Origin: a bacterium
GTDB taxonomy: Bacteria; SZUA-182; DTGQ01
DNA length: 36,392 nt
Assembly: GCA_040755755.1 (NCBI GenBank)
Contig: JBFLZW010000009.1
Coordinates: 1-36,392 of the forward strand
Direction of reading: 5' to 3'
The position numbers and the translations under genes are program-made. Numbering within the stretch: position 1 is the stretch's first letter; each line of letters begins with the position of its first letter. Positions 1 through 36,392 of the stretch are shown here, in pieces. The notes under the pieces were generated by a model. It did not search any database and was not told the DNA's origin. It saw only the letters and a list, made by a program, of their open reading frames with translations.

Positions 1-25
1 TATATGTTCTCATATTGTCGCTCAT
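1..25 (-). CDS. Partial outward-reading ORF start (possible IS gene), left copy
   Basis: An ATG at 25-23 is preceded on the minus strand by an AAAAAGGAG ribosome-binding site about 6 nt upstream and reads MSDNMRTY out of the window. Only eight codons are visible, so the product cannot be named. A good RBS at the edge of a repeated segment suggests the first gene of an insertion sequence. The same start occurs in the right-hand copy at 36368-36392. The start codon lies inside a 19-bp inverted repeat that could fold over it in a read-through transcript. Confidence 0.4.
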
Positions 26-127
26 GATATACTCCTTTTTAATTATTTTTTCAATTACTTAGAGTATATCATGAGCGACAGCTAATGTGTTCTCAATCTA
101 TTTCTAAAAATGTGTCCGGTAGTGAGT
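1..127. repeat. Left copy of a perfect 127-bp terminal inverted repeat
   Basis: Positions 1-127 are the exact reverse complement of 36266-36392. Identity stops at base 128. The repeat contains an inner 19-bp palindrome (16-34 with 62-80) around an AT-rich spacer, and the start of an outward-reading frame. It looks like the end of an insertion sequence or other repeated host element flanking the phage. A length of exactly 127 is also a common de Bruijn k-mer size, so the repeat could mark a shared graph node rather than two physical copies. Confidence 0.9.
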
Positions 128-170
128 TCACCATTTAATAAACGATATTTTCCATACAAGAAGAACGAGT

Positions 171-3100
171 TCATTTGCTTTCTCCTCTCCTCTCCTCCTG
201 CTGTTTCGCCTCGCTCAGCTTCCTGTCCAGTTGCCGGATAGCTCCAAGGCACAGGCTGATGATAGCCTTGAGTGAGAGATAGGGTTTGCCCTCCGGATCG
301 TACAGGATTTTTCCACTCACCTTATCCCTGCCGAGCAGCCACTCCGGCAGGCTGCTGTCGTCGATAATTTCAAGCCCTGTCCGGGGATCAAGTATTCCGC
401 TTGGCCTGATGGCACAGATTACCGCAAGATCATCAACCGGGACAATCGTACCATTCTCCTGCCTGTGGTCAAGGAAGAAAAAGTCAGCCACATTATACCA
501 GTCGTCGGCATAGGCATCATCCCAGGCAGCAGATGAGGTTCCCAGGTCCTGCACCTTATGGTCCTGGGGTCCGAAGAGGCCATAGCGGACATTGTACTGA
601 TGCATGCCCTGCGCTGTCTTATCCCACAGGGAAAGTGTAATGGCAGGCTCAAGGTCATTGATGTCGCCGTCAACCTCTACCGCTGCCCCATTGACCGCAC
701 CGGACCAGTCGCCGCAGGACAGGGAGCTCTGGCGTTTTGCCGTCAGGCGAAGGTCACGAAACCGCGCGTCAGACCCACCCCACCAGGCACCATTGAGGCC
801 GAGAAAACAATCCACAACGTTATTGGCATTGGGTTTGATCAGGAATCTGTTGCCATCGGCATCGCCACCGATCTCCACCGCATAATTTGTTCCCTGGAAT
901 TTGATGATACCCGGATTGGTATCACTCCCGGCCAGGGTGATATCTCCACCGCCGGAGACCGTTACCCCTCCGCTGGAATTCACCTTGATCGTCAGGGTGC
1001 CAAAAAACTGGTCCCATTTGATCCCCTTGCCCCCCGAATAATCTCCGATGGTCACATTACCCTGGCCAGACCCCCCATATATAGCCTGGAATCTCACCTG
1101 GCCGCTGGTGTTATAGCCGGTCAAAGCCACATTAGTGATAACCAGCCCGCCACTGGTCGCAGGATCAGCACTGGTTTTAATCTCCCCGTTATCGCCGACT
1201 ATCACCGCTGCGGTAATCTGATTCGCCCCTGCGCCCTGGGCATCGGTCGTTCCCTGATACAGGGGAGAATAGCCACGATCGGTATTGGCTTCACTTACCA
1301 CCAGTGTATCTGTCGAAATATCTCCCCAGTCATCCAGGGCATCGGAAAACCTTATGGCTTCAACATCCACCAGGAGCCCGTCCCGGATAATCATGCGGGT
1401 AATCATGCAATCCCATCCGGCAGATTCTCCCCCCAGATTGGAGGCATTGACGGTGATCATATCTCCGGGCTCGAGAAACAGCAGTCTGCCTGTGCCCGTA
1501 AAGGTAATGGTTCTATCCCGTAATAAAACACGCTGCAAGGCCAGTTTTGCGCATTTCTGGGCCTTGGCGCTGTCCAGCACCCAGTCAGCCTCAATGGTAG
1601 TGTCAGACCGTTTATCCGTGCTGCTCTTGACCGCAATCAGGCTTTTATTGACCTGGTCAACCGGCTCATCAGCAGTCTGCCAGGTCACATAGCCGGAATC
1701 TTTCTGTTTTTGGGTGAAGGTATGGTTAATTCGAAATGTCCCTGGAATAACCATGGTCTCATCTATGGTCATCTGGCTTGTTTTGGTCAGCACCTTGAAC
1801 CCGATTTTATCCCGATATACCGGGATCATGCCAGCCAGGATAAAGAGCTTGCTGATGAGCTTTTCTCTCGGCATTCGATACCACAGGCCGACATTCATCG
1901 CCAATCCCCTGGCCGTGAACGTGCTGCGCGCCGCATCGAGGGAATCCGTATCGATGAACATCGATGAGATGCCGAAGGATTGCAGGAGGCTTGCGGCGAT
2001 ATCCGCAGGGTTGGTCGTACCTGCCAGGTCGCTTCGGGAGAATTTCACCGGCAGGTCATAAATCTCCTTGCCGATAATGCCCCAGAATCCGTTGGCATCG
2101 TTCGTGCCGTCATGATTGGCATCATCGCACAAAAGCTGCATCACCCGCCAACTGTTTCCATCCGCCCCGGTGACCGTATCCTGCTTAAAGGTGTATGTTC
2201 CACTCTGATACGTGGTTTTAAAATTAACCTCACGGGGAGTCCTGGCCTGGCTGATGGTATAGATTACCCCAGGAGGCCCCAGGAGGTAATGATCAGTGCT
2301 GACGCTGGTCAAATTACTGGTCAGGTCGTCGCTGGCAGCCGTGAGATTGACCGTGGTTATCTCTGATGCGTAGATATAGCTTTGCACCCAGCATGCTTTG
2401 ACTCCGTCAGCTCCGCAGTGAGCCAGGAGAAACTGTCCGACAGAGAAGAGGGCCCTCTGATCACCGGCTACGGTGAAAGTGTCCGCATCGACATAGACTG
2501 CCGCCTGCGATTTGCTGATCCATCGCGTGGGGATGTATGCCGTACCGTAGACTATCGGCACACACATATTGTCAGCCTTCATTACATCGGCTGGAAAAAG
2601 CTCACTCACCAGTGGCGTAGTGGGGTAATCCCCTTCCAGGTGCAAGGTAAACCAGTCCTGGCACTCCAGGATCATCACCTGATCAACAGCATGAGCCGAG
2701 ACTACCTTGAACCGCCAGGCCATCAGCTCGGCTGCTACCGCAGCCGATCCGATCAGCCGCACCACGATAGCTGCGCCAATAAAACTGGACGGCGAATAGC
2801 CATCGATTGAATTGCCGTGAAAATCGACGGCCATTGTCAGCCTGACCGGAGGGATCACCTCAAAGCCCGGCTCTGCCGCTGGAATCTGGAGCGGAGAAAA
2901 GGAAATCACCCGAAATGAATAGCTGTATCCATTCCAGGATGTCTCCTGATTTGACCAGCGATAGTCCACCGAGCCATTGGCATTCAGGTCAACATCAAAC
3001 AGCCAGCTCACCTGCCTGGCAGCAGCATTCAGAATGATCTGCCGTGCCAGATCATTATCCTGGAACTGGAATACATGGCTGAACTCAATCCAGGGATTGG

Positions 3101-3674
3101 CTGCCGTGGCAGTGGTTTCATCCTCCGGCAGGTCTATTGAGTCTATATCCCCAGCGATTAATCCGGCTTCACGCGAGACAGCCAGGGTATTAAAGGCCCG
3201 CACTCCCAGTTCGATTACCAGCCGGTCTCCTGCCTGAATGGTCAGGGGTGTCAGGGCGGTTTCGGGGGGAAAATGGCGATTTTCGCAGGTGGGGAAAAGG
3301 GAAAATTCCGAAGTCAGCGCCGAGGGGAAATAAGCCAGGAGTGTCCCTCGCAGGATCGACCCATCACCGGAGACGACTTTGATCAGCAGGGCAGGGCAAA
3401 AATCCCCGTCAGAGTTTATTTCATAGGCTCTGATTTGCCCACGGACCGTTCCGGATATGGTTTGTGCCGTCAAAGCGTCAGAGATATACTGATAGATCGA
3501 TACATCATAGGGAGCGCTCCCGGAAGTCTCGACAACTCCCTGTCCTCCGGCACTGGCCCCTGTTTTTGCAGGATAGGTCATCCATCTGCAGGTATTTACC
3601 TGTTCCCACTGGCTGCTGTAAGCCGGGCTGATGGGAGCACTGACATATCGAGGGAAATAGAATCTAGTTCCCAT
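171..3674 (-). CDS. Tail tip hub and fibre protein (J-like)
   Basis: About 1167 aa, the last gene of the late operon and by position the distal tail (hub/receptor-binding) protein. The first two thirds resemble the baseplate-hub part of long-tailed siphophage tip proteins. The last third is Gly/Ser/Asp-rich and fibre-like (TVSGGGDITLAGS, SAAWDDAYADDWYNVADFFF) and ends in a charged helical tail (SLCLGAIRQLDRKLSEAKQQ) that may trimerise. The frame opens at 3695, but I chose the ATG at 3674 because AGGGGAG lies 5 nt upstream. That start overlaps the preceding gene by 11 nt. Family assignment rests on position, size and composition rather than a diagnostic motif. Only about 45 bp separate its stop from the proposed phage end, so there is no invertible fibre cassette or modification gene downstream. 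Confidence 0.7.
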   Translation of the reverse strand: MGTRFYFPRYVSAPISPAYSSQWEQVNTCRWMTYPAKTGASAGGQGVVETSGSAPYDVSIYQYISDALTAQTISGTVRGQIRAYEINSDGDFCPALLIKVVSGDGSILRGTLLAYFPSALTSEFSLFPTCENRHFPPETALTPLTIQAGDRLVIELGVRAFNTLAVSREAGLIAGDIDSIDLPEDETTATAANPWIEFSHVFQFQDNDLARQIILNAAARQVSWLFDVDLNANGSVDYRWSNQETSWNGYSYSFRVISFSPLQIPAAEPGFEVIPPVRLTMAVDFHGNSIDGYSPSSFIGAAIVVRLIGSAAVAAELMAWRFKVVSAHAVDQVMILECQDWFTLHLEGDYPTTPLVSELFPADVMKADNMCVPIVYGTAYIPTRWISKSQAAVYVDADTFTVAGDQRALFSVGQFLLAHCGADGVKACWVQSYIYASEITTVNLTAASDDLTSNLTSVSTDHYLLGPPGVIYTISQARTPREVNFKTTYQSGTYTFKQDTVTGADGNSWRVMQLLCDDANHDGTNDANGFWGIIGKEIYDLPVKFSRSDLAGTTNPADIAASLLQSFGISSMFIDTDSLDAARSTFTARGLAMNVGLWYRMPREKLISKLFILAGMIPVYRDKIGFKVLTKTSQMTIDETMVIPGTFRINHTFTQKQKDSGYVTWQTADEPVDQVNKSLIAVKSSTDKRSDTTIEADWVLDSAKAQKCAKLALQRVLLRDRTITFTGTGRLLFLEPGDMITVNASNLGGESAGWDCMITRMIIRDGLLVDVEAIRFSDALDDWGDISTDTLVVSEANTDRGYSPLYQGTTDAQGAGANQITAAVIVGDNGEIKTSADPATSGGLVITNVALTGYNTSGQVRFQAIYGGSGQGNVTIGDYSGGKGIKWDQFFGTLTIKVNSSGGVTVSGGGDITLAGSDTNPGIIKFQGTNYAVEIGGDADGNRFLIKPNANNVVDCFLGLNGAWWGGSDARFRDLRLTAKRQSSLSCGDWSGAVNGAAVEVDGDINDLEPAITLSLWDKTAQGMHQYNVRYGLFGPQDHKVQDLGTSSAAWDDAYADDWYNVADFFFLDHRQENGTIVPVDDLAVICAIRPSGILDPRTGLEIIDDSSLPEWLLGRDKVSGKILYDPEGKPYLSLKAIISLCLGAIRQLDRKLSEAKQQEERRGESK

Positions 3675-3837
3675 TGCCGCTCCCCTGGGCATCATTGGGC
3701 TGATGCATCCCCCGCATCTTCTCCCAGAGCCGGTTCAGGAAAGATTCGATCAGCCACTCATTCAGCCGGTTACCGTTATTGTCGAGGCAGAATTTTTGAG
3801 CGAATTGAAGTATTGTCTGTTTCTCTGTATCAGTCAT
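3664..3837 (-). CDS. Small hypothetical tail-module protein
   Basis: 57 aa. The ATG at 3837 is preceded by AGGAGG (8 nt spacing); an in-frame GTG seven codons upstream lacks an RBS. The start overlaps the stop of the 32-codon ORF upstream (ATGA), and the end overlaps the start of the tail hub gene, so it is translationally coupled on both sides. It is acidic and helical at the N-terminus (MTDTEKQTILQFAQKFCL), with a flexible Gly/Asn tail. No family was recognised. Confidence 0.6.
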   Translation of the reverse strand: MTDTEKQTILQFAQKFCLDNNGNRLNEWLIESFLNRLWEKMRGMHQPNDAQGSGNGN

Positions 3838-3932
3838 AGTATCGCCTCCTGCCTGCACCAGATATACGCCTCATTGAGTTTTCCGTCTGTATAGTTGTCA
3901 ATTCTTCCCAGATCGGCCTGGATCGTTGTCAT
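3834..3932 (-). CDS. 32-aa small ORF in the tail operon
   Basis: Reads MTTIQADLGRIDNYTDGKLN and ends in EAYIWCRQEAIL. It is supported by GGAGG 8 nt before the ATG at 3932 and by four-base ATGA overlaps with both neighbours: its start overlaps the stop of the 3929-4345 gene and its stop overlaps the start of the 3664-3837 gene. It closes an otherwise unexplained gap of about 90 bp in a tightly packed operon. The function is unknown. By position it could be a minor tail or assembly factor, or mainly a coupling device for downstream translation. Confidence 0.6.
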   Translation of the reverse strand: MTTIQADLGRIDNYTDGKLNEAYIWCRQEAIL

Positions 3933-4345
3933 TCCGGTTTCCTCCCTGCAATGGAGAGCAAAAGATTAGCCAGACCATAGATTTTGTAATTGCGCAGGAA
4001 TGACTCCCACCGGCAATCGAACCTGACCACATAGACATGGCTGTCATACTGAGCCGGTGGAGCCCACCAGAAAGTCCTGGCTGTTCCGCACCCCTTGGCC
4101 GGGTCATGGTAAAAATCAAAGAGTGTACCATGATCCGCCTCGCTCAAATACTGCCATTGCAGCTTGACCCAGAACCTCGACTGATCGGACAGAATCACCC
4201 GCTCCTCAGCCCTGCCCCTGCCCAGATGGATTTCGATATCCTTTTCTCCTGATATGGTCAGAACTTCCTGCGGATCCACGCTCAGGGTAGCGGCATAATC
4301 AGGAGTGACATCGGTCAGAAAATCGTACATGGTCAGGATCGGCAT
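3929..4345 (-). CDS. Minor tail protein, distal-tail-like
   Basis: 138 aa, ATG at 4345 with GGGGGAG upstream and an ATGA overlap with the tape measure stop. It starts with MPILTMYDFLTDVTPDYAAT and carries aromatic-rich strands (WVKLQWQYLSEADHGTLFDFYHDPAKG, here split for reading as WVKLQWQYL and LFDFYHDP), a pattern seen in small tail proteins that follow the tape measure and start the distal tail. The exact family is not certain. Its position between tape measure and hub supports a role in joining the tube to the tip. Confidence 0.55.
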   Translation of the reverse strand: MPILTMYDFLTDVTPDYAATLSVDPQEVLTISGEKDIEIHLGRGRAEERVILSDQSRFWVKLQWQYLSEADHGTLFDFYHDPAKGCGTARTFWWAPPAQYDSHVYVVRFDCRWESFLRNYKIYGLANLLLSIAGRKPE

Positions 4346-7300
4346 CAGACTCTCCCCCGCAGCTTCTGCACCACCGCCGGATCATCCAGACTGTTGACGA
4401 CCTGTGATTTTATCACCTGGCCATCGACCACGACATTAATGGTAATTTGTGCCGACTCTTTCAGGTCAAGCAGCATCGGCGCGACCGCCCTTCCCACCTC
4501 CTGACCGATAGCCGCAGCGCTCATCTGCTCTCCCTTCTCTCTGGCCACCCAGGGAATGCCCAGGATATCCTGCCGCACTCCGGCCACCACACCGGCATAG
4601 TCGGCGCTGGCTGCCTGATAGAATGGCAGCAGGGTGCCGGTGATGAACGATGACAGGGGATTGAATTCCTGTGGATTGCCAATCGCCCCGGCCAATAACT
4701 GCTGATAGGCGCTCTGCAATCCAGCCACGCTCTGCACCGGAGCCAGGGGGCCGGTATCGAGACTCATCAACAGACTGTTCACCGGCCCAAGAATTGCGCT
4801 GGTATTAGTTTGTATGGCTGTAGTATTCAGGCCAAGGGCATTGGCTACTGATTTAAGTGATTGATCAAAAGTTTCAAATATTGGTTTGAGTGTCTCCAGA
4901 ATCGTACCAAGTTGTCCGCCAGCATCAATAAAGGCAGAAGTTACAGTGTCAAGTGTTGTGCCGCCATCACCCTTAATATACTGATCAAGTAATCCAAATG
5001 CACCAACAAAGCCGGTTGAACTCATCATAATTTGATCAATAACTTGGTTGGTAAATCCTTGCGCTAGCCCAGCTTTCACCTTCTCATACATGAACCTTTC
5101 CAGGCTATCACCAAATCCCTGAAAGCCGCTCGTATCAATGCTTTCGAGGAAAGCATTACCGATTCCCTGAGCTATATTCTCCTGGATTTCGTAGAACTTG
5201 GCTGAAATCTGATCAAAATAAGCCGTCCACATTTGAGCATCTTCCGCACTAATGAATGAGCTGACAGGCCTGATATAGCCATATTCATGAGGGATATCAG
5301 GACCACCATCCCATCCTGGTTCATAATAGGTATTGGATTTCACCCCAACCTGAGAGGATAGCCATTGATTTAAAATAGCCGCCCTTTTTTGCGGGTCTTT
5401 TTCCGCTTCTGGACCAAAGAGAACATTCCACATTTCTTGAGGAAAAGTACCGTAAACATTAGGTAAAATATGAGGGAATGGGCCATGCATGGCCATATTA
5501 CTGAGGTTCTGCAGATTGATATCACCAAATGTAATATTCCATAACCATTCAAAAGCATCCTTGACTCCTGGCACTAATTTTGAGATATCGAAATAGGAAG
5601 CAATCATATTTTGAAGGTTATTTATATTCGTGCCTCGCTGAATATCAAAAGCTGTTTTCCCATGTAAATGAATAGGAATATTTGCCGCAGTGCTATCGGT
5701 TAACAAAGCTATCCGATGATAAAAATCAATCTGTTTTTGAAGAGTAATCTCAATAGTGTTAAGTAACTCCTGATTTTTAGGGGTATCTTTCCATTTCTGA
5801 CCTATACGCTTAATTTGTCCGTCAATCACCTCATATAATAAATCAATAGATGGATGTTTTTCATTATAATTTTTAGACCATTCACCAAATAATCCACCCC
5901 CAACAGCACCAATTATAGTTCCCCATCCAGGTTTAATGAGGGTCCCAATTATAGCTCCCTGTATTGCACCTTTTTCAGCATTCAGTTGACCTGATTTATG
6001 CTGTTGATAAAGATCATACCCCATCATCCCCATACCCAAATAAGATCCCCAATTTGAACCTGAGTTTGCAGTAGAATTACCTGACCCCAGAGTAAGATTA
6101 AAAGAACTCAGCCCACCAGACAACTGTTTGCTATTCATGTAATTCATAGCGGCATCGATGCCTTTTTTGATATTATCACCAATCACTTTATCCAGTACCA
6201 TCTTCAGGAAGTAATCCTTAATATCCTGGAAAAATCGCTTGAATGCATCACGCCCACCGTTTAGGCTGTCGATGATCGCATCAGATAAGCCGCTACTGAT
6301 ATGGCCTATGGTTTGATCCCACTGCCGCTGGATTTCCTCCTGCTTCTGCTTGGCAAGTTTTATAGCTTTGTTATATTTATCAATATCGATCTCTGCTAGA
6401 GCATTGGCTTCTTTTAGCAGTTCATCGGCTGTTTTTTCTGATGAAATTTGGAGATCAGTATTGAATTTTGATAATTTTTTATCTGTTTCTTGGAGATTGG
6501 TTTTAAAGGTTGACATTCCAGCGTGGAGGTCCTTAAATGCGCCATTACCTCCCTGCATGGTTTTATTTAGCGCATCGAGCTCAAGATTGAAAGCCTTAGT
6601 CAGCTCTGGAATATCGCCTAGGAGTTTTCGATATTCGGCATATTTTTCATTGAGCTTTTTGACTGCATAATCATGCTCGCTAAGGGTAAGGCTATCAATG
6701 GTATCCTGGAGTTCCTTTAGTGCATTGATAACATCTTTAGATGTTTCCTTGGTGGTATCAAATTTTTCTTTTTCGAGTACTCCGCTTGCCCCCCGGAGCT
6801 TGTAAACCTCTTCATCGATGACAATGCCAGACCTTCGCAAGCTTTCAGTCTGGCCTTCCATGGCTTTCCCTAAAGCTAAGGCTGCACTGCGCACATCACC
6901 TTCCATCACCGCCGCCAGGTCAACCATCACCCTGGTCGCCATCGGTATCTGATCATTGCCGATGGAGTCAAACATCATCAGCATCTTCTGGCCGCGCTCG
7001 ATTTGATCGTCTTCGATCCCGGTCAGCTTCTGCAAAGATTCGGCCTGCTTCAGGGTGTTTTGGTAGAACTCATCGGAATACCGATTATTAGCCACCATAG
7101 CTGCCTTGAGCGATCGATCGGCCTGATCCTGAGCAGCCGCAAGCTTCACCCATCCCTCGATCATCTGCTCCAGTTTCCAGACTCCCAAAGCTGCACCGAC
7201 CCCCATAATGGCATCCTTCAGGGAGAAAAGCGTATTGCCGGCGTCACTGAGCGCTCCCTGGAGGGTATGCATTTTCCCCCTGGTTTCTTCCACTCTCTGG

Positions 7301-7386
7301 CCGGTTTCATCGAGACTGCGATTGAACTCCTTGATAGGAGCGCTGTTACTTTCACTCTGTATTCTTAGCCTTAATTCTTCAGTCAC
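4345..7386 (-). CDS. Tail tape measure protein
   Basis: 1013 aa, the longest gene of the tail module apart from the hub and placed directly after the tail chaperones. The N-terminal half is helical and coiled-coil rich (IKEFNRSLDETGQRVEETRG, DLHAGMSTFKTNLQETDKKL). A Gly-rich hydrophobic stretch near residues 470-510 (GAIIGTLIKPGWGTIIGAVG) could insert into a membrane during DNA delivery. The start is a GTG at 7386, overlapping the end of the frameshifted chaperone frame by 8 nt. The SD is weak, which suggests coupling. The middle (about 4800-6800) is clearly more AT-rich than the flanks, suggesting a segment of different origin. Its length should set tail length, as in other siphophages. Confidence 0.9.
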   Translation of the reverse strand: MTEELRLRIQSESNSAPIKEFNRSLDETGQRVEETRGKMHTLQGALSDAGNTLFSLKDAIMGVGAALGVWKLEQMIEGWVKLAAAQDQADRSLKAAMVANNRYSDEFYQNTLKQAESLQKLTGIEDDQIERGQKMLMMFDSIGNDQIPMATRVMVDLAAVMEGDVRSAALALGKAMEGQTESLRRSGIVIDEEVYKLRGASGVLEKEKFDTTKETSKDVINALKELQDTIDSLTLSEHDYAVKKLNEKYAEYRKLLGDIPELTKAFNLELDALNKTMQGGNGAFKDLHAGMSTFKTNLQETDKKLSKFNTDLQISSEKTADELLKEANALAEIDIDKYNKAIKLAKQKQEEIQRQWDQTIGHISSGLSDAIIDSLNGGRDAFKRFFQDIKDYFLKMVLDKVIGDNIKKGIDAAMNYMNSKQLSGGLSSFNLTLGSGNSTANSGSNWGSYLGMGMMGYDLYQQHKSGQLNAEKGAIQGAIIGTLIKPGWGTIIGAVGGGLFGEWSKNYNEKHPSIDLLYEVIDGQIKRIGQKWKDTPKNQELLNTIEITLQKQIDFYHRIALLTDSTAANIPIHLHGKTAFDIQRGTNINNLQNMIASYFDISKLVPGVKDAFEWLWNITFGDINLQNLSNMAMHGPFPHILPNVYGTFPQEMWNVLFGPEAEKDPQKRAAILNQWLSSQVGVKSNTYYEPGWDGGPDIPHEYGYIRPVSSFISAEDAQMWTAYFDQISAKFYEIQENIAQGIGNAFLESIDTSGFQGFGDSLERFMYEKVKAGLAQGFTNQVIDQIMMSSTGFVGAFGLLDQYIKGDGGTTLDTVTSAFIDAGGQLGTILETLKPIFETFDQSLKSVANALGLNTTAIQTNTSAILGPVNSLLMSLDTGPLAPVQSVAGLQSAYQQLLAGAIGNPQEFNPLSSFITGTLLPFYQAASADYAGVVAGVRQDILGIPWVAREKGEQMSAAAIGQEVGRAVAPMLLDLKESAQITINVVVDGQVIKSQVVNSLDDPAVVQKLRGRV

Positions 7387-8097
7387 TTGTTATTCCCGGT
7401 TTTTGTTTTGCTTTACTGCTTTCCTTTAACCACTTCTCTGTCCGATTGATCTTGCGGATAATATCCAGTTGCTCTTCAGCCTCGATAGCCATCAGGTCCA
7501 TGATCCTGGCCAGAAAGCCGTAATCCAGATTGCCATTCAGCCCATCTCTAGCCTGAAAGCATAGATCGTGCACCTCGACACAAACCTCGTTAGCTGCTGT
7601 GAGCTGCGGAGGCTGACGTTCGCAGCCTCCGCACGGCGGATCAATACCTTCCTGCGCGAATTTTTTCCGGCAGCCGGGGCAATACTCGTCTAATCTCCAG
7701 CGCCAGAAGTCAATGAGTTTTTTATTTCCTCCTCCTCAGCCTGGTTTGCCCGGACCTGAGCATCGAGGCAGGCGGCAGCTACAAGATTAGTGAAGCCGGG
7801 GAACTGCTCGACCAATACCTTTTTGTTCTCCTCGTTGAAAGGAATCGGCTGGCCGGTGCCATCCTTAAGCTCCCAGTCGATAATCTGGCTCATGAAAATT
7901 TTGGGCAGATAGATATCCTGATCAACATTCCCCTTGCCGCTTTCTGCCTCCCTGCGGATTTTGCGCAGGGTTGACCTGGTCAATGGTTTTATCTTAATCC
8001 TGAACTTTAACCCCTCAAATTCCGATCTTTCAAACACCCGGTGATTTCCGTCAATCCATACTCCATCCTGTTGGCTAAGATCAAGGAACAGGTCCAT
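7379..8097 (-). CDS. Tail assembly chaperone, long form by -1 frameshift
   Basis: Ribosomes slipping back one base at the heptamer 7723-7717 would join the first 127 codons of the short form to 112 codons of a second open frame ending at 7379, giving about 239 aa. I translated the junction: the -1 frame is open without stops from 7717 to 7379. The appended part contains CPGC and CGGC separated by 12 residues, a likely zinc ribbon, and then a helical tail (LDIIRKINRTEKWLKESSKA). This is the G/GT arrangement known from lambda and many siphophages. The zinc ribbon is an addition I do not know from the lambda protein. Confidence 0.75.
7690..8097 (-). CDS. Tail assembly chaperone, short (in-frame) form
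   Basis: 135 aa, ATG at 8097 with AAAAGGAG upstream. It follows the tail tube gene and precedes the tape measure, the position of the G-type chaperone in lambda-like tails. It begins MDLFLDLSQQDGVWIDGNHR, contains a basic central part and ends in an acidic stretch (ANQAEEEEIKNSLTSGAGD) whose codons ATA AAA AAC hold a slippery heptamer. It probably coats the tape measure during tail assembly together with the longer frameshifted form. Confidence 0.8.
   Translation of the reverse strand: MDLFLDLSQQDGVWIDGNHRVFERSEFEGLKFRIKIKPLTRSTLRKIRREAESGKGNVDQDIYLPKIFMSQIIDWELKDGTGQPIPFNEENKKVLVEQFPGFTNLVAAACLDAQVRANQAEEEEIKNSLTSGAGD
7717..7723 (-). other. Programmed -1 frameshift slippery site A AAA AAC
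   Basis: On the minus strand the codons ATA AAA AAC give X XXY YYZ in the correct frame. The zero-frame stop (7692-7690) is only 8 codons downstream. This is a classical bacterial -1 slippery heptamer and sits between the two tail chaperone frames where frameshifting is expected. Confidence 0.8.
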
Positions 8098-8112
8098 AAC
8101 TCTGATCTCCTT

Positions 8113-9057
8113 TTAATAACTGGCCTGCGAATTGACCAGGACAACCTTCATATCTGATGCATCAGCATCGTCCTCGTAATAACCCAGAAAATCAAGTTCA
8201 AGGTATGCGCCCGCAGGTCCGGTAATCGCCGGAGATTTCTGGCTGTATTTCAGCTCGTCAACCGATACTGCCAGCGAATATGATCCGCTGGTCAGGGTAA
8301 TCGACAGTGAGCTTTTCGTTTTGTTCCGCCCTTTGGCCAGGATAGTATCGCCATCGAACATGCCCCGGATCCTGCCCGTGACTGACGGGATGCCCTCTCC
8401 CCTGACCGTAGCCTCTCCCGTGCTGCCCAGGCCAAAGCCGAGCACAGAGTTATTGTTCAGGGTAAAGGTCAGCTCCTCCAGAGAGGTCACCGCACTGCCG
8501 CCTTCGGATACGTTGGATATGTCCTGCAAATCGAAAATCTTTGATGGTTTGCTCAGATCTGTTGGACTGGCTGAATACGGGCTGGTCCCTGCCGTTTCCT
8601 TGGATCCCAGCAACGGGACCGAATATTGAAACTGCCCGTTCTGATTAAAAGAAAACGTGATTCCGTTAGCCAGGCAACCGTTGTATTTGTAATACCTGCT
8701 GATATCCGTCCAACCCTTGTCGAGCAGGAAGGACGGCGTAGATCCGATCTTAAAGGTGTGCGTATAGGGCCCTGTGCCTGAAGTAGTCGGTGCACCGAAA
8801 ACCATCTTAAGAATATAGCCGATAGCTATCAGATCAACCGGCCCGGTCAAGGTGCCGGTCACAACTTTATTACCGTACCAGGGCAGGGAAGAATGTCGTC
8901 CTGCGCCGATCAGATTAGTCGGCTGAGGAGACTGATCTATGCCAAGATCAAGCGAATTGATCGGTAATTTGATCGCTGCCGGGGATACTGGATCCGTTTT
9001 AAAAGTCGTTTCAAAATCAAGCAAAGCTTGCGCATTAATATTACTCGCCCATGCCAT
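8113..9057 (-). CDS. Major tail tube protein
   Basis: 314 aa, ATG at 9057 with AAGGGAG upstream. It is rich in beta strands, Gly, Ser and Thr (GNKVVTGTLTGPVDLIAIGY, EELTFTLNNNSVLGFGLGST), with no signal peptide or membrane segment. This composition and its place immediately before the tail chaperones are typical of siphovirus tail tube proteins that form stacked hexameric rings. The longer length relative to many tube proteins (about 200 aa) may reflect an extra surface domain, but that is inference. Confidence 0.75.
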   Translation of the reverse strand: MAWASNINAQALLDFETTFKTDPVSPAAIKLPINSLDLGIDQSPQPTNLIGAGRHSSLPWYGNKVVTGTLTGPVDLIAIGYILKMVFGAPTTSGTGPYTHTFKIGSTPSFLLDKGWTDISRYYKYNGCLANGITFSFNQNGQFQYSVPLLGSKETAGTSPYSASPTDLSKPSKIFDLQDISNVSEGGSAVTSLEELTFTLNNNSVLGFGLGSTGEATVRGEGIPSVTGRIRGMFDGDTILAKGRNKTKSSLSITLTSGSYSLAVSVDELKYSQKSPAITGPAGAYLELDFLGYYEDDADASDMKVVLVNSQASY

Positions 9058-9069
9058 TTTGATTCTCCC

Positions 9070-9525
9070 TTACCATGTCTTATGTCGTTTATACTCAAAA
9101 ACTACTGTCTTGCTTTGAATTTTCATCCCTCCGCTTTCTGAGGAAAAAGTCTGCGACGGCTCTTCACCCACGGGGAAGGCATTCAGGATATGGCCATTGC
9201 CTGTGGTGAATCCGAGCTTTTGATCGATCAGGCTGGCGATCACATCCTGAGCAATAGCCAGCACTCCATGGCTGCCCATGATAGACTCTTCCGGCTGTAT
9301 GATCCGCTGAAAAACGGTCAGCCTGACCTGAGCATATTGAATATACTGTTTGCTGAGCTGCTGCTCGTTTTTGATCAGCCCGTCCTTGATCTCGATGGCC
9401 GGAAACCCGCATCCCGGAGGAATCTGAGCGTCGTCCTCGGTGATGTAGATGTCTGCGTCCCGGATATAGCACAGACTCTCGTCAATCTGAAGGTGCGCCT
9501 TGATAGCCGTCATCAATTCTTTCAT
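9070..9525 (-). CDS. Probable tail terminator / neck protein
   Basis: 151 aa from the ATG at 9525, chosen because AGGAG lies 9 nt upstream; the frame stays open back to 9594 inside the preceding gene but with no better start. It has a mixed alpha/beta sequence (MKELMTAIKAHLQIDESLCY, PAIEIKDGLIKNEQQL, YAQVRLTVFQR). It lies between the gpG-like morphogenesis gene and the tail tube gene, the usual slot of the tail terminator that caps the tube. The family is inferred from position, not from a signature motif. Confidence 0.55.
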   Translation of the reverse strand: MKELMTAIKAHLQIDESLCYIRDADIYITEDDAQIPPGCGFPAIEIKDGLIKNEQQLSKQYIQYAQVRLTVFQRIIQPEESIMGSHGVLAIAQDVIASLIDQKLGFTTGNGHILNAFPVGEEPSQTFSSESGGMKIQSKTVVFEYKRHKTW

Positions 9526-9529
9526 GCCA

Positions 9530-10141
9530 TTATTCTCCTGCTTGTCCTGCCTGTCCCAGGGCGCCACCGGCAGTCCCGAATACATACCTGGCAATGGACC
9601 GCTTCAGATAGACTATGTCCGAATCCTGCACCAGGAGAAACTTCCTTGCCGGGATATCTCCCCAGGGAAGCTTCTGCAATCTGGTATGCTCTCTCACTGT
9701 ATGCTCCCGGACCGGTCTTCCTTTCCTGATAAATGCCTTGACCGTATGCTGTTTAACCCTGACCTGCACCGTACCGAAGGAACCTTTCTCTGCCCCATAC
9801 TGATGAGTTTTGGCATACGGCACGTTGGTGGCGATCTCCAGGAAATCCGGCCCGGTCGTCGATGATCCCGGCCCGGTCAGGCTATTCAGCAATATCCCGC
9901 TTTTCCGCAGAGTCTGGCCGGTCTTGCCTTTCCCCCGGCCACGGCTCAAGGCCCGCTTCGATGGCTCCCACTTCACCGGCCTTCCGCCCTCGGCAAAATT
10001 CCTGGAGATGCTCCGCTGCATCCTGCCCTGGAAATCCTGGAAGACCGGGCGCATATCCTCCAGCCGGTGCGCGACCTGAATAAACGTGGTTTGGACTTCC
10101 TTACAATTGCTGGTGATGCTGAAAACAAGCGGGCCTGGCAT
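9530..10141 (-). CDS. Mu gpG-like virion morphogenesis protein
   Basis: 203 aa. The centre contains the conserved pattern of the phage virion morphogenesis family: RSISRNFAEGGRPVKWEPS, then GKTGQTLRKSGILLNSLTG, then NVPYAKTHQYG. In Mu and P2 relatives this family acts in tail completion or head-tail joining. The C-terminus is basic and then Gly/Ala-rich (YVFGTAGGALGQAGQAG). Its position between the gp36-like connector and the terminator-like gene fits head-tail joining. Confidence 0.85.
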   Translation of the reverse strand: MPGPLVFSITSNCKEVQTTFIQVAHRLEDMRPVFQDFQGRMQRSISRNFAEGGRPVKWEPSKRALSRGRGKGKTGQTLRKSGILLNSLTGPGSSTTGPDFLEIATNVPYAKTHQYGAEKGSFGTVQVRVKQHTVKAFIRKGRPVREHTVREHTRLQKLPWGDIPARKFLLVQDSDIVYLKRSIARYVFGTAGGALGQAGQAGE

Positions 10142-10198
10142 TGCTATACTCCATTAAAAGATTCTTCGCTCATGTCGGTAAGACAACACAGTAATATT

Positions 10199-10274
10199 TC
10201 TCCCGCAGAGACGCAGAGACGCAAAGAAAAAAAGACAAATTATTTTCTCTGCGCCTTTGCGTCTCTGCGGGAGA
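10199..10274. repeat. Palindromic repeat, GCAGAGACGC family, copy 1
   Basis: Arms TCTCCCGCAGAGACGC and GCGTCTCTGCGGGAGA flank an AT-rich centre and would form a long hairpin. It lies exactly in the gap between the gpG-like and gp36-like genes. The copy at 10790-10864 is the same element in inverted orientation, including its AT-rich centre and outer AATATT bases. Confidence 0.9.
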
Positions 10275-10289
10275 CCGTTTCTCCATTCA

Positions 10290-10739
10290 TCAAAATCCCT
10301 CCATGTTAGCCCTGGTGAAAACAGCGCTATTCGAGCTGATGCTCACTTCATTGGGAGGAGAATCAGCCACCGGAGTCGCGGCCCCCAGGGCAGCCTTGCC
10401 CTCGGTGACCAGCTTGAGATAAGCGATTGCCTGATGGTGCCGGTCTTTACGGATTTCCGGTATCTCGATATCACGCCTGGCATAAAGGTTATAAATGGCC
10501 ATATCCACGGCGTACTTTCGGATCAGCTCCGGCACCGGAGTCAGCGGCACGGCATACAGCTTCTGGCAATAGCCGTCGATCTCCGCGCTGGCGTCAATTA
10601 TCGCCTTATCGACGACGGCCTCCAGGGTCTCGTCCATTTCGGTCTTCAGCCCGCTGTCATCCGTAAGCTTGATAACCATCGAAATGGAAATCTGATCCGG
10701 GTAAATATCGGCTTTGGTGCAATAGGGTATCGTTGGCAT
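10290..10739 (-). CDS. Mu gp36-like protein (DUF1320), head-tail connector
   Basis: 149 aa, ATG at 10739 with AGGGAGG upstream. The start MPTIPYCTKADIYPDQISIS, the helix ASAEIDGYCQKLYAVPLTPV and the segment YAVDMAIYNLYARRDIE match the DUF1320/gp36 family found after the capsid gene in Mu-like phages. These proteins are thought to act at the head-tail interface. The gene is bracketed by two inverted copies of one palindromic repeat, which leave its reading frame intact. Confidence 0.85.
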   Translation of the reverse strand: MPTIPYCTKADIYPDQISISMVIKLTDDSGLKTEMDETLEAVVDKAIIDASAEIDGYCQKLYAVPLTPVPELIRKYAVDMAIYNLYARRDIEIPEIRKDRHHQAIAYLKLVTEGKAALGAATPVADSPPNEVSISSNSAVFTRANMEGF

Positions 10740-10789
10740 TGGTTCCTCCCTATAATGTATAGAAGAGTGAAAATCCTATAGAGGGGATT

Positions 10790-10864
10790 TCCCGCAGAGA
10801 CGCAGAGGCGCAGAGAAAATAATTTGTCTTTTTTACCTCTGCGCCTCTGCGTCTCTGCGGGAGA
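10790..10864. repeat. Palindromic repeat, GCAGAGACGC family, copy 2 (inverted)
   Basis: Same element as 10199-10274 but reversed: the centre GAGAAAATAATTTGTCTTTT is the reverse complement of the centre of copy 1. The pair flanks the gp36-like gene at distances of 16 and 51 bp. Confidence 0.9.
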
Positions 10865-10888
10865 AATATTAAGGAGAATGAGCCGGAA

Positions 10889-11011
10889 TTACCAGATAGC
10901 CGTTATCACGCTAACCCAGGAATTAGGATCTTCACAGATGTACACATGATTGGCATCCCAGGCGATATCACCAGGATATCCCGGTGATGTCGCTGTCGCA
11001 GGAGTTTTCCG
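10889..11011 (-). pseudogene. Remnant of a phage structural-protein C-terminus
   Basis: Between the FluMu-N gene and the palindromic repeat an open frame of 40 codons ends in PGYPGDIAWDANHVYICEDP followed by NSWVSVITAIW. This pattern (PGDIAWD-N--Y-C---N-W--V) is recurrent at the ends of phage virion proteins. The frame is bounded upstream by a TAG (11014-11012) and has no ATG, GTG or TTG before the motif. It is either a decayed gene or a fragment left by rearrangement. A frameshift from the upstream gene does not rescue it, because that path also meets a stop. Confidence 0.45.
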
Positions 11012-11018
11012 CTAAACC

Positions 11019-11282
11019 CTATTTCCCCTTTTTCCCCTTCGCGGGGCCGGATGGCTCCGAACCATCATCAGCGACAGGTCCCTCTAGCTTGCCATTGGCA
11101 GCAGAGGCATCCTCCTGGCTGCTGACCTGTGCTGGGATTTCCAGCACAATCAGCATCGGATCAGCCTTGAGCCGCGCAACCTGCTCATCGGTGAACCGTC
11201 CATCGGGGTAATCGACTGGCTTCTCGGAATGCCGGACCCCGCACCGGCAAAAGCCCTCTTTTTTTGACACGATCCGTAACAT
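11019..11282 (-). CDS. FluMu N-terminal-domain protein (Mu gp35-like)
   Basis: 87 aa, ATG at 11282 with AAAAGGAG upstream. The segment GFCRCGVRHSEKPVDYPDGR followed by FTDEQVARLKADPMLIVLEI matches the short FluMu N-terminal / HI1506-related domain encoded beside the capsid gene in Mu-like prophages. The C-terminus is a flexible, lysine-ending tail (GSEPSGPAKGKKGK). The role in the virion is unknown. Confidence 0.75.
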   Translation of the reverse strand: MLRIVSKKEGFCRCGVRHSEKPVDYPDGRFTDEQVARLKADPMLIVLEIPAQVSSQEDASAANGKLEGPVADDGSEPSGPAKGKKGK

Positions 11283-11333
11283 CGAATTCTCCTTTTTTTA
11301 CTGACCACTGACCACTATCTTGCACTTACTCCA

Positions 11334-12227
11334 TTACGACAGCCACGGCAGACACAGCGGCTTGGCGGTGTTGTAATACACGTTGGTTGCTCCGGCCTGG
11401 TTTCTCTCCGCCAGCAGAATTTCCCGCGCGTTGCCATCGAGGGACGGCGGATAAACCAGTAAGTCAGGCATGATTCCCAGGGGGACTCCATTATCGTTCT
11501 TGAAGGCCATCATGGCCGACCTGGCCGCCGCGTAGTTAGTCGCATCGAGCGTATCCTTGCTGGCGTAAGCCAACTGCCACAATCCATAGCCGACATTTCC
11601 CCGGTAATCGACTCCATAGCGGTACTTCTTGCGCATAAACACATTCTCGTCGGTGATGGAGTCCATTGCCACAAACTGCGGGCTCTGGCGCTCCTGGTAG
11701 ATGAGCGGTTTGATAAACCGGCTGGTGTCGAACAGATACCAGGCCGTCCCGGCTCCTCCGCCATAGTTGCTGACAGTGGAAGAGCCGACCGGGTGATCGG
11801 TGTCGAAAAAGTACTGGCCGTCATAGCAGATAGTAGTAAATCCTGCAGCAAGAAGCCCCGCGAGCAAATAATCAGGGTGAACCTTGGAACTTCTGCCCAG
11901 CTCCTGAATAGGCGACTTGTAGACGCCGATGTTGTCATCCAGGATGTCGTTCCTGTCAATTTCGATGGTGCCCTCGTAGTCCTTGTTTGTGATGCTGTAA
12001 CCATGCAGCATCAGGTTTTGCAGCACCCTGTCCCCCAGCCACTCCCGGAGCATCGGAAAAGCGCCCAGCCAGGCGTAATCCTGAGTCTTGCTCGTGGATG
12101 GCGCCAGGCTGGCGAAGGCAGGCCAGTACACCTGCGTGATCTCCATCGCCTGGTTAAAGAGCGCGCTGTTAGTCTTATAGATCGACGCCAGCATCGCCGC
12201 TGTAATCGTACCCTTGACAATGCTCAT
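11334..12227 (-). CDS. Major capsid protein, Mu gpT family
   Basis: 297 aa, ATG at 12227 with AAAGGAG upstream. The sequence carries gpT features in order: an N-terminal SIYKTNSALFNQAMEI helix, PSTSKTQDYAWLGAFPMLRE, GYSITNKDYEGTIEIDRNDI, LGRSSKVHPDYLLAGLLAAG, and a C-terminal PDLLVYPPSLDGNAREIL. It forms the HK97-fold icosahedral shell. It follows the decoration-like and protease/scaffold genes as in Mu. Its length is typical of the family. Confidence 0.95.
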   Translation of the reverse strand: MSIVKGTITAAMLASIYKTNSALFNQAMEITQVYWPAFASLAPSTSKTQDYAWLGAFPMLREWLGDRVLQNLMLHGYSITNKDYEGTIEIDRNDILDDNIGVYKSPIQELGRSSKVHPDYLLAGLLAAGFTTICYDGQYFFDTDHPVGSSTVSNYGGGAGTAWYLFDTSRFIKPLIYQERQSPQFVAMDSITDENVFMRKKYRYGVDYRGNVGYGLWQLAYASKDTLDATNYAAARSAMMAFKNDNGVPLGIMPDLLVYPPSLDGNAREILLAERNQAGATNVYYNTAKPLCLPWLS

Positions 12228-12267
12228 TTCTTTGTTCTCCTTTCATTGGCCCCTGGCCACTGATTGC

Positions 12268-12678
12268 TTACCTCTGATCGATATCCACCCAGACGGCAGT
12301 AGCGCTTTCCACCTTGACAATTTTCCCGGCAGGGATGTCGTTCGTCGTACCAGCAGCCAAAGCCACGGTCTGATCATCCAAAACATATACGGTTTTCCCT
12401 ACATCAGCCGCTGTCATCCCGGAGGCTGCAAAGAGGAAAACCCCCTTCCTTTTGATCTTGACGTTAATGGCTCCATTCGCTCCGGCAGAATTATCCGCCT
12501 CGGCACAAGCCACTCCGGCAAACATAAAATTGGCCGTATCAGCTCCCGGCGCAGCATAGCCGCTGGCATTGGTACAAACCATGCTCCCGCCATAAACTTT
12601 GGCAGAAGCCGCCATAGGTAATTCTTCCTCCACACCCTCCTTATAGAGCGTGTCCCTGTCTTTGGTTAATGCACTCAT
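12268..12678 (-). CDS. DUF2190-like capsid decoration protein
   Basis: 136 aa, ATG at 12678 with AAAGGAG upstream. It is Ala/Gly/Val-rich and all-beta in appearance (AKVYGGSMVCTNASGYAAPG, NVKIKRKGVFLFAASG, DVGKTVYVLDDQTVAL). This pattern is typical of the DUF2190 head-fibre/decoration proteins encoded between scaffold and capsid genes. It probably binds the outer capsid surface. Confidence 0.75.
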   Translation of the reverse strand: MSALTKDRDTLYKEGVEEELPMAASAKVYGGSMVCTNASGYAAPGADTANFMFAGVACAEADNSAGANGAINVKIKRKGVFLFAASGMTAADVGKTVYVLDDQTVALAAGTTNDIPAGKIVKVESATAVWVDIDQR

Positions 12679-12792
12679 TCTCTATTTTCTCCTTTCCCTG
12701 ACCACTGACCACTAAATGAAAGTGTGAAGTGTAAAGTGTGAAGTGTGAAGTGTGAAATTTCTCCCTCCACCCTTCTCCCTTCTCCCTTCACT
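12679..12792. repeat. Short tandem repeats between decoration and protease genes
   Basis: The gap holds a GACCACTGACCACT unit at 12698-12714, five near-copies of AGTGTGAAGTGT-type 8-10-mers at about 12719-12758, and CCCTTCTCCCTTCTCCC at 12768-12786. The tail of this tract (CTTCACTTTACCCC) is complementary in style to the GTGAAGTGTAAAGTG units, so the region could fold. No gene was seen. Confidence 0.7.
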
Positions 12793-13419
12793 TTACCCCA
12801 CAGGCCGGTAATACTTCTTGAAATCTTCCTCGCTCATGCCCATCTGTTTCATAACCACCCGGTCGGTTTCAGTGATCTCGGCCCTGGTTTCGCCTGCAGG
12901 CGGATCTCCGGCCCCGACATCCTTCATCATCACCACCACCGGGGCCTTTTCGACGAACATCTTAAACCCTGCCGGATCACCTTTGGCATAAGCCGTTGCC
13001 CAATCCTTCTGTGCCGCCGTGACCTTGCCCGCCTTCATTGCCTCGGTGACCAGTCCGTCGGCCTCCTGCCTGGCCAGCTTCTCCTTCATGGCCTGGAACT
13101 CTTCCACCGAAATCCCGGCAGTCTGAGGCTGCTTAAGAGCGCGAATCGTGGCGATGGCTTCCGACTTGGTTGCCGCCGCCGCCAGGCCAAGCTCAGTCAT
13201 GATTTCCGTGCAGGCGACTGGAAAACGCAGACCGGAAGTTTTGAGCCCCTGGATCGCTCCGAGAACATCCATGCTGGTTGCCTCCGGAGGCAGATTCAGG
13301 GCCGACATAATTTCCTGGCCGATCACCGGCTGATTCAGCCTGGCTTTCATGGCCAGCAGGGCTTTTTCTTCGCTGGTGTCTTCCGGAAGGCCCAGCAAGA
13401 CTAATACTTGCTTTAACAT
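12793..13419 (-). CDS. Nested scaffold protein (Mu Z-like), in-frame internal start
   Basis: An ATG at 13419, in frame with the protease gene, is preceded by AAAGGAGG with 5 nt spacing, the strongest Shine-Dalgarno in this region. It would make a 208-aa protein equal to the C-terminal part of the protease polypeptide, starting MLKQVLVLLGLPEDTSEEKA. Mu gene Z is nested in gene I in the same way. The product is helical and Glu/Lys/Ala-rich, with a conserved-looking C-terminal MKQMGMSEEDFKKYY segment. It should direct gpT shell assembly and then be removed by the protease. Confidence 0.8.
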   Translation of the reverse strand: MLKQVLVLLGLPEDTSEEKALLAMKARLNQPVIGQEIMSALNLPPEATSMDVLGAIQGLKTSGLRFPVACTEIMTELGLAAAATKSEAIATIRALKQPQTAGISVEEFQAMKEKLARQEADGLVTEAMKAGKVTAAQKDWATAYAKGDPAGFKMFVEKAPVVVMMKDVGAGDPPAGETRAEITETDRVVMKQMGMSEEDFKKYYRPVG

Positions 13420-13935
13420 GATTTCCTCCTTTACGTTGGTTTGAGAATCTAAAGCCTTCATCACCAGGGGCACCAAATTGTTACCCCTGGGCAGATTAGT
13501 CAAGGCCATGCTTTGGATAGCGACCAGCCTCCTGGTCTTATCCAGCCCAACTACAGGGCTGTAATACCGGTATTGCCGGTTTTTAATCATCTCCCTGGCC
13601 GGTTCGGTCCAGTCAACCCGGCAGGCCAGGCCGGTGCCGTCAAAGAAAAATTCTTTTATCCAGCCCGCAGCCGGTGCGATCCCTCCGGTCAGGGTTTGAT
13701 GCTCGTAATCGATTACGGTATCAACTCCCTTTGCCCGGTGTGCAGCCCTGACCGATTCGATGGATGCCTCATCGACGGTAAACGGCTCCATGCCGATTCC
13801 GGTAACCTGGCCCAGGGGGAAGATCAAAAACTCACTCGGAGCAGAGGGCGATGCCTCCATCGTGATGGTGATTACGGTTTCATCTCTCTGTGTCTCTGTG
13901 TCTCTGTGGTGTCCTTTTTCTTTTTCTTCACCCAT
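12793..13935 (-). CDS. Prohead protease with C-terminal scaffold (Mu I protein)
   Basis: 380 aa. The N-terminal half contains features of the Mu I protease family: EPFTVDEASIESVRAAHRAK, VIDYEHQTLTGG, AAGWIKEFFF, YRYYSPVVGLDK and ALTNLPRGNN. The C-terminal half is helical and charged, as expected of a scaffold. The start at 13935 has AAGGAG 8 nt upstream. Residues 9-19 (HHRDTETQRDE) are encoded by a dispersed CACAGAGACACAGAG repeat, so the N-terminus has been extended by a repeat. The next methionine (residue 26) lacks an RBS. An internal start at residue 173 would produce the free scaffold. Confidence 0.9.
   Translation of the reverse strand: MGEEKEKGHHRDTETQRDETVITITMEASPSAPSEFLIFPLGQVTGIGMEPFTVDEASIESVRAAHRAKGVDTVIDYEHQTLTGGIAPAAGWIKEFFFDGTGLACRVDWTEPAREMIKNRQYRYYSPVVGLDKTRRLVAIQSMALTNLPRGNNLVPLVMKALDSQTNVKEEIMLKQVLVLLGLPEDTSEEKALLAMKARLNQPVIGQEIMSALNLPPEATSMDVLGAIQGLKTSGLRFPVACTEIMTELGLAAAATKSEAIATIRALKQPQTAGISVEEFQAMKEKLARQEADGLVTEAMKAGKVTAAQKDWATAYAKGDPAGFKMFVEKAPVVVMMKDVGAGDPPAGETRAEITETDRVVMKQMGMSEEDFKKYYRPVG
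13884..13913. repeat. CACAGAGACACAGAG-type repeat inside the protease gene
   Basis: A tandem CTCTGTGT tract followed by CTGTGGTGTCC. The same motif recurs at 19863-19893 (intergenic) and 26930-26962 (inside the DnaC-like gene). Here it is translated as part of the protease N-terminus. Confidence 0.85.
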
Positions 13936-14080
13936 TTTCCCGACTCCTTACCCAAAATTCACCAGAGGCCCAAAAATCGATTTTCCCTGCCTCCTGGCTA
14001 CCAACCATGCGGTTCTCCATTTCGATCGATTTTCCCCTCTTACAGAGCGGTTTTCCCCTCTGTCCCCTCTTACCCCCGGC

Positions 14081-14110
14081 TTGACAAATCCGAAGGTGAA
14101 AGTGTATAGT
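14081..14110 (+). promoter_or_regulatory. Sigma70-type promoter for the plus-strand cargo gene
   Basis: TTGACA at 14081-14086 and TATAGT at 14105-14110 with an 18-bp spacer. A GAGGAG ribosome-binding site follows at 14128-14133, 6 nt before the ATG at 14140. The orientation is opposite to the late operon, so the downstream gene can be expressed in the lysogen. Confidence 0.75.
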
Positions 14111-14139
14111 AAAAATAACCACGAAATGAGGAGATAATA

Positions 14140-14430
14140 ATGGACAAGAGCAAAATTCCCTTTTATGCTTCCAGCCTGGCCCAGAGCTTTATTGATTTCG
14201 AGCTGGGCGAAGTAGGACAAGAAAACCTTATCCATGATCAGCAATCGATTTCCTATATGCTGAAGCAAGGGTACAGCATCGATGATCTGGGCCTGATGGA
14301 TGCGGTCAATATTCTTCGCGCCCATGATATCGAGAAGGCCAGGAAGGCCGCCGCATTGATTCAGCATCCTGAAGGAAAAGCCTCTGCCGAACGAAGCATT
14401 CGATGTTTTCAAGAGCGATGTATCCGCTGA
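14140..14430 (+). CDS. Hypothetical cargo (moron-like) protein
   Basis: 96 aa, the only complete plus-strand gene in the late region. It has its own consensus promoter and RBS and sits between the protease and MuF genes, reading against both. The protein begins MDKSKIPFYASSLAQSFIDF and continues QQSISYMLKQGYSIDDLGLM; it looks like a small soluble helical protein. I do not recognise a family. Autonomous expression from inside a structural operon is the hallmark of a moron, which often alters host phenotype or excludes other phages, but that role is inferred from context only. No clear terminator follows; its stop lies 2 bp from the convergent MuF stop. Confidence 0.7.
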   Translation: MDKSKIPFYASSLAQSFIDFELGEVGQENLIHDQQSISYMLKQGYSIDDLGLMDAVNILRAHDIEKARKAAALIQHPEGKASAERSIRCFQERCIR

Positions 14431-14432
14431 TC

Positions 14433-15893
14433 TCAAAGAATTTTCCCCTTGTTTTTCTGTAATCCGGTCCGGTGTTTTTCTATGATTTCAAGCCAATATT
14501 TTGATAAATCACCGTCCTGTAAACTTACCCCCAACCCGTTTTCCGGTAAACTCACTCCGGGAAGAAGTTTAGCCAGCTCTCCCCTTACCAATTTTTCGTA
14601 ATCAGCGGGGTCCCCCTGTATATTCAATGTCCAGATCAGGTCTGAAAACCGCTGCCGATCCTGCCCTGCAGCTTCCATGAGCTGCATGAAGTTAGAAACC
14701 ATCGGCTGGTAGATTGTGTCCCTTTCCTGGAAAATCAGCTTCGCATATTGATCTATATTTTGCAGTTTCAACGATTCGCAGAAATCAGGAAAGAAAAGCC
14801 GCGCCCAGCTTTCATTCACCAACTGAGACAGGTTATGATAATTCACCTCTTTTTTGTTATTATACCGTGGCAGGTCTATTTGCACGCCCAGGGAGTGTCC
14901 GAACTCATGGCAAAGGGTAGTGAGTGCGTCGGCCTGCTCGAATGAGGTAATCCTGCCATCCTGCAATGCTTTTTCAATGTGCATATATCGATCGAGTGCC
15001 AGCCCGATAGTTCTTTTTGCCTGATCCCAGCTACCGCTACGTTTTGTCTCGAACTCAAACCTTTTCACCGGCACGGCCTCAGCTCCCATTAGCTTGAAAT
15101 TCTCCTGAAGGCCATTGAGCCTATCCGTCAACTGGCCCATATTCCGCACCGGCCCGAACCGCTCCTCAAAGGCCCGCTCGAAGATTTTCCGCTCCTCATC
15201 AGAGAACTTCGACAAGTCCGGCTCCCAGGCCACCTTCCCCGGATTGACAGCGAAACCTTCCGGAGGCATCAGCCTGGCTGGTTTATCCGATATGCTGCCA
15301 TCCGGCAGCACCGGATAATATTCCTTCCCGGTCAGGTCTCCCTCGGTGGGTGTTATCCCCTCCTCCTCCAGGTCGTCATCACTTAGGTCATCCACCCCTG
15401 ACCGGCAGCCGAAGTGATTCGGCGGGTAAAACTTATTCCAGAACGGATGGTCATACCGGTAGCAGACCGCAGGCGTGCTGCCGTGTCCGCCGAGCTCGTA
15501 GCACAGCGGGGTGGTGCCCGCGTCATCGATGGAGTTGTACCTCCACCAGGGCCGCTGTTTGGCCCTCTCCATTTGTTTATTGTATCTACCAACCGAATAA
15601 CTAGTCTGGATATTCTGATGAAGCACGATCTTAATATGACGCGGATTCTCCGGAGCATACCCCGAATCACGTAATATCCCATTGAACGCCTCCTGGAAGC
15701 CTTTTAACACTCCCCCCTCGGTGAGAACCTTTTCCACCTCTGCATGCAGGTCTTTCAACACCCGCAAGGAAGTGATATTCGACACGGTAAACGCCTTCAC
15801 CCTGGCCTCGGCAGAGAGCTGATAGAACTTGTCCGGATGCAGGATTTCCTTGCTGGCGAAAAATTGTATGGCTTCCGTGAATGCGCCCTTCAT
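14433..15893 (-). CDS. MuF minor head protein fused to HExxH metallopeptidase-like domain
   Basis: 486 aa. Residues 1-180 form a MuF/SPP1 gp7-type head morphogenesis domain, with the diagnostic RPWWRYNSIDD, then YPPNHFGCRSGVDDLSDDDL. After a linker, residues about 260-486 carry LTTLCHEFGHSLGVQ, an HExxH zinc motif (His329, Glu330, His333). VNESWAR follows, in which Glu361 could be a third ligand as in NExxA/D gluzincins. MuF proteins in other phages are known to carry C-terminal toxin or enzyme domains. The protein is probably packaged or ejected with the DNA, so a protease delivered into the host is plausible. The start overlaps the portal stop by 4 nt. Confidence 0.8.
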   Translation of the reverse strand: MKGAFTEAIQFFASKEILHPDKFYQLSAEARVKAFTVSNITSLRVLKDLHAEVEKVLTEGGVLKGFQEAFNGILRDSGYAPENPRHIKIVLHQNIQTSYSVGRYNKQMERAKQRPWWRYNSIDDAGTTPLCYELGGHGSTPAVCYRYDHPFWNKFYPPNHFGCRSGVDDLSDDDLEEEGITPTEGDLTGKEYYPVLPDGSISDKPARLMPPEGFAVNPGKVAWEPDLSKFSDEERKIFERAFEERFGPVRNMGQLTDRLNGLQENFKLMGAEAVPVKRFEFETKRSGSWDQAKRTIGLALDRYMHIEKALQDGRITSFEQADALTTLCHEFGHSLGVQIDLPRYNNKKEVNYHNLSQLVNESWARLFFPDFCESLKLQNIDQYAKLIFQERDTIYQPMVSNFMQLMEAAGQDRQRFSDLIWTLNIQGDPADYEKLVRGELAKLLPGVSLPENGLGVSLQDGDLSKYWLEIIEKHRTGLQKNKGKIL

Positions 15894-17494
15894 TTTACCG
15901 TAGTTCTCCCATACAGCCCTGCTGCCAGAATCCCCCTGGCAATCAACCGCTCCAGATCATCGGATGGCAGGTCGTTGAACGCCAGATATATCCGGTCACG
16001 GAGTTGAGGCAAAGATTCGGCGCTGCTCACTATCTCACCGAGCTTCTTTTCCATATCCGGATAAATCTTCCCATACTCCCGGAGGCAGGTTGCAACGATA
16101 TCCTCCACCCCCTGCTGCCTGGCACTGAAGGTGCGCGGCTGCCCCTGGGCAAGAACTTCAGTGGTCAGTGGCCACTGACCACTGACCACTCCCTCTCCTG
16201 CTTTCATCATCAGAGGCTGCTGTCGCGCCGGGGGAGTAACGATCTCCTCGCCTTCTTCCGGCTCCGGAATATTGTATTTGCCATAAAAGTAATTCGTGGC
16301 CACCGGTAGACCCATTTCCACCAATCCCTTATCGATCTGGAGTGCCGTAACTAAATCTTCCGGAGGCTCATACGCCGTCTTATACCGGGGATACTTCGCC
16401 TGCGGGCCGAAATTGAACATCACCAGCGGGATCACGAGCTGCTGGGTGATGGTTTTGTCGAGGGCCATGCAATCCGCTTCCAGCAGATCTTGCCGCACCT
16501 TATCATGCACCTGAGCAGCAGCCCGCGATCCTTCCTGCACCTCGGTCGTGAGATTTTGTCCCAGCACCACGATCGAGATTTCGTTATTGACCAGCCCGAT
16601 GAAGACCTTGTAAATGTCACTGTTGGCAGCCCCACTGATGGCCGACTCAAACGCTATCTCCGTGTTCTTGCTGATAATTCCGGCTCCATCCGTCCCGATG
16701 GCCTGCACTGCGGTTTTCAGTGCCGCCCGGTCCTGCACCGTAGCCGAAGGATCGTACTTCCCTAACCGGAGCGGCATGCCGTATACTTCGCAAAACCGTA
16801 CCCAGTCCTTGAAGCTGTAGCTCTTGAACAGATAAAACCAGGCCAGGGTGCGCAACAGGCCCGACCTGGCCGGATATCCGCTCCGGGCCTTATATTTGTG
16901 GACTATAAACTTGGCGGGATAGTTCGCCAGGGATTCCCCCTGGCTCGGTTCATCGTCCGTGATCAGCCGGAGCTCGGTCTGTTTGTCGTCCCAGGTGAAG
17001 CGTTTCTGGTGCCGCCACTTCAGCTCGGCAATAATGTTCCTGCCGTCCCGGACATCCCAGATGATCTCCACCACCGCATACCCCTTGCCGATGGCATCCA
17101 GCAGGTCAAGCTGAGCTTCGGTCCAATTGGCAATTCCGCCGATCGCCTCTTTGACGAATTCCGCCTGCCTCACCGCCTCCTTGTCCGACTCGTCAGCCGG
17201 AAGGACATCCCACTTTAACCCGATAACCGCCTGCTTCCTGGTCTGGAAGCAGGAGAAAATCCTGGTGTCCTTCTCCTCGATCTCCTCGAAAAGCTCCATC
17301 TGCTGGTAGACATCCCCAGCGTCCGCCGCTTTGAGGATGGAAGCCAGCCGGACGGCAGTCAGCCCATTGCTGGGATAGGTCGAGTATGGGTCCTGCAGCC
17401 TGACCGCCGCCACCTCGTCCCGGTCCGGAGTACCGGGCAGATAGATTTTGTTGCCATTGGCATCGTAAATGTATTTCCGTTCCTGTTCTGGCAT
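15890..17494 (-). CDS. Portal protein (DUF935, Mu gp29)
   Basis: 534 aa, ATG at 17494 with GGAG upstream. Family features include RIFSCFQTRKQAVIGLKWDV, KGYAVVEIIWD, HQKRFTWDDK, FKSYSFKDWVRFCEVYGMPL and ISIVVLGQNLTTEVQEGSRA. It forms the dodecameric ring at the capsid vertex through which DNA passes. Residues about 433-446 (VVSGQWPLTTEVLAQ) come from a dispersed CAGTGGTCAGTGG repeat inserted in frame in a linker before the C-terminal helical part. It lies between the terminase and MuF genes as in Mu. Confidence 0.92.
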   Translation of the reverse strand: MPEQERKYIYDANGNKIYLPGTPDRDEVAAVRLQDPYSTYPSNGLTAVRLASILKAADAGDVYQQMELFEEIEEKDTRIFSCFQTRKQAVIGLKWDVLPADESDKEAVRQAEFVKEAIGGIANWTEAQLDLLDAIGKGYAVVEIIWDVRDGRNIIAELKWRHQKRFTWDDKQTELRLITDDEPSQGESLANYPAKFIVHKYKARSGYPARSGLLRTLAWFYLFKSYSFKDWVRFCEVYGMPLRLGKYDPSATVQDRAALKTAVQAIGTDGAGIISKNTEIAFESAISGAANSDIYKVFIGLVNNEISIVVLGQNLTTEVQEGSRAAAQVHDKVRQDLLEADCMALDKTITQQLVIPLVMFNFGPQAKYPRYKTAYEPPEDLVTALQIDKGLVEMGLPVATNYFYGKYNIPEPEEGEEIVTPPARQQPLMMKAGEGVVSGQWPLTTEVLAQGQPRTFSARQQGVEDIVATCLREYGKIYPDMEKKLGEIVSSAESLPQLRDRIYLAFNDLPSDDLERLIARGILAAGLYGRTTVK

Positions 17495-17538
17495 AAATGC
17501 TCCGATTATTTACAACTTGCTCTAACACTATGCAGCAT

Positions 17539-17614
17539 TTCTCCCGCAGAGACGCTGAGACGCAGAGGAAATGATTTTTTTGTTTTTCTCTGCGCCTTTG
17601 CGTCTCTGCGGGAG
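17539..17614. repeat. Palindromic repeat, GCAGAGACGC family, copy 3
   Basis: Arms CTCCCGCAGAGACGCTGAGA and GCGTCTCTGCGGGAG around a T-rich centre, filling the terminase-portal gap. Related to the copies at 10199, 10790, 28127 and 30850. Confidence 0.85.
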
Positions 17615-17622
17615 ATCATTTT

Positions 17623-19152
17623 TTAATACGCTCCGCCTGCAGCAAACCTTCCCCTGTCCCGGTCTCTTCCCCGGTCATCATCGTCATCCGCCACCCCATC
17701 GAGGTCACGCCGGCGCTCCACACTCTCGTACTCCACCGGCTGATAAGGGCTCCCACTCCACGCCTGCACAGCCAGTGCCTTAGCCCAGAAGTGATCCGCA
17801 TGCCCGGTCTCCTCGGAGCGATCCGCGTCAAACCGGAAATGTCCGGTTGCCGTAGGATACCGCTTGATGCTGTGCAGGCTCTCCCTGATTACTCTATCCA
17901 CCGGGATCGCCGAGAGCTGATCGTCGAAATTCTTTTTCAGCCCGCCCGCGAGGGCCTCTTTGTGCGCTGTAGTAAAATCCACGGCTTCAACCTTCCACTC
18001 CCCGAACCGCTCGACCGCCTCCTCCGCGATCTGCGCCCCGATGCCGGTGGCATCGATGCAGGCCCGGCGACAGGCAGGCAAGCTCAGGATCGACCAGAGC
18101 ATCCGCTTCTGAATGAAGAACGGTTGCTTCTCCAGGTTGATAATAGCCGCCGTCCGCAGTCTCCCCTCGACCAGGTCGTCAACCCAGATAACCGAAAAAT
18201 CCCTCTTTCTGGCCACATCGAAGCCGACATACAGCTCCCGGAAAGGTATCCATCGCAGAATGTCGAAAGCATCCCATGCCGGTTCTTTCTTGGTGAACAG
18301 ATACTCCTGGTGATGTGCCTTCGCCCTGGCCAGCAGTACCTCTATCCATCCCGGATACGGATCGATGGTCTGATCCTCCACCGAGTTGATCAGATCATAG
18401 GTGATATAGGCCGTGGCTTCGTCCAGGAACTCACACATATACTCCTGCGCCCAGGCTTCATCATCCCCCAGGGCCTGGCGCAATTCATCCGGAGTGCAAA
18501 TGGATCCATCCTCATTGCGCAGAATCAGCCCCTGGGCCACGGCATCCAGGATGGTCACCAGATGCTTGCTGTACCGTGGGTTTCCCCACAGGTCGTAAAA
18601 CTTGTTTTTCTTCCCCTGGGGGGTGGAAATAACCCTGATCTTATACCCCCTGGTCACGGTCGGAAACAGGGCCGTCCAGATTTGCCTGCTGTTCTGGTGA
18701 AACGCGAACTCATCGAGCAGGATGTTAGCCGAATGCCCTCTGGCCGTAGACGGATTGGCTGGCAATCCGATGATTTTTGATTTATTGGGAAAATTGATCT
18801 CAAGCTGCTTGAACTTCTTATCTTCAAGCTCAAAGTCCGATTCCAATATCTCGCAGGCTTTCCCATAGGCCATTGCATGCATCTGGGCCTTTGCCATCAG
18901 CTCCTTCGACTGCCTCTCCCCTGCGGAGAGAAACACCCACCGGGTGCGGGTCTCACAGCAGTTATCCACAGCCTCCAGAGATGTGCCGAATGACTTCCCC
19001 GCCTGCCTGCTCCACATCCCGATCTTGAACCTGGCCGGGTCGGTGATCCACCGCTTCTGGTACTCGTACAGAGTAACCGGAGCATCCTTGCCTTGCACTT
19101 CGGCATCCAGGGCATCTATGGCTTTGACATCCTTCCTACTTAAAGATGCCAT
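17623..19152 (-). CDS. Terminase large subunit (Mu gp28)
   Basis: 509 aa, ATG at 19152 with GGGAGG upstream, overlapping the small-terminase stop by 17 nt. The ATPase part has an adenine/Walker A region WSRQAGKS (residues 47-54) and Walker B ILLDEF (144-149), with motif III near RVISTPQGKKNKFYD. The C-terminal nuclease has GFDVARKRDFSVIWVDD, ACIDATGIGAQIAEEAVERF and HADHFWAKALA, giving the expected acidic residues. It packages phage DNA into proheads; in Mu relatives packaging includes flanking host DNA. The C-terminus is an Asp/Arg-rich tail (ADDDDDRGRDRDRGRF) that may be disordered. Confidence 0.95.
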   Translation of the reverse strand: MASLSRKDVKAIDALDAEVQGKDAPVTLYEYQKRWITDPARFKIGMWSRQAGKSFGTSLEAVDNCCETRTRWVFLSAGERQSKELMAKAQMHAMAYGKACEILESDFELEDKKFKQLEINFPNKSKIIGLPANPSTARGHSANILLDEFAFHQNSRQIWTALFPTVTRGYKIRVISTPQGKKNKFYDLWGNPRYSKHLVTILDAVAQGLILRNEDGSICTPDELRQALGDDEAWAQEYMCEFLDEATAYITYDLINSVEDQTIDPYPGWIEVLLARAKAHHQEYLFTKKEPAWDAFDILRWIPFRELYVGFDVARKRDFSVIWVDDLVEGRLRTAAIINLEKQPFFIQKRMLWSILSLPACRRACIDATGIGAQIAEEAVERFGEWKVEAVDFTTAHKEALAGGLKKNFDDQLSAIPVDRVIRESLHSIKRYPTATGHFRFDADRSEETGHADHFWAKALAVQAWSGSPYQPVEYESVERRRDLDGVADDDDDRGRDRDRGRFAAGGAY

Positions 19153-19852
19153 AAATTTCCTCCCGGATGGTTTTCAGCGTTTCCGGATCAAGGCCCTGCC
19201 TGCTTCGATCGGCGATGACGCCAAGGGATATGAGGGCTGCGTGAATCTGCTCCTGGCCATATTCCTCCAGGAGTGTGGAAAGATGATGCTCAAGTTTCTG
19301 GTTAATATTTGCAGGGTCAATGGATACAGGTTCCCTCGACTGCGCCGCTTTTTCGGCCTTCTCTTCCACTTTCTGGAGTGCCTGCTTGACTCTTGTCTCC
19401 CAAAGCAGCTTTTCCCGCTGGTTGCTGACGCGGCCCATCTTGTAGACGATATCAGCCACTTTGTCGATGGGCAGCTCTTGCAGCCGCTCCTGCATATCAC
19501 AGGAAGTGATGAAGGAAATTAAATCCCCCTCGATCAAATTGGTGAGCAGCTTGCCGGTATTAACCTCCGGGTTCTCAGACGCCGCCCCGACGATGGCCTT
19601 TGACCATTCCCTGGTTTTCATCATGCGCTCTGCGGCCAGATCAAACTGTTCTTTCGACATCCGGTTATAACGACAGATCGCGGCACTGGATATCTGCTCC
19701 CCATAGACCTCAGCAACAATCCTGGATATCTCCTTATAGGCCACCCCCTGATTCATCAGCTCCAGGATTTTTTCTCTGGCCTGGGCCGACATCTCCTCCA
19801 CCTTAAACCCCCGGCGTCCCGTTATCCTTTCCCCTTTTCTCAGCTTGCCCAT
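19136..19852 (-). CDS. Terminase small subunit-like protein (DUF3486, Mu gp27)
   Basis: 238 aa. It starts MGKLRKGERITGRRGFKVEE and has an N-terminal HTH (ILELMNQGVAYKEISRIVAE, ISSAAICRYNRM) followed by a helical oligomerisation region, as in the DUF3486/gp27 family encoded before Mu-type large terminases. It probably recognises the packaging site near the phage left end. Residues 4-65 are clearly homologous to residues 190-250 of the BRO-type antirepressor at 22428-23267, an unexpected domain sharing inside this phage. Confidence 0.88.
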   Translation of the reverse strand: MGKLRKGERITGRRGFKVEEMSAQAREKILELMNQGVAYKEISRIVAEVYGEQISSAAICRYNRMSKEQFDLAAERMMKTREWSKAIVGAASENPEVNTGKLLTNLIEGDLISFITSCDMQERLQELPIDKVADIVYKMGRVSNQREKLLWETRVKQALQKVEEKAEKAAQSREPVSIDPANINQKLEHHLSTLLEEYGQEQIHAALISLGVIADRSRQGLDPETLKTIREEIYGIFK

Positions 19853-19862
19853 AATATGCTTT

Positions 19863-19893
19863 TCCTCTGTGTCTCTGTGTCTCTGTGGTATCC
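19863..19893. repeat. CACAGAGACACAGAG-type repeat, intergenic
   Basis: CCTCTGTGTCTCTGTGTCTC followed by TGTGGTATCC, between the gp27-like and gp26-like genes. Same family as 13884-13913 and 26930-26962. Confidence 0.8.
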
Positions 19894-19901
19894 TTTGCCT
19901 T

Positions 19902-20222
19902 TCACCGGCTGTGAGGAATCAGAATGCCGGGGTCTTCCGGTATATTCGCTTCCAATAGATCAATCCCCTTCGATACGATCCTGGCCACGGTCACTTTATT
20001 ACTGCTGATCCTCTCATCACTCAATTCCTTCACCTCGACATACTCCTTCGATTCCAGATATTTTAATTGAGCGATGGTATCGGAGTCCGTTATGGGTATT
20101 CCGCAATTGCGGACAAAATCGGTAATGACCAGAACCTGGATATCATCCCCAGGATAAAAATTCAGACATTTCAGGATGAACCCTCTGGCCCGCTTGTGGA
20201 TTATCGCTTCCATTTCATTCAT
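19902..20222 (-). CDS. Mu gp26-like winged-helix protein
   Basis: 106 aa from the ATG at 20222, preferred because GGGAG lies about 8 nt upstream; the frame opens at 20243. The protein looks like a winged helix (IIHKRARGFILKCLNFYPGD, LKYLESKEYVEVKELSD, SNKVTVARIVSKGIDLLEAN). A small winged-helix protein of the VpaChn25_0724 type sits between DUF2730 and DUF3486 genes in many Mu-like phages, and this gene is in the same slot. Its role in packaging or regulation is unknown. Confidence 0.7.
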   Translation of the reverse strand: MNEMEAIIHKRARGFILKCLNFYPGDDIQVLVITDFVRNCGIPITDSDTIAQLKYLESKEYVEVKELSDERISSNKVTVARIVSKGIDLLEANIPEDPGILIPHSR

Positions 20223-20562
20223 TATTTTTTCTCCCTGCCCCATTGAAGGCTTTGTCGATAAAATCCATGATCTCTTTAAACTTAAACTCCAGGCTGCCCA
20301 TGATCCGGATCAAATCCGGCTTGGTCACATAGTCCTTATAAACTTCGCTCTTCAATGCCACCAGGTCAGCCTCGATCCTTGCGAATCGCTCATCACCCTC
20401 CTGCATCCGCTTCTCGACCGAAGCCTTGTACTCCTCGATGGTTTGCCGGAGCTGCTTGAAGTAAAACGCTCCCATCGAGATAACGATTGCCAGGAGAAGC
20501 TGAAAAACAATCAGCACTACACCCCAGAACATGGTAACCAAACTGCCTTCAGGTATTTGCAT
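20215..20562 (-). CDS. DUF2730-like membrane-anchored coiled-coil protein (Mu gp25)
   Basis: 115 aa from the ATG at 20562 with GGAGG upstream. A single hydrophobic segment (VTMFWGVVLIVFQLLLAIVI) near the N-terminus is followed by a long coiled coil (LRQTIEEYKASVEKRMQEGD). This fits the DUF2730 family next to Mu lysis and packaging genes. The topology suggests an inner-membrane protein with a cytoplasmic or periplasmic coiled coil. It might assist lysis, but nothing here proves that. Confidence 0.75.
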   Translation of the reverse strand: MQIPEGSLVTMFWGVVLIVFQLLLAIVISMGAFYFKQLRQTIEEYKASVEKRMQEGDERFARIEADLVALKSEVYKDYVTKPDLIRIMGSLEFKFKEIMDFIDKAFNGAGRKNNE

Positions 20563-20576
20563 GATTCCTCCGTTTT

Positions 20577-21026
20577 TTAGACGAATAGCCTTCGTATCAT
20601 ATCCATATTGATGTTGGGACACGTGATTGGACAGTTTTTCCCTTCCTCCAGCTCGTAGTGCCCGTAAATATCCTTTGGCTCCAGATCGAACTGGAGCATC
20701 AACTCGACGAGCAGGTCCTGGAGGGTTTCGAGAAGCTGCCTCGCTGAAAAAAGATGCCGCCCGATCAGGCAGACTCCTATGGAATCCTCGTTATGCCCCA
20801 GGCAGTGATTGCCGGGAACAAGGATGGACCGGCCAGGCTGCATCTGCCCATCCATTTTCGGAATGTAATCGCCGGTTGGTTTGAGATACCCATTGAGGAT
20901 AATGAAGTGATAGCCAACCTCATCGATGCCCCGTTGCCGGTGCAGGTCAGTCAAATACTTTTTCTCTCCATATGCGCTGTCCGAGCAATGGAGAATGATT
21001 TTTTTTACTTTCCGGCCATTTGCCAT
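20577..21026 (-). CDS. N-acetylmuramoyl-L-alanine amidase (endolysin)
   Basis: 149 aa, ATG at 21026 with GGAGAG upstream. It matches the Amidase_2 fold: HCSDSAYGEKKYL near the start, EVGYHFIILNGYLKP, ILVPGNHCLGHNEDSIGVCL, and YGHYELEEGKNCPITCPNIN near the end. The zinc ligands are expected at the first His, the central His and the late Cys, with Lys-Cys in the GKNCP motif. It has no signal peptide, so release would need a holin, which I did not identify. It is the first gene after a 365-bp gap, matching the place of lys at the head of the Mu late operon. Confidence 0.9.
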   Translation of the reverse strand: MANGRKVKKIILHCSDSAYGEKKYLTDLHRQRGIDEVGYHFIILNGYLKPTGDYIPKMDGQMQPGRSILVPGNHCLGHNEDSIGVCLIGRHLFSARQLLETLQDLLVELMLQFDLEPKDIYGHYELEEGKNCPITCPNINMDMIRRLFV

Positions 21027-21391
21027 AGTCTCTCCTTATTGTCATTCCCGCGAAAGCGGGAATCCAGTGTTTTATTGGATTTACTGAAGACTATAGCATA
21101 TCCAAAAAAATCGTGTGTCCGCCGTTGGCAGTCGTTGTCAAAAAAAATGAAGGGGGGTGATTTTTTTTCTTGAAAAAATGTTGACAGGCAGGAATCAAAT
21201 TTCCCCCCTCGCCCCTTCGGGGAGAGGGTTGGGGTGAGGGGGCGGTGGGTCTATTTGTCGAGAATTCAGGAGTCAGGAGTCAGAAGTCAGAATAAAGGCT
21301 ATCTTTTCTTCTGACTTCTGACTCCTCCTCCCTTGACAGAACATCTTTTGCAGATCACCTTGATTAATGAATAACAGCAATCATGCACCCA
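21027..21391. promoter_or_regulatory. Intergenic gap before lysis gene; repeats and possible late promoter
   Basis: This 365-bp stretch holds no convincing gene. It contains a hairpin GTCATTCCCGCGAAAGCGGG at 21041-21064, a CCCCTCGCCCC / GGGGTGAGGGG repeat at 21205-21241, and an inverted repeat of GTCAGGAGTCAGAAGTCAG type at 21267-21330. On the minus strand a -10-like TATAGT lies at 21095-21090 without a good -35, about 65 bp before the amidase ATG. That would suit an activator-dependent late promoter like Plys of Mu, but this is only positional. Confidence 0.4.
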
Positions 21392-21616
21392 TCAATCATG
21401 CTGGCAGGGCTCAACCACTGGTAACTGCTGATATTTCTTATTCCTCCTGGCTACGCAAATCAGAGCCAGCCCCATACTGCGCACAGAAAGACCGTCCTTT
21501 ACATGAGGGTCGGGCTCAATCAAAACCCTCTCCCCTTCCAGGAGAAGCAGGTCTTTATGGCAATATGTCCCGCCCTGAAATTTCACGGTGCCGTTTTTTA
21601 CTATTCTTCCTTCCAT
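21392..21616 (-). CDS. Small protein resembling the MuA C-terminal beta-barrel
   Basis: 74 aa, ATG at 21616 with GAGG about 7 nt upstream. The run NGTVKFQGGTYCHKDLLLLE followed by GERVLIEPDPHV resembles the Mu-transpos_C beta-barrel. The same pattern is in the window's own transposase (VRYNNCLYYAPDLVNYEGQK). Small stand-alone copies of this fold occur in Mu-like phages, but their role is not established. It lies among small genes between the antirepressors and the late operon. Confidence 0.5.
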   Translation of the reverse strand: MEGRIVKNGTVKFQGGTYCHKDLLLLEGERVLIEPDPHVKDGLSVRSMGLALICVARRNKKYQQLPVVEPCQHD

Positions 21617-21638
21617 GTAAGCTACCTCAAATTACTAA

Positions 21639-21690
21639 GGGCAAAGGCACAGGCATAATCACTTTGTGCCTCTGTGCCTTTGCCCTTTTG
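21639..21690. repeat. Palindromic repeat, GGCAAAGGCACAG family
   Basis: AGGGCAAAGGCACAG and CTGTGCCTTTGCCCTT form a hairpin stem of about 15 bp around a short AT-rich loop, filling the gap between two small genes. It is similar in style, not in sequence, to the GCAGAGACGC palindromes. Confidence 0.8.
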
Positions 21691-21702
21691 TGCCTGCTTT
21701 TC

Positions 21703-21897
21703 TCAATTCCGCATAGCCAGAGGGTTAACTCCATCATCAACCTTAACCGGCCCTACGGTGATATCAGAATGAAGAAATCTGGCCAGGTCTCTGATCCTGG
21801 CATTCCTGAGCCTGATTATTTCCTCCGCCGCATCAGTGAGACGCGCTATATCTCTGACAATTTCCTGCTTCTCTTGCTGCCAGTCCTTGTTCTTCAT
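21703..21897 (-). CDS. Small hypothetical helical protein
   Basis: 64 aa; ATG at 21897 overlaps the stop of the upstream gene (ATGA). Highly charged helix with coiled-coil character (QEKQEIVRDIARLTDAAEEI, RLRNARIRDLARFLHSD). No family was recognised. The tight coupling supports a real gene in the middle-expressed block. Confidence 0.55.
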   Translation of the reverse strand: MKNKDWQQEKQEIVRDIARLTDAAEEIIRLRNARIRDLARFLHSDITVGPVKVDDGVNPLAMRN

Positions 21898-22151
21898 ATC
21901 CTTACCTCTTTCCTTCCATCTCCCTGGCCACGCTCCTTGCCGTAGCTCACGTGGCGCAGGATGGAGACTTTTCGTGATATTCTTTCCAGCCTGCCCTCGA
22001 CATCGTGCAGGAATATATCGAACGCCTCTTTACCGTGCTCGTCAGACATCAAGAGTATCAGCGCCCTGATATAACCCAACTCTTTATCCACATCGTCTTC
22101 CAGGGTACGCAATTTATCTCTCAGCCATTGATTACGCTGTTCCTGGTCCAT
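21894..22151 (-). CDS. Small hypothetical helical protein
   Basis: 85 aa from the ATG at 22151, preceded by AGGAG with 8 nt spacing; the frame opens further upstream inside another gene and was trimmed. It begins MDQEQRNQWLRDKLRTLEDD and is helical throughout (LIYIRALILLMSDE-like hydrophobic patch, then RLERISRKVSILRHV). No family was recognised. Confidence 0.55.
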   Translation of the reverse strand: MDQEQRNQWLRDKLRTLEDDVDKELGYIRALILLMSDEHGKEAFDIFLHDVEGRLERISRKVSILRHVSYGKERGQGDGRKEVRI

Positions 22152-22162
22152 TGCCCGGTCTC

Positions 22163-22435
22163 CTAGTAATCGTAAGGTTCCTGCATCAGCTCCTCGATGC
22201 CGTCTATAATGGCCCCGGCGATAATCATCATCGGCACCTCCCGGCATTGCAGCGGGCTGACACTGGCCAGGTCAAGAGCATCCTTGAGCCCGGCCAGGGC
22301 CAGGTGGAAATTGACGAACGCCTGCTGGAGACTGGCATGCGCCAGCTCCGCATTGGCGGATAACATTTCGCCATTGGTGGCGCTCAGCGGGTGAGCACAC
22401 TTGGCTGATTTTATCTTGCGGGCTGTCTTATTCAT
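22163..22435 (-). CDS. Hypothetical protein
   Basis: 90 aa from the ATG at 22435 with AGGAGG 9 nt upstream, overlapping the end of the BRO-type antirepressor by 8 nt. It begins MNKTARKIKSAKCAHPLSAT, then is helical and Ala/Leu-rich (AELAHASLQQAFVNFHLALA), ending acidic (ELMQEPYDY). No family was recognised. Its coupling to the antirepressor places it in the same transcript. Confidence 0.55.
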   Translation of the reverse strand: MNKTARKIKSAKCAHPLSATNGEMLSANAELAHASLQQAFVNFHLALAGLKDALDLASVSPLQCREVPMMIIAGAIIDGIEELMQEPYDY

Positions 22436-23267
22436 GGTGTTTGGCCTCCTTCGGTGTTCCAGGGGTATAACTTTTGGTAGACACTCTTTCTTCTGCTTCC
22501 CTTTGCTTTTGCAATACCAGCCTGTTATAGCGACACAAGGCAGCGGCGGAGATTTTCTCGTTGAATTTCTCCATAATGGCTTCTGACACCTTTTCATACG
22601 CCATCCCCTGCTTGAGCAAGCTTATCGCCTCAGCTTTGGCATTCTCGGAAAGCTCATCGACCTTGAACCCACACCGGCCAGGAACCCTTTGCCCTTTAGG
22701 GAGATCATCATCCGGTGATGATGCCGTGCTCCTGATCTTAATCTTGGAAGTGCTTTTGGAAAAGGCAATCTCAACTTCAAACCCGGAATACTGCATAACT
22801 TCCCTGACAACCTCAATAGCTGTCTTCTCCGGATCAGGATTGAACGGCGTTGTTGCTCCTGGCATGGTATAGCTTCCGGTTTTGCGGAGTGAAGGGAGGA
22901 CTTCGGATGTTACCCATTTCCGGAATGGTTTAGCTTCCGGTTTGTTCGAGCGAAGGATAAGCGTGTAAAGACCAGATTCGTTAATGACCAGCATTTCCTG
23001 GGTGCCGCCAAGGGTGTAACTTTTGGTTATACCCTTTTCGTCATCATCTAATCCTTGGAGTGCCTTGCTCGTGTTGGACATTTCCAACACCTCACATACA
23101 TCCTTAGCCACCCACCAGGGAAGTCCATGCTCATCGATTGTTGTCCTTATTGCATGCTCTCCATAGTTGAAAAGCATTAACTGAAAGTTTTCCTTGCCGG
23201 GGGGATTGGATGAAGAGGAAGGTTGATCGTGCCCATCACTGGGCGGAATGCTTTGCTGCGTAGACAT
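22428..23267 (-). CDS. BRO-N antirepressor with C-terminal small-terminase-like HTH
   Basis: 279 aa, ATG at 23267 behind the very strong SD AAGGAGGTG. Residues 1-12 (MSTQQSIPPSDG) are identical to the start of the upstream antirepressor because both come from the duplicated leader cassette. Residues 27-130 form a BRO-N domain (NYGEHAIRTTIDEHGLPWWV, AKDVCEVLEMSNTSKAL, NESGLYTLILRSNKPEAKPF, FRKWVTSEVLPSLRKTG). Residues 190-250 (KGQRVPGRCGFKVDELSENA, AAALCRYNRL) match the N-terminal HTH of the DUF3486 gene at 19136-19852. BRO-type proteins usually counteract phage repressors. The leader with its own promoter suggests antisense control of translation. Confidence 0.85.
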   Translation of the reverse strand: MSTQQSIPPSDGHDQPSSSSNPPGKENFQLMLFNYGEHAIRTTIDEHGLPWWVAKDVCEVLEMSNTSKALQGLDDDEKGITKSYTLGGTQEMLVINESGLYTLILRSNKPEAKPFRKWVTSEVLPSLRKTGSYTMPGATTPFNPDPEKTAIEVVREVMQYSGFEVEIAFSKSTSKIKIRSTASSPDDDLPKGQRVPGRCGFKVDELSENAKAEAISLLKQGMAYEKVSEAIMEKFNEKISAAALCRYNRLVLQKQREAEERVSTKSYTPGTPKEAKHHE

Positions 23268-23279
23268 AGCTACACCTCC

Positions 23280-24059
23280 TTACAGTTGCGAGAATGCCCG
23301 CCAAAAGAGAAAGCCTGAGTGTTTGTCACGACCCTGTAAGGTGGCCGCCCCGGACCTCACGATCACGGGACACTCAGGCTTAATTTTTAGCGAATCACTC
23401 TCAATGCTTTGACAAAAAAAATAGCCTAAATCCGAGGCCAGCGGCCTTACAGTTTTCCCCGAAGCTATCGCTTCGAGGCATTTGACAATATCAATTATAC
23501 TTCTTTGGCAAGATATTATCAAATAAAAATTTCCGGCTATTTTTGAGGAAGGGGATTGCTCGGATGCTATTCCGAGCTTCAATAACAGGGCTTCCAGCTC
23601 CGGAGAAATTTTTCCTTCTTCGGCATCCTTATGCATCCGCTTGAAGGAGAAATACATCCTCACCAGATCACGCTGCACCTTCCAGGAAATATCATCGGTG
23701 AATGGCTTTACTACCATCAGGTAGCCAGACTCGGTGAGAAAGATCATTGATCTATGTTGATCTCTTGAGTCCTGTGTTTGCTGGTAGTTTGAGATGTCCG
23801 TTTGGTGGACATCTAAAATTGGCTTCCATTCCTCATAAGGGAGATCGAAATAATCCTCCCCTTCGATGAATCTGCTCTTATGCCGGTAGAATGTTTTCCT
23901 GGCGGTTCCATCGACTCTTTGATGCAGATCATCCACCATGCGGAAGGTAACAACCGGATGATCCTGATAGGTGATAAGCTGGACATCCTTATCCATGATA
24001 TGGATGGTGGCAGGAAGGTTTTGCCCATCACTGGGCGGAATGCTTTGCTGCGTAGACAT
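23280..24059 (-). CDS. ORF6N-type antirepressor with leader-derived C-terminus
   Basis: 259 aa from the ATG at 24059 with GGAGGTG upstream. Residues 1-12 are the cassette-encoded MSTQQSIPPSDG. Residues about 28-75 match an ORF6N-type domain (YQDHPVVTFRMVDDLHQRVD, GTARKTFYRHKSRFIEGEDY). A second conserved part follows (MIFLTESGYLMVVKPFTDDI). From about residue 172 the frame runs through leader copy 1 (IAGNFYLIISCQRSIIDIVK) and stops at a TAA that overlaps the SD of the next gene. The original C-terminus was probably replaced when the cassette inserted. Translating this gene would open the leader-1 hairpins, coupling the two antirepressors. Likely function: inactivating the repressor. Confidence 0.75.
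   Translation of the reverse strand: MSTQQSIPPSDGQNLPATIHIMDKDVQLITYQDHPVVTFRMVDDLHQRVDGTARKTFYRHKSRFIEGEDYFDLPYEEWKPILDVHQTDISNYQQTQDSRDQHRSMIFLTESGYLMVVKPFTDDISWKVQRDLVRMYFSFKRMHKDAEEGKISPELEALLLKLGIASEQSPSSKIAGNFYLIISCQRSIIDIVKCLEAIASGKTVRPLASDLGYFFCQSIESDSLKIKPECPVIVRSGAATLQGRDKHSGFLFWRAFSQL
23311..23381 (-). ncRNA. Candidate C4-like antisense RNA, unit 1
   Basis: A 71-nt hairpin closed by 11 bp, carrying in its loop CCTTACAG, fully complementary to CTGTAAGG at the antirepressor SD. C4 RNA of P1 is of similar size and is processed from the leader of the same transcript. If processed, this RNA would block translation of the BRO antirepressor. Confidence 0.6.
23494..23522 (-). promoter_or_regulatory. 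Sigma70 promoter of leader copy 1
   Basis: TTGATA (23522-23517) and TATAAT (23499-23494) with a 17-bp spacer; start expected near 23487, about 220 nt before the ATG. The arms TTTGATAATATC and GATATTGTCAAA, one mismatch apart from perfect inversion, flank the -10 and could be an operator. Confidence 0.7.
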
Positions 24060-24102
24060 ACCTACACCTCCGTTGGTTAGTGAGAATGCCCGCCAAAAGA
24101 GA

Positions 24103-24175
24103 AAGCCTGAGTGTTTGTCACGACCACCAACGGACGGGCCGCCCCTAATCTCACGATGTCGGGACACTCAGGCTT
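24103..24175 (-). ncRNA. Candidate C4-like antisense RNA, unit 2
   Basis: A 73-nt hairpin with the same closing stem as unit 1 but presenting CCGTTGGT, complementary to ACCAACGG at the SD of the ORF6N antirepressor. The loop word of one unit does not pair with the target of the other, so the two should act independently. Confidence 0.6.
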
Positions 24176-24290
24176 GTTTTTTAGCGAATCAATCTCAATA
24201 TTGCTTTGACAAAAAAAATAGCCGAAATCCGCGGCCACGGCCGTTGGTATTTTCCCCGAAGCTTTCGCTTCGAGGCATTTGACAATATCA

Positions 24291-24319
24291 ATTATACTTC
24301 TTTGGCAAGATATTATCAA
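24291..24319 (-). promoter_or_regulatory. Sigma70 promoter of leader copy 2
   Basis: TTGATA (24319-24314), 17-bp spacer, TATAAT (24296-24291); start expected near 24284. The promoter region is identical to that of copy 1, including the TTTGATAATATC / GATATTGTCAAA inverted arms. Confidence 0.7.
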
Positions 24320-24372
24320 ATAAAAATTTCCGGCTATTTTTCTTGTCGCCATGACTGCCATTTTCTTTTTTC

Positions 24373-24401
24373 TTGCAAGGAGAGCTGGCAGGCTTTATAA
24401 T
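24373..24401 (+). promoter_or_regulatory. Plus-strand sigma70 promoter for a small RNA
   Basis: TTGCAA (24373-24378), 17-bp spacer, TATAAT (24396-24401). It is divergent from leader copy 2 and followed 35 bp later by an intrinsic terminator on the same strand. Confidence 0.7.
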
Positions 24402-24407
24402 GCAGCT

Positions 24408-24470
24408 ATCCTTGAATTTGTTAAACTATGTTTTGGGCTCGCTGGCAGCCTACTCCAGCGGGCCTTTTTT
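24408..24470 (+). ncRNA. Candidate small RNA of about 63 nt
   Basis: Defined by the promoter at 24373-24401 and the terminator at 24436-24470. The 5' part (about 28 nt) is AU-rich and unstructured and the 3' half is the terminator hairpin. The size and location recall sar RNA of P22, a small RNA that controls the ant antirepressor, although here it does not overlap the antirepressor. A short ATG frame at 24401 runs through the terminator and has no clear RBS, so a peptide is unlikely. Confidence 0.55.
24436..24470 (+). terminator. Intrinsic terminator, plus strand
   Basis: GGCTCGCTGG and CCAGCGGGCC form a 10-bp stem (one G-U) with a 9-nt loop, followed by TTTTTT. On the minus strand no T-run follows the stem, so it acts on plus-strand transcripts only. 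Confidence 0.8.
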
Positions 24471-24495
24471 ATTTCCCCCTTCCCCCCTTTCCCCC

Positions 24496-25722
24496 TCACA
24501 CCGCCACCCTGCTCAGCGGCACTGCCCTGTATCGTGGATTCGTCAGCCCCTGATACCATTCATCGATCGTGACGCACTGGATCCTGCGGGCTGCGATGTA
24601 GTCGATCAGCGCCCGAAAGTCGGCGATTGCCCAGGTGTTGGCCCCGGCTGCCGCCTCCAAGGAGTGGCCGTGGAAAACAACAGTAGACTGCTGGGTGATC
24701 GCGTTATCCACCAGAGTCTTGGCTGCCGCCAAAGTCGTCCCGCTGTCGAGGGCCTTACTGTTGAGCAGCTTCAGGTTATCCACCGGCGCGTATTGGAGTG
24801 AGCTTCTCGTTGTCCGTCCCGTCAGAATGCCGCAGGCATCCATCGCCGCCAAAACATCGGCATTATACACTCCCCCTGGATAGGCCAGATAATACGCTGC
24901 CCTGGTATATCCCTGGGCAATCAGCCAGTCGGTACACTGCTGTATCTCGTCCTCGATCTGGGCCTGGGATAGCCCGGTCAGATAATCCGGAGCGCCCGGA
25001 TGGGTGTAGGTATGGTTTGCCAGAGCCCACCCGGCATCGTACAGTTCATCCACCTGAGCCAGGGTCATATAGCCGTCTGTCCCAACCAGGGCAGGGACCG
25101 TGTACAGTGTCCCCGGCACTCCTCTGGCGGACATATAGGAAAACCCTTCGCTATAGGCTGATGTCCGCCCATCGTCGAACGCGATAATACACCTGGGAAG
25201 CTGCTCGGTTGAGTGCCTGAACTCATCAATTGAGATGCTGGCTGTCTGGCCTGTTTTAGCCACAAGTTTGATATACATCCTGATTATGGCATTCCAGGTT
25301 TCCCCATTCACTACTGTCCACCGGCTTCTTGGTATGACAAGGTGTGTCCAGCCCTCGTCGAGCAAATCAGCGCCACTGAGAGATAAGTTCATGCTTTTGC
25401 TCAGATCTGAGGTCGAGGTAAGCTGTATTAACACCTCGTTTACCGTAGTTGATGGCACGGAATGGGAATAAAACCATATATGCATCGCTTTACTCGCCGC
25501 CCGCAGATCCACTGCCGCAGGTAAAATTTTCCTGGCCATGATCCACGATCCCGGCGTGGTCACGCTTAATTTGAGCGACTGGCTGCCAGTCCGATACTGA
25601 CTGGTATTGGCCGCTATCGTTCCATCCGTGCCGATCGTGGTGAAATCGCCGACAGCCTCAAAATCCTCAAAGAGAATGCCATTGCTCACCATATAATTTT
25701 GTGGTAACGATGATCGCGACAT
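24496..25722 (-). CDS. Polysaccharide deacetylase-like (NodB) protein
   Basis: 408 aa. The N-terminal half (about 1-170) is a beta-sandwich-like domain (ILFEDFEAVGDFTTIGTDGT, TGSQSLKLSVTTPGSW, GWTHLVIPRSRW) that may bind carbohydrate. The C-terminal half has NodB motifs: IAFDDGRTSAY (catalytic/metal Asp pair), ALANHTYTHPG (His pair), YLAYPGGVYN, and TVVFHGHSLE near the end. There is no signal peptide. Such enzymes remove acetyl groups from surface glycans. As a phage protein it could be virion-borne and modify capsule or peptidoglycan. It is odd that it lies between replication genes and antirepressors rather than in the tail operon; it may be a cargo pair with the next gene upstream. Confidence 0.8.
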   Translation of the reverse strand: MSRSSLPQNYMVSNGILFEDFEAVGDFTTIGTDGTIAANTSQYRTGSQSLKLSVTTPGSWIMARKILPAAVDLRAASKAMHIWFYSHSVPSTTVNEVLIQLTSTSDLSKSMNLSLSGADLLDEGWTHLVIPRSRWTVVNGETWNAIIRMYIKLVAKTGQTASISIDEFRHSTEQLPRCIIAFDDGRTSAYSEGFSYMSARGVPGTLYTVPALVGTDGYMTLAQVDELYDAGWALANHTYTHPGAPDYLTGLSQAQIEDEIQQCTDWLIAQGYTRAAYYLAYPGGVYNADVLAAMDACGILTGRTTRSSLQYAPVDNLKLLNSKALDSGTTLAAAKTLVDNAITQQSTVVFHGHSLEAAAGANTWAIADFRALIDYIAARRIQCVTIDEWYQGLTNPRYRAVPLSRVAV

Positions 25723-25730
25723 GATTCCTC

Positions 25731-26216
25731 CTACAGATTCATCGGCGTGACCTTGCAGGTCAGTGTCCCGTCAGTCGTTCTGGTAGCCTTGATCTTCACG
25801 TAATTCGGAATGCCGCGAAAATAGTAGGTATAATTGCCATTGGCATTGAGCACGGGCGTTTTCATCTGAGTAAAGGTACCGTCATCCTTTGGAGCATAAC
25901 AATTCCCGAAGTCCCCGCCTGATATGGCGTCACCCAGAATTTCGACCAGCCAGTTACCGGACACAATACCCGTAACCGAACACTCCACCGAAATTGCATT
26001 AAATTTTCGGCAGTCAATCTCGCTGCTTGTGGCAGTGGCTGTAATGGCATTATGGGCGACTACCACACCCCCCTTGCTCATTTTGCTTACATCGATGGTG
26101 TCATATTCATCCGACAGCCTGGTTGTCAGGCTCGCCGGAATCGGATTGCTGTCCATTACCTCAGCATCTGCAATCACTGGCAGCACGCCGACCGGCAGTT
26201 TATTGGAAGTCTTCAT
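25731..26216 (-). CDS. Hypothetical beta-rich protein, possibly structural
   Basis: 161 aa, ATG at 26216 with a weak AAGAAGAG just upstream. It begins MKTSNKLPVGVLPVIADAEV and is rich in short strands with Asn/Gly turns (ISVECSVTGIVSGNWLVEIL, NANGNYTYYFRGIPNYVKIK), like phage surface or fibre-associated proteins. It is separated from the deacetylase by 8 bp and is probably co-translated with it. No named family was recognised; an appendage or adaptor for the deacetylase is conjecture. Confidence 0.6.
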   Translation of the reverse strand: MKTSNKLPVGVLPVIADAEVMDSNPIPASLTTRLSDEYDTIDVSKMSKGGVVVAHNAITATATSSEIDCRKFNAISVECSVTGIVSGNWLVEILGDAISGGDFGNCYAPKDDGTFTQMKTPVLNANGNYTYYFRGIPNYVKIKATRTTDGTLTCKVTPMNL

Positions 26217-26442
26217 CTCTTCTTACCTTGCCTTTCCTTTCTTTCTCATTCATCTTAATCCTGACCTGTTTTATTTTGTTCTCGATCTCCTCCGACGGAA
26301 TCCGGACGGTCTGTCCGATCCGTATTGTTCGGATCCGCCCCTCCCGGCTCCAGCGGTAGATCGTCCGAGTTGATACCTGGAAGAGTTTTGCCGCCTGGCT
26401 GATGGTTAAAAATTTTTTCGGTTCTCTATTCATTCTATTCAT
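26200..26442 (-). CDS. Excisionase-like HTH protein
   Basis: 80 aa. FLTISQAAKLFQVSTRTIYR followed by WSREGRIRTIRIGQTVRIPS is a MerR-type helix-turn-helix with wing, as in the excisionase/HTH_17 family. The C-terminus is a basic helix (ENKIKQVRIKMNEKERKGKV). In a transposable phage it is more likely a transcription regulator of the middle or late switch than an excisionase, since no tyrosine or serine integrase is present. The start could be 26442 or the ATG three codons later; the latter has better SD spacing. Confidence 0.7.
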   Translation of the reverse strand: MNRMNREPKKFLTISQAAKLFQVSTRTIYRWSREGRIRTIRIGQTVRIPSEEIENKIKQVRIKMNEKERKGKVRRDEDFQ

Positions 26443-26451
26443 CCTATTAAT

Positions 26452-27417
26452 TTAATCCCTTTGCTCCTGGGGCTCTCGTCTCAAGGATGAGCCGGTGATT
26501 TGATAGGCGGTGCATATTTCGTAGAGTCGATCCACGGTGTCCCTGCTAATTGTGGATCCCAATTCTTCTACCGACTTTGAGGTAGTAAAGAGTATTGCCA
26601 GATTGTAGTTATAGCGGTAATTGATAATTCCATACAGCTCCTCGCTGGCCCAGGGGGATAGCTTACGCTGACCGATCTCGTCCAGGCCAAGCACCCCAGC
26701 CTCTTTCGCCTCCAGGATCAGCCGGGAGTACTCCGGAGTTCCCTCGTCACCGAAGGCGCTTTTGAGCTGGGTGTAGAACTCCGGGAGATTGATGAACAGA
26801 CATTTAGCTCCGCGTTTCATCAGCTCCAGCATGACGGCACACATATAGTAGGTTTTTCCGGTGCCGGTGCTGCCGATTAACCCAAGGCCATTTTTAGTGG
26901 TCAGTGGACAGTGGTCAGTGGCCAGTTTTTCTCTGTGTCTCTGTGTCTCTGTGGTGTCCTTTACTCTTTTCAGGTAGTCAAGACATACCGGAATAAACTG
27001 CCCTTCATACGCCGATTTCCCGGTCGGCTGCAAACTCGCCCCCCAATACCTCGGCGGGATCCGCGAGGCTATCAGCCGTTGCTGCCAGATTTCGCGGTTT
27101 TTTTGCTCCGCCTCAGCGGATTCCCTGCAGGTGCAGGGATAAAGCCTGATGGTCATGCTTGCCCGGATCAGGATATTTTTCACCTCAGATTCCCTGATCG
27201 CAGTGAAATCAACCTCCGGTTGCCTCGGCATGGCCCCGCAGAATGGACACGGCACATCCTGAGCCGGGACAAACTCGACAGGTGAGCGAGGGTCTTCTAT
27301 CTGCCCTTGGCCAGGCAATTTGCCCTGATCAGAACACCCTTCTAAGGTTTGGCCCTGGCTGTCCTGCTGGCCTGGCTGTCCCTTTGATTTGCCTTTGCTC
27401 CTGTTCCTGTTGGACAT
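26452..27417 (-). CDS. DnaC/IstB-like AAA+ ATPase (helicase loader type)
   Basis: 321 aa from the ATG at 27417 with GAGGA upstream, overlapping the GemA gene by 89 nt. A Cys pattern CPFC (57-60) and PCTC (94-97) suggests a zinc site, then IPPRYWGASLQPTG typical of DnaC-like loaders, Walker A GSTGTGKT (182-189), Walker B LGLDEIG, and sensor-like ILFTTSKSVEEL. It may recruit the host helicase for replicative transposition. Residues about 153-175 (KDTTETQRHREK, LATDHCPLTT) derive from two dispersed repeats inserted just before the Walker A strand, yet the frame stays open. Confidence 0.8.
   Translation of the reverse strand: MSNRNRSKGKSKGQPGQQDSQGQTLEGCSDQGKLPGQGQIEDPRSPVEFVPAQDVPCPFCGAMPRQPEVDFTAIRESEVKNILIRASMTIRLYPCTCRESAEAEQKNREIWQQRLIASRIPPRYWGASLQPTGKSAYEGQFIPVCLDYLKRVKDTTETQRHREKLATDHCPLTTKNGLGLIGSTGTGKTYYMCAVMLELMKRGAKCLFINLPEFYTQLKSAFGDEGTPEYSRLILEAKEAGVLGLDEIGQRKLSPWASEELYGIINYRYNYNLAILFTTSKSVEELGSTISRDTVDRLYEICTAYQITGSSLRREPQEQRD
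26896..26962. repeat. Two dispersed repeats inside the ATPase gene
   Basis: GTGGTCAGTGGACAGTGG at 26896-26925 next to CTCTGTGTCTCTGTGTCTCT at 26930-26962. Both families recur elsewhere in the window. Here they are read through in frame. Confidence 0.85.
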
Positions 27418-28042
27418 TTCTTTCCTCTTGCGGTTGCTCCTGCGGTTGCTTTTGCTGACCACTGACCACTGGCCACTGACCACTCTCCACGCTCTCCACG
27501 CTCCCCACGCTCTTCCTGGCCTGCTTTTCCCGTTCATGGATCAACGTATTCTTCAGCCCCTCAATGGCATCACTTGCCCGCTTCAAGGTTAAAAACCGGA
27601 GGTCTTCGGCCTTGTAAAACTTCTTCAGATAGTGCCGAAGGCCGAACGCTACGACATCCCGATCATCGATCGGCTGCCCTTTGAGCTGAATATACTGCAC
27701 AAACATCCACTCGATATACCGAAGCTGGGCCGGTGTGGCCATCCCGGCCCGCCCGGCGTATTCGTCGTATTTTTTTGCGGCCGCACTACCCTCTTTCTTT
27801 CTGATCTCGAATCCGCACGCCTTGAGATGATCGAGCACCGCACCGAACCTGCTCCTGGGCAAATCCGCAGCCGATGACACCCCGGCTACGTTCTGAAGCA
27901 TGTCGCGGTAGGTGTCATCATCGAGCCGAAGCTCCTGCTTTGCAACGTGCAGCAGGGCAAGCTGGGCCTTGCTGCAAAAGGTTTTATCCTCTGTTTTTTG
28001 GTGGTGTTGCCGTGGTTTTCTTTTTTGGTTTTGATGGTTCAT
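27329..28042 (-). CDS. gemA: GemA (DUF1018, Mu gp16) regulatory protein
   Basis: 237 aa. Residues 23-70 (SKAQLALLHVAKQELRLDDD, TYRDMLQNVAGVSSAADLPR) and 98-150 (GMATPAQLRYIEWMFVQYIQ) match the Mu gp16/GemA family, which affects host gene expression and DNA supercoiling. The normal domain ends near residue 178. After it come SVESGQWPVVSGQQK, from a CAGTGGTCAGTGG repeat, and a Gln/Glu-rich tail overlapping the next gene. The C-terminal tail is thus probably acquired from repeat insertion. Confidence 0.85.
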   Translation of the reverse strand: MNHQNQKRKPRQHHQKTEDKTFCSKAQLALLHVAKQELRLDDDTYRDMLQNVAGVSSAADLPRSRFGAVLDHLKACGFEIRKKEGSAAAKKYDEYAGRAGMATPAQLRYIEWMFVQYIQLKGQPIDDRDVVAFGLRHYLKKFYKAEDLRFLTLKRASDAIEGLKNTLIHEREKQARKSVGSVESVESGQWPVVSGQQKQPQEQPQEERNVQQEQEQRQIKGTARPAGQPGPNLRRVF

Positions 28043-28080
28043 GATCTTTTCCCGCTTAATACTACAACGAGACTTTCAAA

Positions 28081-28305
28081 ATGTCATTCCCGCGAAAGTG
28101 GGAATCTCTGCGCTATTTAATATTTTTCCCGCAGAGACGCAGAGGCGCAGAGAATGACCAAAAAAGAAATCCTCCGCGCCTTTGCGTCTCTGCGGGAGAT
28201 CATTCTTACATGTCTCGTTGTAATATTAATCGATATTCCACTATACCCACTTTCTCAACCTAATCCCTCTCCCCTTTTAAAAGGGGAGAGGGCAGGGTGA
28301 GGGGT
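28081..28305. repeat. Cluster of three host-type repeats between gam and gemA
   Basis: From left: ATTCCCGCGAAAGTGGGAAT hairpin (28083-28106), GCAGAGACGC palindrome copy 4 (28127-28199), and a CTCTCCCCTTTTAAAAGGGG hairpin plus GGGTGAGGGG tail (28264-28305). The stretch is a 265-bp gap with no gene. Any transcript through it would fold strongly. Confidence 0.85.
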
Positions 28306-28308
28306 TTT

Positions 28309-28821
28309 TCAGGTTAAATCCCTGATATTGAACTCCGTCGTTTCATAATAGGGCAAATCCCTGACTTCCCGTTTAGCGCCAACCTGCCTGAGCTTTTCAT
28401 CAGCCCAGTCTTCCATAACTTCCTTCCTCAACTTCTCCTCCACCTTGATGGCCTCGATATAGCCAAACTCCTTACACCATTTCAGCGTGTCCTTGCAGGC
28501 CCTGATCTTGGTTGACTTCCGGAAGCCGATAGTGCCATAATTCAGTTCCTGACTCCGTTTTTCCGTGAACAGGCTTGCCTTGTTCTTCGCCATGAAGGAC
28601 GCCAGTTCCTCCTCGATTGCACCAATCTGCTCACGAATCGGATTGGCCAGTTTGAGCTTTTCCTCCACGATCAGGTCAATGGCCTTTTCTGCATCGGCCT
28701 CGATCCCTTTGAGATTCCGCATCATATCAGCCAGTCTGTGCAGAGCTTCGTCAGCCTCCGCCAGGGTGGTAATGGGCTCCGCAAAAACCTTCTTTTCCTT
28801 CACTGCCGCCGTCTTGCTCAT
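28309..28821 (-). CDS. gam: Host-nuclease inhibitor Gam
   Basis: 170 aa, ATG at 28821 overlapping the upstream stop (ATGA). It is a long coiled coil (TLAEADEALHRLADMMRNLK, IREQIGAIEEELASFMAKNK) followed by the conserved LNYGTIGFRKSTKIRACKD and a C-terminal helical part. This matches Mu Gam, which binds double-strand DNA ends and protects infecting phage DNA from exonucleases such as RecBCD. The length is typical. Confidence 0.92.
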   Translation of the reverse strand: MSKTAAVKEKKVFAEPITTLAEADEALHRLADMMRNLKGIEADAEKAIDLIVEEKLKLANPIREQIGAIEEELASFMAKNKASLFTEKRSQELNYGTIGFRKSTKIRACKDTLKWCKEFGYIEAIKVEEKLRKEVMEDWADEKLRQVGAKREVRDLPYYETTEFNIRDLT

Positions 28822-29903
28822 TTTCCCGCTCCGTATCTTGCTCTATTCGCTCTGTTGACTGCATTCCCTTCCATCGATGCGAGCAGTTCTTCCGGCACAC
28901 CGTCTTTCGCAAAAACAGCCGATAAATCTGTGTCCTGGCTTGCCTGGAGAAGCTTGGTATAGTACAATTTTATTGCGATCCTGATTGCATCGAGATGGAG
29001 ATAGACTTCCTGGAGATATTTCATCTTGTCATCGTCGCGGACCTTATGGATGACCAAATTCAACCACTGGATTTTACTGATACAATCTTCATAGAAACCA
29101 TCCAGAATCCTGCGGATGTTCTCGATCCTCTCGGCTTCCAGGAAATCGGGGGCTTCGAGGGCTTCGGCTATGGCAGGCGGAGTTTCCTGGACATCCTTGG
29201 ACAAATGAGGCTCCGTTTGCTCTTGTGCAGCCATTGCCCCCTCTTGAGCTGGTTCTTCCGGCTGTTCGGGAAGCCGCGTGCGATTACCATGAGATTTCCC
29301 GGCATTCTGCTGTACCGGATTGCCGTCCGGTGCAGCAGAGGAAGGCGCTGCTTCATCGGCGCCGGAAGTGGGAGCGTGCTGCGGTGGCACTGCCTCGGTA
29401 AGGATAGCCGGGAGAGTGCCGCCCGCAGCCTCAATTTTCTTTCTGTATTTCGAGGGAGCCATATACAGTGGTTCAGGTCGTTCAGCCCCCTCGCACAGAG
29501 AATAATATACATGCCGCCAGTCGGTTCCATGCCCCTTCATATGCCGTTTCACTATTCCCCGCAGATATAGGTACATCAGAAACTTCCTGGCATAGACATA
29601 GCTGGCATTGTTACAAATCACGCACAGGTCCCTGATCTCAAATGACCCGTGCTGGGAAAGCACCCGGACGCCGTGCCATAGCTTCTCGGCTATCTTCTGA
29701 GGGCGTTGCTTTGTGGCTTTAGAGCTGGCAGCCGTATTTTCTTCCTCACCAGCCTGTATTTCTCCCGTGACTCCCTTCTTTTCTCCCTCGCCCCCCTGGG
29801 GAGAGGGCCGGGGTGAGGGGTTCTCGTTCCCTGCAACCTCCTGGGATAGTGTTTCTTGTCTCAATTCTTCCGGTGATGCCGGTAACCTGAGCGTTTTTCT
29901 CAT
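28818..29903 (-). CDS. Hypothetical protein with winged-helix-like segment
   Basis: 361 aa, ATG at 29903 with GGAG upstream. Residues 65-125 (QKIAEKLWHGVRVLSQHGSF, EIRDLCVICNNASYVYARKF, LYLRGIVKRHMKG) look like a winged helix. The middle (160-240) is low-complexity Pro/Ala/Glu-rich, and the C-terminal 100 residues are helical. Residues 27-41 (ENPSPRPSPQGGEGE) are the translation of a CCCTCGCCCC/GGGGTGAGGGG repeat inserted in frame. It lies between the MuB-like and gam genes; a DNA-binding role in replication or regulation is possible. Confidence 0.6.
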   Translation of the reverse strand: MRKTLRLPASPEELRQETLSQEVAGNENPSPRPSPQGGEGEKKGVTGEIQAGEEENTAASSKATKQRPQKIAEKLWHGVRVLSQHGSFEIRDLCVICNNASYVYARKFLMYLYLRGIVKRHMKGHGTDWRHVYYSLCEGAERPEPLYMAPSKYRKKIEAAGGTLPAILTEAVPPQHAPTSGADEAAPSSAAPDGNPVQQNAGKSHGNRTRLPEQPEEPAQEGAMAAQEQTEPHLSKDVQETPPAIAEALEAPDFLEAERIENIRRILDGFYEDCISKIQWLNLVIHKVRDDDKMKYLQEVYLHLDAIRIAIKLYYTKLLQASQDTDLSAVFAKDGVPEELLASMEGNAVNRANRARYGAGK

Positions 29904-29984
29904 TTCTTCCGTCTCCTTGTAACCCTATAACCATGTCTTTACTGATCACTGGCCAATAACCCTGGCCACTGACCACTCATTCTC

Positions 29985-30695
29985 TTACGCTGCCTTCCGC
30001 TTCAGCACTGCCCTGGTCGTCATCTCGACCATCTTGCTCGATACGGCAGCCGTGCTGTTGGCCCTGGCCATTCTCTCCAGGTGCGAGAGAGCCACGATGA
30101 TGTCCCGGAAATTCCCCATCGTATTGGAAAACAGTTGCTCTGCGGTCCGCTCGTCGATCTGGAGATCGCATAGCTCCAGTCCCAGCATCGTGATTTCCTT
30201 AGCCGAAAGCGGCTGATAAACTACCTGCTGACTGACCCGGCTCCAGAATTGATGATGCCGCATCAATTTCTTTTGAATCTCGTCCATGCCCACCAGCACG
30301 ATCGGAATGTCCGTCTCGTCGTGCAGGTCCCGGAGCGTATCGAGCAGCTTCCGGTCGCGGACCAGATAGTCGGCCTCATCGATGAACACCGTGCATTTCA
30401 CCTGGGTTACCGCATTTTGCAGATCGAGAAACTTATCCTTGATCCTGGGCAGACTCAAGATATTAAGCTCCTTCCCGATCGCTTCCAGCATCCAGGATGT
30501 CGTCCAGGTGGCTTTTGCCCGCAGATAAATGCTGTTTGTCTGGCAAACGTGCCACTGAATAGACTTGGTTTTCCCATACCCTGCCCCCCCGTAGACCAAA
30601 CCAAGTCCAGGTACTCCTGTATCCCGTTTCTCCAGGGCAGCCACTGCCTCCTGGAGCCGCCTGACATTTTCAGTCTGTACAAATTTAGGCTTCAT
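29985..30695 (-). CDS. MuB-like AAA+ transposition ATPase
   Basis: 236 aa, ATG at 30695 with AGGAGG and GGGGAG upstream. Walker A GGAGYGKT (36-43), Walker B TVFIDEAD (102-109), then a sensor region IPIVLVGMDEIQKKLMRHHQ and a C-terminal helical lid ending in basic residues (VLKRKAA). This is the shorter MuB form, as in BcepMu or Tn552-type B proteins, lacking the N-terminal HTH of Mu B. It should bind target DNA, direct the transposase and provide target immunity. Confidence 0.88.
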   Translation of the reverse strand: MKPKFVQTENVRRLQEAVAALEKRDTGVPGLGLVYGGAGYGKTKSIQWHVCQTNSIYLRAKATWTTSWMLEAIGKELNILSLPRIKDKFLDLQNAVTQVKCTVFIDEADYLVRDRKLLDTLRDLHDETDIPIVLVGMDEIQKKLMRHHQFWSRVSQQVVYQPLSAKEITMLGLELCDLQIDERTAEQLFSNTMGNFRDIIVALSHLERMARANSTAAVSSKMVEMTTRAVLKRKAA

Positions 30696-31171
30696 TCTCC
30701 CCTTTCACCTCCTTCCTTCCTCGATTCAGGGCTATCACTCACTTAAATATCCAGTGAGCAGGTTTCCTTCACTTCTTCCGCTCTCTGCCGACTTTCCCGC
30801 CTTGTCCATTGCCGCTTATTACGAATGGCACTTACATAAGAATTAGTAATTCTCCCGCAGAGACGCTGAGACGCAGAGGATATCATTGAAAAGTAAAAGT
30901 AAAATAAGTTCCTCCTTGTGCCTTTTTACTTTTTGCTTGCTTCCAGGCCGTTGACACATCGATATATCCCGACTTTCATCAGGACCTTGCCGGATTGGTT
31001 GTTCTCTGCGTCTCTGCGTCTCTGCGTCTCTGCGGGAGATCTTTTTTCCCTGTGTGCACTGAAATCTTTTCAACTTTCTCCATCCCCTCCACCTCCTTTC
31101 TTCTTAATGGTCAGTGGCCAGTGGTCAGTGAAAGACCTGCTTTTCTCCTGACTTCTGACTTCTGACTTCTC
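30696..31171. repeat. Repeat-filled gap of 476 bp between MuB-like and upstream gene
   Basis: Contains the split arms of a GCAGAGACGC palindrome (30850-30880 and 31011-31040) separated by an AT-rich insert with AAAAGTAAAAGTAAAA and TTTTTACTTTTTG arms, a CAGTGGCCAGTGGTCAGTG repeat (31108-31130) and TGACTTCTGACTTCTGACTT (31147-31170). Between 30730 and 30840 a short minus-strand frame (VSAIRNKRQWTRRESRQRAE, then EVKETCSLDI) has no start codon and may be a gene cut by the palindrome insertion. No intact gene was seen. Confidence 0.7.
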
Positions 31172-31789
31172 TTAATATTCAGCAGATTTCCCGGTTAAAA
31201 GGTCCACCATCCAGAATTTATCCACCTTCCGGAAGTCGATCTCCTCCAGGTAGTTAATGACAAACTCTTTTATATCTTTCCCTTTAATCCAGTACATATC
31301 CCCGCCCTGGCTTTCCAGCCGCCCGGTTCCTCTCCGGCCAGCCTTGAGGTAGCCCAGGCGGATCCACCTGGTGATGACTTTGACATCGACTCCGAAGCAT
31401 TCCGCCAGGTCGGTCGCGCTCTGGCCTTTTAAATTCCGGAGAAACCGCATTCGCTTCCGCTTGACGACTATCCCATAAACCGAGCGATGAAATCCGGCCC
31501 GTCGTAAATGCTTTTGAATCACTTCCGGATTTTTATGGGCTTGATGCTCCAGGATATTCAGCTCCTCCGGTGACCAGTCAGGCTCCTTTTTCCCTTTGGT
31601 AATCAGGCCCAGGACCTGCGCTCTGCGGGTGATTTTCCATCTGGGAAATCCCAGCCGGTTCGCCAGATCGCGCACCGGATGATTGCCGAGCGTACAGGAT
31701 TCCATCCCAACCTGCTCAGCATAAGCCTTGCGGATCATGGCATCGATTGCCGGAGTGATCTTGAATTTTTCAGGCTTGCCGCCTCTCAT
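31172..31789 (-). CDS. DNA-binding protein coupled to the transposase
   Basis: 205 aa; ATG at 31789 overlaps the transposase stop (ATGA). It seems to hold at least two HTH-like units: residues about 38-65 (NHPVRDLANRLGFPRWKITR) and about 125-150 (SATDLAECFGVDVKVITRWI, RLGYLKAGRRG), plus a SANT-like centre (DWSPEELNILEHQAHKNPEV). The C-terminus KVDKFWMVDLLTGKSAEY is aromatic. Such a gene between A and B functions is not part of Mu itself. An accessory role in transposase expression, end recognition or target choice is inferred from coupling only. Confidence 0.65.
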   Translation of the reverse strand: MRGGKPEKFKITPAIDAMIRKAYAEQVGMESCTLGNHPVRDLANRLGFPRWKITRRAQVLGLITKGKKEPDWSPEELNILEHQAHKNPEVIQKHLRRAGFHRSVYGIVVKRKRMRFLRNLKGQSATDLAECFGVDVKVITRWIRLGYLKAGRRGTGRLESQGGDMYWIKGKDIKEFVINYLEEIDFRKVDKFWMVDLLTGKSAEY

Positions 31790-34581
31790 CTTCCACCCCC
31801 CGCCGCTTTCTTCATCTGATACATCCTGGCCAGCGATTCGTAATAGTCCCTGTTTCTCTGATAGAGCTCCGTTTGCTCATACCTGGCCATATGCTCCCGG
31901 TCCTGATCCGTGACCATCCCGGCATTTCCCTCCAGGATGCGCTCATAGCACCACTCATACCGCTCGCGGTCCGAGCCGAATAAATCCGGACGTCTGACCG
32001 TCGTCGCCGTATCCTGCCTTTGCTGACCACTGACCACTGACCACTGACCACTCTTCTCTACCCCTTCCGTCCCCATTTCCTCCACGGCATCGACAATGGC
32101 CTGATACCGGTTCAGGTCAAGGGTTTCGCTCTCCGGCCCGCGGATCTGCACGGGCTTTTTCTGCCCGGCCTGTTTCAGCCGCTCCTGCATCCGCCAGTCT
32201 TTGTCTTTCTCGTAATCATAGCCGTGGTCTCTGGCCAGGTCGGAGTTGAGTGCGTGCTGAGCAGCAATGACCTGCTCGATATGCTTTGTTTGCCTGTGCT
32301 GTGCCTTCTTGATCTCACCTGGAGTTAATCCTGCCGCTGCCGGGTCCCTGGCTATACAGATAAATCTGGCCTCCGATTTCCTGATTACCGTATGAATCTG
32401 CTCAGGTTGACCCTCCGAGCCCTGGACAGCATCCGGGCCGGGGCTGTTCTTTGGCTCAAAAATGTAGATTTTGGAAGCATCCTGGAGGTCAATCCGAATT
32501 TCCAGTTTCTGGCCTTCATAATTTACCAGGTCAGGGGCATAGTACAGGCAGTTGTTATACCTGACTGTCTCCTTCCGGACCGTGGCCGGTTTTGCAGGCA
32601 TAAGCAGGATATCGAGCTGCCGCTCCTCCACCCTCCTGGCCACCCAGCCGGGCATATGGAACGCTTCACGGGGCCGCATGCCGTTAAGCCCTGCATGAGG
32701 ATTTTCTTCATAGATGTTGGCCAGATAATTATTGAGCAGTACCTGAAATTCCTCCGCAGTGTACTTCTCGATGATAACCGGTGCCCGATTGACTATACTG
32801 TTCCCGGTATACCCGGATAGCTCTGACAGCAGCCCCTCGGATAAGGTCCGGAAAAACCGCTCCACATGCGGCTTTTTCTCCGGCGTATAGGGCGGAAGCT
32901 TCGGCGTGCTGATTCCAAGCTCATCACAAATCTGATTGACCAGGTTAGCCTGGTAATCGAGGCCGTTATCCCGCAATATCTCCTTCGGAATCCCCCAGGC
33001 CAGGAACCCGGCCCGCAGTGTCTGCGCAATCCCCCAGGCGCTGCTCTCCGGGAACATCCGGACAATGGCACGACGGGACCGCACGTCCACCAGGGCTATG
33101 AGCTTTTGCCTCTTGCCATCCTTGCAGATAAGATCAGCCGGTGAGGTGTCGATCTCCCACCGATCGTTCGGCCAGCACACCTGCTCGCTGGCATTGCCGA
33201 TGGCCAGTCGATGCTTCCCCTTCCATTTTGACCTGCTCTTCGAATGCGACAGAATATAGTCAAACGTACTTTTATGCATCTTCCAAAGCTGATTTACATA
33301 CCGCTGAATGGTCGGGTAACTCGGAATTTTTCCCGTGGAGGAAATAGCCGCCAGGCTCTGCGGCCTCTGAAGCTGGAGATATTTGTATATCGCCGTGGTC
33401 TTCCGGCGCGGATTCTCGAAGATCATGGCACATATTTCCTTCTTTGCCTGCTCTGAAAGAATCGGCTTCCTCCCCACGACCTGCCGCGGCTCCCCGCTCT
33501 TCGATTTCCCTCCCAACACCCCGGGCAAGAGACCCTCGACGCCGGCAGAAGCATACGCACTCCGCCAGCGGTAGTACGTGCCCAGCGACACCGTGCCTAC
33601 TATTTCGAGGGTCTCCCGCCTGACCCAGACGGGGGGGAGTTTGTCCGGGCTTGCGGGGTTATTTCCGTATCCAGATGGTGATGATGCTGGCATAGCAGAT
33701 GTTCTATCTGATGCTGTAGCATCTGCCATAGCAGATGATGAAGCAACGGTGTCCCGGAGGGAGTGGGTGCAAGAGCCTCCCTCCGGGAAATCAGCCCGGA
33801 TGGAGGGAAGGAAATTTGAAGCTCCATCCGGGTCAGATGAAGTATTGGAAAGTATGGGCAGACGGCCTTTTGCTCTGCCCCCGAGGGCCTGTCCCTCGAT
33901 GGTATCCATACTATCAGCGATATCTGCACAAAAGCGAAACAGGCTGCCATCATTGAAGGCAGCTAAAAATTGTTTGATCAACTGTACCTTATTCAGGTCA
34001 GAATCGGCTGCCGTCCTCGATGCGATCAGCCTGGCCACCGACACCACCACCCGCTCACGCTCGCGCGCGATGAGCCATGCACTGCCGGTCGTCTGTGTAG
34101 CCTGCACCGGCGCGGCATGCCTCGACGCTGCCTGTAAGGATTTAACGCGCTGCGAGCTGGTTATCTGTGTCATCTGCACCGGCGCAGCCTGTAAGGACTC
34201 AACGCGCTGCGAGCTGGATGGTGAGCTGGTTATTGATGGTGTCAATGAATTAGCGGTTTCAGCCGGGGAAGAACCTGCCGAAGATGCCGAAGGAAAAAAT
34301 TCTGATTCTGATAAGGATGTCGCTTCTGATGTAACTTCCAAAGATGAATATGGAGATGAAGACATCTCCAATTTCCTTGAGGTAGATAAGGCCAGAAAAT
34401 TGGCTGATAAGGTTGAGTTTTGGCCAATATTGAACAGGAAGACCTTCCCCCCGCAGCTTTTTCCCTGGCCTTTGACCTGCCGGTAAGGGAAAGTCGTTTT
34501 AGCCCAGAGGAAAAATTTTCCCGATCTATACTGCTTCCCAACTAATTTCGCCAATTCCTGGCGGTTTACCCATAGCTCCAT
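31786..34581 (-). CDS. MuA-type DDE transposase
   Basis: 931 aa, long compared with the 663 aa of Mu A. Residues 1-52 form the first DNA-binding domain (MELWVNRQELAKLVGKQYRS). Residues 168-215 and 318-352 resemble the next DNA-binding parts (LEIVGTVSLGTYYRWRSAYA). Two Ser/Ala-rich linkers (56-166 and 225-312) are inserted between them, the first with a tandem SSQRVESLQAA / SSQRVKSLQAA repeat. The catalytic core has Asp478 (WEIDTSPADL), Asp538 (LRDNGLDYQ) and Glu574 (PHVERFFRTL), so D-D-35-E. A Mu-transpos_C barrel follows. Residues 843-853 (SGQWSVVSGQQ) come from a dispersed repeat. It catalyses integration and replicative transposition. Confidence 0.93.
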   Translation of the reverse strand: MELWVNRQELAKLVGKQYRSGKFFLWAKTTFPYRQVKGQGKSCGGKVFLFNIGQNSTLSANFLALSTSRKLEMSSSPYSSLEVTSEATSLSESEFFPSASSAGSSPAETANSLTPSITSSPSSSQRVESLQAAPVQMTQITSSQRVKSLQAASRHAAPVQATQTTGSAWLIARERERVVVSVARLIASRTAADSDLNKVQLIKQFLAAFNDGSLFRFCADIADSMDTIEGQALGGRAKGRLPILSNTSSDPDGASNFLPSIRADFPEGGSCTHSLRDTVASSSAMADATASDRTSAMPASSPSGYGNNPASPDKLPPVWVRRETLEIVGTVSLGTYYRWRSAYASAGVEGLLPGVLGGKSKSGEPRQVVGRKPILSEQAKKEICAMIFENPRRKTTAIYKYLQLQRPQSLAAISSTGKIPSYPTIQRYVNQLWKMHKSTFDYILSHSKSRSKWKGKHRLAIGNASEQVCWPNDRWEIDTSPADLICKDGKRQKLIALVDVRSRRAIVRMFPESSAWGIAQTLRAGFLAWGIPKEILRDNGLDYQANLVNQICDELGISTPKLPPYTPEKKPHVERFFRTLSEGLLSELSGYTGNSIVNRAPVIIEKYTAEEFQVLLNNYLANIYEENPHAGLNGMRPREAFHMPGWVARRVEERQLDILLMPAKPATVRKETVRYNNCLYYAPDLVNYEGQKLEIRIDLQDASKIYIFEPKNSPGPDAVQGSEGQPEQIHTVIRKSEARFICIARDPAAAGLTPGEIKKAQHRQTKHIEQVIAAQHALNSDLARDHGYDYEKDKDWRMQERLKQAGQKKPVQIRGPESETLDLNRYQAIVDAVEEMGTEGVEKSGQWSVVSGQQRQDTATTVRRPDLFGSDRERYEWCYERILEGNAGMVTDQDREHMARYEQTELYQRNRDYYESLARMYQMKKAAGGGR
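32023..32052. repeat. CTGACCACTGACCACT repeat inside the transposase gene
   Basis: Four tandem TGACCAC units, read in frame as SGQWSVVSGQQ. The same family is found at 11299, 12698, 16159, 26896, 27455, 29942 and 31108. Confidence 0.9.
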
Positions 34582-34607
34582 GTTTTCACCCTAACCTGGG
34601 TTAAGCC

Positions 34608-35051
34608 TTAAGCCTCAAAATCCCGTAAATCCAAATCACTCTTGGCCTGCTTAATCCCCTCCATTTTCTTTTTCAACTCCTGCTCTTCAGTTTGAAGTCT
34701 AAGGCTGATTTCAGAAACGACCATTTTGATCGAAGGGAGAAACATGGAAATTAATTGCTGGTCCTTGGAAAACTCAATCAAATAGGGTAAGAGAGCTGCC
34801 GGAAAAGGAACTTTCCCTTCAGCCATGTCATACAGGGCTCTAATCGAATACTCGATACCTTTTTGGTGGAGAAAATCCTGGAAACCCCTGACCGAAAGAT
34901 CGTGATCTCTTGATTTCCCCTTTCCATAAACGAAAATCCGATATAAGTGATTGACTGCAAATTCTTGGTTTATATGCTTCATATCGCCTTCCTCAGTTTC
35001 CTTACAACACACTTCTCTGTAAATGCAATGTTGTCTTTCACACATTTGCAT
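34608..35051 (-). CDS. Probable CII-like phage regulator
   Basis: 147 aa if started at 35051; an alternative ATG at 34982 with AGGAAGG upstream gives 124 aa and removes a Cys-rich leader (CERQHCIYREVCC). The segment DHDLSVRGFQDFLHQKGIEY followed by SIRALYDMAEGKVPFPAALL resembles the phage CII/YmfL-type HTH family, in which a ranking of repressor-like contacts ends in a segment for choosing growth state. The C-terminus is a coiled coil (TEEQELKKKMEGIKQAKSDL). It is the second gene after the Ner-like gene in the early operon. Confidence 0.5.
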   Translation of the reverse strand: MQMCERQHCIYREVCCKETEEGDMKHINQEFAVNHLYRIFVYGKGKSRDHDLSVRGFQDFLHQKGIEYSIRALYDMAEGKVPFPAALLPYLIEFSKDQQLISMFLPSIKMVVSEISLRLQTEEQELKKKMEGIKQAKSDLDLRDFEA

Positions 35052-35150
35052 CCCCTTTTCTCTCCCTTAGTTGTTTTATTGTGTTGAAGTAACTTTTTAA
35101 ACATGATAAATTTAATAACGTTAAGAAAACGAGCCAAGGAAGCTTAATAC

Positions 35151-35342
35151 TTAATTATCCGGCCAGAGCTTTTTAACGGGAATTCCTAAAAAATTAGCTA
35201 TCTGAGCCCTGACCCTTGGTCTCCGTCTGAGGTTGTTAATTGCTTGAGCCACGGTTGTACGATGCACCCCTAGCTGTTTCGCAAGTTCAACCTGAGTAAT
35301 TCCCCTTCTTAGCAGGATTACTTTAATTTCTGTAGGTGTCAT
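35151..35342 (-). CDS. Ner/Cro-like HTH regulator
   Basis: 63 aa, ATG at 35342. The protein is essentially one HTH: MTPTEIKVILLRRGITQVEL, AKQLGVHRTTVAQAINNLRR, and an end IANFLGIPVKKLWPDN typical of Nlp/Ner-like regulators. It is divergent from the repressor gene across a 130-bp region with two palindromes, so it probably turns down early and repressor transcription after infection, as Ner does in Mu. Confidence 0.8.
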   Translation of the reverse strand: MTPTEIKVILLRRGITQVELAKQLGVHRTTVAQAINNLRRRPRVRAQIANFLGIPVKKLWPDN

Positions 35343-35365
35343 CGCACTCTTTTTTGTGTCCTGAA

Positions 35366-35381
35366 GGCAACATGTGTTGCC
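35366..35381. promoter_or_regulatory. Palindromic operator candidate O1
   Basis: GGCAACATGTGTTGCC: perfect GGCAAC/GTTGCC arms with a 4-bp centre, 24 bp upstream of the Ner-like ATG. A second site with the same design lies at 35429-35444. Confidence 0.65.
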
Positions 35382-35428
35382 AGTAAAAATTTAAAAACAA
35401 TCAGCCTGCACCAGCTATCAGAGCAAAG

Positions 35429-35444
35429 GGTAACTGGTGTTGCT
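35429..35444. promoter_or_regulatory. Palindromic operator candidate O2 at repressor promoter
   Basis: GGTAACTGGTGTTGCT has arms GGTAAC/GTTGCT with a 4-bp centre, matching O1 at 10 of 12 arm bases. It ends 2 bp before a plus-strand -10 box TATAAT (35447-35452) whose -35 is weak, so a bound repressor could control its own gene. Confidence 0.55.
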
Positions 35445-35472
35445 CCTATAATAATATATCACTATAGAGATA

Positions 35473-35922
35473 ATGTCAACTGATAAAACCCAAAATAGCG
35501 ATAACAATTCATTTAACACCCGGCTGGTAAAACTGCTGTCTGCCTGTAAATTGTCCCAGCTATCGCTTGCAAAAGCAATAGGTATATCTCAATCAATTAT
35601 CTCTGAATGGATCAGCGGGAAAAAAAATCCTCGACTACCAGCTCTTGAATCTATCGCAAAAGAGACAGGGGCTAACCTGAACTGGCTAATCCTTGGGGAA
35701 GGCCCCATGTTTCGTGAAGGTGCAGGTATAGAAAAAACTATCCCTACCGAAAATTTACCCAAAGAACAATTTAAACGCTGGTTAGACGAATTCTGGTTAG
35801 AAGCTGATCCAGATCAAAGAACCTGGCTCAAGGTCGAGTTGAGGGAAAAAATCCCCAAGTTTGCTGATTGGCTAAAAAAAATGGACGAACGCCAGGAAGG
35901 AGGCAGTCGTCAAGTGGGGTAA
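35473..35922 (+). CDS. CI-like phage repressor (XRE HTH)
   Basis: 149 aa, the main plus-strand gene at the phage left end. Residues 13-70 form an XRE HTH (FNTRLVKLLSACKLSQLSLA, KAIGISQSIISEWISGKKNP), followed by the common LESIAKETGANLNWLILGEG PMF junction. The C-terminal part (KEQFKRWLDEFWLEADPDQR) is helical and lacks an S24 peptidase Ser/Lys pair, so it is not a LexA-type self-cleaving repressor. That fits induction through antirepressors rather than RecA. It is transcribed divergently from the Ner-like gene with a 5' leader of about 14 nt. Confidence 0.88.
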   Translation: MSTDKTQNSDNNSFNTRLVKLLSACKLSQLSLAKAIGISQSIISEWISGKKNPRLPALESIAKETGANLNWLILGEGPMFREGAGIEKTIPTENLPKEQFKRWLDEFWLEADPDQRTWLKVELREKIPKFADWLKKMDERQEGGSRQVG

Positions 35923-36094
35923 ATTGGTGATTTTCACTAATTCACAATAAATGATAATTAGTAATTAATAAGATCATTTGTCACCTTTCCCTTATTAACT
36001 GCAATTTATATGCACTAGCTCTAAATATTTATTTTTGAAATCAAATCTATAAGTTTTTCATACACTTATCATTTCATCGACTGTCAACGGAAAA

Positions 36095-36116
36095 TAATAA
36101 AATCGGCCAACTTTTT
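36095..36116 (+). repeat. 22-bp end repeat, copy 1 (possible transposase site)
   Basis: Contains AATCGGCCAACTTTTT; perfect reverse complement of 36187-36208. The size equals that of MuA sites. The distance to the proposed phage end is about 155-175 bp, similar to the L3 site of Mu. Confidence 0.5.
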
Positions 36117-36127
36117 GGCCGATTTTT
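36098..36127 (+). terminator. Intrinsic terminator after the repressor gene
   Basis: AAAATCGGCCAA and TTGGCCGATTTT form a 12-bp stem with a 4-nt loop and trailing T bases. It lies 175 bp downstream of the repressor stop and overlaps one 22-bp end repeat. Confidence 0.7.
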
Positions 36128-36186
36128 CAAAAAAAAAAAAAAAACAAGCGTAATGCTATGATTTTATTTAAGTTTTATTAATAGCT

Positions 36187-36208
36187 AAAAAGTTGGCCGA
36201 TTTTATTA
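36187..36208 (-). repeat. 22-bp end repeat, copy 2 (possible transposase site)
   Basis: Contains AAAAAGTTGGCCGATTTT, inverted relative to copy 1, about 62-84 bp from the proposed end. A weaker relative (AGTGGCCAT) lies at the end itself. Opposed orientation of neighbouring sites also occurs in Mu attL. Confidence 0.5.
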
Positions 36209-36265
36209 ATACCTCGATAATTACCCAGTTAACATACTAATTTATTTAGACTTTTATTGATGGCC

Positions 36266-36392
36266 ACTCACTACCGGACACATTTTTAGAAATAGATTGA
36301 GAACACATTAGCTGTCGCTCATGATATACTCTAAGTAATTGAAAAAATAATTAAAAAGGAGTATATCATGAGCGACAATATGAGAACATATA
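36266..36392. repeat. Right copy of the 127-bp terminal inverted repeat
   Basis: Exact reverse complement of 1-127. Inside it the 19-bp arms TGTCGCTCATGATATACTC (36313-36331) and GAGTATATCATGAGCGACA (36359-36377) flank a 27-bp AT-rich spacer. The second arm includes the start codon of the outward frame. Confidence 0.9.
36368..36392 (+). CDS. Partial outward-reading ORF start (possible IS gene), right copy
   Basis: ATG at 36368 with AAAAAGGAG 6 nt upstream, reading MSDNMRTY to the window edge. Identical to the left copy. The product cannot be named from eight codons. Confidence 0.4.

Follow-up and report, generated by a model that had tools for sequence, protein, structure and literature searches.

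Two tandem C4/IsrK-like leaders, each with its own pairing word, precede presumed antirepressor genes in a Mu-like phage

Why would a single phage carry, in tandem, two nearly identical leaders that differ in concert at three short places, each ahead of a different gene? The DNA that raises this question, hereafter the window, is the whole 36,392-bp contig G000:C9, in which a domain search recognized a Mu-type transposase (Mu-transpos_C), a TniB/AAA-type ATPase and a CI-like repressor; these matches bear out the claim of an earlier note on this DNA that the phage is Mu-like. Its minus strand holds two leaders of ~280 nt each, which were the sole matches in a search of the host genome, and two downstream genes whose products are presumed, from their domain families only, to be antirepressors:

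24341-24060, minus strand: leader 2, 5′ of the ORF6N gene (ATG at 24059)
23280..24059, minus strand: gene for an ORF6N-domain protein of 259 aa (PF10543, E 5.5e-13)
23544-23268, minus strand: leader 1, 5′ of the Bro-N gene (ATG at 23267)
22428..23267, minus strand: gene for a Bro-N-domain protein of 279 aa (PF02498, E 8.6e-27)

The likeness of the two copies extends beyond the leaders, as the first 12 codons (MSTQQSIPPSDG) are common to both genes (22428-24059). The duplicated unit is therefore the leader plus the N-terminus, grafted onto two unrelated domains. Just upstream of the cassettes, the phage also encodes a polysaccharide deacetylase domain protein (24496-25722, minus strand).

The difference between the copies is concentrated in three words, which we call a1, a′ and a2:

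23452-23445, minus strand: copy 1 a1, CTGTAAGG
23341-23334, minus strand: copy 1 a′, CCTTACAG, in the loop of an inner hairpin
23285-23278, minus strand: copy 1 a2, CTGTAAGG, abutting the Shine-Dalgarno (SD) sequence GGAGGTG
24248-24241, minus strand: copy 2 a1, ACCAACGG
24133-24126, minus strand: copy 2 a′, CCGTTGGT, in the loop of an inner hairpin
24077-24070, minus strand: copy 2 a2, ACCAACGG, abutting the SD GGAGGTG

As the earlier note had described, all of these words are present, and they match exactly within each copy while differing between the copies. Outside the words the copies are ~90% alike, whereas the word columns, which make up 25 of the 283 alignment columns, hold 15 of the 36 columns that differ (hypergeometric P 2.7e-9). 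Each a2 ends against a GGAGG SD, which it overlaps by its last two G. A detector that looks for a word, its complement in a hairpin loop and the same word adjoining an SD and an open reading frame returned, with 8-nt words and 9-bp arms, exactly the two cassette sites in the window; in dinucleotide-shuffled windows, any match at all occurred in 11 of 1,884 at the looser setting of 7-nt words and 8-bp arms.

The words are embedded in a leader whose elements follow the same order in both copies, namely a promoter with operator-like arms, a hairpin H1, a1, a terminator-like hairpin t1, a C4-like RNA, a2 at the SD, and the gene:

24319-24291, minus strand: copy 2 predicted sigma-70 promoter TTGATA-17-TATAAT (region 24278..24320)
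24320-24309 and 24289-24278, minus strand: copy 2 inverted operator-like arms TTTGATAATATC and GATATTGTCAAA, flanking the promoter
24253..24275, minus strand: copy 2 hairpin H1, 9 bp with a GAAA loop (fold -15.9 kcal/mol, z -4.5)
24211..24238, minus strand: copy 2 intrinsic-terminator-like hairpin t1 with T8
24103..24175, minus strand: copy 2 C4-like RNA, with a 12-bp outer stem, a GNRA hairpin, a 6-bp a′ hairpin and the linker GACAA
23522-23494, minus strand: copy 1 predicted promoter TTGATA-17-TATAAT with the same operator-like arms (region 23481..23523)
23456..23478, minus strand: copy 1 hairpin H1, 9 bp with a GAUA loop (from the fold)
23414..23440, minus strand: copy 1 intrinsic-terminator-like hairpin t1 with T8
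23311..23381, minus strand: copy 1 C4-like RNA (from fold and covariation)

At the closing pair of t1, copy 1 has U-A where copy 2 has G-C, a compensatory change. In the C4-like domain (fold z-scores of -4.8 and -3.5 for the two copies), the 12-bp outer stem encloses a GUGA-loop hairpin and a 6-bp hairpin that carries a′ in its loop. The middle word had previously been placed in the loop of a hairpin with an 11-bp stem: it does lie in a hairpin loop, but the outer stem has 12 bp, and a′ sits not directly in its loop but in that of the inner 6-bp hairpin of a three-way structure. For the second (linker) word, the window holds a distant upstream TTGTCA and no target near a2. A GCCCGUC-GGCGGGC pairing that we considered as the second word of copy 2 was dropped, as it is absent from copy 1 and stands in the wrong order. 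We also observed an open frame across each whole leader (minus strand, 23280-23544 and 24077-24361) that stops at or just before a2. In leader 1 this region is traversed by the ORF6N frame, whose TAA lies inside the a2 of copy 1, where it could couple translation of the first gene to that of the second. An open frame across the leader and its C4-like domain was present in 9 of 12 homologues, compared to ~2.5 for the summed shuffled fractions, a count among related sequences that serves as a lead only.

Whether the pairing is selected can be judged from homologues. A protein search with the Bro-N product against IMG/VR yielded 80 loci, of which a single one (L005) has the leader; leader and gene thus shuffle independently. 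Covariance-model and pattern scans added two further leaders (L113 and L110) and one from Desulfovibrionales (L164), and a search of the class to which L164 belongs (297 genomes) yielded another six, for a total of ten further homologues, drawn from Desulfovibrionia genomes and viral contigs. The genes downstream in homologues encode Rha and P22_AR_N proteins, and in L110 a small ORF precedes the antirepressor-like gene. The viral contig of L113 additionally carries two type II hammerhead ribozymes (4687-4751 and 10207-10272). Phage and plasmid nucleotide searches gave no leader match, and no other cases were found in the host's family (4 genomes) and phylum (9 genomes), both thinly sampled. 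Six of the seven contigs from a first viral pattern scan proved not to be cassettes, being mostly chance matches, and L089, which scored 34.4 bits in the model, was excluded as a coding region without the words.

Over 12 sequences, 92.6% of the stem cells were paired, where rows aligned with the covariance model are biased towards structure and slid controls reached 42-49%. Double changes occurred in 19 of 26 pairs, amounting to 71 double-change cells as compared to 20 in shuffles. The loop words were nearly all different among homologues, and yet each of the ten matched its own SD region over 6-9 nt (sum of 87, versus a permuted mean of 49 and maximum of 71; permutation P 5e-5). The same held for the upstream region (sum of 90, versus a permuted mean of 58 and maximum of 78; P 5e-5), with L194 as a weak case of 5 nt. 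The linker word behaved alike, with pairs such as TGAC/GTCA, TTAGG/CCTAA, TAGACA/TGTCTA and AGAC/GTCT, and with targets at both places in the ten homologues (SD-side permutation P 7e-4). Covariation of words and of stems together supports the earlier proposal that RNA pairing is under selection, and the near family, checked for homologues whose words do not covary, does covary. More distant Desulfobacterota members (L196-L207) keep a1 and a′ and have no a2 at the SD; blocking of the SD therefore cannot be the sole function of the wider family. In several of these a T tract follows directly after the C4-like stem, with the look of an intrinsic terminator, and their RNA may work through attenuation or have its target at another place.

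To the earlier note, two such specificities in tandem in a Mu-like phage appeared new. Two different words in tandem are indeed present, but the arrangement is not unique. Using the Rfam C4 model (RF01695), we found C4 in 23 of 369 genomes of the gammaproteobacterial class, three of which hold tandem cassettes within 3 kb on one strand (four in G952, and two each in G923 and G1058). As in the window, these are near-identical tandem cassettes with private words, although, in contrast to those of the window, they are recognized by Rfam C4. The four cassettes of G952 differ mainly in the linker word (AGTTCGAA, AAGGTCAA, ACTGCTAA and AATGCGAA, with matching targets) and mostly share the loop word, while in G923 both words differ between the copies, and the genes are Rha and P22_AR_N. 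The tandem private-word pattern thus recurs in another C4 lineage, with two antirepressor families at one locus. The G952 array packs its four Rfam-type cassettes into 1.4 kb (L238, contig 9, 1496-3150), with open frames that traverse the cassettes and stop shortly after the following start codon. A further genome, G965, has ten Rfam C4 loci on ten contigs (L241-L250) with nearly all words different, as if it held many co-resident prophages. We found no description of tandem private-word C4 cassettes in the open-access papers searched, most c4 work being published in subscription journals. The window is chiefly of interest as an antisense specificity split in tandem, and less as a unique object.

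What, then, do the two leaders do? Very probably, they are two tandem C4/IsrK-type antisense-RNA switches, each of which would control the translation of its own presumed antirepressor. The words, structures, homologue covariation, promoter- and terminator-like signals and gene families can be read directly from the sequence, and from these we infer transcripts, their termination and processing, repression and derepression, and the functional independence of the copies. The promoter would probably be kept shut by a phage repressor. Upon firing, it would yield a short RNA that ends at t1 and carries a1, while some read-through RNA would carry the C4-like domain and the gene. In the latter, the a′ loop would pair with a2 at the SD and block translation, a block that would be relieved by competition for a′, either from the short a1 RNA or from a1 on the same molecule. 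As for the repressor, the window offers a candidate:

35473..35922, plus strand: gene for a CI-like repressor, a candidate to regulate both promoters

Control of both promoters by this protein is plausible because an operator-like GAGATAATGTCAA (35467-35479) overlaps the start of its gene. Beside this gene, near the contig end (36020-36210), lie a long run of A and recurring inverted repeats of the AAAATCGGCCAACTTTTT type.

Because the words differ between the copies, each switch would mainly recognize its own gene. The calculated loop-to-SD duplexes have energies of -11.5 and -16.5 kcal/mol for the cognate pairs, as compared to -5.8 kcal/mol for copy 1 on copy 2 and -10.4 kcal/mol for copy 2 on copy 1, the last of these located 5′ of the SD rather than on it. 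When the strands were lengthened slightly, copy 1 reached -11.4 kcal/mol on the copy 2 leader, which suggests that the isolation of the two switches may be incomplete, with some one-way cross-talk.

Much of the same evidence can be read in other ways. All three words lie on one leader, and a purely cis switch, in which a1 and a2 of a single transcript vie for its a′ and neither a separate C4 nor a short RNA acts in trans, would explain the covariation equally well by intramolecular pairing; the alternative a1-a′ and a′-a2 pairings are both strong, and the model for IsrK (PMC4825925) includes base-pairing inside the long transcript. Nevertheless, a terminator-like hairpin with a T tract parts a1 from the rest and predicts a free a1 RNA, and the c4 RNA of P1 acts in trans (PMC8546580), so we deem an exclusively cis mechanism unlikely. 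The T tracts after the C4-like stem, which occur in the Desulfobacterota members without a2 and also in several closer homologues, point instead to attenuation as by the CI RNA of P4, where a′-a1 pairing would govern termination, whether at t1 or at the C4-like stem, with a2 pairing being secondary; the P4 order of seqA, CI RNA and seqC (PMC4825925) fits this as well. Yet the window and the ten closest homologues conserve a2 at the SD, where it changes in step with a′, and the tract after the C4-like stem in the window is only TCTCTTTT, which makes attenuation quite improbable as the main mode of action here.

It is also conceivable that the locus was duplicated in tandem only recently, that the word differences are functionally meaningless and that the copies still cross-react. 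The shared first 12 codons, the ~90% likeness outside the words and the -11.4 kcal/mol duplex of copy 1 in the copy 2 leader would all fit. We give this reading little credence, as the differences are significantly enriched in the word columns, exact three-way complementarity is kept in each copy, and the same pattern appears in unrelated tandem C4 arrays. We thus favor two C4/IsrK-type switches, each addressing its own gene.

What this arrangement may mean in general can be put forward only tentatively. Possibly, cassettes of the C4-like kind, from two or more RNA families left unconnected by the covariance models used here, multiply in tandem within one phage while changing all of their pairing words together. 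A single phage would then hold at least two induction switches that can be addressed separately, with an antirepressor and an RNA password for each. If so, which antirepressor is triggered could depend on the superinfecting relative or the signal. The origin of C4 RNA specificities has so far been hard to see, and copies in tandem that are distinguished chiefly by their words provide a natural experiment, in which one antisense specificity splits into two inside one genome. Beyond this, Desulfovibrionia genomes and viral contigs harbor a C4-like family that Rfam does not cover, and the data suggest that two or more antirepressors of a single phage can each be placed under RNA control of their own.

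C4 RNA, a processed RNA of ~77 nt that acts in trans, sets the heteroimmunity of phages P1 and P7, and the earlier note had likened the cassettes to it. The a1/a′/a2 logic and the three-way shape uphold the likeness, but membership of the Rfam family does not follow: RF01695, with which P1 scores 68.8, gave no match to the window at the gathering threshold (45 bits needed) or at E up to 10, and none to the homologues either. Rfam PrrF, trpB, VrrA and mir matches at the leaders fell far below their cut-offs and were taken as chance. We therefore treat the cassettes as a distinct, GNRA-capped, C4-like family. As the covariance model built here in turn matched neither P1 nor ~30 Rfam-C4 loci, shared ancestry with Rfam C4 is only a possibility. 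The annotated order in P1 is operator, promoters, a1, b1, C4, a2, b2, icd and ant, with a stem and then TATTTTT between b1 and C4. The window resembles P1 and P7 (RF01695; c4-a1b1, RF03163) in its succession of operator and promoter, targets, terminator-like hairpin, C4, SD targets and gene, and P1 in the linker-then-loop order of targets. As in Rfam C4, the loop word is complementary to an upstream and an SD-overlapping target, and the fold of both copies and the 12-sequence covariation show an outer stem that encloses a tetraloop hairpin, a word-bearing hairpin loop and a linker word. The presumed antirepressor context is likewise shared (Bro-N and ORF6N here, Rha and P22_AR_N in homologues). 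The equation of the loop word with the a series of P1 had to be revised, as it corresponds to b1/b′/b2, and the position of P1 a′ is taken by the linker (TGACA-type) word. Unlike P1 and P7, the copies have a GNRA instead of a UUCG tetraloop and an extra CCC-GGG extension on hairpin 1, and the window has neither a second-word target near the SD nor an icd-like ORF to separate the leader from the antirepressor gene.

The terminator-like hairpin that follows a1 escaped the earlier note, and it adds a likeness to IsrK to that with C4. In the Salmonella prophage Gifsy-1, terminator read-through transcripts are translationally inactive, and short IsrK activates them in trans (PMC4825925). The IsrK/orf45-anrP system shares with the predicted arrangement here a terminator-ended short RNA, a complementary read-through mRNA and an antirepressor downstream, and terminator-like hairpins with T8 lie between a1 and the complementary region in both copies. 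Rfam isrK, by contrast, scored only 13.7 bits on copy 2. IsrK acts on orf45, which is translationally coupled to anrP, whereas here the word stands directly at the antirepressor SD and the antirepressor-like ORF starts directly after a2, with no coupled small ORF in between. The CI RNA of P4, likened here by order and from its description, shares the succession of target, antisense RNA and target (seqA/CI RNA/seqC; PMC4825925), but acts by transcription termination of replication genes.

Follow-up and report, generated by a model that had tools for sequence, protein, structure and literature searches.

A candidate small-RNA transcription unit between an antirepressor leader and a polysaccharide deacetylase gene in a Mu-like phage

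Location of the unit

The stretch of DNA analysed here (the window) is a whole contig of 36,392 bases that carries a Mu-like phage, in which a transposase (PHROG 310), a MuB-like protein (PHROG 296) and Gam-like, GemA, DnaC-like loader, terminase and portal genes were identified. All identified phage genes lie on the minus strand except a repressor-like gene at 35473–35922. Adjoining the latter, a minus-strand promoter (TTGACA-17-TATTAT, 11/12; 35451–35479) lies over an operator-like palindrome, TATCACTATAGAGATA (35457–35472), and at the contig end an 18-bp perfect inverted repeat seen by eye, GTCGCTCATGATATACTC / GAGTATATCATGAGCGAC (36314–36331 / 36359–36376), flanks a start codon. The unit considered here sits in a 134-bp gap between the end, at 24496, of a minus-strand polysaccharide deacetylase gene (24496–25722; Pfam PF01522), which lies 26 bp past the unit, and an open frame over the leader of the antirepressor gene ant1, which reaches 24361.

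Signals and predicted RNA

A sigma-70-type promoter on the plus strand, TTGCAA-17-TATAAT (24373–24401; −35 at 24373–24378, −10 at 24396–24401), scores 10/12 and is followed on the same strand by an intrinsic terminator (24436–24470) with a 10-bp stem, a 9-nt loop and six T residues. The stem arms, GGCTCGCTGG (24436–24445) and CCAGCGGGCC (24455–24464), form ten pairs, one of them G-U, and the T run occupies 24465–24470. Both signals had been placed here, on this strand, by a preliminary description made from the sequence alone, and both were found where it had them; the spacing from −10 to stem measures 34 bp rather than the 35 bp that it gave, while the enclosed length of about 63 nt holds. 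A simple terminator scan, with its loop limit of 8, skips this 9-nt-loop terminator.

With a start inferred from the −10 element, the predicted noncoding RNA would span 24408–24470 on the plus strand and fold as a 27-nt unpaired 5′ tail (24408–24434) followed by the terminator hairpin (z −3.3); the hairpin itself (24430–24471) has a folding energy of −21.9 kcal/mol (z −4.2). The tail starts with AUCCUUGA, its opening UCCUU resembling an anti-Shine–Dalgarno (anti-SD) sequence. The hairpin suits a plus-strand transcript, since its G-U pair becomes a C-A mismatch on the minus strand and the T run is present on the plus strand alone. Open reading frames that begin inside the predicted RNA have 41 to 129 codons and extend past the terminator, none of them being credible, and no obvious SD sequence was seen by eye for any of them, in agreement with the earlier remark that the unit encloses no convincing frame.

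Frequency of the signals in shuffled, host and viral DNA

Strong terminators were defined by a stem of at least 8 perfect or G-U pairs, of which at least 6 are G-C, a loop of 3–10 and at least 6 T in 8. Under this rule the window holds a single one over both strands, the unit's own, against expectations of 0.067 from 60 whole-window shuffles and 0.1 from 40 local shuffles, and 0 of 60 shuffled windows contained any promoter–terminator pair. When the 100 bp upstream of the stem were shuffled, a promoter of at least 10/12 arose in 37 of 5000 cases. Seven sites of this quality occur in the window against 5.1 expected; by itself, the promoter is weak evidence and unremarkable in this window. The host does use this type of promoter: host DNA contains 21 sites of at least 11/12 (3.6 expected) and three of 12/12 (0 expected).

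None of the six strong terminators in the host sample (367,091 bases in 21 stretches) had a 10/12 promoter 5–100 bp upstream, and one of 61 did in the viral sample (1,397,584 bases from 96 loci, 80 collected via terminase and 16 via antirepressor). In that one case (L093) the promoter lies only 15 bp from the stem, where an opposing gene ends, and the layout is not that of a small RNA. At least 6 kb upstream was available for 44 of the 80 terminase loci, which held eight antisense strong terminators, none with a promoter. Because of these shuffle counts and host and viral frequencies, we regard the terminator as solid and its pairing with a promoter as unusual. The unit has the layout of a free-standing small RNA with an intrinsic terminator, that is, a promoter and a strong terminator around a short stretch free of reading frames. 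What had been described as a compact small-RNA unit is well above chance, and its best reading is as a small-RNA gene or what is left of a transcription unit.

The same appearance would result from an insulator or from a remnant, and both are real rivals to a small-RNA gene. As a strand insulator, the terminator would block stray plus-strand transcription from the ant region that would otherwise enter the deacetylase gene antisense, the promoter-like site being incidental or a feeder. The position, exactly between two transcription blocks, fits this explanation, as does the terminator being by far the stronger signal in a window where promoters of at least 10/12 are barely in excess (7 versus 5.1). 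We nevertheless consider an insulator rather unlikely, as a promoter this good turned up in merely 37 of 5000 local shuffles and no other source of plus-strand transcription is apparent from 24320 to the unit.

Relatives of the unit and the origin of its neighbours

The 161-bp region around the unit has no second copy in its own genome, where the terminator core is also single-copy at up to 3 mismatches. Across 192 other genomes a 441-bp query matched nothing within the unit, and no match was found in the 8 other genomes of the phylum. Searches of viral contigs with two patterns returned no true relative; a match in L089 was dropped because it lies inside a coding gene, and those in L131 and L132 because they are nearly the same sequence, whose hairpin is similar but lacks a T run. 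With blastn, phage sequences covered just 21 of 171 bases (E 0.5) and plasmids gave no match to the unit. No similar unit was present at the 16 loci of antirepressor relatives, and among the 80 loci of terminase relatives an ant2-like match occurred in one only (L048).

A copy of the phage deacetylase, 68% identical at the protein level, is present in a host contig (C83), and the neighbouring gene of 161 aa shares 81% DNA identity with its own host homologue; no relatives of the deacetylase were found in viral contigs. Because both host homologues belong to one polysaccharide locus (L109, 8273–9481 and 15026–15619), the minus-strand phage stretch 24496–26216 is likely to be host-derived cargo. 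Elsewhere in the phage, a 244-bp intergenic stretch (30814–31057) is 90.6% identical to host chromosomal DNA (L109, 7820–8055) and holds repeats of the ctctgcgtctctgcgg type, which recur in the phage.

These homologues bear on the possibility that the unit is a remnant, namely the 3′ end of a lost plus-strand gene that converged on the deacetylase gene and was left behind by cargo acquisition or rearrangement. DNA appears to have been imported beside the unit, since the neighbouring genes have close homologues in the host polysaccharide locus; homology to the host copy stops at 24527, just outside the unit, and the unit is without relatives, all of which would suit a remnant. Between the end of the leader duplication (about 24342) and the terminator, however, there is no coding trace, and the host copy of the deacetylase gene has nothing similar after it, which makes a remnant unlikely.

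A dyad across the promoter

An inverted repeat, CAAGGAGAGCTG / CAGCTATCCTTG (24376–24414, 11/12), runs from the −35 element to just beyond the expected transcription start. A dyad of this kind arose in 2 of 300 local shuffles, but the same rule applied across the whole window yields 53, overlapping registers included, and the dyad is for that reason suggestive only of a possible operator. With zero mismatches its half-site occurs nowhere but here, and at up to 2 mismatches 13 occurrences were seen against 12.75 expected; it therefore defines no regulon. The presumed repressor operator (35457–35472) is absent near the unit. The ant promoters likewise lie within dyads that are unlike the unit's in sequence; for ant1, a minus-strand promoter TTGATA-17-TATAAT (24319–24291), divergent from the unit, lies in TTGATAATATC / GATATTGTCAA (24279–24319).

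The dyad could instead be the first RNA hairpin of a structured RNA begun further upstream. A two-hairpin fold is indeed predicted for 24373–24471 (z −3.2), one that none of 200 shuffles equalled, and a weak Rfam match, the trpB motif (RF04312; 26.5 bits, E 0.49), has this shape. That match is far under the gathering score of 59; no Rfam family matched the unit at its gathering score. No promoter-like site upstream fits such an RNA either, and we judge it improbable.

Relation to the antirepressor genes

The ant genes carry RNA signals of their own. The minus-strand leaders of ant1 (24062–24284, a neighbour of the unit that lies outside it) and of ant2 (23270–23487, the second copy) are paralogous and belong to copies, 24062–24342 and 23270–23544, that are 88% identical. 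Each contains C4-like A/B/C segments: one with the SD, one complementary to it and, close to the 5′ end, a third that is SD-like. They read CCAACGG / CCGTTGG / CCAACGG in copy 1 and, in the same order, CTGTAAGG / CCTTACAG / CTGTAAGG in copy 2. Past the 5′ segment, both leaders have an intrinsic terminator-like hairpin (24238–24218 in ant1). The middle segment pairs with the SD of its own copy (B:C) at −18.9 and −17.2 kcal/mol and with the SD of the other copy at −8.9 and −12.2 kcal/mol; pairing with the 5′ segment is not copy-specific in one direction (copy 2 middle with copy 1 5′, −20.1). The SD, anti-SD and third segments have been altered in step between the copies, which would be consistent with c4-like control by copy-specific SD pairing. 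The c4 RNA of P1 and P7 is 77 nt long, and it resembles the ant leaders in that upstream segments can pair with the ribosome-binding site of ant, according to passages of PMC12197685; both ant leaders have such segments, whereas the unit has none. No Rfam C4 match was found in 23000–24700, both leaders included, up to E 10. The ant1 reading frame crosses the second leader (23280–23549, minus strand), so that leader DNA encodes its last ~90 residues, and leader 1 has the matching frame open as well (24077–24361). One of 193 genomes (G114) has a stretch that matches the ant promoter (33 bases, 88%, E 1.8e-4); this match was given no weight, as it falls in an unrelated-looking, AT-rich place.

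The preliminary description had likened the unit to P22 sar, an antisense RNA of 68/69 nt that pairs with ant mRNA, as described in passages of PMC13397905 and PMC12197685. The unit shares with sar its size (about 63 nt predicted, near 68 nt), phage origin and an antirepressor gene nearby, and its strand agrees as well, but it is divergent from ant instead of overlapping it on the opposite strand. With a start lying about 124 bp upstream of the one predicted for ant, and transcription leading away from that gene, its RNA shares no template with ant; antisense overlap of ant and complementarity to the ribosome-binding site are both lacking. Pairing with the leaders, for which short complementarities had been noted earlier, was no better than in controls: 199 of 300 and 176 of 300 shuffled units paired as well or better with leaders 1 and 2, shuffled leaders did as well in 188 of 300 and 173 of 300 cases, and joint folding of the unit with the two leaders was equalled by 90 of 100 and 66 of 100 shuffles. 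An 11-bp near-match of leader 2 to the unit's 3′ stem arm, spotted by eye, was unremarkable in duplex and in joint folding. The 5′ tail alone, paired with short leader RNAs, falls at the better end of the shuffles, yet not decisively, whether the tails (24 of 300 and 37 of 300 as good) or the short leader RNAs (12 of 300 and 20 of 300) were shuffled. The leaders, moreover, already hold their own SD-pairing segment. The adjacent ant leaders are not the unit's target, nothing links the unit to the neighbouring antirepressor genes, and the proposal that it is an antisense regulator of them in the manner of sar, which leader pairing no better than that of shuffled RNA and the divergent geometry both contradict, is very improbable.

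Search for a target in trans

Among 2070 phage windows, the best duplex of the 5′ tail (−20.3 kcal/mol) falls on the SD region at the start of an early gene (28818–29903) located just downstream of the MuB-like gene. Only 1 of 500 shuffled tails did as well at this single site, and 6 of 200 shuffles did as well when the best of 37 start regions was taken; over the whole phage, 62 of 120 shuffled tails reach −20.3 kcal/mol somewhere, and for this reason no target is supported. In host DNA, a duplex of this energy occurred in one of 20,916 sampled windows. The start of this gene is thus the least bad phage candidate, no better than chance and a guess only. That an orphan small RNA with its own operator dyad dampens this early replication-block gene by covering its SD, in a Mu-like phage of a little-known phylum whose antirepressors are under separate control of paired c4-like leaders, is very improbable.

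Interpretation

The reading we favour, with a probability of roughly 40%, is that the unit stands alone as a transcription unit of the prophage and is predicted to yield a noncoding transcript of about 63 nt. It is favoured because the sole strong terminator in the window lies on a strand with no gene to end, because a promoter and a terminator within 100 bp of each other are rare in host and viral DNA, because the host uses this type of promoter, because no credible reading frame is present and the hairpin suits a plus-strand transcript, and because the best tail duplex among the phage windows falls on an SD region; it is weakened by a promoter of just 10/12 and by the many shuffled tails that equal this duplex, and no second copy or relative turned up in the genomes and viral contigs searched. 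Host RNA polymerase would start near 24408 and stop at 24470, and the resulting RNA would present its 27-nt unpaired tail ahead of a stable 3′ hairpin and U tail that would serve as protection. More speculatively, the anti-SD-like UCCUU of the tail might pair in trans with an mRNA at its start region, lowering translation, and a protein bound to the promoter-spanning inverted repeat might toggle the RNA on or off.

Free-standing phage small RNAs such as DicF and AgvB act in trans through a short unpaired stretch. The unit resembles that type in its length, within 50–90 nt, and in ending at an intrinsic terminator, although no sequence relation to either was seen. DicF is 53 nt and AgvB about 60 nt long, according to passages of PMC12197685. 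No literature was found that combines moron, Mu-like and small RNA.

If transcribed, the unit would be a candidate small-RNA gene of a Mu-like phage from a sparsely sampled phylum. Closeness to an antirepressor gene is insufficient for calling an RNA sar-like, and the ant leaders nearby, two paralogous copies whose three segments have been altered in step, offer the more instructive case of RNA control.
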